From Pseudomonas fluorescens Q2-87 (GTDB taxonomy: Bacteria > Pseudomonadota > Gammaproteobacteria > Pseudomonadales > Pseudomonadaceae), in contig NZ_CM001558.1 in NCBI RefSeq assembly GCF_000281895.1, forward strand, positions 3,848,556-3,912,555: a DNA stretch of 64,000 nt, written 5' to 3'. A model generated the notes under the pieces. The model was not told the DNA's origin and did not search any database. It worked only from the letters and a program-made list of their open reading frames with translations. The number at the start of each line of letters is the position of its first letter. Position 1 is the first letter of the stretch. Positions 1 through 64,000 of the stretch are shown here, in pieces. The translations under genes were made by a program, and so were the position numbers.

Positions 1-39
1 CGGCCTTATCCGCCGGGCTTTTTCGTGGGCCAGCCGCGC

Positions 40-1134
40 CTAACGACCCGATGCCCGCGCCATGCAGCGTTGATAGCGCTCATCCACCCGCTTGGCAAAC
101 CACGCCGTGGTCAGCTTGCGCGTGATCTTCGGACTCTTTAGCACGATCCCCGGCAGCACCGCCCGTGGCAACGGCTTGCCCTCGGCCCGTTCAGCCAGTT
201 CGAAGACCTTTTTATAGAGTTTGCTGTCCTCGAATGCCAGGCTCTCACCCTGTTCCAACTGATCACGAATGGTCGGGTTGCGCATCTCCAATGATTTGCC
301 CAACGTGCGCACCGCCAGCTCCGTACTGCCCGGCATGATGGAATCATGCACGATCAAATCGCCGTCCAGCGCCAGGGTAATGCCAGTTGCCCGACTCACC
401 GCATGCTGGAAAGCCGCGTTGCGACTGGCGTACCACCCGGCATTGAAATCAGCGAAACGATACAGCGGCTCGGTGTAGCTCACCGGGTAGCCAAGCAAAT
501 GTGCGATGCCGAAATACATCCCGCCCCGACGGCTGAACACTTCGCGACGAATCGAGCCGTCCACCGCGTAGGGATAGTTTCGCGCATTGGCTTGGGCAAA
601 CGCGATGCTGACCTGCATCGGCCCACCCGTGTGCACCGGGTTGAAACCGCCGAACAGCGTCTTGCCCAGCGGCACCATGCCGATGAAGTCGTCGAAAATA
701 TCGCTCAGCTCTTTCTCGCTACGCGCCGCGTTGAGTCGGTCGCTGTAGCTTTTACCGTTGGAGGAACGCACCTGGAGCGCGCCGCTGACCAGCAGGCTCG
801 GGATATGGACTTTGGCCGCACGGCGGTCGATCTCCTCCCGGGCAATCTTGCCCAGCCCGGGCACCGTCGGGTCCGCCTGGAATGTCGACTCCTGTTCGGT
901 CACTGCCAGGACTGCGCAGATATTCTGCGTCGTGGGTGGGATCTGCTGCGCCGCGAAGGCCACGTATATATCAGTGGCCCAGCCTTCACGATCCGCCGTC
1001 TTGGCCGGTAACAACCGCACGATCTGCTGCTTGACCTCGGCAGGCTGACGCTCAGGCTCCTGCACCTGGCGACTGCCGCAACCGGCCAGGACCAGCAATG
1101 CGGCAAGGCTGATCATCAATCGATTGAAATGCAT
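40..1134 (-). CDS. DUF1615 family lipoprotein
   Basis: A 364-residue protein with a lipoprotein signal: a basic start, a hydrophobic stretch at residues 6-18 and a lipobox L-A-G-C with the acceptor Cys at 19. It is therefore expected to be anchored in the inner or outer membrane facing the periplasm. The rest matches my memory of the DUF1615 family of pseudomonads and relatives, whose biochemical role is unknown. The region around residues 70-100 (VTEQESTFQADP) resembles the E-S-x-F motif of lytic transglycosylases, so a murein-related fold is possible but only inferred. The ATG at 1134 gives the intact signal peptide. It is probably a single gene: a REPIN separates it from hemB upstream. Confidence 0.85.
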   Translation of the reverse strand: MHFNRLMISLAALLVLAGCGSRQVQEPERQPAEVKQQIVRLLPAKTADREGWATDIYVAFAAQQIPPTTQNICAVLAVTEQESTFQADPTVPGLGKIAREEIDRRAAKVHIPSLLVSGALQVRSSNGKSYSDRLNAARSEKELSDIFDDFIGMVPLGKTLFGGFNPVHTGGPMQVSIAFAQANARNYPYAVDGSIRREVFSRRGGMYFGIAHLLGYPVSYTEPLYRFADFNAGWYASRNAAFQHAVSRATGITLALDGDLIVHDSIMPGSTELAVRTLGKSLEMRNPTIRDQLEQGESLAFEDSKLYKKVFELAERAEGKPLPRAVLPGIVLKSPKITRKLTTAWFAKRVDERYQRCMARASGR

Positions 1135-1256
1135 GGTGCTCCATCAGGTCGAGTACTCCGAAGCCACCATACGATCAAAAACGGACACGGGCTATGTTCC
1201 GTCGCGCAGAGCAACAAATATTCTGGAAGTAAAACCGATTCGATAACCCCCGCAGT

Positions 1257-1353
1257 CCCCTGTGTGCGAGCTTGCTCGCGATGGCGCCAGCACATCCGAC
1301 ATAGATGCAAACTGACCCACCGCTTTCGCGAGCAAGCTCGCTCCCACAGGGGA
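1257..1353. repeat. REPIN (two inverted REP palindromes)
   Basis: Two copies of the pseudomonad REP core GAGCTTGCTCGCGA lie in opposite orientation (about 1266-1281 and 1325-1342), each flanked by the CTGTG/CACAGG tails. It sits between the DUF1615 gene and the 3' end of hemB and could form a long cruciform or RNA hairpin. Confidence 0.85.
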
Positions 1354-1412
1354 TTTGTGGTGATTGCGATTGCAGCGTGTACCCCAGGAACCCGTGTGGT
1401 GAGTGCGGTGGG

Positions 1413-2387
1413 TCAGATTCCGCTCAGCGCCAGATCCATTGCGAAGTAGGTGAAGATCAGGTCTGCACCAGCCCGTTTGATCGCCCCCAAGCTCTCGCGT
1501 ACCACGCGGGCTTCGTCGATGGCGCCTGCCTGGGCGGCGAATTTGATCATCGCGTATTCGCCGCTGACCTGGTAGGCCGACAGCGGCAGGTTCGAGGCCT
1601 GGCGGATGTCGCGGATGATATCGAGGTAGGCACCGGCCGGCTTGACCATCAGCGCATCGGCGCCTTCCTGCTCGTCGAGCAAGGATTCGCGCAGTGCTTC
1701 GCGGCGGTTCATCGGGTTCATCTGGTAGCTCTTGCGGTCGCCCTTCAAGGCGCTGCCGCCAGCCTCGCGGAACGGGCCGTAGAGCGCCGAGGCGAACTTG
1801 GTGGAATAGGCCATGATTGCAGTCTGGCTGAAACCGGCCTCGTCCAGGGCCTTGCGAATGGCCTGGACCTGTCCGTCCATGGCCGCAGACGGCGCGATCA
1901 CGTCGGCACCGGCACGGGCTGCCGCCACGGCTTGCTTGCCCAGGTTGATCAAGGTCCGATCGTTGTCCACTTCGTGCCCGTGCAACACGCCGCAATGGCC
2001 ATGATCGGTGTATTCACAGAAGCAGGTGTCGGACATCACGACCATTTCCGGCACCGCATCCTTGCAGATCCCGGCCATGCGCGACACCAGGCCGCGCTCG
2101 CTCCAGGTGTCGCTGCCGTCGCTGTCCAAATGATGCGACACACCGAAGGTCATCACCGACTTGATGCCGGCACGGGCATAGCGCTCGATTTCACTGGCCA
2201 GTTTCGCTTCGGGAATGCGTACCACGCCCGGCATGCTCTTGATCGGCACGAAATCATCAATTTCTTCTTCGACGAAAATCGGCAGCACCAAGTCGTTCAA
2301 GGTGAACTCGGTTTCTTGGAACAGGCTGCGCAGGCTGGCATTGCGGCGTAGACGGCGTGGACGTGCATCGGGGAACTGGCTGGACAT
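1413..2387 (-). CDS. hemB: Delta-aminolevulinic acid dehydratase (porphobilinogen synthase), E. coli-like zinc type
   Basis: Condenses two 5-aminolevulinate molecules to porphobilinogen in cytosolic haem/tetrapyrrole synthesis. The 324 residues resemble E. coli HemB throughout. The Schiff-base lysines are in YSTKFAS (about residue 196) and [10 protein letters not shown] (about 248). The metal site has the three-cysteine pattern C-F-C...G-H-C at about 121, 123 and 131, typical of Zn-dependent enzymes. Many pseudomonads carry a Mg-dependent HemB lacking these cysteines, so this may be a second, zinc-type paralogue; the other copy is not in this window. I chose the ATG at 2387, which has CAGGAG upstream. 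A longer reading would need a TTG at 2402. Confidence 0.95.
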
Positions 2388-2433
2388 GGGACTCCTGGGC
2401 AAATAGGTGTTCGATCACAGGGGCAAAGCTTAT

Positions 2434-2451
2434 GCCCTGGCTGGCCAGGGC
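2434..2451. terminator. Hairpin between hemB and the phzF-like gene
   Basis: A perfect 7-bp stem GCCCTGG/CCAGGGC with loop CTGG lies 50 nt beyond the phzF-like stop and ahead of hemB. No clear U-tract follows on either strand, so termination is only possible. Confidence 0.3.
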
Positions 2452-2500
2452 ACAAACGCCGGCGGGAAAACAGAGTGTTACCCGGCGAGCAATAATCGCC

Positions 2501-3358
2501 TCACAAGCTCAGCGAGCCATTGATGCACGTCACCACCGCGCCGCCAATCCAAACGTCATCGCCCAATTGCTCGACATGAATGCGCCCGGCCCGGCCCATC
2601 GTCAGCCCCTGGCTGACCACGTAGGACGTCGGCGCCAAGCCCTTGGCCAGCATCCATTGCGCAAGCCCGGCATTCAGGCTGCCGGTCGCGGGATCCTCCG
2701 GCATGCCATCTCCGGCAATGAAACCGCGCACTTCAAAATGCGCCTCATCGCCATCCACCACCGGGTCCCAAGGCGCAATCACGCCCACGGCCAGATCCAG
2801 CAACTGGTGATAATCAGGCTTGAGCGTCAACACCTGCTGGCGATCCTTGAGCATCAAGGCCAACCAACCGGCGCCGTTATCGACCCATTGCGCGTCGACA
2901 ATCGCCTCGGGCGCAAGCCCTAGCCCCTGGCGCACCCGCTCCAGCAGATCGGCCGCAAGCGGACCGGATTTGAGCAAGGGCGGCGCAAGAAACGCCAATC
3001 CGTGATCGCTGCGGCGGATTCTGACCAGGCCGACGCCACATTCCTGCACGATCTCCTGCCCTTTCGGCACGCCCCCGGCTTCAAGCCACGCGTGGCAACT
3101 GCCCAACGTCGGATGGCCGGCGAAGGGCAATTCGGTCGACGTGGTGAAGATGCGCACCCGGTAATCGGCTTGCGGATGTCGCGGCGCCAGCAGAAAAGTC
3201 GTTTCGCTGAGATTAGTCCAATTGGCGAAGGCGACCATACCTTCGTCGCTGATCCCATCGGCGCCGAGCACCACCGCCAGCGGGTTGCCCTTGAGGGGCA
3301 CTTCGCTGAACACATCCAGTTGCTTGAAATCGAATCGGCCGGCCATGGATTTGTTCAT
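2501..3358 (-). CDS. PhzF-family isomerase/epimerase-like protein
   Basis: A 285-residue member of the PhzF (diaminopimelate-epimerase fold) family. Family motifs are seen in order: GNPLAVV near residue 24, NLSET with the general acid/base Glu at about 51, AGHPTLGS near 80, and the C-terminal PEDPATGS phosphate/anion loop. Real PhzF isomerises trans-2,3-dihydro-3-hydroxyanthranilate in phenazine synthesis, but no other phz gene is near, so this is a generic paralogue of unknown substrate. Its ATG overlaps the stop of the upstream GST gene (ATGA), indicating translational coupling. Confidence 0.85.
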   Translation of the reverse strand: MNKSMAGRFDFKQLDVFSEVPLKGNPLAVVLGADGISDEGMVAFANWTNLSETTFLLAPRHPQADYRVRIFTTSTELPFAGHPTLGSCHAWLEAGGVPKGQEIVQECGVGLVRIRRSDHGLAFLAPPLLKSGPLAADLLERVRQGLGLAPEAIVDAQWVDNGAGWLALMLKDRQQVLTLKPDYHQLLDLAVGVIAPWDPVVDGDEAHFEVRGFIAGDGMPEDPATGSLNAGLAQWMLAKGLAPTSYVVSQGLTMGRAGRIHVEQLGDDVWIGGAVVTCINGSLSL

Positions 3359-4053
3359 TCCGGGATCTTCAAACCACGCGCCACGGCCGGTCGGGCCAGG
3401 AAGCGCTCCAGCACCCGCGTCACATTGGGGAAGTTCTGGATGCCGACCAAATCACCGGCCTCATAAAAGCCGATCAGGTTGCGCACCCACGGAAACGTGG
3501 CGATATCGGCGATGGTGTAGCGCTCGCCCATGATCCAGTCCCGCCCTTGCAGGCGCCCTTCCAGCACTTTGAGCAGGCGCTTGCTTTCCTCGACGTAACG
3601 ATCGCGAGGGCGCTTGTCTTCGTAGTCCTTGCCGGCGAACTTGTTGAAGAATCCCAACTGCCCGAACATCGGCCCGATCCCACCCATCTGGAACATCAGC
3701 CATTGGATCGTCTCGTAGCGCGCCGCCGACTCCTGGGCCAGCAATTGGCCGCTCTTGTCCGCCAGGTAGATCAGGATCGCCCCCGACTCGAACAACGCCA
3801 ACGGCTGATCGCCCGGACCATGGGGGTCGAGAATCGCCGGAATCTTGTTGTTGGGGTTCAGGGAAAGGAACTCGGGGGACAACTGGTCGTTACTGCCGAA
3901 GTCCACTTTGTGGGGTTCGTAGGGCAGGCCGGTCTCTTCCAGCATGATCGAGACTTTCACCCCGTTGGGCGTTGGCAGGGAGTAGAGCTGGATCCACTCA
4001 GGGTATTGGGCGGGCCATTTCTGGGTGATGGGGAACGGGGTCAGGTCGGGCAT
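3355..4053 (-). CDS. Glutathione S-transferase, YghU/YfcG-like
   Basis: A 232-residue cytosolic thiol transferase. The N-terminal thioredoxin-like domain has YSLPTPNGVKVSIMLEE (about residues 22-38), typical of the Nu-class YfcG/YghU enzymes that act as glutathione-dependent disulfide reductases or peroxidases. NKIPAI and ALFESGAILIYLA (glutathione-contact segment) follow, then the helical C-terminal domain. The ATG at 4053 is preferred because family members begin with a short M-x-D-L-x-x-F-P-I-T segment; the 18 residues upstream look non-coding. It is the first gene of a two-gene unit with the phzF-like gene. Confidence 0.88.
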   Translation of the reverse strand: MPDLTPFPITQKWPAQYPEWIQLYSLPTPNGVKVSIMLEETGLPYEPHKVDFGSNDQLSPEFLSLNPNNKIPAILDPHGPGDQPLALFESGAILIYLADKSGQLLAQESAARYETIQWLMFQMGGIGPMFGQLGFFNKFAGKDYEDKRPRDRYVEESKRLLKVLEGRLQGRDWIMGERYTIADIATFPWVRNLIGFYEAGDLVGIQNFPNVTRVLERFLARPAVARGLKIPE

Positions 4054-4373
4054 GGGTGTCAGCTCGAAAAATAAAGGAAAGGCCCGAGGATAATCCAAGA
4101 TTCGCACGGCGGCATCAGCGACGCGTCATGGGATTCACATCGGCCATTCTTAATTTCGCAACATCTTGTCGCTAAGGTTCGTCCCATCCCCCGAGAGAGG
4201 CCGCTACAGTGCGGCGCATTCGGCCGGGATCGAACCAAAGGGCCTCAGGAGACTCTGAGCAATGCCCCGAGGAATCGAAGCGGCGTCATGACAGGGAAAA
4301 CACCCGAGGTCAAAAGCCTTGCGGTGCCAAGGTTTGTCAGCCTGACTCACGAGTGCTGAAGAATATTTATTCG
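4054..4373. other. Intergenic region between divergent GST and phosphatase genes
   Basis: This 320-nt gap must hold two divergent promoters. I see no convincing -35/-10 pair, no strong operator palindrome and no small ORF with a good ribosome-binding site. The only notable text is a short palindrome CCGCTACAGTGCGG (4202-4215). Confidence 0.4.
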
Positions 4374-5048
4374 ATGATGAACCCACTGAATTTCGCCAGA
4401 CGTTTCAAACACCGTTCGTGGCTGATGCTGCCGACGCTGCTGGTTGTCTGTGGTTTGGTGCTGTCCCTGGAGTCGAGCGTCAGTCGCGCCCAACCCGCCG
4501 ACGGCGTGCAGACCCTGGTGTTCCTGCGCCATGCCGAGAAACCCGCCGGTGGCCTAGGCCAACTCAACTGCCAGGGCCTGAACCGCGCCATTGACCTGGC
4601 GACCCTGCTGCCGGAAAAATTCGGCAAGGCCGACTACGTGTTCGCCGCCAACCCTACCCGCAACGTCGAGGAAGGCGAGAAGGACAACTCCTACAGCTAC
4701 ATTCGCCCGCTGATGACCATCAGCCCCAGCGCCATCAAGCTCGGGTTGCCGGTGAATATCAATTATTCGGCCAACGACACCAGCGAACTGGCCGATGAGC
4801 TGCTGCATGACAAGTACCACAACGCCACGATCTATACCGCCTGGTCCCATGGCTACCTGCCGGAGCTGATCAATAAGGTCGCCGGCGAGGCCGTGGGTAA
4901 GAAGCAGACCATCACCGATGATTGGGCATCAGGGGATTTCGATTCGCTGTACGTGCTGACCCTGACCTGGCACAACGGCAAGGCCAGCCTCAGGAGCCAG
5001 AGCTACAAGCAAGGCCTGGACAACGGCAAGGAAGCCTGTCCGACCTGA
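4374..5048 (+). CDS. Membrane-anchored or exported histidine phosphatase family protein
   Basis: A 224-residue protein with an N-terminal hydrophobic segment (about residues 15-32) that is either a signal peptide or an anchor, so the catalytic domain should be periplasmic. The phosphoglycerate-mutase-type motif is L-R-H-A-E-K with the phospho-accepting His at 53. A second His lies in WSHGYLPEL. Substrate unknown. Two consecutive ATGs (4374, 4377) open the frame; a longer in-frame reading from 4209 lacks a ribosome-binding site and a credible sequence. Monocistronic; a REPIN follows. Confidence 0.8.
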   Translation: MMNPLNFARRFKHRSWLMLPTLLVVCGLVLSLESSVSRAQPADGVQTLVFLRHAEKPAGGLGQLNCQGLNRAIDLATLLPEKFGKADYVFAANPTRNVEEGEKDNSYSYIRPLMTISPSAIKLGLPVNINYSANDTSELADELLHDKYHNATIYTAWSHGYLPELINKVAGEAVGKKQTITDDWASGDFDSLYVLTLTWHNGKASLRSQSYKQGLDNGKEACPT

Positions 5049-5070
5049 CCGTTCGCTGGCTCCCTGCCTT

Positions 5071-5155
5071 TGTGGGGCTTGCCCGCGAAAGCGGCGGATC
5101 AGCCGCCGACGATGCTGACTGATGTTCCGCTTTCGCGAGCAAGCTCGCTCCCACA
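5071..5155. repeat. REPIN
   Basis: Inverted pair of REP cores: TGTGGGGCTTGCCCGCGAA at 5071-5089 and TTCGCGAGCAAGCTCGCTCCC at 5131-5151. Lies between the convergent phosphatase and mnmH genes. Confidence 0.8.
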
Positions 5156-5169
5156 TTGATTCAGCCTAA

Positions 5170-6276
5170 TCACACGCCGCGAAGCGCTCGCTCACGCAGA
5201 TAGTCGAGCACCGCCGCCCGCTCCCCCGCGAACTCGATCCGCAAGCCCTTCTTTTCCCGCTGGAACACGTACATCGGGTCGTAGTATTCACACAGCAGGC
5301 CTTCGATCCAGCCGCGATGCAAGTCGACGGCGCCGGTGTTGGCCTGTTCGATCAGGGCTGCTTCCAAAATAGCCAGCAAACGCCGGTGACGGTCACCGCC
5401 CAAGCGCTTGTGGATGTTGTTCAGACTCGCCAGCAGACGCTCGGAAAACAGCGCGAAACCTTCCTCGCCATGCACAGCGACAAACTCGGCACAAAGGTCG
5501 ATCACGTAATCACGCAGGATTCGCTCGACTCGCTGCGCCAGGCTGTCTTCCAGCCAGACCATCGGAACCTGCTGCATACGCTGGAACAGCGGCAGCGGCA
5601 AGGCGCAACTGCCGACCATGCGGCTCTCGTCTTCGAGGACGAATTGTTCGATACCGGCGGCGCGCTTTTTCAGCACGTCTACCGCCAGTCGGTTTTCAAA
5701 GTCGATATTCGAAGGCTGGCCGGTGGCGCGTTTGCCGAAGCTTGAACCGCGATGATTGGCATAGCCTTCCAGGTCCAGGCCATTGTCCAGTTGGCTCAGC
5801 ACCTCGGTCTTGCCGGTGCCAGTCATTCCGCCCAGCAACACCAGGTCGCATTCGGTGGTCGCTCGCTCGACAGTGTCGAGCAGGAAGGTGCGCATGGCCT
5901 TGTAGCCGCCACCAACCCTGGGGTAGTCGATGCCCGCTTCGTCCTTGAGCCACTGCTGGACGATCTGCGAACGCAAGCCACCGCGAAAGCAGTACAACAC
6001 GCCGTCAGGATGGGTTTGCGCGAATTCGGCCCAGGCCTGGATGCGATGCGCCTTGATCTCGCCGGACACCAGTTGATGGCCGAGAACGATGGCCGCTTGC
6101 TGGCCCTGCTGTTTGTAGCAGGTGCCGACGCGTTGCCGTTCGAGGTCGGTCATCAAGGGCAAGTTGACCACGCCGGGGAATGCGCCCTTGAGAAATTCGA
6201 CCGGCGCGCGGGTATCCATCATCGGCCGGTCGTTGAGGAAGATGTCGCGGTAATCGGTGATGTCACGGGGCATCAT
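5170..6276 (-). CDS. mnmH: tRNA 2-selenouridine synthase
   Basis: Replaces the sulfur of 2-thiouridine at the tRNA wobble position with selenium, using selenophosphate, through a geranylated intermediate. The 368 residues show the two expected parts: an N-terminal rhodanese domain with the active-site Cys in YCFRGGLRS (about 95), and a P-loop domain with Walker [10 protein letters not shown] (about 148-156). Length is normal. It is the downstream gene of selD, whose stop overlaps this ATG (TGA inside ATGATG), so selenium donor and user are made together. Confidence 0.95.
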
Positions 6277-7307
6277 GACACCTCGACCGCGTGGATCTGT
6301 CGCTCAACCAGTTCGCCAATGGGCTCCAATGCAAGGCCAAGCTCAACGGCCACCCGCAGGAACTCTTCCTCGCCTTGGGCAGTGACGGCAACCAGCAATC
6401 CGCCGCTGGTCTGTGGATCGCACAGGACGCGCTTGTGCAGCTCCTGGACACGACCGACCTTGCTCGCGTAGCTGTCGAAATTGCGCAGCGTGCCGCCCGG
6501 CACACAGCCCTGGTCAAGGTAATACTCGACGCCCGGCAGACGCGGCACCGCGTCGTAACGAATGCGTGCGGTCAATTGGCTGCCGTCGGCCATTTCGACC
6601 AGATGCCCGAGCAGGCCAAAACCGGTGACGTCGGTCATCGCCGTCACACCGTCGAGCTTGCCAAAGCGGCTGCCGGGCTTGTTCAGCGTGCACATCCAGT
6701 CACGGGCCAGGCCGACATCGGCGGCGCGCAACTTGCCCTTCTTTTCGGCGGTGGTCAGGATGCCGATGCCCAGCGGCTTGGTCAGGTACAGACGGCAGCC
6801 GGCGGTGGCGGTGTCGTTGCGTTTCATGTGGCGCTTATGCACCAGGCCAGTGACCGCCAGGCCGAAAATCGGCTCAGGCGCATCGATCGAATGCCCGCCA
6901 GCCAAGGGAATGCCGGCCTCGTCACACACCGAACGACCGCCGCGAATCACTTCCCGAGCGATCTCCGGAGCGAGTACGTTGACGGGCCAGCCGAGAATCG
7001 CAATGGCCATCAGCGGATCGCCGCCCATGGCGTAGATGTCGCTGATGGCATTGGTGGCGGCGATGCGGCCGAAATCGAACGGATCGTCGACAATCGGCAT
7101 GAAAAAATCCGTGGTCGAGACCACGCCGCGCTCGTCATCGATGGCGTAGACCGCGGCGTCGTCCCGGGAAGCGTTGCCGACCCACAGTTTCGGATCAAGG
7201 TTCTGCGCACCGCTGCCGGCCAGGATCACCTCCAGCACCTGGGGCGAAATCTTGCAGCCGCAACCGGCGCCGTGGCTGTACTGGGTCAGGCGAATCGGCT
7301 CGCTCAT
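6273..7307 (-). CDS. selD: Selenide, water dikinase (selenophosphate synthase)
   Basis: Makes selenophosphate from selenide and ATP, the selenium donor for MnmH and, if present, selenocysteine synthesis. The 344 residues carry the catalytic motif HGAGCGCK with Cys16 and Lys19, equivalent to E. coli Cys17/Lys20; here it is cysteine, not selenocysteine. [14 protein letters not shown] and the AIR-synthase-like core follow. The ATG at 7307 is chosen because GAGAGG lies 7 nt upstream; the ATG at 7313 is too close to it. First gene of the selD-mnmH operon. Confidence 0.95.
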
Positions 7308-7518
7308 GGGCATACCTCTCGTAAGTCAAGGGGAGCGATTCTACCAGCAACACCCACGCTTCAGTGCCCCACCGGGCGCCACATCCCTCTCCCTGCCGCC
7401 CTTTGGTGCTTCTGCAAGGCACCGCGAGACACCGAGGTGCGCGCTGTCTGACCAAAAGGACAGGAAAATAACCAATAACCTTGGCTTTTCAAGGCTCTCA
7501 AATGAATTGGTACGAGAT

Positions 7519-7534
7519 ATGCAAACGTTTGCGC
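7519..7534 (+). promoter_or_regulatory. PurR/LacI-family operator-like palindrome upstream of tsx-nup
   Basis: Perfect 12-bp palindrome GCAAACGTTTGC at 7521-7532, embedded in ATGCAAACGTTTGCGC, which closely matches the E. coli PurR operator. It lies 82 nt before the tsx start. A purine- or nucleoside-responsive LacI-family repressor is inferred; none is encoded in the window. Apart from this site I see nothing notable in the 308-nt selD-tsx gap. Confidence 0.6.
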
Positions 7535-7615
7535 AACCGATTGGGACCGCCTGATCGACGTTATTTTCTTCGCCCAAGGAACACGGGGTTCGCCCCGTAT
7601 GAATAAGGACTTTCC

Positions 7616-8566
7616 ATGCACTTCACTTCCAGGTGTTGCGCCTCATTCGGCGTTTTCGCAACCTCCCTGCTACTGGCCGCCGTTACTGGACTACACAGCA
7701 TTGGAGCCCAAGCCCAAACGACCGAAGAGTCCGCCCAGGGCGAAGCCCTCAGCCCCAGAGCCACCCCATCGAAACAAGGCGCTTATCTGTCGGACTGGTA
7801 CAACCAGGACCTGACGATCATCGGCAGCAAGGACATCAGTTTCGGCCCGCGGCCGGTCGATGATGTTTACCTGGAATACGAATACTTCGGGCGCAAAGGG
7901 CCTTTCGAGCTGTATGGCTACGTCGATATCCCGAAGATTTTCGATATCGGCAACAGCCACGACAAAGGGGTATGGGACCATGGCTCGCCCGTGTTCATGG
8001 AGCATGAGCCGCGGATTTCCATCGACTACCTGGCCGGCCGCAGCCTGGCCATCGGGCCGTTCAAGGAATGGTATGTAGCGTTCGATTGGATCTACGATCA
8101 CGGCAGCAACAGCGCCAACCGCGGCAACACCTTGTATAGCGGCCTGGGGACCGACATCGACACTCATTCGAGGGTCAATCTGTCGGCCAACTTCTACGGC
8201 CGTTATCAATGGGAAAATTATGGCGCCAGCAATGAGTACGCTTGGGACGGCTACCGCGCGCAGCTCAAGTACATCGTGCCGATCAGCCAGTTCAGCAACG
8301 GTGCTTCGCTGACGTACATTGGCTTCACCAACTTCGACTTCGGTTCGGACCTGCACAAGGACAACCCGGCCCGCACTGCCAACGCTACGGTCGCGACCAA
8401 CGTATTGCTCTATTCCTTCACGCACCTGCGCTTTACGCTGGTGGGCCGCTACTTTCACAACGGCGGCAATTGGCAGGACGGCAGCGAACTCAACTTTGGC
8501 GATGGCAACTTCCGTGCCCGCTCCGATGGTTGGGGATACTACGCCGGCGTCGGCTACCAATTCTGA
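7616..8566 (+). CDS. Tsx-like nucleoside-specific outer-membrane channel
   Basis: A 316-residue precursor. Signal peptide of about 33 residues ending AQA, then alternating polar/hydrophobic beta-strand text and a C-terminal aromatic F (GVGYQF), as expected for an outer-membrane barrel. WYNQDLTIIGS, EYEYFGRKGPFELYGYVD and the closing WGYYAGVGYQF are recalled from Tsx/OmpK channels. It should admit nucleosides to the periplasm. The next gene encodes a nucleoside-binding NUP protein 45 nt downstream, supporting the role, and the PurR-like operator lies upstream. Confidence 0.85.
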   Translation: MHFTSRCCASFGVFATSLLLAAVTGLHSIGAQAQTTEESAQGEALSPRATPSKQGAYLSDWYNQDLTIIGSKDISFGPRPVDDVYLEYEYFGRKGPFELYGYVDIPKIFDIGNSHDKGVWDHGSPVFMEHEPRISIDYLAGRSLAIGPFKEWYVAFDWIYDHGSNSANRGNTLYSGLGTDIDTHSRVNLSANFYGRYQWENYGASNEYAWDGYRAQLKYIVPISQFSNGASLTYIGFTNFDFGSDLHKDNPARTANATVATNVLLYSFTHLRFTLVGRYFHNGGNWQDGSELNFGDGNFRARSDGWGYYAGVGYQF

Positions 8567-8611
8567 CCCATCGCTCACACACCGTTCCCTATCCATGGAG
8601 GTCACGAACAC

Positions 8612-9637
8612 ATGATCAATCGCCTGTCCATTTCCGTCGGCCTGGCCAGCGCCGCCCTCTTCTGCTCGGCTGCCGGAGCGGCACCGCCGCTGCAACCCAA
8701 AGTCATGTTGATCACGATGTTTGCGCCCGAGGCGCAGAACTGGATCGAACGCCTGGGGCTCAAGGAGCAAATCCGCGTGCCGGGCCTGTCCGCCGAGTAT
8801 CCGAATATCCACTGCAATGCCGAGCGGGTCTGCCTGCTGATCACCGGCATGGGCCAGACCAACGCTGCGGCCTCGACATTGGCGCTGGCGCTTTCGCCAA
8901 CCGTCGACCTGCGTAAAAGCTATTTCCTGGTGGCCGGGATCGCCGGCATCAACCCGCACCACGGCACCCTCGGCACTGCCGCCTGGGCCCACTACCTGGT
9001 GGAGTTCGGCACACAATGGGAACTGGATTCGCGGGATGCGCCCAAGGATTGGCCTACCGGCTACCTGGGCATCAACACCAAGGGGCCGAACGAAAAACCG
9101 CCACTGGACTACAAGACCGAAGTCTTCGAGCTCAACCCGGCGTTGCAAGCCAAGGCCTTTGCCCTCAGCCACAAAGTGACCTTGGCCGAAAGCAAGGAAT
9201 CGGCGGCCTGGCGCTTGAAGTATCCGTATGCGCCGGCGAACCAGCCGCCGGTGGTCACGCGCTGCGACACCGTGGCCGGCAACACCTGGTTCTCCGGTAC
9301 GCGCCTGAGCGAGCGCGCCGAAGTCTGGACCCGCCTGCTCACCGACAACAAAGGCGTTTATTGCACGACCCAACAGGAGGACAACTCCACCTACGAAGCC
9401 TTGCTGCGGGCCAGTCGCGAAGGCCGGGTAGACATCAATCGGTTGGCGGTGCTGCGGGCCGGATCCGACTTCGATCGTCCCGAGCCTGGCGGCAATGAAG
9501 TGGACAACTTGCTCAAATACGCTGACCAGGGCGCGTTCGTTCCGGCTTTGGAGAATCTGTTTCGCACCGGTAATCCGCTGGTGCAGGACATCGTGAAGCA
9601 TTGGTCGGCATGGCAAAACGGCGTGCCCGGGCACTGA
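8612..9637 (+). CDS. Purine nucleoside permease (NUP family)
   Basis: A 341-residue protein with a Sec signal (residues 1-24, cleavage after AGA) and the NUP family pattern: KVMLITMFAPEAQNW near 30, then CLLITGMGQTNAAAS and FLVAGIAGINP, which resemble the nucleoside-phosphorylase fold. The family is named for NUP of Candida; in bacteria it is periplasmic and its transport mechanism is unclear, so nucleoside binding or cleavage is equally likely. GGAGGT precedes the ATG. Co-transcribed with the Tsx-like porin. Confidence 0.8.
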   Translation: MINRLSISVGLASAALFCSAAGAAPPLQPKVMLITMFAPEAQNWIERLGLKEQIRVPGLSAEYPNIHCNAERVCLLITGMGQTNAAASTLALALSPTVDLRKSYFLVAGIAGINPHHGTLGTAAWAHYLVEFGTQWELDSRDAPKDWPTGYLGINTKGPNEKPPLDYKTEVFELNPALQAKAFALSHKVTLAESKESAAWRLKYPYAPANQPPVVTRCDTVAGNTWFSGTRLSERAEVWTRLLTDNKGVYCTTQQEDNSTYEALLRASREGRVDINRLAVLRAGSDFDRPEPGGNEVDNLLKYADQGAFVPALENLFRTGNPLVQDIVKHWSAWQNGVPGH

Positions 9638-9645
9638 TTTCTCGT

Positions 9646-9741
9646 CGTGGCGCGCGAGCTTGCTCCCGCTCGGGTGCGCAGCAGTCGCAAAAAAGCCAGG
9701 GGCCGCTTCGCAGCCCAGCGGGAGCAAGCTCCCTCGCCACA
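9646..9741. repeat. REPIN of the GTGGCGAGGGAGC class
   Basis: Imperfect left half GTGGCGCGCGAGCTTGCTCCC (from 9647) and right half GCGGGAGCAAGCTCCCTCGCCAC (ending 9740) in inverted orientation, separated by the CGCTTCGCAGCCCAGC arm typical of this class. Confidence 0.8.
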
Positions 9742-9855
9742 CAGTCTGCCGAGCTGAACGGCGGGGCCGTTCTCAACGGATCAGCCAATGGAATTTTCAG
9801 CCCCAGGCGGGATCACTTGAACATCAACCTTGCGCACCCACCCAGGAGACTGCCG

Positions 9856-10134
9856 ATGCCCGTCGCCCCTGCCGACAGCACCCACCTTGACTACGGTCTC
9901 GACACGCTGTTCGGTCGCGAGACCAAAAGTGTCGATTGCCAGTTCGATGTCAAGCGCCTCGATGACGGCGAGCCGCCATGGTTCGCCTTGCATGTGCGCC
10001 CGCCGATGCCCGTGGATCTGGATAAAGCCCAGATCGTCGTGTTCAGCGCCGAAGGCCGACGTGTCAGCGGCATTGTCCGGCGAACCGAGCGCCTGGCTGA
10101 TGACAGCCTGCAACTGGAAGTGGAACCCGACTGA
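9856..10134 (+). CDS. Small conserved protein of unknown function
   Basis: A 92-residue protein beginning MPVAPADST, with AGGAGA 6 nt before the ATG. Composition is ordinary, charged and soluble; no signal, membrane segment or cysteine cluster is visible. The middle (VDLDKAQIVVFSAEGRRVSGIVRR) reads like a small beta domain. I recognise it only as the kind of short conserved ORF seen in pseudomonads. It stands alone between nup and the convergent YdcZ gene. The reading frame extends upstream to 9601 but through REP DNA, so that part is not coding. Confidence 0.6.
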   Translation: MPVAPADSTHLDYGLDTLFGRETKSVDCQFDVKRLDDGEPPWFALHVRPPMPVDLDKAQIVVFSAEGRRVSGIVRRTERLADDSLQLEVEPD

Positions 10135-10139
10135 GGCGT

Positions 10140-10592
10140 TCAGTCCTGACGCACACTGCTGCGGTACATGAACACCAGCGCCAGTGCCAGGCAGGCCATG
10201 GCCAGGATCCGGCTGGCGGACAGCTCGATGGCCGGATTGCCCAGCCAGCCGAAGTTGTCGATCAGCATGCCCATGCCCAGTTGCCCGATAATCACCGCCA
10301 CTGTCGCCACGGCTGTGCCAACCCTGGGTACCGCTCCCACCATGACAATCATGTAAACGACCCCGAACAACGCGCCGCTGAGCTGCCATTTCGGCACGTC
10401 CAACAGGCTGACTGCGTGGGCCGGTTCAAAAAACACGATCAGCAACCCGGTGATGACCGTGCCCACCGTAAACGTCAGCAAACTGCTGCGCAGCACACCC
10501 ACGGTCTGGCCTAAGCGCCCATTGATGGCCGCCTGCACGCTCAACACCGCGCCGGCAACGACGACCACCAGCAACAAAAGAAACAGACTCAT
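10140..10592 (-). CDS. YdcZ/DUF606-type small membrane transporter (distal of a pair)
   Basis: A 150-residue inner-membrane protein with five hydrophobic segments and the DUF606 (DMT-related) signature: AINGRLGQTVG near 25, the W-Q-L-S-G-A segment near 70 and QLGMGMLIDNFGWLG near 110. Such half-size DMT proteins are thought to work as dimers; substrate unknown. ATG at 10592 has GAGG 6 nt upstream; the TTG at 10598 is a weaker choice. The start is 2 nt after the stop of its paralogue, so the two are made as a pair. Confidence 0.8.
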   Translation of the reverse strand: MSLFLLLLVVVVAGAVLSVQAAINGRLGQTVGVLRSSLLTFTVGTVITGLLIVFFEPAHAVSLLDVPKWQLSGALFGVVYMIVMVGAVPRVGTAVATVAVIIGQLGMGMLIDNFGWLGNPAIELSASRILAMACLALALVFMYRSSVRQD

Positions 10593-10594
10593 AT

Positions 10595-11092
10595 TCAACC
10601 TCGGGCAATCAGGACAAGGGCGACGACAATCAGCGCTAATGCCAGCCAGCGCTCGCCATTGACGCGCTTGCGGGTGGCACCGAACCAGCCGAAATGATCG
10701 ATCAGCACGCTTTTGCCGACCTGGCCGGAAAGAATCGCGATCATCGTCATGGCGATGCCAATGTGCGGCGTGGCGAGCGTGAGCACGACCACATAGATCG
10801 GTCCGAGGAAGCCGCCGATCAGTTGCCAGCGCGGCAGTTCATTCAAGGCCGGGCCTTGCTGGCGGCCGCTGAACAGCAACAGCAGGAACAGAATCGCCGA
10901 ACCGACCCCGAAGATACTCAGGGTGGCCCACAAATGACCGACCTGGCCCCCGAGCGGCCCCAGCAGGCCGGCCTCCACCGACAAGCCCATGCCGGCCAGG
11001 ATGACCAGGGGCAGCAACAGCCAGCGCAAGAATGCCCGGGGTTTGGACGCTGTCGTCACCGACGCGGCCTCGTTGAGTGAAGACGCCTGCAT
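10595..11092 (-). CDS. YdcZ/DUF606-type small membrane transporter (proximal of a pair)
   Basis: A 165-residue paralogue of the next gene, with a 20-residue soluble N-terminus (MQASSLNEAAS) and five hydrophobic segments. It keeps the P-R-W-Q-L-I-G-G and GQVGKSVLIDHFGWFG motifs. The proximal copy lacks the A-x-N-G motif of DUF606 proteins (it has GLSVEAGLLGPLGG), so the two halves are not equivalent, which suits a heterodimeric transporter. Divergent from a LysR gene that probably controls it. Confidence 0.78.
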   Translation of the reverse strand: MQASSLNEAASVTTASKPRAFLRWLLLPLVILAGMGLSVEAGLLGPLGGQVGHLWATLSIFGVGSAILFLLLLFSGRQQGPALNELPRWQLIGGFLGPIYVVVLTLATPHIGIAMTMIAILSGQVGKSVLIDHFGWFGATRKRVNGERWLALALIVVALVLIARG

Positions 11093-11162
11093 AAATCCGA
11101 ACCTGTTCAGAAAAGAATGGCCGGCATTATCGGCTGGCGGCCCTGTGCGATAAATGGGAGGA

Positions 11163-11184
11163 TTGCGATAACACTTTTGCGCAA
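11163..11184. promoter_or_regulatory. Inverted-repeat candidate operator between YdcZ pair and LysR gene
   Basis: TTGCG at 11163-11167 faces CGCAA at 11180-11184 across 12 nt, and a further TGCGC/GCGTA run overlaps it. The 111-nt divergent gap is the expected binding place of the LysR protein. Specific contacts are not known. Confidence 0.35.
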
Positions 11185-11203
11185 TACGCACAGGACCGCC
11201 GCC

Positions 11204-12136
11204 ATGCACGGCCTCAATGAACTTGGCTTCAAGGCGCTGCGATTATTCGTCGCGGTGCTCGACCACGGCAGTTTTTCCGAAGTAGCCCGGCGCGAAGGCC
11301 TTGCCCCGTCGTCGATCTCCCGGCAGATCCAATTGATGGAGCAGGCGCTGAACCAACAGTTGCTCTATCGCCACACCCGCGCCGTGTCCCCCACCGAGGC
11401 CGGCCGTCTGTTGGGGCATCACGCACGTCTGTTGCTGGTGCAGTTGGAAGAAGCCGAACAAGCCTTGCAGGAACAGCACAGCGAACCGTCCGGCCTGGTG
11501 CGGATCAATGCCCCGGTGGTATTCGGCCAACGCCATCTGGCGCCATGGCTGGGCCAGCTGTGCGAGCGTTACCCGAAATTGCAATTGGAGATCCAGCAAA
11601 CCGACAGCTACGTCGATCCGCTGCTCGAAGGCACTGACCTGCTGTTTCGCATCGGCCCATTGCACGACTCAAGCATGCAGGCGCGGGTCGTGGCGCCTCA
11701 TCGCTTCCAGATCGCGGCCAGCCCGACCTACCTGGCCCGCTACGGCGCGCCACTCAAGCCTCAGGACCTGGCACATCATCAGTGCCTGGCCTACAAAGGT
11801 GTGACCGGCCAACAGCGTTGGTTCTTCCGCCGCCCGGGCCACGCCTGGACGCCTTACAGCGTCAGGGGCCCGATCACCGGCAACCACGCCGACACCCTGA
11901 CCCAGGCCGCGGAGCAAGGCCTGGGGCTGGTGATGTTTCCGTCGTGGCTGATCGGCGAAGCGGTTCGCAACGGCACGCTGGTTCCGGTGCTGCAGGATTA
12001 CCAGGCGTCCAACAGCCTCGAACCCCAGCAGATCGCCATTCTCTGGCCGGGCAGCCGGCGCCTGTCGGTGAAGGTCCGCACGGTGATCGATTTCTTTCTC
12101 GAGTGTTTTGGCGAAGTGCCGTACTGGGATCGCTGA
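11204..12136 (+). CDS. LysR-family transcriptional regulator
   Basis: A 310-residue regulator. Winged helix-turn-helix at residues 5-64 (FSEVARREGLAPSSISRQIQLMEQALN), then an effector-binding domain of the periplasmic-binding fold typical of CrgA/DsdC-like LysR proteins (NAPVVFGQRHLAPWL, TDLLFRIGPL). ATG at 11204; the upstream in-frame text to 11117 is the divergent promoter. It most likely regulates the two YdcZ-type transporter genes transcribed away from it; the ligand is unknown. Confidence 0.88.
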   Translation: MHGLNELGFKALRLFVAVLDHGSFSEVARREGLAPSSISRQIQLMEQALNQQLLYRHTRAVSPTEAGRLLGHHARLLLVQLEEAEQALQEQHSEPSGLVRINAPVVFGQRHLAPWLGQLCERYPKLQLEIQQTDSYVDPLLEGTDLLFRIGPLHDSSMQARVVAPHRFQIAASPTYLARYGAPLKPQDLAHHQCLAYKGVTGQQRWFFRRPGHAWTPYSVRGPITGNHADTLTQAAEQGLGLVMFPSWLIGEAVRNGTLVPVLQDYQASNSLEPQQIAILWPGSRRLSVKVRTVIDFFLECFGEVPYWDR

Positions 12137-12152
12137 TGGTGTGAATGGCTTT

Positions 12153-12197
12153 GAGGCTGCGGCGCAACCCAGCGGGCGCAAGCTCCCTCGCCACAGG
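12153..12197. repeat. Single REP of the GCTCCCTCGCCAC class
   Basis: GAGGCTGCGGCGCAACCCAG followed by CGGGCGCAAGCTCCCTCGCCAC: one half of the REPIN type seen at 9646, with no clear partner. Confidence 0.65.
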
Positions 12198-12317
12198 AGT
12201 AATTGCCACTTGCCATTCGTCCTGTACCGCTGCGCATAGAAACTGAAAGGCGCTGGAGTCCATAACAATGCCCGTGGGATGATCGGCGTCCAAGCGCGAC
12301 CATCCGTGGAGAGTTTC

Positions 12318-12905
12318 ATGTCATTGTTGAGTAAACACGCCGCCGCTCTGGTGCTGACGGCCATCGCCAGCCTGGCCGTGGTGCCTGTCCAGGCGGCCCA
12401 GCCCAAACCTGCCGCCGAAGCACCGGCGCAGAAGGTTTCGATGCTGGGGGGCAAGTTCGTTTTCAACCTGCCCAAGGGTTTCACGGCGACACCGTTGCCC
12501 GCCGGTGACGCGGCCCAGGGCACAGCGGGAGCGACGGGGACGATGTACAGCAATGCCACCAGCCGGACCGTGGTAATCGCCGCCGAAAACCTCATTATCA
12601 ACGGCGCCACAGTGAAGGATGACGACGGCGCGTTTCTCGACATGACCATGGCGGACTTCGCCGCCCAGCGAAGCAAAGCCTTGCCGGACGCCAAGATCCT
12701 CAGCGAAAAAAGCCTGACCCAGAAAGGCACCGGCCTGGGCCTGCGCCAGCTCGACACCAGCGCCACCCAGGGCGGCGGTCCGACCTTGGATACCACGCTG
12801 CTGGCCGCCTCCGGCACCCGCATGGCGGTGGTGCAGATCATTTCCCGGGCCAGCGACAAGACCGGTCATGAAGCCTTGGTCAAACAGATCGCCAGCGGCA
12901 AGTGA
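12318..12905 (+). CDS. Exported protein of unknown function
   Basis: A 195-residue protein with a clear Sec signal peptide (residues 1-25, ...VVPVQA|AQP), then a Pro/Ala-rich linker and a single soluble domain starting GGKFVFNLPKGFTATPLP. The domain resembles small DcrB/PsbP-like periplasmic domains in its 'F-x-LP-GF' opening, which is only an impression. GGAGAG lies just before the ATG. No operon partner: REP elements lie on both sides. Confidence 0.7.
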   Translation: MSLLSKHAAALVLTAIASLAVVPVQAAQPKPAAEAPAQKVSMLGGKFVFNLPKGFTATPLPAGDAAQGTAGATGTMYSNATSRTVVIAAENLIINGATVKDDDGAFLDMTMADFAAQRSKALPDAKILSEKSLTQKGTGLGLRQLDTSATQGGGPTLDTTLLAASGTRMAVVQIISRASDKTGHEALVKQIASGK

Positions 12906-12940
12906 GTAGGCCTGTGGGCTGATGGACCGCGTGGTCCCCA

Positions 12941-13039
12941 AATCGCGGACAAGCCCGCTCCCACAGGGGCTTGCGCAGGTCCCTCTTGCGGTGAACTTCT
13001 CGGATAAAACGGTGGGAGCGAGCTTGCTCGCGATAGCGC
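12941..13039. repeat. REPIN (imperfect)
   Basis: CGCGGACAAGCCCGCTCCCACAGGGG at about 12945-12969 and GGTGGGAGCGAGCTTGCTCGCGA at about 13011-13033 face each other. Between convergent genes. Confidence 0.75.
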
Positions 13040-13068
13040 TGGTTCAGTTTGCGTCGATGCCGGATGAG

Positions 13069-13785
13069 CTAGGGATTGAGTCGCTCCAGCCAGGCTCGCA
13101 GGTCCTGGACTTCCAGGGCGCTGATCGTGTGGCCGACGCCTGGATAGGCATGGAATTCCGGTTCCAGGGCCAGGGTTTTCAAGAACGTGTTGGCTTCGGC
13201 GCCGTCGTGGTAAGGAATGATCGGGTCGGCCGTACCGTGGCCAATGAACACCGCCAATGCCCGCCGCGACTCGTCGGGGGTCAGTTCTGCCTGGAGCACG
13301 GAAAGCACACGCCCGCCCATGGCAGCGATGCCGCCGACGGCTTCGGGGTGTCGCAGGGCCACTTCGTAGCTCATCATCGCGCCCTGGCTGAAGCCCACCA
13401 GGTAGACATTGCTCGCATCTGTTGGGTACTTGGCGCGAGCCTTCTCGATGAAATCCAGCAGCATTTGACCACTGGCCTTCAGGTCCGATGTGTCGCCGTC
13501 ATAGGCACCATCACCCTGCTTGGCAAACCATTGATAGCGGCCCGGCTCCATGGTCTTGGGCGCGCGTACCGAGAGGTAGTTGTAATGCCCGGGCAGTTCG
13601 TCCTTGAGGTCGAACAGGTCCTGTTCGTTGCTGCCGGAACCGTGCAGGAAGATTATCAGCGGTCGATTCCTGGCTTGCTCATCGGCCTGGGCCAGATAGC
13701 TGAGCGGCAAATCGGTGTGCAGCGAGGGTTGGGCCTGCAACCCGGACGAGACCAGCAGCAGGAACAGGGCGAGCGCTTTGAACAT
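13069..13785 (-). CDS. Exported alpha/beta hydrolase (carboxylesterase/phospholipase-like)
   Basis: A 238-residue protein with a signal peptide (about residues 1-18, ...GLQA|QP) and a complete alpha/beta-hydrolase triad: nucleophile Ser133 in GFSQGAM, Asp187 in TADPIIPYHDG, and His219 in GVGHTI. The oxyanion segment FLHGSGSNEQDL is at 47-58. The pattern is that of the AB_hydrolase_2 esterase group. It should hydrolyse esters in the periplasm; substrate unknown. ATG at 13785 has GGAGGAAG upstream. Confidence 0.85.
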   Translation of the reverse strand: MFKALALFLLLVSSGLQAQPSLHTDLPLSYLAQADEQARNRPLIIFLHGSGSNEQDLFDLKDELPGHYNYLSVRAPKTMEPGRYQWFAKQGDGAYDGDTSDLKASGQMLLDFIEKARAKYPTDASNVYLVGFSQGAMMSYEVALRHPEAVGGIAAMGGRVLSVLQAELTPDESRRALAVFIGHGTADPIIPYHDGAEANTFLKTLALEPEFHAYPGVGHTISALEVQDLRAWLERLNP

Positions 13786-13849
13786 CAATCTTCCTCCGTC
13801 GTTCGATAGCCGCACGGCAAGGACCGTGCGCTGAGGTAGACAGCACTTA

Positions 13850-14962
13850 TCAGTCGTTGATCAGTTTGCCCGCGCGAATAGGTTCACGTCCGGCGACTTT
13901 CGCCTGCCAGATGCCCGGCTGGGTGTAGCGCCCACGATCCAGGGCGAACAACACCCCGCTGGTGCCGGCACGAACGGTGGTGACCCGATCGTTCAAGGGA
14001 TCGACCACTTCGAACAGCGCATCGCCCTGCTCCACCCATTCACCGGCCTCACGCAGAAAGCTCACTACGCCATGGTGCGGCGCGAACAGGTATTGAGTGC
14101 CTTCGAATGGAAAACCCTCGCAGCATTGCGCGGGTGCAGACGGCCAGTCGCCGCCAATGAAACCCTGTTCGGCCAGGAAACCGAGAATGGCTTCGCAGTT
14201 GGCCTGGGCCTGTTCGACCCGGGTATCGCCCATGCTGCCCAGCTCCAGGGTCGTCGCGAGGTTGGCCGGGGGAATCGAAGCCTCGGGAAAGGCCTTCGCC
14301 AGACGTAGCCAGGGCGAGGAGCAAGACTCATCGAAGGAACTGCCCCCGGAGTCTTCGCACAACAACGCCACGCCGGCCTTCAACCGTGCGGCCAGGGAAC
14401 GCCACTGCGGCCAATGCTGCGGCAAGGCATACAAATGAATCGCCGCCTCGAAATCGCAATGCAGGTCCAGGGTCACATCGGCGTCACACGCATGGCGCAG
14501 CAACAGACGATGCAGCGCCTCGAGTTGTGACGGTGGCGCCGGCAGTTCATCGAGCACTTCGGCCATGGTCTGGCGAATCAAGGTGGTATTGGCGGCCGGG
14601 TCGTCACCCAGACGAGCACCGATGCGCTGCGCCACCGGGCCGCTGAGTTCGACGAAGGAACGGTTGAAATTCTTGCCGCTGCCCAGCTCGAAACGCCCCA
14701 TGTGGGCGCTCTGCACATGCTGGTCCAGGCCGATGGGGTTGGCCACCGGCACCAATTCGATCACGCCTTTGAGCAAACCTTGGGCCTCAAGGTCGTTGAG
14801 CCGCTGCTTCAGCTCCCAGGCGGTGCGCATGCCCGGCAGCTCATCGGCGTGCAGGCTGGCCTGGATGTAGGCTTTGCGCGGGCCGTGGCCGTAGCGAAAC
14901 ACGCTGAGCCGGCGCTCGGTGCCCAAGTGACTCCATGGCAGGGTATGGTCGATGCGTTGCAT
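13850..14962 (-). CDS. AotO-like succinylglutamate desuccinylase/aspartoacylase family protein
   Basis: A 370-residue M14-type deacylase/carboxypeptidase-fold protein. The zinc ligands H-A-D-E-L (His38, Glu41) and a later D-L-H-C-D are present, as is the N-F-N-R substrate segment. By memory it resembles AotO, encoded inside the aotJQMOP arginine/ornithine transport operon of P. aeruginosa, closely (RIDHTLPWSHLGTERRLSVF). Here it follows an AotJ-like binding protein, but the permease and ATPase genes are absent. A terminator separates the two, so it may have its own promoter. Substrate is inferred to be an acylated or small amino compound. Confidence 0.8.
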   Translation of the reverse strand: MQRIDHTLPWSHLGTERRLSVFRYGHGPRKAYIQASLHADELPGMRTAWELKQRLNDLEAQGLLKGVIELVPVANPIGLDQHVQSAHMGRFELGSGKNFNRSFVELSGPVAQRIGARLGDDPAANTTLIRQTMAEVLDELPAPPSQLEALHRLLLRHACDADVTLDLHCDFEAAIHLYALPQHWPQWRSLAARLKAGVALLCEDSGGSSFDESCSSPWLRLAKAFPEASIPPANLATTLELGSMGDTRVEQAQANCEAILGFLAEQGFIGGDWPSAPAQCCEGFPFEGTQYLFAPHHGVVSFLREAGEWVEQGDALFEVVDPLNDRVTTVRAGTSGVLFALDRGRYTQPGIWQAKVAGREPIRAGKLIND

Positions 14963-15015
14963 GAAAACTCCCGATGACGGTATTTCGATAGGCGCAGGGT
15001 AAAACACTCGCCCAT

Positions 15016-15054
15016 GAAAAAGGTGGCCGACCGGTTCAACGGCGGGCCACCTTG
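15016..15054 (-). terminator. Rho-independent terminator of the AotJ-like gene
   Basis: On the minus strand a 9-bp stem AAGGTGGCC/GGCCACCTT (15054-15046 with 15029-15021) is followed by TTTTTCA. It begins 10 nt after the stop of the binding-protein gene. Confidence 0.8.
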
Positions 15055-15064
15055 GGCTCAACGA

Positions 15065-15844
15065 TTAATGCCCGTAGACATCAAAGGCGAAGTATTTGTC
15101 CTGCACTTTCTTGTAGGTGCCGTTGGCGCGGATCTCGGTGATGGCGGCGTTGAATTTCTCCGCCAGGGCCTGATCGCCCTTGCGCACCGCAATGCCGGCG
15201 CCGCCACCGAAGTATTTCGCATCTTCATAGGTCGGGCCCACGAAGGCGAAACCCTTGCCGGTGTCGGTTTTCAAGAAGCCTTCATCCAGGGTGACCGAAT
15301 CGGCCAGCATGGCGTCGAGACGCCCGGCGACCATGTCCAGGTTCGCCTCTGGCTGGGAACCGTAGCGCACCAGGTTGATGCCCGCAGGCACCAGCACTTC
15401 GGTGGCGAAACGGTCATGGGTACTGGCACGCAGCACACCGACTTTCTTGCCCTTGAGTTCGGTCAGCGGGTCCTTGACGTCGGAGCCCTCCTTCATCACG
15501 AAACGTGCTGGGGTGTGGTAGTACTTGATGCTGAAATCGACGTTTTTCTTACGGTCGTCGGTGATGGTCATGGACGACAGGATCGCGTCGATTTTCTTCA
15601 CTTTCAGCGCCGGGATCAGACCGTCGAATTCCTGCTCGACCCAGGTGCACTTGACCTTCATCTGCTCACAGAGCGCGTCACCGATATCGACATCGAAACC
15701 GGTCAGCTTGCCGTCGGGGGTTTTCATCGAAAAAGGTGGATAACCGGCTTCGATCCCGAGGCGGATCGGCTTGGCTTCTTCGGCCATGACCGACAAGGAC
15801 AGTACGGACAGTGCCAAGGCACCGAACATGACTAGCTTCTTCAT
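15065..15844 (-). CDS. AotJ-like basic amino-acid ABC transporter substrate-binding protein
   Basis: A 259-residue periplasmic protein: signal peptide 1-21 (...SVMA|EE), then the HisJ/ArgT/AotJ family body ([34 protein letters not shown], split here only by family memory). Contacts of the amino-acid carboxylate and amino groups are expected at [16 protein letters not shown] (about residues 89-104). It should bind arginine, ornithine, lysine or a derivative. No permease or ATPase is adjacent, so it must share one encoded elsewhere or have another role. CAGGAG precedes the ATG. Confidence 0.85.
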
Positions 15845-15991
15845 TTTTGCTCCTGAGTGCGCAGGTTTTTATTGATAATGATTGGCAGATTCGTAGGCAG
15901 CGTTCGGTCAGCAAGAACCGAAGTGGCCGGGAGTCTAGAGGGGCACTCAGGCGGGGAATTGTGTGGAGGCGACAATTAGTTATAAAAATAG

Positions 15992-16053
15992 CTTGGTTTG
16001 TGTGTATATCCGTTGCTGCGGTAACGGATATACACACGAACTAAAAAACCAAG
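15992..16053 (-). terminator. Long two-part hairpin downstream of the rhodanese gene
   Basis: An inner 15-bp perfect stem (16000-16014 with 16023-16037, core GTGTGTATATCCGTT) has an 8-nt loop. An outer 8-bp stem CTTGGTTT/AAACCAAG (15992-15999 with 16046-16053) closes it, leaving an 8-nt bulge on one side. On the minus strand it starts at the rhodanese stop and is followed by CTATTTTTAT, so it can act as a terminator. The GTATATCCGTTGCTGCGGTAACGG text recalls a repeat I have seen after other pseudomonad genes. Confidence 0.65.
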
Positions 16054-16488
16054 TCAGCAGTCGCAACGGATGGCCTGATCCGCCACACGCTCCACCAGAC
16101 CGTTCAGACGAAAGCCCTCATCAAGCCACCCCATGACCCCACCAATCATCTCCTTCACCGGATACCCCAAGGTTGCCAGACGCACCGCCGCCTTGTTCGC
16201 CCCATTGCAATGCGGACCGGCGCAATACACCACGAACAAGGTGGTCTTGGGGTAGGCAGCCAGTGCCTCTAAGGTGAGCGTGCGGGTGGGCAGATTGATC
16301 GCCCCGGGCACATGCCCGCGCTCGTAAGCCAGCGGCCCGCGCACATCCACCAGCACAAAATCGACGTCACCAGCCTGTTGGCTGGCGTGAACGTCGGAAC
16401 AATCGGTTTCGAACGTCAGGCGACGACTGAAATGCTCCAAGGCAATTTCGGGCGGTGCGGCAGGCACTTCGCGAACCAGACTAGTCAT
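16054..16488 (-). CDS. Single-domain rhodanese-like protein
   Basis: A 144-residue cytosolic protein with one rhodanese domain: VDVRGPLAYERGHVPGAINLP (residues 48-67) and the active loop YCAGPHCNGA with nucleophile Cys89. It could move sulfane sulfur or act on a thiol metabolite. It is divergent from ftrA across a 100-nt gap, an arrangement that suggests FtrA controls it. Confidence 0.85.
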   Translation of the reverse strand: MTSLVREVPAAPPEIALEHFSRRLTFETDCSDVHASQQAGDVDFVLVDVRGPLAYERGHVPGAINLPTRTLTLEALAAYPKTTLFVVYCAGPHCNGANKAAVRLATLGYPVKEMIGGVMGWLDEGFRLNGLVERVADQAIRCDC

Positions 16489-16588
16489 CGGTGTGTACTC
16501 CAGGATAAAGGGGCGTAAGAAGACTTTATCTGCCCGGGGCGTACCGCTACAGTGGCGTACAAGACACTCTGTGGGAATTTTCCGACAA

Positions 16589-17548
16589 ATGCAGCCTGCC
16601 CCCGGTCTGGTCGCGATCCTCGCCTACGACGGCCTGTGCACCTTCGAATTTGGCGTCGCCGTCGAGATTTTCGGATTGGAACGCCCCGAATTCGATTTCC
16701 CCTGGTACGAGCACCGGATCGTCGCCGTCGATGCCGGCCCGATGCGCGCCATGGGCGGTTTCCGGGTATTGGCCGATGGCGGCATGGAACTGCTCGAGAC
16801 AGCCCGAACCATCATCGTGCCAGGCTGGCGCAGCCGCAGCGAGCCACCTCCCGAAGCCTTGCTTCAAGCCCTGCGCAGGGCCCATGCACGAGGCGCACGT
16901 CTGCTGTCGATCTGCTCCGGGGCGTTCGTGCTGGCCGCCGCCGGGCTGCTCGATGGGCTGGGCGCCACGACCCATTGGCGCTACACCGACGAGTTGGCCA
17001 AGAGTTTCCCTGCCGTGCGGGTCGACCCTGATGTGCTCTATGTGGATTCAGGACAGGTCATCACCTCCGCCGGCAGCGCAGCAGGTATCGATGCCTGCCT
17101 GCACCTGGTGGCACGGGACCATGGCGTCCAGGTCGCCAACAGCGTGGCGCGCCGCCTGGTGACGACCCCGCAGCGTACCGGCGGCCAGGCGCAGTTCATT
17201 CCCTCGCCAGTCAGCCGCACGCCACGCAGCGACCTGTCGAGCGTCATGCAATGGGCTCGCGAACGCCTGCATGAACCGCTTGGAGTGCGGGAGCTGGCCA
17301 GCCAGGCGGCCATGAGCGAACGGACTTTCCTGCGACACTTCACCCAGGCCTGCGGCGTGTCACCCAAGGCCTGGCTGCAACATGAGCGCCTGGCCCGGGC
17401 CCGCGAGCTGCTGGAAAGCACCGCGGACAATACCGACAACATCGCCCAATTGTGCGGCTACCGCTCGGTGGAAAGTTTTCGCGTGGCGTTTCGCAGCGTC
17501 GTGGGGTTGGCGCCGTCGGTGTATCGGGAGCGGTTTGGGCGGGGATGA
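16589..17548 (+). CDS. ftrA: GlxA/FtrA-type AraC-family transcriptional regulator
   Basis: A 319-residue two-domain regulator. Residues 1-180 form a DJ-1/PfpI (amidase-like) domain, with the nucleophile-elbow Cys109 in SICSGAF; residues 215-319 form the AraC DNA-binding domain with two helix-turn-helix motifs (LASQAAMSERTFLRHFTQACGVSPKAW and IAQLCGYRSVESFRVAFR; read in two parts). FtrA is the name used for this type in pseudomonads. Start at the ATG 16589; the in-frame extension to 16493 crosses the promoter. The divergent rhodanese gene is the likely target. Confidence 0.85.
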   Translation: MQPAPGLVAILAYDGLCTFEFGVAVEIFGLERPEFDFPWYEHRIVAVDAGPMRAMGGFRVLADGGMELLETARTIIVPGWRSRSEPPPEALLQALRRAHARGARLLSICSGAFVLAAAGLLDGLGATTHWRYTDELAKSFPAVRVDPDVLYVDSGQVITSAGSAAGIDACLHLVARDHGVQVANSVARRLVTTPQRTGGQAQFIPSPVSRTPRSDLSSVMQWARERLHEPLGVRELASQAAMSERTFLRHFTQACGVSPKAWLQHERLARARELLESTADNTDNIAQLCGYRSVESFRVAFRSVVGLAPSVYRERFGRG

Positions 17549-17579
17549 AAACAGCCGGCCACAAGTTGATGTGCAAGCT

Positions 17580-18338
17580 TCATTCAGGCTTGCGCAACAA
17601 ATAACTGTCCATGATCCACCCATTGGCCTGCCGTGCGGCCTTGCGGGTGCGTTCGATGTCATCGGCCACGTCCCCCAGCCGACCGGCGATGAGAATCTCA
17701 TCCGCCGTGCCCACGTAGGCGCCCCAGTAGATTTGCGTATCGGGATCGCCCACCTGGCGATACGCATCCTCGGCATCGAGCATCACCACCACGTTGGCGG
17801 CGTCACTTACTTGCCCCGCCGCCAATCGGCGCCCGGTGGTGATTTCCAGCGAGCCACCAATGCTGTTCAAAGGCACTTTGTGGCACGCCGCAAGGGCCTG
17901 GACGCTGGTGATGCCAGGGATCACCTCGAACTCGAAGGCGCAGCGGCCCGTGTCGAGGATCGCCTGCAAGATGCGCACAGTGCTGTCATATAGCGCCGGA
18001 TCGCCCCATACCAGAAAACCACCGTACTGCTCGTCAGACAGCTCTTCGTTGATCAAGCGCTCGAAGGTGGCCTGCTTCGCACGGTTCAGCTCTTCGACAC
18101 TGGTGGCGTAGTCCAAGTCGCCACGTTGGCGCTCGGGGCTGTAGGCTTCGACGAAACGGTATGTACGATCAACGATGTAACGCCGGCAGATGTCGTGCCG
18201 CAGGTCCCGCAGCTTGTGCTTGGCGGGTCCTTTATCCATGAGGAAAAACACGTCCATCCGATTCAGCGCTTTCACTGCCTGCATCGTCAGGTGATCGGGA
18301 TCGCCGGCGCCAATGCCGATGACTGATAACTTCTTCAT
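17580..18338 (-). CDS. cobF: Precorrin-6A synthase (deacetylating)
   Basis: A 252-residue SAM-dependent tetrapyrrole methylase of the aerobic cobalamin pathway. CobF methylates precorrin-5 at C-1 with loss of acetate. Visible motifs are the N-terminal SVIGIGAGDPDHLTMQA, the GGFLVWGDPALYDST segment and EVIPGITSVQALAA. ATG at 18338 has AGGAG upstream; the longer frame to 18686 is antisense-free but overlaps the upstream gene. It is the second gene of a two-gene unit with a histidine phosphatase (ATGA overlap). Confidence 0.93.
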   Translation of the reverse strand: MKKLSVIGIGAGDPDHLTMQAVKALNRMDVFFLMDKGPAKHKLRDLRHDICRRYIVDRTYRFVEAYSPERQRGDLDYATSVEELNRAKQATFERLINEELSDEQYGGFLVWGDPALYDSTVRILQAILDTGRCAFEFEVIPGITSVQALAACHKVPLNSIGGSLEITTGRRLAAGQVSDAANVVVMLDAEDAYRQVGDPDTQIYWGAYVGTADEILIAGRLGDVADDIERTRKAARQANGWIMDSYLLRKPE

Positions 18339-18913
18339 TCCACTGACTCCTGGCCAGGCCCCAGGGCGCGCAATCGCCATACGCCGTTGAAACGCAACTC
18401 GATGGCGGACAGCGGCTCGATGTCGATGCGGTTGAACGTGGCGGCCGGACACTGCAATACATTGATCAAGGCTGCGCGGATCACGAATGGATGGGTGACG
18501 GCCAGCACGTGGCCCGGTCGGTTTTCCAGACTGGCGAGCCAGTCTCCGACACGACGGCACAACTGCGCGACGGATTCGCCGCCATGGGGAGCGGCCTCGG
18601 GATCGTCGAGCCAGGCTTGCAATTGTTGCGGCTCGGCCTTGAGCAAGTCGTCGATGGACAAACCGCGCCAGCGACCCAGATCGCAATCGGCCAAGGCCGC
18701 GACCACCTGGGGCTCATCGCCAAACAGCGCGGCCGTCTGGCGGGTACGCAGCTCCGGCCCACAGAGCAACTGCCGGACCTTTCGATAGCCCGGCCCTGTG
18801 GCCGGGCGCTGCGCCAGGTTGTCGCTATCCAGCGGTTCATCCAGGGCAAAGCGCGCCTGTTTCTGAGCGATGGTCCGGGCGTGACAAATCAGGGTCAGGC
18901 GAGTGGCTTGCAC
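18335..18913 (-). CDS. Histidine phosphatase family protein with an altered RHG motif, coupled to cobF
   Basis: A 192-residue protein of the CobC/phosphoglycerate-mutase fold. Where the family has R-H-G it reads L-I-C-H-A-R-T (Cys10, His11, Ala12): the phospho-His is kept but the preceding Arg is a Cys. The second Arg (PELRTRQTA, about 57), the Glu-like acid region and the second His (AVTHPFVIRAAL) are present. It overlaps cobF by ATGA, so a role in cobalamin synthesis, such as phosphate removal from a late intermediate, is inferred. The start is a GTG; no ATG fits, and the motif lies only 10 residues in. Confidence 0.8.
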   Translation of the reverse strand: MQATRLTLICHARTIAQKQARFALDEPLDSDNLAQRPATGPGYRKVRQLLCGPELRTRQTAALFGDEPQVVAALADCDLGRWRGLSIDDLLKAEPQQLQAWLDDPEAAPHGGESVAQLCRRVGDWLASLENRPGHVLAVTHPFVIRAALINVLQCPAATFNRIDIEPLSAIELRFNGVWRLRALGPGQESVE

Positions 18914-19124
18914 GCGGGATACTCAACTATTAGTGGGCCGGATATTCACAGGTTTTCTTGTACATAACCTTATATGAAATCAAATAACTTAGACAAAACG
19001 GCGCTATATCCGACAAACACTTGAGCGTTAACTGACATATTCATCGCAAGTCACCAAGGCCAATTCCTACAAGGGTTTCGCACTGTCTTCGAGCATTTTA
19101 AACGGAACGTAAAAAGCGCTGGAC

Positions 19125-19142
19125 ATGTAGCACCAGCTACAT
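19125..19142. promoter_or_regulatory. Palindromic operator candidate upstream of the rpiR-type gene
   Basis: ATGTAGC-ACCA-GCTACAT is a perfect 7-bp inverted repeat 60 nt before the regulator start, in an AT-rich gap of 289 nt (18914-19202) that otherwise shows no gene. RpiR regulators bind such palindromes, so autoregulation is inferred. Confidence 0.5.
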
Positions 19143-19202
19143 AAATACTCTTTTGCTCAGTTATGAAAGAAATCCAACACCCCATCCAGGCAAGGAGCAC
19201 GG

Positions 19203-20057
19203 ATGCCGCCCCTCAGAGACCTCATCACCGATCCCGGCCTGGAGTTAACGCCGTCGGAACGCAAGGTCGTGCGCGCCCTGCTCGATCATTATCCTCGCAA
19301 CGGCCTGGGTCCGATGTCACGCCTGGCCGACCATGCCGGCGTCAGCGACCCGACCATCGTGCGGCTGGTGAAAAAACTCGGCTTCGGCGGTTATGCCGAA
19401 TTCCAGGATGCGCTGCTCAGTGACATGGACCATCGCCTGCGTTCGCCCCGCACCCTGTTGCGACCACGGGCCAAACTGCAGCAAGGCGATACCTGGAGCC
19501 AGTACCTGGCCGACGCCCAACGTCACCTCATCGACACCCAGGCCCTGACCCAGCCCGAAGACGTGCGCATTCTTGTGCAATGGCTGCTCGACAGCCGGCA
19601 TCAGGTGCACTGCTTCGGCGGGCGTTTCAGCAGCTTCCTGGCCCACTACCTGCTCAACCATTTGCGCCTGCTGCGGGCCGGCTGTTTTGCCCTTGAAGAC
19701 AATGCCCAATTGCCCGACCGGTTGTTCGACGTGCAGCGCCAGGACGTGGTGTTGATCTTCGATTACCGCCGTTACCAGGCCCAGGCCCTGCGCGTGGCTG
19801 CCGCGGCCAAGGAGCGGCACGCCCGGGTCGTACTGTTCAGTGACGTCTACGCTTCGCCGTTGCGAGAACTGGCCGACCTGATCATCAGCGCGCCGGTGGA
19901 GTCGGTCTCGGCGTTTGACAGCCTGGTACCGGCACTGGCCCAGGTGGAAGCACTGATCGCTTGCCTGACCTTGCAATGCCCCGACCTGGCCGAGCGCCTG
20001 GAAGGGATCGATACCTTGCGCACGGAATTCAACACGCACCTGCTGGAGGAAAAATAA
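19203..20057 (+). CDS. MurR/RpiR-family transcriptional regulator
   Basis: A 284-residue regulator. The N-terminal helix-turn-helix of the RpiR type is seen at residues 14-75 (LADHAGVSDPTIVRLVKKLGF); the C-terminal SIS domain (about 110-270) contains VHCFGGRFSSFLAHYL and DVVLIFDYRRY, where sugar isomerase-type folds bind ligand. RpiR members of this type next to amine or amino-acid genes are common in pseudomonads. Its stop is 2 nt before the next start, so it heads the catabolic operon that follows and probably controls it. Confidence 0.88.
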   Translation: MPPLRDLITDPGLELTPSERKVVRALLDHYPRNGLGPMSRLADHAGVSDPTIVRLVKKLGFGGYAEFQDALLSDMDHRLRSPRTLLRPRAKLQQGDTWSQYLADAQRHLIDTQALTQPEDVRILVQWLLDSRHQVHCFGGRFSSFLAHYLLNHLRLLRAGCFALEDNAQLPDRLFDVQRQDVVLIFDYRRYQAQALRVAAAAKERHARVVLFSDVYASPLRELADLIISAPVESVSAFDSLVPALAQVEALIACLTLQCPDLAERLEGIDTLRTEFNTHLLEEK

Positions 20058-20059
20058 GG

Positions 20060-20704
20060 ATGTTCTCGCTCCCCCACCGCTCGCCCCGGGATGTGCCGTT
20101 CACGTTCGACCATACGGCCCTGTTGCTGGTGGACATGCAGCGCGCCTGGCTGGAACCGCAATTCGACGCCCACCTGGAGGCACCCGAAGCCGAGTACTTC
20201 CTCCATCGCGCCCGCCAGCAGGTCATTCCCAACCAGCAGCGCTTGCTCTCTGCGATGCGAAAGGCGCGACAAAACGTGTTGCACACGCACATCGAAAGCC
20301 TCACCGCCGATGGCCGCGACCGTTCCCTGGATCACAAGCTGTCGGACATGCACCTGCCCAAGGGCAGCCCGGAGGCGCAGATCATTGCCGAGCTGGCGCC
20401 GCTTGAAAACGAAATCGTGCTGCCCAAGACGTCTTCCGGGGTTTTCAACTCCACCAACATCGACTATGTGCTGCGCAATCTGCAAACCCGGCACCTGATC
20501 GTCGCCGGCATCGTCACCGACCAGTGCGTCGACATGGCCGTGCGCGACGCCGCTGACCGTGGCTACCTGGTCACTTTGGTGGAAGATGCTTGCGCCACCT
20601 ACACCGAACAACGCCACCTGGCATGCCTGAACGCGATCAAAGGCTATGGCTGGATCACCGACACCGAGACCGTCCTCGCTCGTTTGCAGGAGATGCAGCC
20701 ATGA
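20060..20704 (+). CDS. Isochorismatase-fold cysteine hydrolase
   Basis: A 214-residue cytosolic hydrolase of the nicotinamidase/isochorismatase superfamily with the full triad: Asp25 in LLLVDMQRAW, Lys123 in VLPKTSSGVF and nucleophile Cys156 in TDQCVDMAVRDAADRGY. The family cleaves amides such as nicotinamide, N-carbamoyl amino acids or biuret-like compounds. Its overlap with the ligase gene downstream (ATGA at 20701) implies both act on one pathway. The exact substrate cannot be read from the sequence. Confidence 0.85.
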   Translation: MFSLPHRSPRDVPFTFDHTALLLVDMQRAWLEPQFDAHLEAPEAEYFLHRARQQVIPNQQRLLSAMRKARQNVLHTHIESLTADGRDRSLDHKLSDMHLPKGSPEAQIIAELAPLENEIVLPKTSSGVFNSTNIDYVLRNLQTRHLIVAGIVTDQCVDMAVRDAADRGYLVTLVEDACATYTEQRHLACLNAIKGYGWITDTETVLARLQEMQP

Positions 20705-22053
20705 GCCGCCTCGATGCCGCCACAACCCTGGCCCCGCTGCCCGTGACCACGCTGGTGAGCACCGACCTGATCGGCGTGACCCGCGGGCGCTCGTTTCCCA
20801 GCGATGAGCTGCCCCACTACGTCACCGCCGGCTGTGGCTGGGTGCCGGCCAACAGCGCGCTCACGCCCCAGGACATCATTGCGTCAACCAACCCTTGGGG
20901 CGCTTATGGCGACCTGCGGCTGGTGCCGGATCTCTCCAGCCGAGTGACGGTGAACAATGGTCCCGATGCCCAGGCTCCCGCGTTGGACTTTATTCATTGC
21001 GACGTGCGCGAAACCGACGGCCGGGCCTGGGGCGCCTGCCCGCGCACGCTGTTGCAGGATGAAGTGGAGCGTTATCGCGCCGAGCTGGGCCTGCAAGTCT
21101 TTGCCGCGTTCGAGCATGAGTTCAGTCTCGACACGACGCCGTCCCAGCCCGATCGCCTGGCCTTCAGCCTCCAGGCCCAGCGCCAGCAGGCCGGGTTCGC
21201 CGGATGGTTGCTCAGCGCATTGCGAGCCGGTGGCGTCGAACCGGAAATGTTCCTGCCTGAATATGGCAAGCATCAGTACGAAATCACCTGTCGCCCGGCC
21301 TTGGGCGTGGCCGCGGCGGACCGTGCGGTGAACGTGCGGGAAATCACCCGCGAGATCGCCCGGCAAATGGAGCTGAACGTCAGCTTTGCCCCCAAGACCT
21401 CGGAAAATGCCGTGTGCAACGGCGTGCACCTGCACCTGAGCCTGCAAGACCTGAGTGGCGATCCGGTGCTTCACGACGCCGCCAGCGATAACGGCTTGTC
21501 CAGCCTCGGCCAACACTGGGCCGCCGGTGTGCTGCATTATCTGCCGGCGCTGTGTGCCCTGACCGCGCCGACGCCGGTGTCCTATGAGCGCCTGCAACCC
21601 CATCACTGGAGCGCATCCTATGCGTGCCTGGGACAGCGCAACCGCGAAGCGGCGTTGCGTATCTGCCCGACCGTGAGCCTGGGGAGTAAATCGGTGGCGA
21701 CCCAGTACAACCTGGAATTTCGCGCCATGGACGCCACCGCCTCGCCGCACCTGGCGATGGCAGCGCTGTTGATCGCCGGGCGGCTGGGCATCCAGCAACG
21801 GCTGGCATTGAATGCCGTCACCGATGAAATACCCGATGAGCTGGATGAAGCACAACGTCGCGCCCGTGGCATTATCGCCCTGCCGACGACCCTGGCGCAG
21901 GCACTGGATTGCCTGCGCCATAGCGGGGCTCTGCTGGAGGCCTTGCCCGGCCCCCTGGTCGAAACCTACTTCGCCTTGAAGGCCCAGGAGCTAGCCTTGA
22001 CCCAGGCGCTGACACCTGCCGAGCGTTGTGAGCACTATGCACGAATCTATTGA
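20701..22053 (+). CDS. Glutamine synthetase family ligase (gamma-glutamyl-amine ligase-like)
   Basis: A 450-residue member of the GS superfamily, class PuuA/GlnA-like. The N-terminal beta-grasp text is followed by the catalytic domain: FEHEFSL (metal Glu, about 141), NGVHLHLSL (about 240), RNREAALRI (catalytic Arg) and LEFRAMDATASPHLAMAAL. The usual NPY segment is SPH here. It lacks the glutamine synthetase adenylylation Tyr region, so it is more likely a ligase for another amine or amino acid than the housekeeping enzyme. In PuuA-type pathways glutamate is joined to an amine. ATG overlaps the hydrolase stop. Confidence 0.82.
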   Translation: MSRLDAATTLAPLPVTTLVSTDLIGVTRGRSFPSDELPHYVTAGCGWVPANSALTPQDIIASTNPWGAYGDLRLVPDLSSRVTVNNGPDAQAPALDFIHCDVRETDGRAWGACPRTLLQDEVERYRAELGLQVFAAFEHEFSLDTTPSQPDRLAFSLQAQRQQAGFAGWLLSALRAGGVEPEMFLPEYGKHQYEITCRPALGVAAADRAVNVREITREIARQMELNVSFAPKTSENAVCNGVHLHLSLQDLSGDPVLHDAASDNGLSSLGQHWAAGVLHYLPALCALTAPTPVSYERLQPHHWSASYACLGQRNREAALRICPTVSLGSKSVATQYNLEFRAMDATASPHLAMAALLIAGRLGIQQRLALNAVTDEIPDELDEAQRRARGIIALPTTLAQALDCLRHSGALLEALPGPLVETYFALKAQELALTQALTPAERCEHYARIY

Positions 22054-22789
22054 ATGTGCCGAAGCGGGCCTGTACACCGGGCCGGCCTACCGACTGATCC
22101 GGGAAGACGCCGAGCACCCGGTACTGCTGGTGTGCGAACACGCCAGCCGCTTCATTCCCGCGCAGCTGAACGACCTGGGCCTGGACGAAACCGCCGCCCG
22201 GGAGCACATCGCCTGGGACATCGGCGCCCTGGCCCTGGCCGAACGCCTGTCCGAAACCCTCGGTGCGACGTTGCTGTCGGCCAACTATTCACGCTTGTTG
22301 ATTGACCTCAACCGCCCGCTTCACGTGGCCGACAGCATTCCGCCCCAAAGCGAGATCTACCAGATTCCGGGCAACCATGCCCTGGACGAAGCCACGCGCC
22401 AATACCGCCAGCGCTGCCTGTTCCATCCCTTCCACGACCGCTTGCGCTCGCTGGTCGACGAACGCCTGGCGGCCAATCGGCCAGTGCGGGTCGTGGGCAT
22501 ACACAGTTTCACGCCGGTGTTCTACGGCCAACCGCGCGCCCTGGAAGCCGGCGTGCTGTTTGGCGCCGCCGAGGATTATGCCCAGCACATTGTCGATGGA
22601 CTGAGTCGGCATTCACTGCGCGCGGCAGGTAACCAGCCCTACAAGATCAATCCCTTGACCGACATGACGGTCCCCGTGCATGGCGACGCGCGCGGCCTGG
22701 ACTCGGTGTTGATCGAGGTACGCAACGACCTGCTGCGCGACCCCGCGGCGGTACGGACCTGGAGCGCTTACCTGGCCCCGTTGTTGTAG
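22037..22789 (+). CDS. N-formylglutamate amidohydrolase family protein
   Basis: A 250-residue FGase-family zinc deacylase. The motif CEHASRFIP (about residues 34-42) is the characteristic H-x-S/G-x-x-P segment, followed by HIAWDIGALALAERL and SRLLIDLNRP, both typical. HutG-type members release formate from N-formylglutamate; others deacylate related N-acyl amino acids. Start ATG 22037, or GTG 22028; both overlap the ligase gene by 17-26 nt. Its place among a ligase and succinyltransferases suggests removal of an acyl group from the pathway's end product. Confidence 0.82.
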   Translation: MHESIECAEAGLYTGPAYRLIREDAEHPVLLVCEHASRFIPAQLNDLGLDETAAREHIAWDIGALALAERLSETLGATLLSANYSRLLIDLNRPLHVADSIPPQSEIYQIPGNHALDEATRQYRQRCLFHPFHDRLRSLVDERLAANRPVRVVGIHSFTPVFYGQPRALEAGVLFGAAEDYAQHIVDGLSRHSLRAAGNQPYKINPLTDMTVPVHGDARGLDSVLIEVRNDLLRDPAAVRTWSAYLAPLL

Positions 22790-22865
22790 GAAAGCAGCGA
22801 CAAGCTTTGAGCAATGAGCAACAAGCAGGGACACATCCACACACAGCTGAGAAGGAAAACGGCTA

Positions 22866-24215
22866 ATGAGTATCGAGGCATTTGGCTACAAGCAAGAATT
22901 GAAACGCAGCCTGTCGCTGACCGACCTGGTGGTATACGGGATGATTTTCATGATCCCCATCGCACCGTTCGGCGTGTATGGCTACGTCAACGCCGAAGCG
23001 CCGGGGATGGTGCCGCTGGCGTACATCATTGGCATGGTGGCGATGCTGTTTACCGCGTTGAGCTACGGCAGCATGGCCCGGGCGTTTCCCGTGGCCGGTT
23101 CCGTCTATTCCTACGCGCAAAGGGGCCTTAACCCACACGTTGGCTTCATCGCTGGCTGGTTGATGTTGCTGGACTACCTGCTGATCCCACCGCTGCTTTA
23201 TGTCTACGCGGCCATGGCGTTGAATCATTTGTACCCGGACATCCCCAAGGTCGGTTTCATCCTGGCCTTTCTGGTGAGCGCGACCTTCGTCAACCTGCGG
23301 GGGATTACCTTCACCGCGCGGATGAACATCATCTTCCTGCTGGCGCAGTTGGCGGTGCTGGGGATTTTCCTGTTCTACGCCTGGAATGCGCTGCACGGCG
23401 GTGCCGGTAACGGCCAATTGACCCTGGCGCCGCTGTACAGCCCGGAACACTTCAATTTCGCCCTGCTGATGCAAGCCGTGTCCATCGCCGTGTTGTCGTT
23501 CCTGGGCTTTGACGCCATTTCCACCCTGGCCGAGGAAATCAAGGGTGACCCGGGCCGCAGCGTCGGAAAGGCTGCGCTGGTGACCTTGCTGGTGATGGGG
23601 GCGATTTTCGTGGTGCAGACCTGGATCGCCACGGACCTGGCCGCAGGCATGGGTTTCAAGTCGGCCGACACCGCCTTCTATGAAATCGCCGAACTGGCGG
23701 CCGGCAGCTGGCTGGCGACCCTGACCGCCGTCGCCACGGCCCTGGCCTGGGGCGTGGCAGTGGCAATCACCTCGCAGGCGGCGGTGTCGCGCCTGTTGTT
23801 CGGCATGGCCCGGGACGGCAAGTTGCCCAAGGTACTGGCCAAGGTCCATCCGAAACACAACACCCCGTACCTGAGCATTTATCTGGTGGCGGTGCTGTCG
23901 CTGCTGATCTGTTACCTGTTCATCGACGCGGTGGACACCCTGACCTCATTGGTCAACTTCGGCGCCCTGAGCGGCTTCATGCTGCTGCACATCACCGTGA
24001 TCAACCATTACTGGCGCCGCCAACGGTCCGGCCAGGTGATTCGCCATCTGCTCTGCCCGCTGGTCGGCTTCGTGATCGTCGCGGCCATCATGTACAACAT
24101 GGGCGTGGACGCGCAAAAACTCGGCCTGATCTGGATCGCCGCCGGTGTGGTGTACCTGTGTGCGCTGAATAAATTCGGCCCCCACACGGTACTTGCGGAT
24201 CCGGCCGCACCTTGA
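22866..24215 (+). CDS. APC-family amino acid/amine permease
   Basis: A 449-residue inner-membrane carrier with about 12 hydrophobic segments. The conserved opening LSLTDLVVYGMIFMIPIAPFG and the following GSVYSYAQRGLNPHVGFIAGW are typical of the APC superfamily (PuuP/YjeH branch). LSFLGFDAISTLAEEIKGDPGRS is the substrate-site loop. It should import the amine or amino acid consumed by the surrounding enzymes by proton symport. AAGGA precedes the ATG. Confidence 0.88.
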   Translation: MSIEAFGYKQELKRSLSLTDLVVYGMIFMIPIAPFGVYGYVNAEAPGMVPLAYIIGMVAMLFTALSYGSMARAFPVAGSVYSYAQRGLNPHVGFIAGWLMLLDYLLIPPLLYVYAAMALNHLYPDIPKVGFILAFLVSATFVNLRGITFTARMNIIFLLAQLAVLGIFLFYAWNALHGGAGNGQLTLAPLYSPEHFNFALLMQAVSIAVLSFLGFDAISTLAEEIKGDPGRSVGKAALVTLLVMGAIFVVQTWIATDLAAGMGFKSADTAFYEIAELAAGSWLATLTAVATALAWGVAVAITSQAAVSRLLFGMARDGKLPKVLAKVHPKHNTPYLSIYLVAVLSLLICYLFIDAVDTLTSLVNFGALSGFMLLHITVINHYWRRQRSGQVIRHLLCPLVGFVIVAAIMYNMGVDAQKLGLIWIAAGVVYLCALNKFGPHTVLADPAAP

Positions 24216-24325
24216 GATTCAGCGGTGAAGGATTCGACCCCGCCGTAGCTGTAACGCGTGGACATCGACAGTGATCGTCAAGCCTGGTGCCCGTCGCCAG
24301 GCGCCCTGGAACAGGAGTGCAATCC

Positions 24326-25342
24326 ATGCTGGCCTTACGTCCAGTTCAGTTAACCGATCTGCCGCAACTGCAGCAGCTGGCCCGCGACAGCCTGGTAGGC
24401 GTCACGTCGCTTCCGGACGATACCGAGCGCCTGCGGGAAAAAATCCACGGCTCGTGCGCTTCGTTCGAAGCCGATGTGCAGAAACCCGGTGGAGAGAATT
24501 ACTTTTTTGTCCTCCAGGACCTGGATTCCGGGCGCCTGGTGGGCTGCTCCGAAATCCTCTCCAGCACCGGCTGCAACGAACCGTTCTACAGCCTGCGCAA
24601 CCGGCCGTTTTCCAGCGAGTCCCGTGAGCTGAACATCCAGCACGGTGTACCGGCGCTGTCGCTGTGCCAGGACCTCAATGGCCAGACCCTGCTGCGCGGC
24701 TTTCACATCGACGCCGGGCGGGTGCGCACGCCGGAATCGGAGCTGTTGTCCCGCGCTCGACTGATGTTCATCGCCGCCCACCCCCAGCGCTTTGCCGAAT
24801 CGGTGATCACTGAAATTGTCGGCTACAGCGACGATGACGGTCAGTCGCCCTTCTGGGACGCCATCGGCCAGCACTTCTTCGACTTGCCCTACGTCGAGGC
24901 CGAACGACTGTGCGGTTTGCAGAGCCGCACCTTCCTCGCCGAACTCATGCCGCAGTACCCGATCTATGTGCCCATGCTGCCCCAGGCGGCCCAGGACTGT
25001 ATCGGCCGAGTGCATCCCGATGGCCAGGAAGCGTTCGACATCCTGGAGCGCGAGGGTTTCGAAACCAATAGCTATGTGGACATCTTCGACGGCGGGCCGA
25101 CCTTGCATGCCCGTATCGCGAACGTTCGCTCCATTGCGCAGAGTCGTCTCGCCAGCGCCCGGCAAAGCTTGCAGATCGACGCTCGCGGCCGCTACCTGGT
25201 GAGCAACGATGGCGTGGGCAACTACCGCGCCATCGTCGCCGAACTGGGCATCGATACCGAGGGTTGCGTGGACCTTACGCCCGACATGCTGGCCGCCCTG
25301 GACGCCACGGATGGCGAGCGGGTGCGGGTGATTGCCTTATGA
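24326..25342 (+). CDS. AruF-like arginine/ornithine N-succinyltransferase alpha subunit paralogue
   Basis: A 338-residue AstA-family acyltransferase. The opening MLALRPVQLTDLPQLQQLA, GVTSLPDDTERL, NYFFVLQD and VGYSDDDGQSPFWDAIGQHFFDLPY segments match my memory of AruF, the alpha subunit that succinylates arginine and ornithine on the alpha-amino group using succinyl-CoA in the AST pathway. Here it lies in a pair with an AruG-like gene but without aruC, D, B or E, so it is a second copy, probably with another substrate. ACAGGAG lies before the ATG. Confidence 0.85.
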   Translation: MLALRPVQLTDLPQLQQLARDSLVGVTSLPDDTERLREKIHGSCASFEADVQKPGGENYFFVLQDLDSGRLVGCSEILSSTGCNEPFYSLRNRPFSSESRELNIQHGVPALSLCQDLNGQTLLRGFHIDAGRVRTPESELLSRARLMFIAAHPQRFAESVITEIVGYSDDDGQSPFWDAIGQHFFDLPYVEAERLCGLQSRTFLAELMPQYPIYVPMLPQAAQDCIGRVHPDGQEAFDILEREGFETNSYVDIFDGGPTLHARIANVRSIAQSRLASARQSLQIDARGRYLVSNDGVGNYRAIVAELGIDTEGCVDLTPDMLAALDATDGERVRVIAL

Positions 25343-25403
25343 ATCTCATTCGACCTTATGCCTCGCATCGGCGCGAGGGCCGACACGCTCAAGGAGCTGC
25401 ATC

Positions 25404-26438
25404 ATGATTGTCCGTCCGGTCGCCATCACTGACCTTCCGGCATTGCTGGACCTGGCCCATTGTGCGGGCACCGGCCTCACCAGTCTGCCGGACAACGAAG
25501 AGCGCCTGGCCCATCGCGTGCGCTGGGCCCAGCGCACCTTTGCCGGGCAAGTCGAACGCGCCGATGCCGATTATCTATTCGTCCTCGAAGACGACGACCG
25601 CCAGGTAGTGGGGATCAGCGCACTGACCGGTGCGGTGGGCTTGCGCGAGCCCTGGTACAACTATCGGGTCGGCGTGACCGTCAGCTCGGCTCCGCAATTG
25701 GGCATACAGCGGCAGATCCCCACGCTGTTTCTCAGCAATGAGATGACTGGACAATCGGAGATTTGCTCGTTGTTCCTGCACCCGGAGCAGCGCCGCGGTC
25801 ACAACGGCCGCCTGCTGTCACTGGCGCGCCTATTGTTCGTTGCCGAGTTCCCCCAGTTGTTCGGCGAAAAACTGATCGCCGAACTGCGGGGGCATGCCGA
25901 CGAGCAAGGTTGTTCGCCGTTCTGGGACAGCCTGGGCCGGCACTTTTTCCAAAGGGAGTTCAGCCACGCCGACCAACTATCCGGCATGGGCAACAAGTCC
26001 TTCATTGCCGAACTGATGCCACGCCAGCCGCTGTACACCTGCCTGCTCACCGAACAGGCCCAGGCCGTGATCGGCAAGGCACACCCGAACTCGGAGCCGG
26101 CCCGCAAGATCCTGAGTGCCGAGGGTTTCAGCCATAAGGGCTACATCGACATCTTTGACGCCGGACCGGTCATCGAAGCCCCGGTTCCGAAGATCCGTAC
26201 CGTGCGCGACAGCCAGGCGCTGACCCTGGCCATCGGCGCTCCGGATGACCAGGCACCGGTCTGGCTGATCCATAACCGGCGCTTGGAAAACTGCCGCGTC
26301 ACCAGCGCCCGGGCCCACCAGCACGGCCACAGCCTGCTGGTCGACCGCCTGACCGCCAAACGCCTGCAAGTACAACCAGGCGACACGGTGCGCGCCGTGG
26401 CGTTGCCGCGCCAGGGACAACAGGCGGTGGCGGCCTAG
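25404..26438 (+). CDS. AruG-like arginine/ornithine N-succinyltransferase beta subunit paralogue
   Basis: A 344-residue AstA-family partner of the preceding protein. [40 protein letters not shown] and [14 protein letters not shown] are the AruG pattern. AAGGAG lies 7 nt before the ATG at 25404. The gap from the alpha-like gene is 61 nt. The two would form the hetero-oligomeric acyltransferase. Nothing in the visible catalytic regions is missing, so both subunits look functional. Their presence beside a GS-like ligase argues for an amine or unusual amino acid as substrate. Confidence 0.85.
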
Positions 26439-26617
26439 CTTTCACGCCCAGCGCCTGCCGCTTGCCGCTCGCCCTCCTCCCTGGCTTCGCGGGATCGACT
26501 TCGGCCAGTCTGTCCCTGTACATTCGTCATCATGTACGGCCGTCCCGCGTGATAGCTTTCCATCCTTCGGCGTTGACACTTTTGCTCAAGCCTTTCCATT
26601 CCATTGGTGGAACTTAT

Positions 26618-27487
26618 ATGTCCAGGCTTTCCCATCAAGATTTGCGTCGTAACTTTCGCCAGCTGCTGGCTTCCAAGACCTGTTACCACACAGCCTCGGT
26701 GTTTGACCCGATGTCGGCGCGCATCGCCGCCGACCTGGGCTTTGAAGTGGGAATCCTGGGAGGCTCGGTAGCATCCCTGCAAGTGCTGGGCGCACCGGAT
26801 TTCGCCCTCATCACCCTCAGCGAGTTCACCGAGCAGGCCACCCGCATCGGCCGCGTCGCCCAACTGCCGGTGATTGCCGACGCCGATCATGGCTACGGTA
26901 ACGCCCTGAACGTCATGCGCACCATCATCGAACTCGAACGCGCCGGCATAGCGGCGCTGACCATCGAAGACACGCTGTTGCCGGCCCAGTTCGGGCGCAA
27001 ATCGACTGATTTGATCAGTGTCGCCGAAGGCGTCGGCAAGATCCGCGCCGCATTGGAAGCGCGCGTCGATCCGGAAATGGCGATCGTTGCCCGGACCAAT
27101 GCGGGCATATTGCCGGTCCAAGAAATTATCAGCCGCACCCGACAGTATGAGCGGGCCGGGGCTGACGGGATTTGCATGGTGGGTGTGCAAGACTTCGAGC
27201 ACCTGGAACGGATCAGCGAAAACCTGACGGTGCCGTTAATGCTCGTCACCTATGGCAACCCGCAGCTACGCGACGACAAGCGCCTGGCCGAACTGGGTGT
27301 GCGCGTTACCATCGACGGTCATGGCGCCTATTTCGCTGCCATCAAGGCTACCTACGACAGCCTGCGCGAACAGCGGCAGATCTTCACCCAGGCTTCGGAC
27401 CTCAGCGCCACCGAACTGACCCACACCTACACCCAGCCTGAGGACTATATCCGTTGGGCAGAGGAGTACATGAGCGTCAAGGAGTAA
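26618..27487 (+). CDS. Oxaloacetate decarboxylase-like lyase (isocitrate lyase/PEP mutase family)
   Basis: A 289-residue member of the PEP-mutase/isocitrate-lyase superfamily. By memory it is close to the oxaloacetate decarboxylase PA4872 type: [23 protein letters not shown] near 27, the metal-binding DADHGYGN at about 88-95 and the [10 protein letters not shown] loop near 116. It lacks the K-K-C-G-H motif of isocitrate lyase. It yields pyruvate and CO2 from oxaloacetate. Upstream, at 26518-26537, GTACAT...ATGTAC forms an inverted repeat. Whether it belongs to the preceding catabolic island is uncertain since a 179-nt gap separates them. Confidence 0.85.
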
Positions 27488-27569
27488 GCGGCCGGCGAAT
27501 CGAAAATCCCCGCGGCACAGCCGGGCCGCTTATCGGTGGTTCAGTGTGCATCGATGTTGAATGGACTGG

Positions 27570-27669
27570 CGCATTCGCGAGCAAGCCCGCTCCCACAAGG
27601 GCTTTGCGGTGGACACCTGGTGAGTGGACACCAACAACCCCTGTGGGAGCGAGCTTGCTCGCGATCGCG
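27570..27669. repeat. REPIN
   Basis: CATTCGCGAGCAAGCCCGC (27572-27590) faces TGTGGGAGCGAGCTTGCTCG (27642-27661) and continues into GCGATCGCG. Between convergent genes. Confidence 0.85.
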
Positions 27670-27691
27670 TTACCCCGGATGAAACGGGCCT

Positions 27692-28921
27692 TCAGCGCCC
27701 GCTACGCAACATCTCCCGGGGCACGTACTTGCCGATCTCGAACTTGCCGATTGCAGCGCGGTGCACTTCATCCGGGCCGTCGGCCAGGCGCAGGGTACGT
27801 TGCATGGCGTACATGTAGGCCAGCGGGAAATCATTGGAAACCCCGGCGCCACCGTGGATCTGGATCGCCCGGTCGATGACTTTCAGGGCCACGTTCGGCG
27901 CAACGACCTTGATCTGGGCGATTTCACTCTTCGCCACTTTATTGCCCACCGTGTCCATCATGTACGCCGCCTTCAAGGTCAGCAGGCGCGCCATGTCGAT
28001 TTCCATCCGCGAGTCGGCAATCTTGTCGATGTTGCCGCCCAGGCGCGCCAATGGCTGGCCGAACGCAGTGCGGCTGACGGCGCGCTTGCACATCAACTCC
28101 AGTGCGCGCTCGGCCATGCCGATGGAGCGCATGCAGTGATGGATCCGGCCCGGGCCAAGCCGACCCTGAGCAATTTCAAAGCCGCGTCCTTCACCCAACA
28201 GGACGTTTTCGTACGGCACCCGCACGTTATCGAACAGCACTTCGGCATGGCCGTGAGGCGCATCGTCGTAGCCGAACACCGGCAGCGGCCGTACGATTTT
28301 TACCCCAGGAGTGTCCACCGGCACCAGGATCATCGAGTGCTGCGCATGACGCGGCGCATCGGGGTTGCTCAGGCCCATGAAGATCAGGATCTTGCAGCGC
28401 GGGTCACAAGCCCCCGAGGTCCACCATTTCTTGCCGTTTATCACCCACTCGTCGCCATCACGCTCGGCCCGGGCGGCCATGTTGGTGGCGTCCGAGGAGG
28501 CAACGTCCGGCTCCGTCATGGCGAAGGCCGAGCGGATCTCACCGCGCAGCAGCGGCTCGAGCCAGCGTTGCTTCTGTTCTTCATTGGCGTAGCGCACCAG
28601 CACTTCCATGTTGCCGGTGTCCGGTGCCGAGCAGTTGAACGGCTCAGGGCCCAGCAGCGAGCGTCCCATGATTTCCGCCAGCGGTGCGTATTCCAGGTTG
28701 GTCAGGCCGGCGCCCAGTTCCGACTCAGGCAGGAAAAGATTCCACAGGCCTTCAGCCTTCGCCTTGGCCTTGAGCTCTTCCATGATCGCGGTGGGTTGCC
28801 AGCGGTCACCTTCGGCCACTTGGCGTTCGAACACCGCTTCGGCCGGGTAGACGTAGGCGTCCATGAACGCCGTGACGCGTTCACGCAGTTCCTGAACCTT
28901 GGGGGAATACGCGAAATCCAT
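27692..28921 (-). CDS. Acyl-CoA dehydrogenase
   Basis: A 409-residue FAD-dependent dehydrogenase that oxidises an acyl-CoA at alpha-beta, passing electrons to ETF. Motifs: [16 protein letters not shown] (FAD-binding loop, about 130-145), [12 protein letters not shown], and the C-terminal [19 protein letters not shown] with [16 protein letters not shown]. The [10 protein letters not shown] version is typical of medium-to-long or FadE-like pseudomonad enzymes. The catalytic Glu position reads [12 protein letters not shown] at 28921 is preceded by AAGAAGG. Divergent from a LysR regulator 177 nt away. Confidence 0.88.
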
Positions 28922-29098
28922 GAGCAGCACCTTCTTGGCAGAGGTTGTTTTAGGTCATGAAATCGATGCTAGATCAGCTACGAAAATTTACCTAACCTAT
29001 TCTCGGCGTGTATTAACATTCATCACCGATATATGTTTCACTGATTCGCATCGCCACCCGGCACCTCAAAACAAGCCCAAGAATAAGAGTGCAGCGCC

Positions 29099-30031
29099 AT
29101 GAACCTGAGCAAGGTCGATCTCAACCTTTTCATTGTCTTCGATGCGATCTACACCGAAGCCAACCTGACCCGCGCCGGGCAGATTGTCGGCATCACTCAG
29201 CCGGCCGTGTCCAATGCCCTGGCCCGCCTGCGCGAGACATTCAACGACCCGCTCTTCGTGCGCACCGCCCAAGGCATGGTGCCTACGCCCATGGCCCAGA
29301 ACATTATCGGCCCGGTGCGCAACGCCCTGTCGCTGCTGCGGGTGTCGGTGCAAGAAAGCCGGATCTTCAACCCTTTGCAGGCCGTCAAGACCTACCGCAT
29401 CAGCATGACCGACCTCACCGAAGGCGTGATCCTGCCGCCGCTGTTCCAGCGCTTGCGTCGCCTGGCGCCGACCGTGGCTATCGAGAGTTTTCTGTCCAAG
29501 CGCCGCGAAACCACCAAGGAACTGGCGGCCGGTCGCCTGGACTTCGCCGTGGACGCCCCGCTCAACACCGACCCGCAGGTACGACATGTCAAGCTGATGG
29601 AAGACCGCTACGTGTGCGCCATGCGCAAGGGCCACCCTCTGGCGGGCAAGGAAAAGATCAGCCTCGATGACTATCTGGCCCAGACCCACGTGCATATTTC
29701 CAGCCGACGCAACGGCCTGGGCTACGTCGATCTGGCGCTGGGCAAGATGGGGATCCAGCGCAAGATCGCCCTGCGCTCCCAGCATTACTTGATGGCTTCC
29801 CAGGTGCTGCAGCAAACCGACATGGTCATGACCGTGCCCGAGCGTTTTGCCCGCCGTCACGATTTGCATGCCTTTGTGCTACCGGTCAACGACGTGCCGC
29901 CGGTTGAAACCCACTTGTACTGGCACGAAAGCACCGACCAGGACCCGGCCAACCGCTGGATGCGCGAGCAGATGATCGAGTTGTGCCAGCAGGTGACGGC
30001 TCATGAGAAGAAGCTGGATAAGATCGTGTAG
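29099..30031 (+). CDS. LysR-family transcriptional regulator, divergent from acyl-CoA dehydrogenase
   Basis: A 310-residue LysR protein of the LeuO/NodD-like type: DLNLFIVFDAIYTEANLTRAG (residues 7-27), then the recognition helix QPAVSNALARLRETF (about 35-49) and an effector domain beginning FNPLQAVKTYRISMTD. LysR proteins of this sort are usually divergent from the genes they control, so the acyl-CoA dehydrogenase is the likely target. The AT-rich divergent gap (28922-29098) holds imperfect T-N11-A sites such as ATCGATGCTAGAT, which I cannot assign. Confidence 0.88.
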   Translation: MNLSKVDLNLFIVFDAIYTEANLTRAGQIVGITQPAVSNALARLRETFNDPLFVRTAQGMVPTPMAQNIIGPVRNALSLLRVSVQESRIFNPLQAVKTYRISMTDLTEGVILPPLFQRLRRLAPTVAIESFLSKRRETTKELAAGRLDFAVDAPLNTDPQVRHVKLMEDRYVCAMRKGHPLAGKEKISLDDYLAQTHVHISSRRNGLGYVDLALGKMGIQRKIALRSQHYLMASQVLQQTDMVMTVPERFARRHDLHAFVLPVNDVPPVETHLYWHESTDQDPANRWMREQMIELCQQVTAHEKKLDKIV

Positions 30032-30049
30032 GCTCATGCCGCGTCATCG

Positions 30050-30146
30050 TTTTTCGCGAGCAAGCCCGCTCCCACATTGAGTACATAGTTCACGCAGCAT
30101 TGTGTGTAGGACGCTAAACCTGTGGGAGCGGGCTTGCTCGCGAAGA
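30050..30146. repeat. REPIN
   Basis: TTTTCGCGAGCAAGCCCGCT (30051-30070) faces TGTGGGAGCGGGCTTGCTCG (30121-30140), which continues CGAA. In the gap between LysR and liuR. Confidence 0.88.
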
Positions 30147-30176
30147 GGCCAGCACAGACAACCCGCCCGCGATTGC

Positions 30177-30192
30177 TTGACGTGAACGTCAA
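30177..30192. promoter_or_regulatory. LiuR-type operator upstream of liuR
   Basis: TTGACGTGAACGTCAA: 7-bp arms TTGACGT/ACGTCAA around GA, 45 nt before liuR. It shares the GACGT...ACGTnAA core with the two sites before liuA, so liuR is probably autoregulated. The 16-bp MerR-type palindrome agrees with published LiuR sites as I remember them. Confidence 0.75.
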
Positions 30193-30236
30193 CCTGCCAT
30201 TAGCTTAGCGCAGCCCTTTTCGTTTCGAGCGCGTCC

Positions 30237-30638
30237 ATGAGCAGCCAGACCTACAGCATCTCCGACCTCGCCCGCGAGCTGGATATCACCACCCGGGCCA
30301 TTCGTTTCTATGAGGAACAGGGCCTGCTGAGTCCTGAACGACGGGGCCAGGAACGCATTTATTCGCCACGGGACAAAGTCAGCCTCAAGCTGATCCTGCG
30401 GGGTAAGCGCATCGGGTTTTCCTTGGCCGAGTGCCGCGAGCTGATCGAGCTCTACGACCCCACCAGCGGCAACCAGAAGCAGCTGCACAGCATGCTGGCG
30501 AAAATCACCGAGCGCCGGGAACAGCTCGAACAGCAACTGCTGGACATCGAACAAATGAAGCTGGAACTCGACACCGCCGAAGAACGCTGCATCCAGGCGC
30601 TGGAGCAGACGATCAACGGGCAGGAAGCCATCCAATAA
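30237..30638 (+). CDS. liuR: MerR-family regulator of leucine catabolism
   Basis: A 133-residue MerR protein. The winged helix-turn-helix is at residues 6-50 (ISDLARELDITTRAIRFYEEQGLL), a second one-wing region follows (RIYSPRDKVSLKLILRGKRIGFS), and a coiled coil at about 85-130 (EQLEQQLLDIEQMKLELDTAEE) forms the dimer. This is the LiuR type that represses branched-chain degradation genes. LiuR-like palindromes stand at its own promoter and before liuA. liuE follows it after a REPIN, and liuABCD lies 3.6 kb away. Confidence 0.9.
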   Translation: MSSQTYSISDLARELDITTRAIRFYEEQGLLSPERRGQERIYSPRDKVSLKLILRGKRIGFSLAECRELIELYDPTSGNQKQLHSMLAKITERREQLEQQLLDIEQMKLELDTAEERCIQALEQTINGQEAIQ

Positions 30639-30652
30639 CGACACCAATCTCT

Positions 30653-30743
30653 TATGGGAGCGGGCTTGCTCGCGAATGCGAATTTACCTTCGGCCTTATG
30701 TCGACTGACACACCGCTTTCGCGAGCAAGCCCGCTCCCACATG
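30653..30743. repeat. REPIN between liuR and liuE
   Basis: TGGGAGCGGGCTTGCTCG (30655-30672) with CGAA, facing TTTCGCGAGCAAGCCCGCTC (30717-30736). It sits inside the possible liuR-liuE operon. Confidence 0.88.
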
Positions 30744-30777
30744 GGCTTGGTGCACCCACTTTTACAGGTCAACCCCC

Positions 30778-31677
30778 ATGTCACTTCCCTCCTTTGTACG
30801 CCTGATCGAAGTCGGCCCCCGCGATGGCTTGCAGAATGAAGCGCAACCCATCAGCGTCGCCGACAAGGTGCGCCTGGTGGATGCGCTGAGCGCCGCCGGC
30901 CTGGGTTACATCGAGGTCGGCAGTTTTGTTTCGCCCAAGTGGGTACCGCAAATGGCCGGCTCCGCCGAGGTGTTCGCTCAAATCCAGCGCAAGCCCGGTG
31001 TTACCTATGGGGCCTTGGCGCCAAACCTGCGGGGTTTTGAAGATGCGCTGGCGGCAGGTGTGAAGGAAGTGGCGGTGTTCGCCGCCGCGTCCGAAGCGTT
31101 TTCCCAGCGCAACATCAACTGCTCCATCAAGGAAAGCCTGGAGCGCTTCGCGCCGATCATGGAGGCCGCCAAACAGCACGACGTCAGCGTGCGCGGTTAC
31201 GTGTCCTGCGTGCTGGGCTGCCCATACGAAGGTGCCGTCAAGCCCGAGCAGGTCGCTTGGGTCGCTCGGGAGCTGTATGCAATGGGCTGCTACGAGGTGT
31301 CCCTGGGCGACACCATTGGCACGGGCACGGCGGGCGCGACTCGCAAGATGTTCGAGGTGGTTTCGGCCGATGTGCCCCGCGACAAGCTCGCCGGACATTT
31401 CCATGACACCTATGGCCAGGCGATGGCCAACGTATACGCCAGCCTGCTGGAAGGCATCGCCGTGTTCGACAGCTCCATCGCCGGTCTCGGTGGCTGCCCC
31501 TATGCCAAGGGCGCCAGCGGTAACGTTGCCACCGAAGACGTGCTGTACCTGCTCAATGGGTTGGGGATCGAAACCGGTATCGACCTGGACACATTGCTCG
31601 CCGCGGGCCAACAGATTTGTGACGTGCTCGGCCGCCCTACCGGTTCGCGCGTCGCCAAGGCCCGCAGCGCACAGTAA
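30778..31677 (+). CDS. liuE: Hydroxymethylglutaryl-CoA lyase
   Basis: Cleaves HMG-CoA to acetyl-CoA and acetoacetate, the last step of leucine degradation. The 299 residues have the HMGL family motifs: EVGPRDGLQNE near 10, the GAYISCVF-like GYVSCVLGCPYEG near 140, HFHDTYGQA (metal His residues) near 200, and GLGGCPYAKGASGNVATED with the active Cys near 240. The usual length is 300. Also known as mvaB in P. putida, where crcY is next to it; the same order is seen here. Confidence 0.94.
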   Translation: MSLPSFVRLIEVGPRDGLQNEAQPISVADKVRLVDALSAAGLGYIEVGSFVSPKWVPQMAGSAEVFAQIQRKPGVTYGALAPNLRGFEDALAAGVKEVAVFAAASEAFSQRNINCSIKESLERFAPIMEAAKQHDVSVRGYVSCVLGCPYEGAVKPEQVAWVARELYAMGCYEVSLGDTIGTGTAGATRKMFEVVSADVPRDKLAGHFHDTYGQAMANVYASLLEGIAVFDSSIAGLGGCPYAKGASGNVATEDVLYLLNGLGIETGIDLDTLLAAGQQICDVLGRPTGSRVAKARSAQ

Positions 31678-31679
31678 GG

Positions 31680-31719
31680 TGTTACCACAGGCTTTGTAAC
31701 GACAGCGAAACGAGTAACA
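31680..31719 (+). promoter_or_regulatory. CbrB-like upstream activator sites of crcY
   Basis: TGTTAC at 31680-31685 faces GTAAC at 31696-31700 and GTAACA at 31714-31719. CbrB is reported to bind TGTTAC...GTAACA pairs upstream of crcZ and crcY. The sites lie about 85-120 nt before the sigma-54 promoter, a normal enhancer distance. Confidence 0.6.
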
Positions 31720-31800
31720 CGGAAACAATTTGTCTGCTTTGCCACGCTCGGTTTTTCAGCTAAAAAATATAAGCTATTGATTTCTATGAAATTTTAAAAG

Positions 31801-31817
31801 TTGGCACGCCACCTGCT
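31801..31817 (+). promoter_or_regulatory. Sigma-54 promoter of crcY
   Basis: TTGGCACGCCACCTGCT: GG at 31803-31804 and GC at 31815-31816 are exactly 10 nt apart, the defining sigma-54 spacing (TGGCAC-N5-TGC). It predicts transcription from about 31828. Confidence 0.85.
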
Positions 31818-31826
31818 ATATCTCTG

Positions 31827-32206
31827 ACATAACAAGAATAAAAAAACGCGGCAAACCCAATAAAAACAAGACGAAACGACTCTGACATAACAAAAACAAC
31901 ACGGCAGAGACGCAGCTAACAGATTTTTTTGGAGAAGATGTGCTTTTCAGGGTGCTTTCAGGAGCAACCCGCAACCGGGCAGAGAACAATAAAACTACCT
32001 TCAGGTAGCTCCCGAATCGGTTGGATCGCCAGGCGAAAAAGCAGGTCAGCGCTCAAAAAAATACGTTTGCTCTTGATCCCGGATGGGGATCGCCAAAAAC
32101 AGCGGTAAAGGGTCACGGCCACCAAAAACAACAATAGGCCGCCCCTCAATAATAAAAAAAGAGCACGCGACGACAAAATTAAAGGGGAGCTTCGGCTCCC
32201 CTTTGT
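31827..32206 (+). ncRNA. crcY: CrcY-type small RNA (Hfq/Crc titrating RNA)
   Basis: No ORF fits this 654-nt gap between liuE and the acyl-CoA synthetase. It is A-rich and holds at least six AAnAAYAA Hfq/Crc motifs: 31862-31869, 31892-31899, 31985-31992, 32124-32131, 32127-32134 and 32148-32155. A 14-nt direct repeat CTCTGACATAACAA occurs at 31822 and 31880. The 3' end is the strong hairpin at 32181-32204. About 380 nt is right for CrcY (about 370 in P. putida), and the place next to the HMG-CoA lyase gene is the same. CrcY titrates Hfq/Crc when carbon is poor, releasing catabolic mRNAs from repression. Driven by a sigma-54 promoter and CbrB. Confidence 0.9.
32181..32204 (+). terminator. Terminator hairpin of crcY
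   Basis: Perfect 10-bp stem AAAGGGGAGC/GCTCCCCTTT capped by the stable loop TTCG. The descending A/T arm gives a U-rich 3' side; it also faces the convergent synthetase gene. Confidence 0.85.
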
Positions 32207-32230
32207 GCTGTCTGGCGTTTGGGGTTTTCT

Positions 32231-32321
32231 TGTGGGAGCGGGCTTGCTCGCGAAGACGGCGGCATAGCCAACATTTATGTCGCCTGGCACACCGCTTTCG
32301 CGAGCAAGCCCGCTCCCACAG
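32231..32321. repeat. REPIN between crcY and the acyl-CoA synthetase gene
   Basis: TGTGGGAGCGGGCTTGCTCG (32231-32250) with CGAA, facing TTTCGCGAGCAAGCCCGCTC (32297-32316). Nearly identical to the copies at 30050, 30653 and 45679. Confidence 0.88.
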
Positions 32322-32331
32322 GAGATCTTGC

Positions 32332-34029
32332 TCAGCCGTCGTGATCACTCAATTCTTCGATGCTGATTTCACGCATGCGGAATTTCTGGATCTTGCCGGT
32401 CACCGTCATCGGGAATTGCTCGACGAACTTGAAGTGGCGTGGCGTCTTGAAATGAGCGATACGCTCCTTGCACCAGGCCTGCAACTGCGGCGCTGTTACG
32501 CTGTGGCCGGGATGGAGCTTGATCCAGGCAACGATTTGCTCACCGTAGCACGAGCAGGGAATGCCGATGACCTGCACGTCCACCACCGCCGGGTGAGTGA
32601 AGAAAAATTCCTCCAGCTCACGCGGGTAAATATTCTCTCCACCACGGATGATCATGTCCTTGTTCCGCCCGACGATGCAGACGTAGCCCTGCGCGTCCAT
32701 GGTCGCCAGGTCGCCGGTGTGCATCCAGCCATCCGGGTCGATGGCCTCGGCGGTGCCCTTGGGGTTGTTCCAATAACCGAGCATCACGCTGTAGCCGCGA
32801 GTACACAGTTCGCCGACGGTGCCTTGGGGAACAATCTCACCGGCTTCATCGATGATCTTGCTTTCCAGGTGCGGCTGGGTGCGGCCAACGGTGGTTACCC
32901 GCAATTCCAGCTCGTCCGCAGGACCGGTCTGCAGTGACACCGGGCTGGTTTCCGTCATGCCGTAGGCAATCTGCACTTGGGCCATGTGCATCTCGCTGAT
33001 CACTCGGCGCATCACTTCGATGGGGCAAGTGGCTCCGGCCATGATGCCGGTGCGCAGGCTGGACAAGTCGAACTCGCCGCGCAGGGGTTGATCGAGCATG
33101 GCGATGAACATGGTGGGCACGCCGTACAGCGCAGTGGCTTTCTCTTCGGCCACAACCCTTAATGTCAGCAACGGATCGAACGCGTCAGCGGGATAGATCA
33201 TGGTGCTGCCGTGGGTCATGCAGCCGAGGTTGCCCATGACCATGCCGAAACAATGATAAAGCGGCACCGGGATCACCAGCCGATCGGCGGCGGTCAGGCT
33301 CAGGCTTTCGCCGACCATGTAACCGTTATTGAGAATGTTGCGGTGGCTGAGCGTCGCCCCCTTGGGGAAGCCGGTGGTACCCGAGGTGTACTGGATATTC
33401 ACCGGTTGGTCAAAATGCAGGCTGGCCTGACGCTCGGCCAACTGACCAGGCGTTACCGCCGCGCCCAGGGCCGTCAGTTGCGACCAAGGCAGAAAGCCTG
33501 ACGGCGGCTGTGGATCGAGACTGATCACACCGCGCAAATCCGGCAACCGCTCGCTGTGCATCTGACCAATCGACTGCTCTGCCAGTTCTGGCACTAGCGC
33601 TTGCAGCATCGCATGGTAATCCGACGTCTTGAACGCCCCGGCGCAGACCAGCCATTGGCAACCGGATTGTTTGAGCGCGTATTCCAGCTCTGAGACCCGA
33701 TAGGCCGGATTGATGTTGACCAGAATCACGCCGATCTTCGCACTGGCAAACTGGCTGATGCACCACTGCGCGCAATTGGGCGCCCACACGCCGAGGCGAT
33801 CGCCGGTTTTCAAGCCCAGCGCCAACAAGGCCCGCGCATGCAGGTCGACAGCGTCGGCCAGTTGTTGCCAGGTGTAGCGCAGCGATTGATGGCGTACCAC
33901 CAAGGCCTCGCCATCCGCATAACGAGCGACCGTCTGGTCGAAAGCCTGGCCGATGGTCTGGGCCAGCAAGGCCTTGTCCTGGGCACCATGGGTATAGCTG
34001 GACTGCAAATGCGAACCGGATTGATCCAT
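32332..34029 (-). CDS. AMP-binding acyl-CoA synthetase of the liu locus
   Basis: A 565-residue ligase of the FadD-like ANL family that activates a carboxylic acid with ATP and CoA. Motifs: the P-loop [15 protein letters not shown] at about 200-214 (split by family memory), the AYGMTETSP motif near 345, [12 protein letters not shown] and [16 protein letters not shown] near 420-450, and the C-terminal catalytic Lys in GKIQK. It lies between liuE/crcY and liuABCD, with two LiuR-type operators in its divergent promoter, so it should serve branched-chain or acetoacetate activation; the exact acid is not evident. Start ATG 34029 with GAGGGGG upstream. Confidence 0.88.
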
Positions 34030-34103
34030 GACGCCCCCTCTTGTCTTTTTTAATGGGTGTATCGGTGAATCTCATAGGCGAAGCGCCGTTACTCTGGCTC
34101 AAG

Positions 34104-34119
34104 TTGACGTTAACGTAAA
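34104..34119. promoter_or_regulatory. LiuR-type operator, site 1 of the synthetase/liuA promoter region
   Basis: TTGACGTTAACGTAAA: near-perfect palindrome around GTTAAC. It lies in the 186-nt divergent gap between the acyl-CoA synthetase and liuA genes. Confidence 0.75.
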
Positions 34120-34146
34120 GCGTGATTGACAGCCGCCCGTCCCAGG

Positions 34147-34162
34147 CTTACGTTAACGTAAA
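34147..34162. promoter_or_regulatory. LiuR-type operator, site 2 of the synthetase/liuA promoter region
   Basis: CTTACGTTAACGTAAA contains the perfect 14-bp palindrome TTACGTTAACGTAA (34148-34161). It lies 54 nt before liuA; its centre is 43 bp, about four DNA turns, from site 1. Confidence 0.78.
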
Positions 34163-34215
34163 GGTGAAAACCGCCTCCCGTTCTCCGCACCCGATAAAAA
34201 AGCCAAAGGTGTCCC

Positions 34216-35379
34216 ATGAGCTACCCATCCCTGAATTTTGCCCTCGGCGAAACCATCGACATGTTGCGTGACCAGGTACAGGCCTTCGTCAAGGCCGAGC
34301 TGGCGCCCCGCGCAGCGCAAATCGATATCGATAACCTGTTTCCCGCCGACATGTGGCGCAAGTTCGGTGACATGGGCCTGCTGGGCATCACCGTACCGGA
34401 AGAGTATGGCGGCGCCGGCCTGGGCTATCTGGCCCATGTCGTGGCAATGGAAGAAATCAGCCGCGGATCGGCCTCGGTCGCCCTCTCCTACGGCGCTCAC
34501 TCCAACCTTTGCGTGAACCAGATCAACCGCAACGGCAATCATGAGCAAAAAACCAAGTATTTGCCCAAGTTGATCAGCGGCGAACACATCGGCGCACTCG
34601 CCATGAGCGAGCCCAACGCCGGCTCCGACGTCGTATCGATGAAATTGCGGGCCGACAAGCGTGGCGACCACTACGTCCTCAACGGCAGCAAGACCTGGAT
34701 CACCAACGGTCCCGATGCCAATACCTATGTGATCTACGCCAAGACCGACCTGGAAAAAGGCGCCCACGGCATCACGGCCTTCATCGTCGAGCGCGACTGG
34801 AAGGGCTTCAGCCGCAGCAACAAGTTCGACAAGCTCGGCATGCGCGGCTCCAACACGTGCGAGCTGTTTTTCGATGACGTCGAAGTGCCTGAAGAAAACA
34901 TCCTCGGCACGCTCAACGGCGGTGTGAAGGTCTTGATGAGCGGCCTCGATTACGAGCGCGTGGTGCTGTCCGGAGGCCCCACCGGCATCATGCAAGCCTG
35001 CATGGACTTGATCGTCCCGTACATCCACGACCGCAAGCAGTTCGGCCAAAGCATCGGGGAATTCCAGCTGATCCAGGGCAAAGTCGCCGACATGTACACC
35101 CAACTGAACGCAAGTCGCGCCTATTTATACGCCGTGGCCCAAGCCTGCGAGCGCGGCGAAACCACCCGCAAGGACGCCGCCGGGGTGATCCTCTACAGCG
35201 CCGAGCGGGCCACGCAAATGGCCCTCGACGCCATCCAGATCCTGGGCGGCAATGGCTACATCAACGAATTCCCTGCCGGTCGCCTGTTGCGTGACGCCAA
35301 GCTGTACGAAATCGGTGCCGGCACCAGCGAGATTCGCCGGATGCTGATCGGCCGCGAACTGTTCAACGAAACCCGCTAA
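34216..35379 (+). CDS. liuA: Isovaleryl-CoA dehydrogenase
   Basis: Oxidises isovaleryl-CoA to 3-methylcrotonyl-CoA in leucine degradation, giving electrons to ETF. The 387 residues show the ACAD pattern: [16 protein letters not shown] near 130, [12 protein letters not shown], and the IVD-specific catalytic Glu in [12 protein letters not shown] (Glu247), in place of the C-terminal Glu of other ACADs. The C-terminal [35 protein letters not shown] (family text, not counted as one motif) is intact. First gene of the liuABCD operon; LiuR sites lie upstream. Confidence 0.95.
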
Positions 35380-35390
35380 CGGAGCTGACC

Positions 35391-36998
35391 ATGGCCACGC
35401 TGCACACTCAGCTCAATCCGCGCTCGGCGGAGTTCATCGCCAGCCGCGACGCAATGCTCGGACAGGTCGAGGCCCTGCGCACCTTGCTCGGGCAGGTCCG
35501 CCAAGGCGGTGGACCCAAGGCCCAGGAACGGCACACGTCGCGGGGTAAATTGCTGCCCCGGGAACGTATCAACCGGCTGCTGGACCCAGGCTCGCCGTTT
35601 TTGGAAATCAGCCCGCTGGCGGCCCACGAAGTCTATGGCGAAGACGTGCCAGCGGCCGGCGTGATTGCCGGCATCGGTCGGGTGGAAGGCGTTGAATGCA
35701 TGATCGTTGCCAACGATGCGACGGTCAAAGGTGGCTCGTATTACCCGCTGACGGTGAAGAAACACCTGCGCGCCCAGACCATCGCCCGACAGAACCGCCT
35801 GCCCTGCATCTATCTGGTGGACTCCGGCGGCGCCAACCTGCCGCGCCAGGACGAAGTGTTTCCGGACCGCGAGCACTTCGGCCGGATCTTCTTCAACCAG
35901 GCCAACATGAGCGCCCAGGGCATCCCGCAGATCGCCGTGGTCATGGGTTCCTGCACCGCCGGTGGCGCTTATGTGCCGGCCATGGCGGATGAGGCAATCA
36001 TGGTCCGCGAGCAAGCCACCATTTTCCTCGCCGGTCCGCCGCTGGTAAAAGCCGCCACCGGCGAAGTGGTCAGCGCCGAAGACCTGGGCGGTGCCGATGT
36101 GCATTGCAAAATCTCCGGCGTCGCCGACCACTATGCTGACAGCGATGAACACGCCCTGGCCCTGGCCCGCCGCAGCGTGGCCAACCTCAACTGGCGCAAG
36201 CTCGGTGAAGTGCAGCAACGTACGCCCATCGCCCCGCTGTACGCGAGCGAGGAGCTGTACGGCGTGGTGCCGGCCGATGCGAAGCAGCCGTTCGATGTCC
36301 GGGAAGTGATCGCGCGCCTGGTGGACGGCTCGGTGTTCGATGAATTCAAGGCGCTGTTCGGGACGACGCTGGTGTGCGGTTTTGCGCATCTGCATGGCTA
36401 CCCGGTCGCGATCCTGGCCAACAATGGCATTCTCTTCGCCGAAGCCGCGCAAAAAGGCGCGCACTTCATCGAACTGGCCTGCCAGCGCGGCATCCCGCTG
36501 TTGTTCCTGCAAAACATCACCGGCTTCATGGTCGGGCAGAAATACGAAGCCGGCGGTATCGCCAAGCATGGCGCAAAACTGGTTACCGCCGTGGCCTGCG
36601 CGCGGGTGCCGAAATTTACGGTCATCATCGGCGGCAGCTTTGGCGCGGGCAACTATGGCATGTGCGGTCGCGCCTATGACCCACGGTTCCTGTGGATGTG
36701 GCCGAATGCGCGAATTGGTGTGATGGGTGCCGAACAGGCGGCCGGTGTGCTGGTGCAGGTCAAGCGTGAACAGGCCGAACGCAGCGGTCATCCGTTCAGC
36801 GCCGAACAGGAAGCCGAGATCAAGCAACCGATCCTCGACCAGTATGAAAAGCAGGGCCACCCCTACTATTCCAGTGCAAGGTTGTGGGATGACGGCGTCA
36901 TCGATCCGGCCCAGACCCGCGATGTACTGGGCCTGGCCTTGTCCGCGTCACTGAACGCGCCTATCGAATCGAGCCGCTTCGGCGTGTTCCGGATGTAA
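35391..36998 (+). CDS. liuB: Methylcrotonyl-CoA carboxylase, carboxyltransferase (beta) subunit
   Basis: Moves CO2 from carboxybiotin to 3-methylcrotonyl-CoA. The 535 residues have the two crotonase-like carboxyltransferase domains: [19 protein letters not shown] near 138, [19 protein letters not shown] near 180, and in the second half [20 protein letters not shown] near 365 and [20 protein letters not shown] near 410. These match the acyl-CoA carboxyltransferase family. Works with LiuD. Eleven nt after liuA; AGCTGACC precedes the ATG. Confidence 0.95.
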
Positions 36999-37011
36999 AC
37001 GGGGAATGCCC

Positions 37012-37830
37012 ATGGATAACTTCAACACCCTTGAACTGCTCACCGACCCGCGCGGCTTTGCCACGCTGTGGCTCAGCCGTGAGTCGAAAAACAATGCGTT
37101 CAACGCCGAAATGATCCGTGAACTGATCCTGGCGCTGGACCATGTCGGCGGCGACCCGAACCTGCGCTTCCTGTTGATCCGCGGGCGTGGCAAACATTTC
37201 AGCGCCGGCGCCGATCTGGCCTGGATGCAGCAATCGGCCGAGCTTGATTATCACACCAACCTCGACGACGCCCGGGAACTGGCGGAACTGATGTACAACC
37301 TCGCCAAGCTGAAGATTCCTACGCTGGCCGTCGTCCAGGGCGCGGCATTCGGTGGTGCACTGGGGCTGATCAGCGCCTGTGACATGGCGATTGGCGCCGA
37401 TGAAGCGCAGTTCTGCCTGTCGGAAGTGCGCATTGGCCTGGCACCGGCGGTGATCAGCCCGTTCGTGGTCCAGGCCATCGGCGAGCGCGCGGCTCGTCGA
37501 TATGCCCTGACCGCTGAACGTTTCGGCGGGCAGCGTGCGAAAGACATCGGTTTGCTGTCGGAAAGTTATCCGGCCGAGGCGTTGGACCAGCACGTCGAGC
37601 ACTGGGTGGAAAATCTTTTGCTCAACAGCCCGGCAGCCATGCGCGCCAGCAAAGAATTGTTGCGTGAAGTGGGCAACGGCGCCCTCACCCCGGCCCTGCG
37701 CCGCTACACCGAAAACGCCATCGCCCGCATTCGCGTCAGTCCCGAAGGGCAGGAAGGGCTGCGGGCCTTCCTGCAAAAACGCACGCCGAACTGGCAAGCC
37801 GAATCGAATAACAAGGAGCCGCGTCGATGA
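37012..37830 (+). CDS. liuC: Methylglutaconyl-CoA hydratase (enoyl-CoA hydratase family)
   Basis: Hydrates 3-methylglutaconyl-CoA to HMG-CoA. The 272 residues have the crotonase motifs RGRGKHFSAGADLAWMQ (about 60-76), GAAFGGALGLISACDMAIGADEAQF (oxyanion hole and catalytic Glu region, about 112-136) and SEVRIGLAPAVISPFV. The ATG at 37012 has GGGGA 7 nt upstream; the ATG at 37006 is too near it. The stop overlaps the liuD start (ATGA). Confidence 0.93.
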   Translation: MDNFNTLELLTDPRGFATLWLSRESKNNAFNAEMIRELILALDHVGGDPNLRFLLIRGRGKHFSAGADLAWMQQSAELDYHTNLDDARELAELMYNLAKLKIPTLAVVQGAAFGGALGLISACDMAIGADEAQFCLSEVRIGLAPAVISPFVVQAIGERAARRYALTAERFGGQRAKDIGLLSESYPAEALDQHVEHWVENLLLNSPAAMRASKELLREVGNGALTPALRRYTENAIARIRVSPEGQEGLRAFLQKRTPNWQAESNNKEPRR

Positions 37831-39776
37831 GCGCCCCTGTCCTTACTACGTTGCTGGTGGCCAACCGCGGCGAAATCGCCTGCCGAGTGATGCGCACCGC
37901 CAAGGCCATGGGTCTGACCACCGTGGCCGTGCACAGCGCCACCGACCGCGATGCTCGTCACAGTCGTGAAGCCGATATCCGCGTCGACCTGGGCGGCAGC
38001 AAGGCCGCCGATAGCTACCTGCAGATCGACAAGCTGATCGCCGCCGCCCGGGCCAGTGGCGCCCAGGCCATCCACCCTGGCTATGGTTTTCTTTCCGAGA
38101 ACGCAGGGTTCGCCCGGGCGATTGAAAACGCCGGACTGATCTTTCTCGGCCCGCCCGCCTCGGCCATCGATGCCATGGGCAGCAAATCCGCGGCCAAGGC
38201 GTTGATGGAAACCGCCGGCGTGCCGCTGGTGCCCGGTTATCACGGCGAAGCCCAGGACCTGGAAACCTTTCGTGCTGCCGCCGAGCGCATCGGCTATCCG
38301 GTGCTGCTCAAGGCCACCGCCGGCGGTGGTGGCAAGGGTATGAAAGTCGTCGAGGATGTCAACCAACTGGCCGAGGCCCTCGCGTCGGCACAGCGCGAAG
38401 CGCAGTCTTCGTTCGGCGACTCGCGGATGCTGGTGGAAAAATACCTGCTCAAGCCGCGCCACGTGGAAATCCAAGTGTTCGCCGATCAGCACGGCAACTG
38501 CTTGTACCTCAACGAGCGCGATTGCTCGATCCAGCGCCGTCACCAGAAAGTGGTGGAAGAAGCCCCTGCCCCCGGCCTGACCTCGCAATTGCGCCGTGCA
38601 ATGGGCGAAGCGGCCGTGCGCGCGGCCCAGGCGATCGGCTATGTCGGGGCAGGTACAGTGGAATTTCTGCTGGATTCGCGGGGCGAGTTTTTCTTCATGG
38701 AAATGAACACCCGCTTGCAGGTGGAGCATCCGGTCACCGAAGCGATCACCGGGCTGGACCTGGTGGCCTGGCAGATCCGCGTGGCCCAGGGCGAGCGCTT
38801 GCCGATCACTCAGGAGCAAGTGCCGCTGTTGGGGCATGCGATTGAAGTGCGCCTGTATGCCGAAGACCCGGCCAACGATTTCCTGCCGGCTACCGGGCAC
38901 CTGGCGTTGTACCGCGAATCTGCAGAAGGGCCGGGTCGGCGGGTCGACAGCGGGGTTGAAGAAGGCGACGAGATTTCGCCCTTCTACGACCCGATGCTTG
39001 GCAAGCTGATCGCCTGGGGCGAGGACCGTGAGCAGGCACGGCTGCGGCTGCTGGGCATGCTCGACGAATTCGCCATCGGCGGATTGAAGACCAATATCGG
39101 TTTCCTGCGACGCATCGTGGCCCACCCCGCTTTTGCAGCAGCAGAACTGGACACAGGATTTATCCCACGCTATCAGACGCAATTGCTGCCAACGCCTGGT
39201 GAACTGGATGACGGTTTCTGGCTCGCCGCCGCCCATGGTTTTGCCTTGGGCCTGGCCCCGCATGTCCGGTCCGACGACGCCAATTCGCCCTGGGCCGACA
39301 ACGGCGGCCTGCGTCTGGGGCTGCCCCGGGAAACCACCCTGCATTTGAGCTGCGAAGGACAGGATCGCGCGCTGACGCTGGACGTTTCTGCCGGTGGTGC
39401 GGCGCTCAAGGGCGAACAACTGACAATCGAGCACAATGGCGTGCGCCGCACTCATCGGGCCATTCGCCAAGGCGAAAGCCTGTATCTGCAATGGGAAGGT
39501 GACCTGCACCGCGTTGACCCGTACGACCCGTTGGCTGCCGCCGATGCCAGCCACAGCCACCAAGGCGGCCTGAGCGCCCCCATGAACGGCAGCATTGTCC
39601 GAGTACTGGTGAGCGTCGGCCAAGCGGTGGAAGCCGGAGCTCAACTGGTGGTGCTGGAGGCGATGAAAATGGAGCACAGCATTCGCGCCCCCAAGGCCGG
39701 GACGATCAAGGCGCTGTATTGCCAGGAAGGTGAAATGGTCAGCGAGGGCTGCGCCCTGGTGGCATTCGAAGAATAG
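37827..39776 (+). CDS. liuD: Methylcrotonyl-CoA carboxylase, biotin-containing (alpha) subunit
   Basis: Holds biotin and carboxylates it with ATP and bicarbonate. The 649 residues are, in order: biotin-carboxylase N-lobe (LLVANRGEIACRVMRTA from 9), ATP-grasp with KATAGGGGKGMKVV near 160, the catalytic HPGYGFLSENAGFARA and EMNTRLQVEHPVTE, a linker domain, and a C-terminal biotinyl domain with the biotinylated Lys614 in EAMKMEHSI. Normal length. Last gene of the operon. Confidence 0.95.
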   Translation: MSAPVLTTLLVANRGEIACRVMRTAKAMGLTTVAVHSATDRDARHSREADIRVDLGGSKAADSYLQIDKLIAAARASGAQAIHPGYGFLSENAGFARAIENAGLIFLGPPASAIDAMGSKSAAKALMETAGVPLVPGYHGEAQDLETFRAAAERIGYPVLLKATAGGGGKGMKVVEDVNQLAEALASAQREAQSSFGDSRMLVEKYLLKPRHVEIQVFADQHGNCLYLNERDCSIQRRHQKVVEEAPAPGLTSQLRRAMGEAAVRAAQAIGYVGAGTVEFLLDSRGEFFFMEMNTRLQVEHPVTEAITGLDLVAWQIRVAQGERLPITQEQVPLLGHAIEVRLYAEDPANDFLPATGHLALYRESAEGPGRRVDSGVEEGDEISPFYDPMLGKLIAWGEDREQARLRLLGMLDEFAIGGLKTNIGFLRRIVAHPAFAAAELDTGFIPRYQTQLLPTPGELDDGFWLAAAHGFALGLAPHVRSDDANSPWADNGGLRLGLPRETTLHLSCEGQDRALTLDVSAGGAALKGEQLTIEHNGVRRTHRAIRQGESLYLQWEGDLHRVDPYDPLAAADASHSHQGGLSAPMNGSIVRVLVSVGQAVEAGAQLVVLEAMKMEHSIRAPKAGTIKALYCQEGEMVSEGCALVAFEE

Positions 39777-39778
39777 GT

Positions 39779-39801
39779 ATCGGCCCGTTCCAAGGGCCGA
39801 T
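39779..39801. terminator. Hairpin between convergent liuD and XRE-type genes
   Basis: Stem ATCGGCCC/GGGCCGAT (39779-39786 with 39794-39801), loop GTTCCAA. No strong U-tract on either side, but its place between convergent stops suits a bidirectional terminator. Confidence 0.5.
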
Positions 39802-39805
39802 CCGG

Positions 39806-40453
39806 TCAGAACCTGATGGTGGCCTGCACGACCACGCCGATGATGCGGCATTGCTCGGTGTACAGGCTTTTCGGGTAGGTGGGATTGAGCGGGACCAGAT
39901 AATGCTGTCCGCTCTCTTCGATCAATTTGCGAAAGGTCGCATCGCTGCTGCCGGGCAAGCAGGCGACCACCAGCTTGCCCGGCTGCGCGTCGATGGCCGG
40001 ATCCACCAGTATCGACATCCCCTCGGGAATGCTCAACCCGCTCGGGGCGGTCATCGCATCGCCCACGACCACCAGCCAGAATGCGTCCCCGCGGGCGTGA
40101 TAGTCCGTCAGCTCATATCGCGTCGGGCTGTAGGCGTCGGGGTCGCCCTCGCGAACGTCGCCAACCTGGTGCCATTCACTGACCGGGTAGCGGAAGTACG
40201 GGTTGTACTTCTGCGCCAGAGCCATGCCTTCGTCCGTGGACGTATCCGGCTCCTGAATCACCATCGCCACTTCGAGAAATTCCAGTCCCAGCTCCCGCAG
40301 GACTCGATTCATGTCGTCGACACTGGGTTGCCGGCGCTTGGTCAGCCAATGGCCGACGCCGCCCTGGGACATACCCAACCGTTCTGCGAGCACCACTTGC
40401 GTGATGTGCAGCTCCTTCATCTTGGCCTTGACCAACTCTATCCATTTATCCAT
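39806..40453 (-). CDS. PrtR-like XRE/S24 regulator with altered peptidase serine
   Basis: A 215-residue protein: XRE helix-turn-helix at residues 5-60 (VVLAERLGMSQGGVGHWLTKRRQPS), a linker, and a C-terminal S24/LexA-like domain (about 110-205). The usual V-x-G-D-S-M motif reads VVGDAMTAPSGLSIPEGM: the nucleophilic Ser is Ala at 133. The partner Lys176 in FRKL is kept. It is therefore unlikely to cleave itself in response to RecA, unlike typical PrtR/LexA-type repressors. ATG at 40453; the in-frame upstream 14 residues are promoter. Divergent from a DUF6124 gene. Confidence 0.82.
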   Translation of the reverse strand: MDKWIELVKAKMKELHITQVVLAERLGMSQGGVGHWLTKRRQPSVDDMNRVLRELGLEFLEVAMVIQEPDTSTDEGMALAQKYNPYFRYPVSEWHQVGDVREGDPDAYSPTRYELTDYHARGDAFWLVVVGDAMTAPSGLSIPEGMSILVDPAIDAQPGKLVVACLPGSSDATFRKLIEESGQHYLVPLNPTYPKSLYTEQCRIIGVVVQATIRF

Positions 40454-40508
40454 GTGCGGCACGATACGTCCCTGGCTCCGGCCATCAAAACACATATTGT
40501 AGTATTTA

Positions 40509-40538
40509 AATTGTCGTCACAATTACGATAAGTACTAT
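40509..40538 (+). promoter_or_regulatory. Promoter overlapping a palindromic operator (DUF6124 gene)
   Basis: AATTGT-CGTC-ACAATT (40509-40524) is a perfect 6-bp inverted repeat. TTGTCG at 40511 and TACTAT at 40533-40538 form a -35/-10 pair with 16-nt spacing, so the XRE protein bound there would block it. Confidence 0.55.
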
Positions 40539-40582
40539 TCTGGACTCAGGATTCAAGCCCCGACACGGAGAAACTCGACACC

Positions 40583-40924
40583 ATGGAAACGCCTAATAAA
40601 AACCAACCCAACCCGCCTTCCGACGGCGCGTATCAGTCGTTTCAGGATTGCCCGGCGGCCCAGCGCGCCCTCGATTACTACTTGAAACCAAGTGTTTCAG
40701 ACGCACCGACGGAACACCGTTTCTTCGACGTGAACCGCAACATCAGTGCAGAAGAAGCCCTGGTCCACGCATGCGACCTGCTGCGCTGCGCGGCGGCGAC
40801 TGCCCACGAATCCGCCAACCAGTTGAATGGATCGAACCGCGACCTGGCGTTTTCGGTGGTGCATATGATCGATCTGGTCAAGGTGATGCTTGACCGATCC
40901 CTGGATGGCTACCCTACTCGCTAG
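40583..40924 (+). CDS. DUF6124 family protein
   Basis: A 113-residue soluble protein with a disordered Asn/Pro-rich start (residues 1-25), then a helical domain with a repeated pattern of Ala-rich, Cys-containing helices (EEALVHACDLLRCAAATAHESANQL). I recall it as the DUF6124/DUF3077-type family that is abundant in fluorescent pseudomonads and has no known function; these often occur as several paralogues and near XRE regulators. CGGAGAAA lies before the ATG. Probably under control of the divergent XRE protein. Confidence 0.8.
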   Translation: METPNKNQPNPPSDGAYQSFQDCPAAQRALDYYLKPSVSDAPTEHRFFDVNRNISAEEALVHACDLLRCAAATAHESANQLNGSNRDLAFSVVHMIDLVKVMLDRSLDGYPTR

Positions 40925-40995
40925 GCGTAACGCTTGGGATGTGCCGCGAACGCGGACGAACGAAATAAATTTTTTAATCGATGCGATAAAACCAT

Positions 40996-41026
40996 TTGAC
41001 TTGCAAATGATAATGATTATTATTGC
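40996..41026 (+). promoter_or_regulatory. Promoter and Fur box of prrF
   Basis: TTGACT (40996-41001) and TATTAT (41018-41023) are a -35/-10 pair spaced 16 nt. AATGATAATGATTATTATT (41006-41024), flanked by GCA/GC, overlaps it and matches the 19-bp Fur box well. Iron-loaded Fur should shut the promoter. Confidence 0.88.
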
Positions 41027-41029
41027 ACC

Positions 41030-41142
41030 AACTGGTCGCGAGATCAGTCGATAGCCCAGAAGACCTTAGGTCGGACTTCTGGAATATCTCCTCATCAGGC
41101 TAATCACGGTTTTTGACCCGGCTTTTTGCCGGGTCTTTTTTT
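41030..41142 (+). ncRNA. prrF: PrrF iron-responsive small RNA
   Basis: About 113 nt. The 5' hairpin CTGGTC-GCGA-GATCAG, a second stem CCAGAAG/CTTCTGG (41056-41062 with 41076-41082), the unpaired TCTCCTCATCAGGCTAATCACGG region (41086-41109, quoted in part from family memory) and the 3' terminator are the known PrrF layout. That unpaired region pairs with the start sites of mRNAs for iron-using proteins such as sodB, sdh and acn genes. Pseudomonads other than P. aeruginosa carry two separate prrF genes, so this is one of two; the other is outside the window. Repressed by Fur. Confidence 0.92.
41115..41142 (+). terminator. Rho-independent terminator of prrF
   Basis: GACCCGGC/GCCGGGTC stem (41115-41122 with 41128-41135), loop TTTTT, then seven T. 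A second small stem GCCGA/TCGGC follows at 41143-41156. Confidence 0.92.
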
Positions 41143-41422
41143 GCCGATTTTTCGGCTTATGGCTTCAGGCTAATGAAGTCTTTGGGTGTCGCTCATTCGA
41201 TGGCGGCGATGATATCAAATCAATATCACTTTTCAAGACTTCGGGTCGCCGGACCGGCAAAACTATCGACAGCCAGCACTTGAGAATCAATTGCCGACTC
41301 TCTAAGCTGGCTTCGCGTCCAGGGAGGACGCCCCCTTCTCTTTCGTGATGCAAATCGTCCCGATATTTCCTTTCTTGCGTGTAAAGTAACGGCCATGAAA
41401 ATCCTTTCCAGGAATCGTGACC
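41143..41422. other. Gap between prrF and the M14 carboxypeptidase gene
   Basis: 280 nt without a credible ORF. It holds the small stem at 41143-41156 and must contain the promoter of the next gene, which I cannot place with confidence. Confidence 0.4.
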
Positions 41423-42568
41423 GTGGCTAAATCTTCGTTTGATATCAGCGCCAATTTCGACAGCGGCAATATTGAAATCGTCGACATCAGCAACCCGTTG
41501 CAGTCGCTGCTCAAGATCAGGCCCGATACCCGCAGTGCCCATTTCCAATGGTTTCACTTCAAGGCCAGCGGCTTGCATGTGGGCCAGGAATATTCCTTTC
41601 GCCTGCTCAATGCCAGCCAATCGTCCTACAACAAGGCCTGGACCGGCTACCAGACCGTTGCTTCCTACGATCACGTCAACTGGTTCCGCATCCCTACACA
41701 GTTTGAGGGCGACGCGCTGCGCTTTCACTTGGAAGCGGAACAACCCCACGCCTGGTTCGCTTATTTCGAACCGTATAGCCGTGGCCGCCACGATTGGCTG
41801 ATCGAGCAGGCAAGTCATAAGGCCGGCACCGAACTCCTCGCCGTCGGTAAAAGCGTGGAAGGCCGTGACATCCAATTGTTGCGCAAGGGCAGCGGTGCCG
41901 AAGGCCGCCATAAAATCTGGATCATCGCCCAACAACATCCCGGCGAGCACATGGCCGAGTGGTTCATGGAAGGCGTGATCGAACGCTTGCAACAACAGGA
42001 TGATCCGCAGCTGAACCGACTGCTTGCCAAAGCCGATCTGTACCTGGTGCCAAACGTGAACCCGGACGGTGCCTTCCATGGGCATCTGCGGACCAACGCC
42101 ATGGGCCAGGACCTCAATCGTGCCTGGCAGAACGCCAGTCCGGAAATCAGCCCCGAGGTCTTTTTCGTCCAGCAGCAAATGGAAAAGTATGGCGTTGATC
42201 TGTTCCTCGACGCCCATGGCGATGAGGAGATTCCCCACGTCTTCACCGCCGGTTGTGAAGGCAACCCGGGCTATACGCCGCGTATCGCCGAGCTCGAAGA
42301 ACGTTTTCGCAGCCACCTCAAGCATCAGACCAAAGACTTCCAGACCACTCACGGCTACACCCGCGACGCACCGGGCCAGGCCAACATGACCCTGGCCTGC
42401 AACGCGGTCGGCCAGAAATACGATTGCCTGTCCCTGACGCTGGAAATGCCCTTCAAGGACCACGACGATCACCCGAACCCGCGTACCGGCTGGTCCGGCA
42501 AACGCTCGATGCAGCTGGGCAAGGATGTGTTGAGCACCATCGCGGACATGGTCGACGAATTGCGCTGA
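41423..42568 (+). CDS. M14-family (cytosolic carboxypeptidase-like) metallopeptidase
   Basis: A 381-residue zinc carboxypeptidase of the CCP-like M14 group, with no signal peptide. An N-terminal beta domain (about residues 5-120) is followed by the catalytic domain: zinc ligands His172 and Glu175 in QQHPGEHM, the NPDGAFHGHLRTNAMGQDLNRAW substrate segment, third ligand His265 in LDAHGDEE, and catalytic Glu341 in TLEMPFKD. Bacterial members trim C-terminal residues from an unknown protein or peptide. The GTG at 41423 is chosen because AGGAA is 8 nt upstream; the GTG at 41417 is too close to it. Confidence 0.85.
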   Translation: MAKSSFDISANFDSGNIEIVDISNPLQSLLKIRPDTRSAHFQWFHFKASGLHVGQEYSFRLLNASQSSYNKAWTGYQTVASYDHVNWFRIPTQFEGDALRFHLEAEQPHAWFAYFEPYSRGRHDWLIEQASHKAGTELLAVGKSVEGRDIQLLRKGSGAEGRHKIWIIAQQHPGEHMAEWFMEGVIERLQQQDDPQLNRLLAKADLYLVPNVNPDGAFHGHLRTNAMGQDLNRAWQNASPEISPEVFFVQQQMEKYGVDLFLDAHGDEEIPHVFTAGCEGNPGYTPRIAELEERFRSHLKHQTKDFQTTHGYTRDAPGQANMTLACNAVGQKYDCLSLTLEMPFKDHDDHPNPRTGWSGKRSMQLGKDVLSTIADMVDELR

Positions 42569-42583
42569 CCCAGCAGCCGCCCC

Positions 42584-42613
42584 CGTGGCGAGGGAACCTG
42601 CTCCCTCGCCACG
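42584..42613. repeat. Single REP palindrome (terminator-like)
   Basis: CGTGGCGAGGGA (42584-42595) pairs with TCCCTCGCCACG (42602-42613). It lies between the convergent M14 and cytochrome b561 genes and could also end transcription. Confidence 0.75.
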
Positions 42614-42623
42614 GATTCGTGCC

Positions 42624-43160
42624 TCAGCCTTTGCCCCGCAGCATACTGTCCAACACCTCATCCCGACGCACCCACGCGTGAAACAACGCCGCCGCCAGGT
42701 GCAACAGCACGGTCAAGAACAATAAATAAGCCAGATACCCATGGGCCTTGCGCAGCAGTGCGAAGGTCTGGGCGTGGGCCGGCAGGATCGAGGGCAGTTG
42801 CAGCCCATTGCCAAGCGTCACCGGGTCCCCCGCCGCTGAAATCATGGCCCAACCCAGTAGCGGCAGAATCAGCATCAATGCGTACAGCAACACATGCGAA
42901 GCCTTTGCCGCCAGCACCTGCCAGCCCGGCAGATCGGCCGGCAGCGGCGGTTGTCGGGTACTGAAGCGCACCACCAGGCGCACGACTACCAGCAGCAGGA
43001 TCGCGATGCCCAGGGGCTTGTGCAACTGCAGCAACCATTCATGACGCTCGGACACCGAGGCGACCATGCCCGCGCCGATAAACAGCATGGCGATGATCAT
43101 CAATGCCATCAGCCAATGCAGCAGCCGCGCCAGCGGTACGAAGTGACGGGGGGCGCTCAT
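42624..43160 (-). CDS. Cytochrome b561
   Basis: A 178-residue inner-membrane di-haem protein with four hydrophobic segments. Haem-ligand histidines are seen in ARLLHWLM (about 15), LLQLHKPLG (about 47), AKASHVLLY (about 88) and LRKAHGYLAY (about 139). It should pass electrons from the quinone pool. The start overlaps the stop of the catalase-like gene (ATGA), so the two form one unit; electrons may go to that protein. Confidence 0.88.
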   Translation of the reverse strand: MSAPRHFVPLARLLHWLMALMIIAMLFIGAGMVASVSERHEWLLQLHKPLGIAILLLVVVRLVVRFSTRQPPLPADLPGWQVLAAKASHVLLYALMLILPLLGWAMISAAGDPVTLGNGLQLPSILPAHAQTFALLRKAHGYLAYLLFLTVLLHLAAALFHAWVRRDEVLDSMLRGKG

Positions 43161-44239
43161 GGGCGGGACTCCTGGGTGGCGGGCAATGGGTGCACTTCGC
43201 TGGTACGCCGCAGATAGGAACTGGCGTACGCGGCAGACCGGGCGGCCAACAGCGGGTCTTGGGAACCTTCGATTCCGTTGGGCAGGATCAACGGGTCATA
43301 GTTGATATCGCGGCAATCGCCGTTGTCCTGTGGCTGGGTGCGCTCCAGCACCAGCGTGCCAGCGTTGAGCACCTTGCGATCGGCGGGCCAGGCCTTGCTG
43401 GCATCGTTTACCGGATCACCTGGATTGGCGAGGGTGATGTTCAACTGCCAGCGCAATGGCCCGGCGGCGAGACGCTTGACCAAATCCTGCTCCAGGAAAT
43501 CCGCCCCCTGGGGTGGCGCTGCATCCGCGGCGTCCTGACTCATCGGTACCACGCCCCAGCGCACTGCCTGGCGCTGCCCCGCTGGGTTGATCAGGTAAAA
43601 CGCATTGATGCCGTTATAGGTTTCGGTGGCATAGCTGGCTGACGGCTTGGCGGTCTTGATCCACTGCAGGAACGGCACGGCTTCCGGGTGAGCGGCAAAA
43701 AACGCCGGTACGGCCGCAGGGTCGGGTTTGCCCGTGGCGGGAAGCGGCGACTGGGCCTGCTGGAGTTGGTAGAACGCCTCGGGCGTGCCCACCGGAAACA
43801 CCGGCATGCTATTCATGCCGGTACGCCACTGCTGGCCGTCGGCCTGGGTAAAACGCAGCGCCAGGCTGCGGATCGGGACACTGCTGTCAGGGGCGTAGGG
43901 ATTACCGCTGGGCAAGGCGAAACGTCCAACCACGGGCGTGCGCGACGGTTTGAACACCTGGGCGCTGGAATAGGCGCCGGCCTCGCCACTGCCTTCGAAA
44001 TAGCCGGCGACACAGACGCCCTTGGAATGATTGCGCCGGAATCCCGGGTGAACCCCGTTGTTTTTCTCCAGGACATTAACCAACGCATCAGGTGTCAGCC
44101 GCTGCGGGTCGAGCGTGCCGTTGACATAGGCAAATGCCCCCGCCAGCCCGGCCACCACCACAGCGATGGCGGCCAGGCGAACTGTCAACTGGGCGGCACT
44201 CAAGGGTCGCCGACGCGGCGGGGATGAAGGGTCAACCAT
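43157..44239 (-). CDS. Catalase-family peroxidase (SrpA-like), membrane-anchored
   Basis: A 360-residue protein with one N-terminal hydrophobic segment (about residues 17-40) that is an anchor or signal, so the body faces the periplasm. The catalase core is short: NHSKGVCVAGYFEGSG (distal His near 70), RSLALRFTQADGQQWRTGMNS and PEAFYQLQQA near 130-160. This is the SrpA/minimal-catalase type that lacks the long C-terminal domain. It should use haem to break down peroxide. Co-transcribed with cytochrome b561 and divergent from the sigma factor that I infer controls it. An ECF-type promoter stands 46-70 nt upstream. Confidence 0.85.
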   Translation of the reverse strand: MVDPSSPPRRRPLSAAQLTVRLAAIAVVVAGLAGAFAYVNGTLDPQRLTPDALVNVLEKNNGVHPGFRRNHSKGVCVAGYFEGSGEAGAYSSAQVFKPSRTPVVGRFALPSGNPYAPDSSVPIRSLALRFTQADGQQWRTGMNSMPVFPVGTPEAFYQLQQAQSPLPATGKPDPAAVPAFFAAHPEAVPFLQWIKTAKPSASYATETYNGINAFYLINPAGQRQAVRWGVVPMSQDAADAAPPQGADFLEQDLVKRLAAGPLRWQLNITLANPGDPVNDASKAWPADRKVLNAGTLVLERTQPQDNGDCRDINYDPLILPNGIEGSQDPLLAARSAAYASSYLRRTSEVHPLPATQESRP

Positions 44240-44284
44240 GACGAAGCTCCAAGGCTCAAGGCCATCTTTGGAAAGAATCCGTCA

Positions 44285-44309
44285 GACGCATACCCGATGG
44301 CTTTATTCC
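44285..44309 (-). promoter_or_regulatory. ECF-type promoter of the catalase-like/cytochrome unit
   Basis: On the minus strand: GGAATAA (44309-44303), 14 nt, CGTC (44288-44285). Identical motif and spacing to the divergent promoter, with a leader of about 38 nt before the ATG. Confidence 0.78.
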
Positions 44310-44337
44310 CACATCCCGTATTTATTTTTCCTGCGCT

Positions 44338-44362
44338 GGAATAATCTCGTTCACGGGTCGTC
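44338..44362 (+). promoter_or_regulatory. ECF-type promoter of the sigma/anti-sigma unit
   Basis: GGAATAA (44338-44344), 14 nt, CGTC (44359-44362). It predicts autoregulation of the sigma factor, with about 37 nt of leader before its ATG. Confidence 0.78.
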
Positions 44363-44406
44363 TTTCCAGTCCCGGCGCAGTGACAGCCCAACGAAGCCAC
44401 ACTCTC

Positions 44407-44913
44407 ATGAACGAACTCGACGATCAGTTGCGCGAGCTTATCCCCAGGCTACGGCGTTTTGCCGTATCGCTGACGCGCAACCCGAGCAACGCCGACGACC
44501 TGGTGCAGACGTGCCTGGAGCGGGCGCTGTCCAAATGGAGCGATAAACGCCCGGACGGCGACCTGCGGGCCTGGCTGTTCTCGATTCTGTATCGGCAATT
44601 TCTCGACGCCCATCGCCGTTCCCGGCGTTATTCGCGCATGCTGGAATTCTTCACCGGACGCGACGATGCCCATCCGTCGGCCGAACGCAGCGTGATCGCG
44701 CAATCGTCCCTCCAAGCCTTCGATCAGCTCAGCACGGAACAACGTGCGCTGTTGATGTGGGTCTCGGTGGAAGGCTTGAGTTACCAGCAAGTCGCCGACA
44801 TTCTCGGCGTGCCGACCGGCACCGTGATGTCTCGCCTGTCTCGCGCCCGGCAGGCCTTGCGCCAACTCAGCGAAGGCGAAATCACCCGCCCTGCCCTGCG
44901 GATACTCAAATGA
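44407..44913 (+). CDS. ECF RNA polymerase sigma factor
   Basis: A 168-residue sigma-70 of the extracytoplasmic-function group: region 2 at about 10-75 (NADDLVQTCLERALSKW and the promoter-melting segment RAWLFSILYRQFLDAHRR) and region 4 at about 105-160 (QRALLMWVSVEGLSYQQVADILGVPTGTVMSRLSRAR, described in parts). ATG at 44407; the in-frame extension to 44380 begins with GTG. The stop overlaps the anti-sigma start (ATGA). It should transcribe its own operon and the catalase-like unit. Confidence 0.92.
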   Translation: MNELDDQLRELIPRLRRFAVSLTRNPSNADDLVQTCLERALSKWSDKRPDGDLRAWLFSILYRQFLDAHRRSRRYSRMLEFFTGRDDAHPSAERSVIAQSSLQAFDQLSTEQRALLMWVSVEGLSYQQVADILGVPTGTVMSRLSRARQALRQLSEGEITRPALRILK

Positions 44914-45662
44914 TCAGCATGCCCCCCAGCGAACATGACCTGCACGCCTACGTCGATCGCCAACTGAGCGAAGCCGACCAGCGCCAGGTGGAGACCTACC
45001 TCGCCAACCAGCCTGACATCGCCGCCCAGGTCCGCGCCTGGCAACAGGACGCGCAACACCTGCGCACGGCCCTCAGTGGCGCCTTGCAGCAGCCAGCCAA
45101 TCCGGACCTCGACCCGGCGATGATTCGCCAGCGTCTGAAACACCGATCCCGTCGCTACCTGGCCAACGTTGCCCTGTTGCTGCTGGCGATCGGCATGGGC
45201 GGGTTCAGCGGCTGGCAGGCTCGCGAGATGACCCTGCTCAGCGCGGCGGCGCCCATGGCCGATGCCCTCCAGGCGTATCGGTTATTCGCCCAGCAAGGCA
45301 TCCTCGCGGCCGATTACCAAACCGATGACGAGGGCAGCATGCAGGGCTGGCTCGACCGCTACTTCACCCAGGCCAACCGACTGCCGGACCTTTCGGGCGC
45401 AGGGTTCAAGCCGGTCAGCGGCCGGTTGCTCAGCACCGAGCAAGGCGCGGCGGCGATGGTGGTTTATCAAGACGCCAGCGGCCAGAAGATCAGTTTCTAT
45501 GTGCGCCCGCCGGGTCCGAAGAACTTCCTGCTGCCCCGGGGCAGTCGCCGCGACGGCGACCTGCAGGCCGAGTATTGGTCAGGGCCGGGGTATAACTATG
45601 CGATGGTCATACCCAGTGACACGCCGACGGTGCAGAGGCTCAAGCAAACCCTGGACTTCTGA
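44910..45662 (+). CDS. Anti-sigma factor
   Basis: A 250-residue membrane protein: a cytosolic N-terminal domain with the ASD-like opening LHAYVDRQLSEADQRQVETYLANQP (residues 9-33 region; family of RsgI/ChrR-type anti-sigma), one transmembrane segment at about 82-100 (NVALLLLAIGMGGFSGW) and a periplasmic sensor domain. No zinc-binding H-x3-C-x2-C (ZAS) motif is visible, so it is not a redox-zinc type. It should hold the sigma factor at the membrane until a signal is sensed. ATG overlaps the sigma stop. Confidence 0.88.
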   Translation: MISMPPSEHDLHAYVDRQLSEADQRQVETYLANQPDIAAQVRAWQQDAQHLRTALSGALQQPANPDLDPAMIRQRLKHRSRRYLANVALLLLAIGMGGFSGWQAREMTLLSAAAPMADALQAYRLFAQQGILAADYQTDDEGSMQGWLDRYFTQANRLPDLSGAGFKPVSGRLLSTEQGAAAMVVYQDASGQKISFYVRPPGPKNFLLPRGSRRDGDLQAEYWSGPGYNYAMVIPSDTPTVQRLKQTLDF

Positions 45663-45678
45663 TTACCATCGCCCCTTT

Positions 45679-45769
45679 GTGGGAGCGGGCTTGCTCGCGA
45701 AGGCGACGGCACATCCAACATTGACGTCGTCTGATACACCGCTTTCGCGAGCAAGCCCGCTCCCACAGG
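45679..45769. repeat. REPIN
   Basis: TGTGGGAGCGGGCTTGCTCG (45679-45698) with CGAA, facing TTTCGCGAGCAAGCCCGCTC (45743-45762). Between convergent anti-sigma and IclR genes. Confidence 0.88.
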
Positions 45770-45795
45770 GGACGGTGGTGTTCTTGAGAAGATGC

Positions 45796-46632
45796 TCACC
45801 CCTGCCCAAACACCTGCGAAGGCCTGCGCAACAAGGGGTCGAACGGGTTGATTCGTGGTCCGATCAAGGCTGCCTCGCGCTTGAGCATTTCGACCACCGT
45901 CGGCAGGCGATCAGGGCCCAATCGGTCGCTCACCGTGGCCACGCTCAACGCCGCCACGGCCCGGCCTCCACGGTCGAGAATCGGCACGGCCACCCCGGCC
46001 ATGCCTTGCAAGACGCCGGTGTTGCGCCCGGCGTAGCCCAGGCTGCGCACGTTCTCCACTTCCGAGCGCAGGAAGACTTCGTCGTACAAATGAAAATCCT
46101 TGAGCCGCGGCAAATTGTATTGAATCACGGTGTCGCGCTCTTCTTCCGGCAGGAACGCCAGGATGGCCAAACTGCCCTGTCCGACGCCTAACGCCACCCG
46201 ACCGCCGATATCACCGGTGAACGTGCGGATCGGGAATGGCCCTTCGCTGCGATCCAGGCAAATGGCGTCGAAGCCACTGCGCGCCAGCAAAAACAGCGAG
46301 TCCCCCAGGGAAGCCGACAGCCGCAGCATGGCCGGGCGCACCAGTTCGCGCAGGTTGCCGGTGTTGCCGGCTCGGGCAGCGAGGGCGAAGAAGTCCAGGC
46401 TCAGGCGATAGCGCTTGCTGCGCGCGTCCTGCTCGACCATGCCCTCGTCCATCAGGCTGCGCAGCAAACGATGCGTGGTCGGCTGGGACAGCCCGATGCG
46501 CTGGGCCAGCTGTGTCACCCGTTCGCCGCCCTCAGCGGTCTCACTCAGGCTGCGTAGCACGGCAAACAACCTGGAGACGGCGCCGACGCCGACTTCGTTT
46601 TTTCCGTTATTCCGATCAGTGGAATCTGGCAT
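45796..46632 (-). CDS. IclR-family transcriptional regulator
   Basis: A 278-residue regulator: winged helix-turn-helix at about 18-75 (RVTQLAQRIGLSQPTTHRLLRSL), then the IclR effector domain with SLGDSLFLLARSGFDAICLDRSEG and GRVALGVGQGSLAILAFLPEEE. Effector domains of this family bind organic acids or amino acids. The ATG at 46632 is chosen; an in-frame ATG at 46644 adds four residues, and neither has a strong ribosome-binding site. Divergent from the ABC importer/dehydrogenase operon, which is its inferred target. Confidence 0.88.
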   Translation of the reverse strand: MPDSTDRNNGKNEVGVGAVSRLFAVLRSLSETAEGGERVTQLAQRIGLSQPTTHRLLRSLMDEGMVEQDARSKRYRLSLDFFALAARAGNTGNLRELVRPAMLRLSASLGDSLFLLARSGFDAICLDRSEGPFPIRTFTGDIGGRVALGVGQGSLAILAFLPEEERDTVIQYNLPRLKDFHLYDEVFLRSEVENVRSLGYAGRNTGVLQGMAGVAVPILDRGGRAVAALSVATVSDRLGPDRLPTVVEMLKREAALIGPRINPFDPLLRRPSQVFGQG

Positions 46633-46656
46633 GGTATTTCTCATTATTAAATTTAC

Positions 46657-46704
46657 TCACTGAATGAAACTGAAAATAGTCATCGATTCAGTGAAATAGT
46701 CCAT
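46657..46704. promoter_or_regulatory. Inverted and direct repeats, IclR operator candidate
   Basis: TCACTGAAT (46657-46665) faces ATTCAGTGA (46686-46694). Within and next to it TGAAAATAGTC and GTGAAATAGTC form a direct repeat. It lies in the divergent IclR/ABC promoter gap, 25-72 nt from the regulator start. Confidence 0.6.
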
Positions 46705-46877
46705 TGAGCCCATCCTATTCTTCGTCCTACTCTGCGTCCATACAGGGGCGATTCGAACAACAGCGGCAGCCGACTCAAGGTCGAGCGCCAACGCACCCCG
46801 CAGCACCCTTTCGTATCTGCCCATACAAAAAAGCGCGCCTTGCGGCGACGCATAACAATTTCAGGTGGAGCGCAGCG

Positions 46878-47903
46878 ATGGCTTTCATGCAACTTGAAGG
46901 ACTTGGCAAACGTTACGGCGATATCGACGCCGTGGTTGCCACCGACCTCTCGGTGGAGAAAGGCGAATTTGTCTCACTGCTGGGGCCTTCCGGCTGCGGC
47001 AAGACCACAACCCTGCAAATGATCGCCGGCTTCGTCGAAGCCAGCAGCGGGCGCATTCTGCTGGATGGTCGCGACATTACCCACGCCAAGCCCGCCAGCC
47101 GAGGCCTGGGCGTGGTGTTCCAGAGTTACGCACTGTTCCCCCACATGACGGTCAGGGACAACGTTGCCTTTGGCCTGCGCATGCGCAAAGTGGCCAGCGC
47201 CGAACTGCAACAACGGGTGGACCGAGTGTTGAAGCTGGTGCGCCTGGACCAGCATGCCGAACGCTACCCACGGGAACTCTCCGGCGGCCAGCGCCAACGC
47301 GTGGCCCTGGCCCGGGCGCTGGTGATCGAGCCGCCAGTGCTGCTGCTCGACGAGCCGCTGTCCAACCTCGACGCCAACCTGCGCGAGGAGATGCAGTACG
47401 AAATCCGCCGCATCCAGCGCGAGGTCGGCATCACCACGCTGATGGTGACCCATGACCAGGCCGAAGCGCTGTCCATCAGTGATCGCGTCGTGGTGATGCA
47501 GGCCGGACGCATCACCCAGATCGACGCCCCCTACACACTTTACGAACACCCACGCACCGAATTCATTTCCGGCTTCGTCGGCAAGGCCAATCTGCTGCCT
47601 GGCGTGCGTGACAGTGCAGGCGTGGTTCAGGTTTGCAGCGAGGGCAACGCCGACCTGACCCTGAGCTTGCGCCCGGAAAAAATCGACCTGCTGGCGTCCG
47701 GCTCAGGCCATCTGCAAGGCACCATCGTCAGCCGCTTCTTTCTTGGCAGCCAATGGCTCTACGGCGTCTCGACTCCGCTGGGCGAACTCTGCGTGGTGCG
47801 GCGCAACGACGGTTCCGCGCCCATGAACGAGGGCACCGTCGTGGGCCTGGATTGGGACCCCGCATTGCTGCGGGTACTGAGCGTGGACGAGGTGTCGGCA
47901 TGA
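46878..47903 (+). CDS. ABC transporter ATP-binding protein (polyamine/opine-type, PotA-like)
   Basis: A 341-residue ATPase: Walker A GPSGCGKTTT at 36-45, Q-loop FQSYALFPHM, signature LSGGQRQRVALARAL at about 134-148, Walker B VLLLDEPLSNLDANL at about 155-169, and H-loop MVTHDQAEA. A C-terminal TOBE-like regulatory domain starts near 245. The whole matches the PotA/FbpC group. Drives uptake through the two permeases that follow. The stop overlaps the first permease (ATGA). Confidence 0.92.
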   Translation: MAFMQLEGLGKRYGDIDAVVATDLSVEKGEFVSLLGPSGCGKTTTLQMIAGFVEASSGRILLDGRDITHAKPASRGLGVVFQSYALFPHMTVRDNVAFGLRMRKVASAELQQRVDRVLKLVRLDQHAERYPRELSGGQRQRVALARALVIEPPVLLLDEPLSNLDANLREEMQYEIRRIQREVGITTLMVTHDQAEALSISDRVVVMQAGRITQIDAPYTLYEHPRTEFISGFVGKANLLPGVRDSAGVVQVCSEGNADLTLSLRPEKIDLLASGSGHLQGTIVSRFFLGSQWLYGVSTPLGELCVVRRNDGSAPMNEGTVVGLDWDPALLRVLSVDEVSA

Positions 47904-48769
47904 AACTGCTCGATGCCGTGCGCCGGGGACGCCAAGGCTACTTGCTGTCGGCACCAGCCCTGGCCTTGTACCTGGGCCTGCTGGTCATTCCCCTGGGCCT
48001 GACGCTGGTGCTGTCGTTCAACGTCTTCGACTACAGCTCGGGCATCGATGGCGGCGCCTACACCTTCGACCACTACACCAGCCTGCTGGGCGATCCGTAC
48101 TTCTACGAGATCTTCCTGCGCACATTCTGGATCAGTGCCCTGACCACCATTCTCTGTGTGCTGATCGGCGTGCCAGAGGCGTACATCCTTAGCCGCATGG
48201 GCGCACCATGGCGTTCGATTTTCCTGATCCTGATCCTCACCCCGCTGCTGATTTCAGTGGTGGTGCGGGCGTTCGGCTGGAGCCTGCTGCTCGGCGCCGA
48301 CGGCTTGGTCAACCAAGCCCTGCAAGCCTTCGGCGGTTCGCCGATGAAGCTGCTCTATACGCCATTCGCCGTGGTCATCGCCCTGGTCCATGTGATGTTG
48401 CCGTTCATGATCATCCCGGTCTGGACTTCGTTGCAGAAACTCGACCCCGCCGCCGAACAGGCCGCCCTGTCTTTGGGGGCCAGCCAGTTCACGGTAATCC
48501 GCAAGGTGGTGCTGCCGCAGATCATGCCCGGCGTGCTGTCGGGCACGCTGATTGTGTTCGGCCTCGCCGCCAGTTCCTTCGCCATTCCCGGCCTGCTCGG
48601 CGGACGCCGCCTGAAGATGGTCGCCACGCTGATCTACGACCAGTACCTGTCGGAGCTGAACTGGCCGATGGGCGCGGCCATTGCCGTCGCGCTGCTGCTG
48701 CTCAACCTGCTGATCATGCTGTCGTGGAACCGGATGATCGAAGGCCGCTACAAGAAGTCATTGGGGTAA
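47900..48769 (+). CDS. ABC transporter permease (PotB-like)
   Basis: A 289-residue inner-membrane protein with six hydrophobic segments, starting MKLLDAVRRGRQGYLLSAPALALYL. The coupling-helix (EAA) motif EQAALSLGASQFTVIRKVVLPQIMPG lies near 185-215 and docks on the ATPase. Pairs with the next permease to form the channel. The start overlaps the ATPase stop. Confidence 0.92.
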   Translation: MKLLDAVRRGRQGYLLSAPALALYLGLLVIPLGLTLVLSFNVFDYSSGIDGGAYTFDHYTSLLGDPYFYEIFLRTFWISALTTILCVLIGVPEAYILSRMGAPWRSIFLILILTPLLISVVVRAFGWSLLLGADGLVNQALQAFGGSPMKLLYTPFAVVIALVHVMLPFMIIPVWTSLQKLDPAAEQAALSLGASQFTVIRKVVLPQIMPGVLSGTLIVFGLAASSFAIPGLLGGRRLKMVATLIYDQYLSELNWPMGAAIAVALLLLNLLIMLSWNRMIEGRYKKSLG

Positions 48770-48775
48770 TCAATC

Positions 48776-49570
48776 ATGTCCAGGAACGGTCCTTTCGCCC
48801 TGTTGTTTCATACCCTGGTGGTGGTGTTCATGCTGGCGCCGCTGGTGGTGGTCTGCCTGGTTGCCTTCACCCCGGAAAATACCCTGAGCCTGCCGACCAC
48901 AGAGTTTTCCCTGCGCTGGTTTCGGGCGGTGTTCGAGCGTGCGGACTTCATCGATGCGTTCTACAACAGCCTGATCCTCGCCTTCAGTGCGGCCTCGCTG
49001 GCGACGTTGATCGCGGTGCCGGCAGCGCTGGCGATCACCCGGCTCGAGTTTCCCGGCCGGGACTTTTTCAACGGCCTGTTCCTCTCACCGATCATCATTC
49101 CGCATCTGGTATTGGGGGTGGCGCTGCTGCGCCTGTTTGCGCTGATGGGCGTGAACGGCAGCTTCGCCTGGCTGATTTTCGCCCATGTGCTGGTGATCAC
49201 ACCTTATGTACTGCGCCTGGTGCTTGCCTCGGCCATCGGCCTGGACCGCAGTGCCGAGCAAGCCGCGCAGTCGTTGGGGGCCGGACGTTTCACGCTGTTC
49301 CGGCAAATCACCCTGCCGATGATCCTGCCGGGGGTGGCCGGGGGCTGGCTGCTGGCGTTCATCAACAGTTTCGATGAGGTCACGTTGTCGATTTTCGTCA
49401 CTTCGCCGGCCACGCAAACCTTGCCGGTGCGCATGTATGTGTACGCCACCGAATCCATCGATCCGATGATGGCGGCGGTGTCGGCGCTGGTCATTGCGCT
49501 CACTGCGCTGACCATGATTCTGCTCGACCGGGTCTATGGCCTGGATCGGGTCCTGGTAGGAAAACAATGA
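48776..49570 (+). CDS. ABC transporter permease (PotC-like)
   Basis: A 264-residue inner-membrane protein with six hydrophobic segments and the coupling motif EQAAQSLGAGRFTLFRQITLPMILPG near 160-190. Six nt after the first permease. Together with PotA- and PotF-like proteins it completes a polyamine-type importer whose real substrate here may be an opine, polyamine or amino acid. Confidence 0.92.
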   Translation: MSRNGPFALLFHTLVVVFMLAPLVVVCLVAFTPENTLSLPTTEFSLRWFRAVFERADFIDAFYNSLILAFSAASLATLIAVPAALAITRLEFPGRDFFNGLFLSPIIIPHLVLGVALLRLFALMGVNGSFAWLIFAHVLVITPYVLRLVLASAIGLDRSAEQAAQSLGAGRFTLFRQITLPMILPGVAGGWLLAFINSFDEVTLSIFVTSPATQTLPVRMYVYATESIDPMMAAVSALVIALTALTMILLDRVYGLDRVLVGKQ

Positions 49571-49577
49571 GGGCGCC

Positions 49578-49868
49578 ATGGCTCTGCTGAAACGACTGGC
49601 CGAAGGCGACCGCCCGGCCCTGGACTTTACCCTCGACGGCAAACCGGCCATCGGCATGCTGGGCGACACGCTGTTGACCGCCGTGCTGACCTGCAGCGAA
49701 CACCTGCGCGGCAGCGACTTCAGCGCCGAGCCCCGGGCCGGTTTTTGCTTGATGGGCGCCTGTCAGGATTGCTGGGTGCGCCTGGGCGACGGTCGCCGCG
49801 TACGCGCCTGCTCGACCCTGCTCGAAGCTGGGCAGCAAGTCATTCGTGAGCCGGGGCGCCACGTATGA
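49578..49868 (+). CDS. (2Fe-2S) subunit of a heterotrimeric dehydrogenase (HcnA/OoxC-like)
   Basis: A 96-residue ferredoxin-like subunit: GFCLMGACQDCWVRL at about 55-69 and RACST near 77 supply the four cysteines of a 2Fe-2S cluster. Such small subunits work with two FAD proteins in hydrogen cyanide synthase, opine oxidase and D-hydroxyproline dehydrogenase. The two FAD proteins follow. A REPIN lies between it and the second subunit. Confidence 0.85.
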   Translation: MALLKRLAEGDRPALDFTLDGKPAIGMLGDTLLTAVLTCSEHLRGSDFSAEPRAGFCLMGACQDCWVRLGDGRRVRACSTLLEAGQQVIREPGRHV

Positions 49869-49881
49869 ACGGCGCGGACCT

Positions 49882-49977
49882 CATCGCGAGCAAGCTCGCT
49901 CACACAGTCCTGCCGCGCACAGGAAATCCATGTCCACCACAAATCAAATGTGGCGGCGAGCTTGCTCGCGAAAGCGC
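49882..49977. repeat. REPIN inside the dehydrogenase operon
   Basis: ATCGCGAGCAAGCTCGCT (49883-49900) faces TGTGGCGGCGAGCTTGCTCG (about 49949-49968), which continues CGAA. It fills most of the 154-nt gap between the 2Fe-2S and FAD-subunit genes. Confidence 0.85.
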
Positions 49978-50022
49978 CTTCGACGACAGCACCGATCCCT
50001 CGGAACTGCCAGTGAGGTGGCC

Positions 50023-51378
50023 ATGAAACCCGTCGTCATCATCGGCGCCGGCCCGGCCGGCATTCGTGCCGCGCAGACGCTGGTCGCCCATGGCATTTAC
50101 CCTGTCCTGCTGGATGAGGCCAGTCGCGGCGGTGGGCAGATTTATCGGCAGCAGCCGGCCAATTTCAAGCGCTCCCCAGCCAAGCTTTATGGCTTGGAAG
50201 CGCACAAGGCCAGCGCGATTCACCGGACCTTGGAAAAGCTGCGCGAACAGCTTGATTACCGTCCCGACACCTTGGTGTGGAACGCCGAGTCGGGCCTGCT
50301 GGATACGTTGCGAGCAGGCCGCGCCGAGCGCATCGAGTACGCCAGCGTGATCGTTGCCACTGGCGCCACCGACCGGATCCTGCCCGTGCCAGGATGGACG
50401 CTGCCCGGGGTATACAGCCTGGGCGCGGCGCAGATCGCCTTGAAGTTCCAGGGCTGCGCCATCGGTGAACGGGTCGTGTTCGCAGGCAGCGGTCCGTTGC
50501 TGTACCTGGTCGCCTATCAATACGCCAAGGCCGGCGCCAACGTAGTCGCCGTGCTCGACAGCTCCCCGCTCAGCGCCCAGGTCCGCGCCCTGCCCGGCTT
50601 GCTGGCGCAACCGGCCACCCTCGCCAAAGGACTCTACTATCGCGTCTGGCTGACCGCCCATGGTATCAGCGTGCATCAAGGCGCGAGCCTGTCGCGCCTG
50701 GACGGAGAGCGCCGGGTGCAGTCGCTGAAATGGCGCAACGCCAAGGGCGAACATGCCCTCGACTGCGACGCAGTGGCCTTCGCTCACGGCTTGCGCAGCG
50801 AAACCCAACTGGCCGACCTTCTGGGCTGCGAATTCTCCTGGAATGCCCTCAACCGCGCCTGGCTGCCACAACGGGATCGCGCCGGGCGCAGCAGCGTGCC
50901 GGGGGTCTACCTGGCCGGTGATGGCGCTGGAATCATGGGCGCCGACGCGGCCGAAATGGCCGGTGAACGGGCCGCCCTGGCCTTGCTCGAAGACATGGGG
51001 TACCTGACCGACTCGCAGCGTTGCGGCCAACTGGAGCAATCGCTGGAGCGCATCGGCGATTTCCGACAGGGCCTGGAGCGTGCGTTTGCCTTTCCAGACA
51101 ATTGGGCCGCCAACGTTGCCGATAACGTGTTGATTTGCCGTTGCGAGGAAGTCAGCGCCGGCGACATCCGCCAGGTCGTTGGCGAAGGTCATTGGGAAAT
51201 CAACCGGGTCAAGGCCCATTGCCGGGTCGGCATGGGCCGCTGCCAAGGGCGGATGTGCGGCGCTGCGGCGGCGGAAATCATTGCCCAGGAAAGTGGCCGG
51301 CCCATCGCCAATATCGGTCGCTTGCGTGCCCAAGCGCCGATCAAGCCCGTGCCGTTCGGCCTGGAGGTCGAGCCATGA
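50023..51378 (+). CDS. FAD/NAD(P)-binding alpha subunit of the dehydrogenase (HcnB/OoxA-like)
   Basis: A 451-residue flavoprotein: N-terminal dinucleotide-binding VVIIGAGPAGIRAAQ (residues 4-18), a second pyridine-nucleotide-like region, the GDGAGIMGADAAEMAGERAA segment, and a C-terminal cysteine module (RCEEVSAGDIRQ ... KAHCRVGMGRCQGRMCG) that binds an iron-sulfur cluster. This is the HcnB/OoxA arrangement, as in PA1266-type D-hydroxyproline dehydrogenase. ATG at 50023; the in-frame text upstream comes from the REPIN. Overlaps the next gene. Confidence 0.88.
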   Translation: MKPVVIIGAGPAGIRAAQTLVAHGIYPVLLDEASRGGGQIYRQQPANFKRSPAKLYGLEAHKASAIHRTLEKLREQLDYRPDTLVWNAESGLLDTLRAGRAERIEYASVIVATGATDRILPVPGWTLPGVYSLGAAQIALKFQGCAIGERVVFAGSGPLLYLVAYQYAKAGANVVAVLDSSPLSAQVRALPGLLAQPATLAKGLYYRVWLTAHGISVHQGASLSRLDGERRVQSLKWRNAKGEHALDCDAVAFAHGLRSETQLADLLGCEFSWNALNRAWLPQRDRAGRSSVPGVYLAGDGAGIMGADAAEMAGERAALALLEDMGYLTDSQRCGQLEQSLERIGDFRQGLERAFAFPDNWAANVADNVLICRCEEVSAGDIRQVVGEGHWEINRVKAHCRVGMGRCQGRMCGAAAAEIIAQESGRPIANIGRLRAQAPIKPVPFGLEVEP

Positions 51379-52490
51379 TCGAAGTGGACGTGGTGATCAT
51401 CGGCGGCGGCATTGTCGGCGCCTCGGCGGCGTTGTTCCTGAGCCAGGCCGGACGCCGGGTGGCGCTGCTCGAGCGGGACTTTTGCGGCTCGCATTCCAGC
51501 GGCGTCAACTACGGCGGCGTGCGCCGTCAGGGCCGGCCGTTGTCACAGTTGCCCTTGTCGCAACGGGCCCATGAAATCTGGAGCCAGTTACCCCAACTGA
51601 TCGGCATCGACGGTGAATACCAACGCAGCGGTCATCTGAAGCTGGCCCGTAGCGCTGGGGACCTGCAAGCGCTGCACGACTACGCCGCTGCCAGCCAGGG
51701 CTTTGGCCTCGATCTGCAACTGCTCGATCGAGAAGCGTTGCGCGCACGGTTTCCGTGGGTCGGCGCCGTGGCGGTCGGGGCATCGTTGTGCCCGGACGAC
51801 GGCCACGCCAACCCACGGCTGGTATCGCCGGCCTTTGCCCAGGCAGCCCGCCGGCATGGCGCACAGGTTCGCGAACAATGCGCTGTCAGCGTCGTGGAGC
51901 ATGACGGCCAACGCTTTGATGTTCGCACCAAAACCGGTCTGGCATTGCGCGCACCCTGGCTGCTGAACTGTGCCGGGGCCTGGGCGAGCCAGTTCGCCGC
52001 GCAGTTCGGGGAAGCGGTGCCGATGCACGCCGGGCATCCGGCGATGTTGGTCACCGAACCGTTGCCGTTGGTGATGAACGCCAGCACCGGCGTGGAGGGC
52101 GGCGGCATCTATGCCCGTCAAGTCGCGCGGGGCAACTGCGTTTTGGGGGGCGGCCAGGGTTTTGCCCTGGACGAAGCACGCGCCCGTCCCGGCCAGAACG
52201 CGGTAATCGAAATCCTGCGCCAGGCGGTCGAGCTGTACCCGTTCCTGGAAGGCGCCCAGGCGATTCGTACCTGGAGCGGCACCGAAGGTTACCTGCCCGA
52301 TCGCCAGCCGGTGATTGGCCACAGCAGCACCCAACCCGGTCTTTTGCATGCGTTCGGTTTTGCCGGCGCAGGCTTCCAGATCGGTCCTGCGGTGGGCCAG
52401 GCGCTCACCGAGATCATCTGTAGCGGCGCCTCAACCACGTCGCTGGATGCGTTTTCAATCACCCGGTTTCACTCCATCTCCGTTGCTTGA
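51375..52490 (+). CDS. FAD-dependent oxidoreductase, beta subunit (HcnC/DadA-like)
   Basis: A 371-residue DAO-family flavoprotein: VVIIGGGIVGASAALFLSQAGRRVALLERD at the start (described in parts; Rossmann GxGxxG at residues 9-14), central substrate domain, and closing TWSGTEGYLPDRQPVIG near 310, typical of DadA/glycine oxidase. It should carry the amino-acid or amine oxidising site, handing electrons to the other two subunits. ATG overlaps the alpha-subunit stop. Confidence 0.88.
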   Translation: MIEVDVVIIGGGIVGASAALFLSQAGRRVALLERDFCGSHSSGVNYGGVRRQGRPLSQLPLSQRAHEIWSQLPQLIGIDGEYQRSGHLKLARSAGDLQALHDYAAASQGFGLDLQLLDREALRARFPWVGAVAVGASLCPDDGHANPRLVSPAFAQAARRHGAQVREQCAVSVVEHDGQRFDVRTKTGLALRAPWLLNCAGAWASQFAAQFGEAVPMHAGHPAMLVTEPLPLVMNASTGVEGGGIYARQVARGNCVLGGGQGFALDEARARPGQNAVIEILRQAVELYPFLEGAQAIRTWSGTEGYLPDRQPVIGHSSTQPGLLHAFGFAGAGFQIGPAVGQALTEIICSGASTTSLDAFSITRFHSISVA

Positions 52491-52507
52491 TGAGGAAGGT
52501 CGCGCCA

Positions 52508-53569
52508 ATGAATAACGTCAAACGCAGTGCATTGTTCGGTTTCTGCTCGCTGGGTTTCTCTTGCCTGGGCGCCCTGCTCCCGGTCACCCAGGCGTTGGCC
52601 GAGCCGACGCTTTACCTGGGCATGAACGGCGGAACCATGGAGCGGCTCTACGCCGACAAAGTCTTGCCGTCCTTCGAAAAAGCCAACAACGTCAAAGTGG
52701 TGATCGTGCCCGGCACCTCCGCCGACATCCTGGCGAAGGTCCAGGCCAGCAAAGGCAATCCGCAGATGCACGTGATGTTCCTCGATGACGGCATCATGTA
52801 CCGCGCCATCGCCATGGGGCTGTGCGACAAGCTCGAGGAAAGCCCGACCCTGGCCCAGATTCCGGCCAAGGGGCGCATCAAGGACCAAGCCGTGGCCGTC
52901 AGCCTCGGGGTGACAGGGCTGGCCTACAACACGCGGTTATTCAAGGAAAAAGGCTGGAATGCGCCAACTTCCTGGATGGACCTGGCCGACCCGCGCTTCA
53001 AGGATAAAGTAGTGTTCCAATCGATGGCGTCGTCCACCTTCGGCCTGCACGGTTTCCTGATGTTCAACCGGATCCAGGGTGGCAGCGAAACCGACGTCGA
53101 GCCGGGCTTCAAGGCGTGGCCGAACACCGTCGGGCGCAACGTGCTGGAATATATCCCGAGCTCGGCGAAGATTTCCGAAATGCTGCAGACCGACGAGGCC
53201 GCGCTCTTCCCGCTGACGCCGACCCAGGTGACCGCGCTCAAGCTCAAGGGCATGCCGGTGGAGTACGCGCAACCCAAGGAAGGCGCCGTGGTGCTCAACG
53301 TGGCCGAATGCGCCATCGCCCAAAACACGCAGCCTGAGCTGGCGCAAAAACTGGCCGCATTCCTGCTGAGCCCCCAAGCCCAGGCCGTCGCTCTGGAGGA
53401 AGGCGACCAGATCCCGTCCAACCCCAACACGCCGACCACCGACAAGACCCGCGGCCAGGTGGAGGCGATGAAGCAATACCTGGAAACGGCGATTGCCGTG
53501 GATTGGGATCAGGTCAACGAACAGCGTCCGGCCTGGAACGCACGGTGGAACCGCAGCATCGAGCGCTAG
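52508..53569 (+). CDS. ABC transporter substrate-binding protein (PotF/PotD-like)
   Basis: A 353-residue periplasmic binding protein: signal peptide 1-31 (...QALA|EP), then the polyamine/iron-type fold: TLYLGMNGGTMERLYADKVLPSFEKANNV, AVAVSLGVTGLAYNTRLFKEKGW and SFLWSSMASST-like SMASSTFGLHGF. Its position at the operon end completes the importer. GAGGAAGG lies 9 nt before the ATG; the frame can be read from 52487 but without a good site. Ligand probably a small basic or amino compound. Confidence 0.88.
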   Translation: MNNVKRSALFGFCSLGFSCLGALLPVTQALAEPTLYLGMNGGTMERLYADKVLPSFEKANNVKVVIVPGTSADILAKVQASKGNPQMHVMFLDDGIMYRAIAMGLCDKLEESPTLAQIPAKGRIKDQAVAVSLGVTGLAYNTRLFKEKGWNAPTSWMDLADPRFKDKVVFQSMASSTFGLHGFLMFNRIQGGSETDVEPGFKAWPNTVGRNVLEYIPSSAKISEMLQTDEAALFPLTPTQVTALKLKGMPVEYAQPKEGAVVLNVAECAIAQNTQPELAQKLAAFLLSPQAQAVALEEGDQIPSNPNTPTTDKTRGQVEAMKQYLETAIAVDWDQVNEQRPAWNARWNRSIER

Positions 53570-53658
53570 AGCATTCAACATCAGCCTGCGCTTTGCCTTT
53601 ATCATGCCAGCCATCTTGGGCTTGATAACTGATGCCAATGAACCGGAATGAGTGACCT

Positions 53659-53788
53659 GTGGCGAGGGAGCTTGCTCCCGCTCGGCGGCGAAGCCGTCGT
53701 GAATGAGTCTACCCGGTCTGACTGAGAGATCGCGGTGCCTGGATCAGGGCTGCTTCGCAGCCCAGCGGGAGCAAACTCCCTCGCCACG
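53659..53788. repeat. REPIN of the GTGGCGAGGGAGC class
   Basis: TGTGGCGAGGGAGCTTGCTC (53659-53678) and GCGGGAGCAAACTCCCTCGC (53765-53784) in inverted orientation, with the CTGCTTCGCAGCCC arm. Confidence 0.85.
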
Positions 53789-53846
53789 AGGCCTGCGGTC
53801 GGCTTCAGGTGTTGCGCCCGCCCCTTGACCAACAGCGAACCCTTTC

Positions 53847-55199
53847 ATGAACACCCTCGCCCAACTCCGCGCCGGCCAGCTGTCAGGCATCACCCGGCTT
53901 GACCTGGCCTGCGGCCTGACGCAGTTCCCTCGGGAAATCTTCGACCTGGCCGATTCCCTCGAAGTGCTCAACCTCAGCGGTAACGCACTGGACACGCTGC
54001 CCGACGACCTGCATCGGCTGACCCGCCTGCGAGTGCTGTTCTGCTCGGACAATCGCTTCACTGAACTGCCCGAATGCCTGGGTCGTTGCGCGGCGCTGAC
54101 CATGGTCGGTTTCAAGGCCAACCGCATCGAGCGCGTAACCGGTGCCGCACTGCCGCCGCTGCTGCGCTGGCTGATCCTGACCGACAACAACCTTACCCAA
54201 TTGCCGGAGGAGCTGGGCCAGCGCCCGCATCTGCAGAAGCTGATGCTGGCCGGCAACTGTTTGCAGCAATTACCGGCTAGCCTGGCACAGTGTCATCGCC
54301 TCGAACTGTTGCGCATCGCCGCCAACCAATTGACCGAACTGCCGCAGTGGTTGCTGGAACTGCCGAGCCTCAGTTGGCTGGCCTACGCCGGTAACCCGCT
54401 GGAAACCCAGGCCGACGCCGCGGCGTTGAATACAACGACGCTCATCGACTGGTCGCAGTTGGACCTGCAACAACAGTTGGGCAAAGGCGCATCCGGGGTC
54501 ATTCACCAGGCACTGTGGCAATCGCCGGGCCAAGTCGCCTGCAACGTCGCGGTGAAACTGTACAAGGGCCAGATGACCAGCGACGGCTCGCCATTGCACG
54601 AAATGCATGCCTGCATCACTGCTGGACAGCATCCGAACCTGATTGATGTGCTGGGCCAGGTCGACGGGCATCCCGAGCAACAGGCCGGCCTGGTGATGGC
54701 ACTGATCGAGCCCAGCTACCGCAACCTGGCCGGGTTGCCGAGCCTGGCATCGTGCACTCGCGATGTGTATGCCGACGGGCTAAGCCTGAGCGCCCCGGTG
54801 GCGTTGCGCATGGCCCACGGCATCGCCTCGGTGGCAGCGCACCTGCATCGCCAGGGCATTACCCATGGGGATCTCTACGGGCACAATATTTTGTTCAATG
54901 ATCAAGGCCACTGCCTGCTGGGGGACTTTGGCGCGGCGTCGTTCCACGCCATTGCCGACAGCGTGCAAACCCGCGCACTGCAACGCATCGAGGTACGGGC
55001 CTTCGGGATTTTGTTGGAGGAATTGTTGGCGCGGATCGAACCGGTGCTCAATGCCGTGGAACTGACCACGTTGCAGGACCTACAGGCGCGCTGCTGTCAG
55101 CCAGAGGTGCTGGCGCGACCGGGGTTCGATGAGATTGAAGGTATATTGCGCAACCGTGGCAAGGGAACAAGCTCCCTGGCCACAGTGGATGGGGTGTAG
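53847..55199 (+). CDS. Leucine-rich repeat protein fused to a protein-kinase-like domain
   Basis: A 450-residue cytosolic fusion. Residues 16-185 are leucine-rich repeats of the bacterial L-x-x-LPxxL type (for example LEVLNLSGNALDTLPDDL and LLELPSLSWLAYAGNPL). Residues 200-430 are a kinase domain: glycine loop GKGASG at 212-217, VAVK with Lys237, and HGDLYGHN at 340-347, where the usual HRD Arg is Gly but the catalytic Asp342 and Asn347 remain, and DFG at 360-362. Such LRR-kinases occur in pseudomonads with unknown partners. The last 14 residues are encoded by a REP palindrome, which suggests a lost original stop. Confidence 0.85.
   Translation: MNTLAQLRAGQLSGITRLDLACGLTQFPREIFDLADSLEVLNLSGNALDTLPDDLHRLTRLRVLFCSDNRFTELPECLGRCAALTMVGFKANRIERVTGAALPPLLRWLILTDNNLTQLPEELGQRPHLQKLMLAGNCLQQLPASLAQCHRLELLRIAANQLTELPQWLLELPSLSWLAYAGNPLETQADAAALNTTTLIDWSQLDLQQQLGKGASGVIHQALWQSPGQVACNVAVKLYKGQMTSDGSPLHEMHACITAGQHPNLIDVLGQVDGHPEQQAGLVMALIEPSYRNLAGLPSLASCTRDVYADGLSLSAPVALRMAHGIASVAAHLHRQGITHGDLYGHNILFNDQGHCLLGDFGAASFHAIADSVQTRALQRIEVRAFGILLEELLARIEPVLNAVELTTLQDLQARCCQPEVLARPGFDEIEGILRNRGKGTSSLATVDGV
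55156..55183. repeat. REP palindrome inside the 3' end of the LRR-kinase gene
   Basis: GTGGCAAGGGA-ACAAGC-TCCCTGGCCAC: an 11-bp stem with one mismatch, the REP type seen at 42584 and 53659. It codes for the C-terminal residues RGKGTSSLATV. Confidence 0.75.
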
Positions 55200-55203
55200 T
55201 CGT

Positions 55204-55908
55204 TTAACCGGCCAACCCGACAAACATGTCCTGCACGTCATCGTGGTTGTCGAGGCCCTCGAGGAAGGCTTCGACTTCGGCCATCTGCTCGTCGGTCAAA
55301 CCGCTGACCGGGTTTTTCGGCTGATAGCCGAGCTTGGCCGACAAGACGGTAAAACCCTGCTCCGGCAGTGCTTTCTGCACCGCATCGAGGTCAGCCGGGT
55401 CGGTCAGGAACAGCGTCGCGCCGTCTTCACCTGGCTCGAAATCCTGCGCGCCCGCCTCGATGGCCGCCATTTCTGGATCGGCATCCGGGCTGTCCGGTGC
55501 GGCCTCGATCATGCCGACATGGTTGAAGTCCCACGCCACCGAACCCGAAGCGCCCAGTTGGCCCTTGCGGAACGCGACACGGATCTCGGCAACGGTACGG
55601 TTGATGTTATCAGTCACGCATTCGACGATCAGCGGCACCTGATGCGGGGCGAACCCTTCGTAGGTGACGCGGTGGTATTGCACGGTCTCACCGAGCTGGC
55701 CGGAACCTTTCTTGATCGCGCGCTCCAGGGTCTCGCGGGGCATCGAGGCCTTTTTCGCCTGCTCGACCACCAGGCGCAAGTGTGCGTTGGTGGCGGTATC
55801 GGCGCCGTTACGCGCGGCAATGGTGATTTCTTTCACCAACTTGCCGAAAATCTTGCCCTTGGCGTTGGCAGCCGCTTCTTTGTGTTTAACCTTCCACTGT
55901 GCGCCCAT
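55204..55908 (-). CDS. YebC/PmpR-family transcriptional regulator
   Basis: A 234-residue DUF28-family protein: [29 protein letters not shown] at the start (described in parts), [12 protein letters not shown] and [28 protein letters not shown]. The fold binds DNA in PmpR and acts on ribosome stalling in some members. It is the shorter paralogue type of pseudomonads (YeeN-like, lacking the MAGHSKW start of canonical YebC). Single gene. Confidence 0.88.
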
Positions 55909-56126
55909 TACTCACTCTCTTGTCTGACGCGCCGAGACATCTGCCGGCCGGCGCTGTGGCGCAAGTTTATACGGCCTAAACCGGCTGATCGACCAAAAAA
56001 TTCAGCCGATGGAATCAACATTTTCACAGCGTGTCGTAGGGCTTTTCTGAAATAGAGCCTTCCCCGCAGCGTTCCTCCCTGCGGTTTCGTACCCTCTGCG
56101 CCTTTCTCCCGTACCTGAGAGTCGCG

Positions 56127-57533
56127 ATGCGCAACGACACGGAAAGCCCCTTCAGCCTGACACTCACGCAAAGCGACTTGCAGCTGCAAGTATTGCGGTT
56201 CAATGGCCGCGAAGCCCTTAACCAACCCTACCGATTCGAACTCGAATTGATCGGCCTGGCACCTGCGTTGAACCCGGACAGGCTGCTGGGACAACCGGCC
56301 TTCCTGCGCCTGGAGAGCGAATCGGGCATTCATGGCGTCGTTCAGAGTGTCAGCCTGAGCGATCGGGGCGCGCACCGGGTCGGCTATCGCATCACGCTGG
56401 TTCCGTACTTGCAGCGCCTGGAACAAGACCCACGGCGACGGGTGTTCTCCGGGCTCAGCGTCGTGCAGGTGCTGCAGCGTCTGCTGGAGGAAAACGCGCT
56501 GCCCCCCAGCAGTTACCGTTTCGAGCTGCCTCACGGGCAATACCCGCGACAGCCGTTCTGCATCCAATACGAGGAAAGCGATCTGGCGTTCTTGCAGCGG
56601 TTATGCGAAGCAGAAGGCATTCACTACCACTTCGAACACGCTCCCCAGGGCCACGTGCTGGTGTTCGCCGAGGACCCGAAAAGCTTTCCCGCCCAGGTGA
56701 TCGAGCTGCCTGTTCGGTCCAGCGATGCTTTGCAACCGGCCATCAAGCGGATGTATATGCGTCACCATCATGTCAGGCCCGACCCGCCCTTCGGGTTCAG
56801 TGACCGGGGCATGACCGATGCGCAATCCATGGCGGCGAATCAACATCTTGGCGACGCCGGCCACGAGGCCCTGCGTGGCGACCCGGTGCTGGCCCACCGT
56901 TACCAGACTGTTCGCCGCCACCTTGAACGGTTGCGCTGCCGACAACGGGAGATCCACGGCCACAGCACCCAACCGACCCTGGGCAGCGGCTACATCGTCC
57001 AGGTGTCCGGGCATCCGGTTTCCACCTTCAACGATCAATGGCTGATCACCGAGGTGCAGCATCGCGGGCGGCAGTTCTCGATTCTTGAACCGAACCTGCC
57101 CGCCATCCCGCCGGGCGGGGCATACCGCAACCGGTTCGTTGCAATTCCCTGGTCCACCGTATTCAGGCCAGCCCTTAAACAGCCCAAGCCCTGCATCCCC
57201 GGGTACCATCTGGCTCATGTGCCAGGACGCGCCGGCCAACCGGTCATGACCGATGAGCACGGCCACGTCACGGTCAACCTGTGGAGGCCGGGCCAAGAAA
57301 GCATCACGCTGCCCGTGTCGCGGCTGACACAGGCGGGCAGCCCTGTGCTGGTGGCCGGCAGCGAAGTGCTGGTGAGTTTCCTCGACGGCGACCCCGACCG
57401 ACCGGTGTTGTGCCCGGGAGCGATCGATTCCGGCGCAGGACCGGCCGCCGCGCCACCCAAACCACCTCGGGGCAGTAGTGACCCGGGGCCGCTGCTGGAC
57501 TGGCTCCTGAACCCGCCAGACCTCAACCCCTGA
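56127..57533 (+). CDS. vgrG: Short orphan VgrG (type VI secretion spike, TssI)
   Basis: A 468-residue VgrG: the gp27-like base (FRFNGREALNQPYRFELEL region near 25 and YEESDLAFLQRLCEAEGIHYHFEH near 150-175) followed by the gp5-like OB fold (GQPVMTDEHGHVTVNLWRPGQ near 375-395, and SPVLVAGSEVLVSFLDGDPDRPVL). Canonical VgrG proteins run to about 650 residues with a C-terminal beta-helix needle; here it stops after the OB fold and a proline-rich tail (PPKPPRGSSDPG). No effector, PAAR, tap/eag or tss gene is adjacent, so it is an orphan. Its function would rely on a T6SS elsewhere. Confidence 0.85.
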   Translation: MRNDTESPFSLTLTQSDLQLQVLRFNGREALNQPYRFELELIGLAPALNPDRLLGQPAFLRLESESGIHGVVQSVSLSDRGAHRVGYRITLVPYLQRLEQDPRRRVFSGLSVVQVLQRLLEENALPPSSYRFELPHGQYPRQPFCIQYEESDLAFLQRLCEAEGIHYHFEHAPQGHVLVFAEDPKSFPAQVIELPVRSSDALQPAIKRMYMRHHHVRPDPPFGFSDRGMTDAQSMAANQHLGDAGHEALRGDPVLAHRYQTVRRHLERLRCRQREIHGHSTQPTLGSGYIVQVSGHPVSTFNDQWLITEVQHRGRQFSILEPNLPAIPPGGAYRNRFVAIPWSTVFRPALKQPKPCIPGYHLAHVPGRAGQPVMTDEHGHVTVNLWRPGQESITLPVSRLTQAGSPVLVAGSEVLVSFLDGDPDRPVLCPGAIDSGAGPAAAPPKPPRGSSDPGPLLDWLLNPPDLNP

Positions 57534-57719
57534 CGCAACGCCGGGGTCCGCTGAATGGCGTTGCCACCTGGCAGCTCTACCACCCTAGTACCCATCATCC
57601 ATTGTCCGGCCGAGCCGGCAAAACTGATCTGGCTCATGCAAACCCAACGAAACCGGCATACAGTGGACGACAACGCTGCTCAAGACGGCGCTCTACCCTG
57701 ATAGTTGGAGATACCCGCA

Positions 57720-58268
57720 ATGCCCTGGAAAAACTCAGAAAGCCGCTACAGTACCGTCACGGTGACCCTGCATTGGCTGATGCTGGTCCTGCTGGCCGTG
57801 GTCTATGCCTGCATCGAATTCCGGGGCATATTTCCGAAGGGAAGCGGCGGTCGGACCCTGATCAAGGAAGCGCATTTCATGCTCGGCCTGACGGTGTTCC
57901 TGCTGGTCTGGCTGCGCCTGTTCGCCCGCAGCATGGGCAAGGCACCGGCGATTTTCCCGGCTTCGCCTGCATGGCAAACCTTTCTGGCGCGCCTGATGCA
58001 CTGGGCGTTGTACCTGTTCATGATCGCCATGCCGCTGCTGGGCTGGTTGATCACCAGTGCCGAAGGCCACCAGGTGATGTTCTACGGCTTCGATCTGCCG
58101 TTGCTCATCGATCAGGACAAGAATTTCGCCAAGCAACTGGAAGGCTGGCATGTGCTGGGCGGCACTATCGGCTATTGGCTGATCGGCCTGCATGCCTTGG
58201 CGGGCCTGTACCATCACTATGTGGTGCGCGACAACACGCTCTTGCGGATGATGCCCAAACGCGGTTGA
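57720..58268 (+). CDS. Cytochrome b561-type membrane protein
   Basis: A 182-residue di-haem membrane protein with four hydrophobic segments and histidines at VTLHWLMLV (about 22), KEAHFMLG (about 55), ARLMHWALY (about 98) and GLHALAGLYHHYVV (about 160). Same family as the b561 at 42624 but a separate copy. Transfers electrons across the membrane; partner unknown. GGAG lies 9 nt before the ATG. Confidence 0.85.
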   Translation: MPWKNSESRYSTVTVTLHWLMLVLLAVVYACIEFRGIFPKGSGGRTLIKEAHFMLGLTVFLLVWLRLFARSMGKAPAIFPASPAWQTFLARLMHWALYLFMIAMPLLGWLITSAEGHQVMFYGFDLPLLIDQDKNFAKQLEGWHVLGGTIGYWLIGLHALAGLYHHYVVRDNTLLRMMPKRG

Positions 58269-58275
58269 TGGACAG

Positions 58276-59214
58276 CTATTGAAACCCTCGGCGGCCTTGC
58301 AAGCCGCCCGTGTGGACAAAGATCAAGCGGGTGCCCGGAGCAAGACGCCCTGCCTCGACCTGTGCCTTGAGCAGCATCAAGGCCTTGCCGGTGTACAGCG
58401 GCTCCAATTCGATGGCATCCGTGGCCTGAATAAACTCGCTCAGTTCGCCATCGACCTGGGCAAACCCGCCACGGCTACCGTCGAACAACGTGTATTGAGG
58501 CTTGGAGAGCCCCGCCGCCTCCACGATGCGTTCGACCTGCTGCGCCACGCCATGGTCCTCGGGCACGGCCAGTACACCGTAGACCGGGCGCTTGCCGGCC
58601 TCGGCCAGCACCAGCCCCGCCAGCGACGTTCCAGTGCCGCAGGCCAGCCACCAACCGTGATAATCCGTCCACCCCAACGCCGCCAACTGCTCGCGGGCAT
58701 CGGCGACCCAGGCCATGCAGCCCTGCGCGCCGGGTAAGCCTGAACCGCCCTCCGGCACCGGATGCAACCTTGGGTAGCGCGCCCGCCAAGGCTCCCAGAA
58801 ATCCGCAGCATGACGTCCACGGTATCCGCCGTAGCCCAACCAGTGCAGGTCCATGCCGAACGCTTGGAGGTCGAGCACCGTGGGTGTTTCCCGAGGATGA
58901 CCGCGCAGCAGCCCGACCGTTGGAAAACCGAAGCGCTTGCCGGCCGCCGCCAACGCATGCAAATGATTGGAATAGGCGCCGCCCAGGCTCATGATCCCCT
59001 CGGCACCGACCTCATGGGCGGCACGCAAATGATGGACAAGCTTGAACCACTTGTTCCCGCTGATCAGTAGATCGATACGGTCCAGACGCAGCGCTGCGAC
59101 TTCAATTCCGGCACGGGCTAGCCAGTCCAGATGAAGGCGTTCGAGTCGGGGCTGGGGATGCCAGTCGAGGGCGGGAAGCAGCATTGCGGCGGGCCGGGAG
59201 AAAGATGCCGGCAT
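58276..59214 (-). CDS. PLP-dependent 1-aminocyclopropane-1-carboxylate deaminase/D-cysteine desulfhydrase family enzyme
   Basis: A 312-residue fold-type-II PLP enzyme. The PLP Lys55 is in LISGNKWFKL, followed by GGAYSNHLHALAAAGKRFGFPTVGLLRG; the Ser that contacts PLP is in this run. ACGTGTSLAGLVLA is the phosphate loop. Members break D-cysteine or ACC to ammonia and a keto acid; the two activities cannot be told apart from this sequence alone. ATG at 59214 is used; an internal ATG at 59184 would remove 10 residues. Confidence 0.85.
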   Translation of the reverse strand: MPASFSRPAAMLLPALDWHPQPRLERLHLDWLARAGIEVAALRLDRIDLLISGNKWFKLVHHLRAAHEVGAEGIMSLGGAYSNHLHALAAAGKRFGFPTVGLLRGHPRETPTVLDLQAFGMDLHWLGYGGYRGRHAADFWEPWRARYPRLHPVPEGGSGLPGAQGCMAWVADAREQLAALGWTDYHGWWLACGTGTSLAGLVLAEAGKRPVYGVLAVPEDHGVAQQVERIVEAAGLSKPQYTLFDGSRGGFAQVDGELSEFIQATDAIELEPLYTGKALMLLKAQVEAGRLAPGTRLIFVHTGGLQGRRGFQ

Positions 59215-59249
59215 CTTAGCAGCTGGATGCGACTTCAAGCCGTTCCCCG

Positions 59250-59340
59250 GTGGAAACGAGCTTGCTCGCGATAGCGGCAGTCCAGCTTGAATCGTTGCTG
59301 AATGTACCGTCGTCATCGCGAGCAAGCTCGCTCCCTCAGG
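59250..59340. repeat. REPIN
   Basis: GTGGAAACGAGCTTGCTCGCG (59250-59270) faces ATCGCGAGCAAGCTCGCTCC (59315-59334). Upstream of the PLP gene and downstream of fadH. Confidence 0.82.
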
Positions 59341-59369
59341 GGGAATGGGCCGTTCTACCGGTCTGCGCC

Positions 59370-61430
<2,061 letters not shown>

Positions 61431-61655
61431 TCACGGAAAATGCGGAAGCTCTGCGGCTTCCCTCAGTCATGCCGACAGACTAAGAGCCGGTGTGCAGCCG
61501 CTCAATGACCGTAACTGACAAGTTGATGATCAAAATGCGCAACTCCTGGGGACTACAATAAGCGCGCGCCCTTCGCTAATCCTTTGTTTTACCGTAACCT
61601 GCCCCTAGTTCCTGATGAAAAATCACGCACCTGCAAACGGCCGCTGACTGTCCCC

Positions 61656-62786
61656 ATGCGCAAAATTCTGTACCTGCTGTTCTCACTGGCCTTGATGGCC
61701 GTCCTCGTCACCTATGCACTGTGGACGACGGATCGCCCGGCGGGTCATTACCTGTCAGACCTGCGGATCAACCTGGCCGTCGACCAGGGCGCTCCCGCCG
61801 ACCGCGGCAACCTGCTGGGCATCCAGCCTGAATTGTTCCCCACCGACTACCAAAGCCCCGAGCGCCTGCATCGAAAACTGGCGGCCTATTTGCAAACTGC
61901 CCGCGACCAGGGTTTTCTCAACGAAAAGACCGTCGTCGTGCTGCCCGAGCACATCGGCACATGGCTGATGATCAACGATGAAAAGGACGAGCTGTATCAG
62001 GCCGCCACGTTGAAGGAGGCCATGAACTGGCTGGCAGCCAGCAACCCGCTGGCCTTTATCCGAGCATTGGTCAGTGCCCAGGGGGATAACCGACTCGACG
62101 ATGCCTATCTGCGCATGAAAGCCGACCGCATGGCCCATGACTATCAGGCACTGTTCGGCGGGCTGGCCAAGGAATTCGGCGTCACCTTGGTGGCAGGGTC
62201 CATCGTATTGCCCGAGCCCAGCGTCAGCGAGGGCGAACTGAAAATTGGCCGCGGCGCCCTGTACAACGCCAGCCTGGTGTTCGGCAGCGACGGTCGGCCA
62301 ATCGGCCAGCCCCAACGCCAGCGTCATCCAGTATTCGAGCAGCAGGATGTGCTGGGGGCTGCCCCGCCGGATACGACTCACGTCGTCGATACGCCTGCCG
62401 GACGCCTGGGCGTGCTGATCGGCAGCGACAGTTGGTACCCGGTCCACTACCGGCAGCTCAACGACCAGGGCGCCCAATTGATAGCGGTGCCCGCGTTCGT
62501 CACTGGCCGAGGCACATGGGACAAGCCTTGGGGCGGTTACAAAGGCTTGTCCACGCCAAGCGAAGTGAGCCTCAAGCCCGGAGAAGTGAGTGAAGGCCAG
62601 GCCTGGCATCGCCTGACACTGATCAGCCAGTTGCCAATCAGTCAGGCCCGCGGAGGCGTCAGCGTGTTCCTGCGCGGCCAGTTCTGGGACAGCGGCAGCG
62701 CCGGCCAGAGTTTTATCAGCCACAACGGCCAACAGTTCCCTGATGGCGAAGCCCGTGGCGCCCGCCTGCTGAACCTGTGGCTGTGA
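61656..62786 (+). CDS. Nitrilase-fold membrane-anchored protein without the catalytic Cys and Lys
   Basis: A 376-residue protein with an N-terminal membrane segment (about residues 4-24), so its body lies in the periplasm. It has the carbon-nitrogen hydrolase fold. Of the E-K-C triad the Glu is kept (Glu98 in VVLPEHIG). The Cys position, expected in LIC-x-D, reads GVLIGSDSWYP with Gly256. The Lys region reads GQPQRQRHPVF with no Lys. It is therefore a pseudo-nitrilase, or its chemistry differs. From memory, pseudomonad homologues share this change, so it is probably old. It forms a unit with the AraC regulator 2 nt downstream. Confidence 0.78.
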   Translation: MRKILYLLFSLALMAVLVTYALWTTDRPAGHYLSDLRINLAVDQGAPADRGNLLGIQPELFPTDYQSPERLHRKLAAYLQTARDQGFLNEKTVVVLPEHIGTWLMINDEKDELYQAATLKEAMNWLAASNPLAFIRALVSAQGDNRLDDAYLRMKADRMAHDYQALFGGLAKEFGVTLVAGSIVLPEPSVSEGELKIGRGALYNASLVFGSDGRPIGQPQRQRHPVFEQQDVLGAAPPDTTHVVDTPAGRLGVLIGSDSWYPVHYRQLNDQGAQLIAVPAFVTGRGTWDKPWGGYKGLSTPSEVSLKPGEVSEGQAWHRLTLISQLPISQARGGVSVFLRGQFWDSGSAGQSFISHNGQQFPDGEARGARLLNLWL

Positions 62787-62788
62787 AC

Positions 62789-63826
62789 ATGAAGCCACAA
62801 CCAATGCGCCTGGGGGACTTGTCGGTGGGCTTCGTCCACAGCCTGGCCGATGCGGTTGCCAGCCACGGCCAGGACCCCCTGCCCTTGCTTGAACAGTACG
62901 GCCTCGATGCGGCGCGCCTGGCCGAGCCCGGCGCAAGGCTGTCGATCCCACGCTACATGCGCCTGGGGCATGCCGCGATTCAACTGACCGACGATCCGGC
63001 CCTGGGCCTGCGCATGGGTCGGCTGAGCCGTCTGAGCCAGGCAGGGCTAGCGGGTGTTACCGCAGCCCAGGCACCGACCGTGCGAGAGGCAGCCCGTTGC
63101 ATGACCCGCTTCGAGCCGCTGTATGGCTCCAACTACCGCGGCCAGTCCAGTTTTCATGAGGATGCCCGCGGCGCCTGGCTAAGGTTCTATTCCATCAACC
63201 CCTACAACGCCTATAACCGCTTCGTCGTGGATTCGATAATCGCCGGCTGGCTTGCGCAACTCTCCAGCGTCGGTGGCGTCGCGCTGCGCCCCGAACGCAT
63301 CGACATCGAATTCGAAGAACCGGTCTATATGGATGCCTACCGCATCCTCGGTGACTGCCCGATCCAGTTTGGCGCCGAACAGAACCAACTGCGCCTGGGC
63401 CTGGACAGCCTCGCCCAACGCAATCCGCAGCATTGCCCCAGTACCTGGCAACACCTGCTTCAGTTGTGCGAACGGGAATTGGAACAGCTGACCCGCACGC
63501 GCAGCCTGCGTGAACGCATCATCCAGATGCTGGGGCCATTGCTCAACGGCGGTCGGGAACCCGGACTGGAAGAAATGGCGGCTCGCCTGAAATTGCCGAC
63601 CTGGACGCTACGTCGCAAGCTGGCCGAAGAAGGCACGCAATTTCGCGCCATCCTCAACGACACCCGCCGCGACCTGGCGATGACCTACATACGCGATACT
63701 GAACTGGCGTTCGGTGAAATCGCCTACTTGCTGGGATTCGCCTCAGCCGAGGCCTTTCAACGTGCCTTCAAGCGCTGGAACGACCAGACGCCGGGAGAGT
63801 TTCGTCGCGGCCACCGGATCAACTGA
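62789..63826 (+). CDS. AraC-family regulator with arabinose-binding-like N-terminal domain
   Basis: A 345-residue regulator of the OruR/VirF-like AraC group: a large N-terminal ligand domain (about residues 10-210; SIPRYMRLGHAAIQLTDDPALGLRMG) and a C-terminal DNA-binding pair of helix-turn-helix motifs (about 250-340: LKLPTWTLRRKLAEEG and GEIAYLLGFASAEAFQRAFKRWN). ATG 62789 lies 2 nt after the stop of the nitrilase-like gene; starts at 62783 (GTG) or 62804 are possible. It probably regulates the pair or a nearby operon. Confidence 0.85.
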   Translation: MKPQPMRLGDLSVGFVHSLADAVASHGQDPLPLLEQYGLDAARLAEPGARLSIPRYMRLGHAAIQLTDDPALGLRMGRLSRLSQAGLAGVTAAQAPTVREAARCMTRFEPLYGSNYRGQSSFHEDARGAWLRFYSINPYNAYNRFVVDSIIAGWLAQLSSVGGVALRPERIDIEFEEPVYMDAYRILGDCPIQFGAEQNQLRLGLDSLAQRNPQHCPSTWQHLLQLCERELEQLTRTRSLRERIIQMLGPLLNGGREPGLEEMAARLKLPTWTLRRKLAEEGTQFRAILNDTRRDLAMTYIRDTELAFGEIAYLLGFASAEAFQRAFKRWNDQTPGEFRRGHRIN

Positions 63827-63857
63827 GCTTCAAGCTTGCCGCTTGCCAGCAGTCGCC

Positions 63858-63944
63858 TCAGAGCTCCGTGGCATCTTCGGCGGGTTCCAGCGGGTCCAGT
63901 TCATACGCCTGGTATTCCAGCAGCTCTTCCTGATAATCGTCCAT
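63858..63944 (-). CDS. Small acidic protein (28 residues)
   Basis: A 28-codon ORF on the minus strand with a strong Shine-Dalgarno GGGGAAGGA about 7 nt before its ATG. The product begins MDDYQEELLEYQAYELDPLE and ends DATEL: over a third of the residues are Asp or Glu, with a helical pattern of Leu, Tyr and Glu. The strong site, ATG and acid composition argue that it is real. A convergent AraC gene ends 32 nt away. Upstream of it, at 63962, a minus-strand TAA ends a frame (…GHWFR) that runs out of the window; that may be a truncated neighbour. Confidence 0.6.
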   Translation of the reverse strand: MDDYQEELLEYQAYELDPLEPAEDATEL

Positions 63945-64000
63945 TACGCGTCCTTCCCCTGTTATCGAAACCAATGCCCTGATGGCGCTGGAATCAGCAT

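Follow-up and report, generated by a model that had tools for sequence, protein, structure and literature searches.

A predicted CrcY small RNA behind mvaB in Pseudomonas fluorescens Q2-87, with a tentative LiuR input

Crc small RNAs and the LiuR regulon

Besides CrcZ, encoded in the order cbrB-crcZ-pcnB, and CrcY, the CrcZ family has in CrcX of P. syringae a further member, which we take to be lineage-specific. The assignment of CrcX to the family follows the available portions of two reports (PMC12552145, PMC8871633). The former, in the same portion, reports crcY besides crcZ in P. ogarae F113 (PMC12552145). The best comparison for the RNA analysed here is CrcY of P. putida KT2440, found in the order PP3539-mvaB-crcY and characterized by a sigma-54 promoter, F1 and R-type CbrB sites, IHF dependence and A-rich motifs. 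According to the accessible part of a promoter study, P. putida crcY carries F1, R1 and R2 together with a further perfect GTAACA, R′, whose centre lies at −112; changes in F1 affect expression worst, those in R2 more mildly, and those in R1 or R′ not at all (PMC6296734). The crcY gene of A. vinelandii sits between two hypothetical genes and, in the available part of its report, is not described beside mvaB (PMC5429807).

LiuR is a known MerR-type regulator of branched-chain amino acid catabolism, and the available part of the report on its regulon names no sRNA among the targets (PMC5343134). The present locus resembles that regulon in having a MerR-family gene that heads liu genes and palindromes at liuR and liuA.

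A CrcZ-family RNA in the liuE-synthetase gap

The window is a stretch of 64,000 nt from the P. fluorescens Q2-87 genome (contig NZ_CM001558.1). The original prediction placed CrcY in the gap between liuE and an acyl-CoA synthetase gene (31678-32331) and proposed a covariance search as a check. This search returned the Rfam CrcZ family, RF01675, end to end (31829-32236 on the plus strand, model positions 1-398) and scored 370.7 bits, where the gathering threshold is 95 (E 1e-103). The predicted CrcY identity is supported by this match, by the place of the RNA behind mvaB and by 95 further loci of the same MerR-mvaB-crc order. The genome holds two family copies and no third. The other copy, at 351.4 bits, has a CbrB-like regulator gene of NtrC type on one side and a pcnB-like gene on the other (names read by eye from the translations). 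That is where crcZ classically lies, and the window copy is accordingly taken as CrcY. It is almost certainly a CrcY orthologue of about 380 nt, judged by its sequence an ordinary member of the CrcZ family at its usual place. Its start presumably lies about 11-12 nt past the GC of the promoter and its end at a TTCG-capped hairpin; activity in this strain is likewise presumed. The kind of RNA is already known and a textbook one.

The family is present in 119/119 sampled genus genomes and, among the matches listed, in 0/14 control genomes. In a tree of 119 copies, the window CrcY is nearest to four mvaB-linked copies (L112-L115) and far from the crcZ of its own genome. The 96 mvaB-linked copies group only with two copies from elsewhere, at a low support of 0.56, and crcZ, with 16 copies, does not form a separate clade. 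CrcZ and the window CrcY have RNA family and promoter logic in common but differ in locus, in the spacing of CbrB sites and in their place in the tree. That the window copy has decayed or fallen silent is conceivable in a genome with a second family copy, yet the window copy is the higher-scoring of the two and its promoter and motifs are intact and conserved, which makes this reading extremely improbable. A plasmid search gave 14 records, whose matches were confined to the query's mvaB end or to a repeat-like stretch past the RNA. The gap had also been described as free of ORFs. Mechanical ORFs of at least 100 aa do overlap it, for instance at 31958-32290 (−), 32046-32348 (−) and 32083-32937 (+), and they either fall on the RNA or run antisense to the synthetase gene.

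Features of the crcY locus in window coordinates
Feature	Position	Strand	Basis or remark
LiuR-like palindrome TTGACGTGAACGTCAA, ahead of MerR gene	30177..30192		T[TG]ACGT-N2-ACGT[AC]A pattern
MerR-family regulator, liuR-like	30237..30638	+	MerR-type models, none above cut-off
mvaB/liuE, hydroxymethylglutaryl-CoA lyase	30778..31677	+	NCBIfam NF004283, 492.3 bits, cut-off 246
CbrB subsite F1, TGTTAC	31680..31685	+	2 bp past liuE stop codon
GTAACG, imperfect reverse-type CbrB subsite	31696..31701	+	near-copy of GTAACA
GTAACACGGAAACA, conserved reverse-type CbrB site with conserved extension	31714..31727	+	GTAACA at 31714-31719
IHF consensus WATCAANNNNTTR	31770..31782	−	exact match
Sigma-54 promoter GG-N10-GC, TTGGCACGCCACCTGCT	31803..31816	+	sequence match
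Direct repeat copy 1, CTCTGACATAACAA	31822..31835	+	spans predicted start site
CrcY small RNA (predicted)	31827..32204	+	RF01675; presumed start and end
Direct repeat copy 2, CTCTGACATAACAA	31880..31893	+	within RNA hairpin of family structure
Hairpin AAAGGGGAGC-TTCG-GCTCCCCTTT	32181..32204	+	terminator-like score on minus strand
Acyl-CoA synthetase, convergent with crcY	32332..34029	−	NCBIfam NF009233, 967.9 bits, cut-off 832
LiuR-like palindrome 1, synthetase/liuA gap	34104..34119		pattern match
LiuR-like palindrome 2, synthetase/liuA gap	34148..34162		pattern match
liuA	34216..35379	+	NCBIfam, resemblance, order; above no model cut-off
liuB	35391..36998	+	NCBIfam, resemblance, order; above no model cut-off
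liuC	37006..37830	+	NCBIfam; above NF004227 cut-off
liuD	37827..39776	+	NCBIfam; barely above biotin-carboxylase subfamily NF006367 (599.3 vs 597)

Against named Pseudomonas contigs, the window mvaB reaches as much as 93% identity, and the MerR gene upstream of it can probably be called liuR-like, since it is 73-86% identical to MerR genes heading liuA in 12/14 named loci that lack crcY, orthologues that head liuABCD-mvaB there. Unlike the P. putida KT2440 locus, the window continues downstream with an acyl-CoA synthetase gene and then liuABCD; ten P. putida-like named loci with crc have no liuABCD match within about 7 kb. Inverted repeats of the form GTGGGAGCGGGCTTGCTCGCGAA, presumably Pseudomonas REP-like elements, occur at 30050-30146, 30655-30742 and 32230-32322, that is, around liuR, ahead of liuE and past the 3′ end of crcY.

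Promoter and regulatory sites

The predicted sigma-54 promoter of GG-N10-GC form is found upstream of the RNA, and such an element lies 10-45 bp ahead of the RNA match in 96/96 loci (window counted). The enhancer sites TGTTAC and GTAACA are likewise in place, along with the near-copy GTAACG, which is seen in the window and a few near relatives. Across the 96 loci, the gap contains TGTTAC in 95 and GTAAC in 92. The combined element of TGTTAC and GTAACACGGAAACA occurs once in the genome and its reversed-pattern control 0 times, the pattern having been drawn from this very site. An exact match to the IHF consensus is found somewhere in the gap of 72/96 loci. Conserved blocks in the alignment of the 96 loci include GTGTTACC, GTAACA, GGAAACA, TTGATTT, AAAGTTGGCACG and CTGCTAT. 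The combination that marks CrcZ and CrcY, a sigma-54 promoter accompanied by sites for CbrB and IHF, is present here in the form of sequence sites, and Hfq and RpoN are encoded in the genome. The "complete CbrB/sigma-54 input" of the original prediction can be upheld for the DNA sites.

Because of its distance and position, the GTAACA at 31714-31719 probably corresponds to R′ of P. putida. It ranks with the best conserved promoter blocks of the 96 loci, yet its probable counterpart R′ is dispensable for expression in P. putida according to the accessible part of the promoter study (PMC6296734).

A direct repeat of 14 nt had been noted at 31822 and 31880, and the two copies are indeed exact. 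It had been suggested that it could affect initiation or be a duplicated CbrB or Hfq contact. An exact 14-nt repeat arose in only 4/2000 shuffles of the region, so bare chance is an unlikely source, and this is what speaks for a functional duplication. However, copy 1 is exact in the window alone of the 96 loci, a point of difference from P. putida KT2440 as well, and relatives vary at this site, most commonly with CTATGGCATAACAA (34/96) and with other variants too. Copy 2, exact in 85/96 loci, belongs to an RNA hairpin: its CTCTG pairs with a downstream CAGAG in the family structure and A-rich motifs lie in the loop. Furthermore, neither copy holds TGTTAC or GTAACA. The repeat was rejected as a promoter element on the lack of conservation of copy 1, and a functional duplication is very improbable. 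Relatives have in common with copy 1 the A-rich stretch at which the RNA begins (its 5′ end). The best reading of the repeat is a pair of A-rich motifs with flanking bases that coincidentally match in this strain.

A-rich motifs, 3′ hairpin and proposed mechanism

Six or more AAnAAYAA Hfq/Crc motifs had been anticipated. The count is seven, every one within the RNA, whereas dinucleotide shuffles of the RNA contain 0.65 on average and never more than 4, with seven reached in 0/2000. Over the 96 loci, the RNA carries 6-9 such motifs (median 7). The anticipated TTCG-capped terminator fares less evenly: the stem is present, but the T-tail is weak on the plus strand (TTTGTGCTG) and the terminator scan scored the hairpin solely on the minus strand.

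This DNA directly shows membership of the family, the architecture of the promoter, an excess of motifs and the gene context; activation by CbrB, RpoN and IHF and titration of Hfq/Crc are carried over from published work on orthologues. On poor carbon, CbrB (with IHF) would activate the sigma-54 promoter. The seven or more A-rich motifs of CrcY would then titrate Hfq/Crc, and catabolite-repressed mRNAs would be translated again.

Linkage of mvaB and crc across the genus

The genus set comprises 119 mvaB loci from 118 further genomes and the window, 120 loci in all; family and locus counts refer to a sample of 119 genomes. The 96 loci mentioned throughout are the window and 95 relatives, all of the order MerR-mvaB-crc. 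A crc RNA follows mvaB in 96/96 loci with a MerR-family (LiuR-like) gene just upstream of mvaB and in 0/24 other loci, 23 of which have liuD directly upstream and one of which has it 1.4 kb upstream. In this sample, therefore, crc lies behind mvaB exactly where mvaB adjoins a liuR-like gene. Named mvaB loci show the same pattern, although some loci belong to both the named and the genus set and genomes that are related do not count as independent: in 34 loci (L032-L065) of the 80 listed, crc follows mvaB in 20, all MerR-preceded, and is absent behind mvaB in 14/14 with liuD upstream. The remaining 46/80, from other genera or representing a second mvaB copy, gave no profile match.

The first downstream match in the 96 loci is the synthetase in 46, liuA in 15 and liuB fragments in one. 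In the other 34, with a few contigs ending early, no query gene lies downstream in the fetched stretch, and MerR, mvaB and crc are still together. The junction of crcY to the liu locus, as originally described, is confirmed by this order, and the counts of 96/96 and 0/24 make it an arrangement common in the genus and not a peculiarity of the strain. The link between crcY and mvaB is not universal, since crcY of A. vinelandii and seven other copies sit elsewhere. These seven are full-model copies at neither cbrB nor mvaB (L239, L240, L243, L244, L245, L246 and L248), and all their genomes are without crc behind mvaB. A parE-like neighbour is common to L244 and L245, and a membrane-protein gene to L243, L244 and L245 (names by eye); some of the seven may form a further subfamily. 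Two loci (L196 and L197, in genomes G086 and G051) carry two tandem crc RNAs between mvaB and liuA, besides crcZ at cbrB, probably by local duplication of crcY.

A possible LiuR input to CrcY

A second route to CrcY, unlikely though credible, would add to the CbrB-driven one. LiuR would control a liuR-liuE promoter, isovaleryl-CoA-type ligands would relieve LiuR, and read-through past liuE would be processed to CrcY, such that leucine or isovalerate catabolism would itself lift catabolite repression. This input is proposed because of a LiuR-like box, a missing terminator and a reported read-through RNA. The palindrome T[TG]ACGT-N2-ACGT[AC]A lies ahead of the MerR gene in 92/96 loci with crcY, and the best liuA match (identity unfiltered) is preceded by it in 62/78 loci; genome-wide there are seven, three of them at the window locus, against three for the reversed-pattern control. 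In the window, as in 91/96 loci overall (window counted), liuE and the crcY start are separated by no terminator-like site, but one is present in the other 5/96. The accessible part of a P. putida study reports PP3539-mvaB-crcY read-through and processed CrcY, yet calls the upstream promoters constitutive (PMC6292655). The same part states that CrcY fell clearly in an A. vinelandii rpoN mutant (PMC6292655), so that read-through would be minor there, although that crcY is not described beside mvaB (PMC5429807).

The strict presence of crc behind mvaB in MerR-preceded loci and its absence in the 24 others favour the LiuR route, as does the persistence of the trio in the 34 loci without a downstream synthetase or liuABCD match in the fetched stretch. 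Vertical inheritance alone could nevertheless hold three genes together, and REP-like repeats lie within the liuR-liuE gap of the window. The stronger claim, that liuR-liuE-crcY is a conserved regulatory unit in which de-repression of LiuR by leucine or isovalerate intermediates gives a read-through RNA that is processed to CrcY without any need of CbrB and sigma-54, is likewise unlikely. The single new idea here is that leucine or isovalerate might act on CrcY by way of LiuR, and no title linking LiuR to crcY was found in the open-licence literature. If true, one catabolic pathway would report directly to the global catabolite-repression system through a read-through CrcY that would respond to LiuR. 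The persistence of a second Crc RNA beside CrcZ is discussed in the available part of one report, citing modelling for P. fluorescens SBW25 (PMC8871633); a liu-linked input is one possible answer.

CA motifs at liu gene starts

Direct feedback on the liu genes was considered through CA motifs at their starts, using a mix of named and unnamed locus sets that partly overlap. Only liuD of seven window starts has one, AATAACAA, ahead of the ribosome site. It was found in 2/24 crcY-bearing loci examined (window counted) and 1/35 crcY-less loci and is therefore not conserved, and CA motifs were rejected as evidence for direct feedback. AAnAAYAA ahead of liuA, absent in the window, does not clearly track crcY, given 30/71 crcY-bearing and 4/13 crcY-less loci. 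The window copy of AATAACAA, at 37807-37814, abuts the liuD ribosome site and is a possible Hfq/Crc target by its sequence. The liu genes are followed, at 40996-41143 on the plus strand, by a full-length match to the PrrF small RNA (RF00444, 167 bits).
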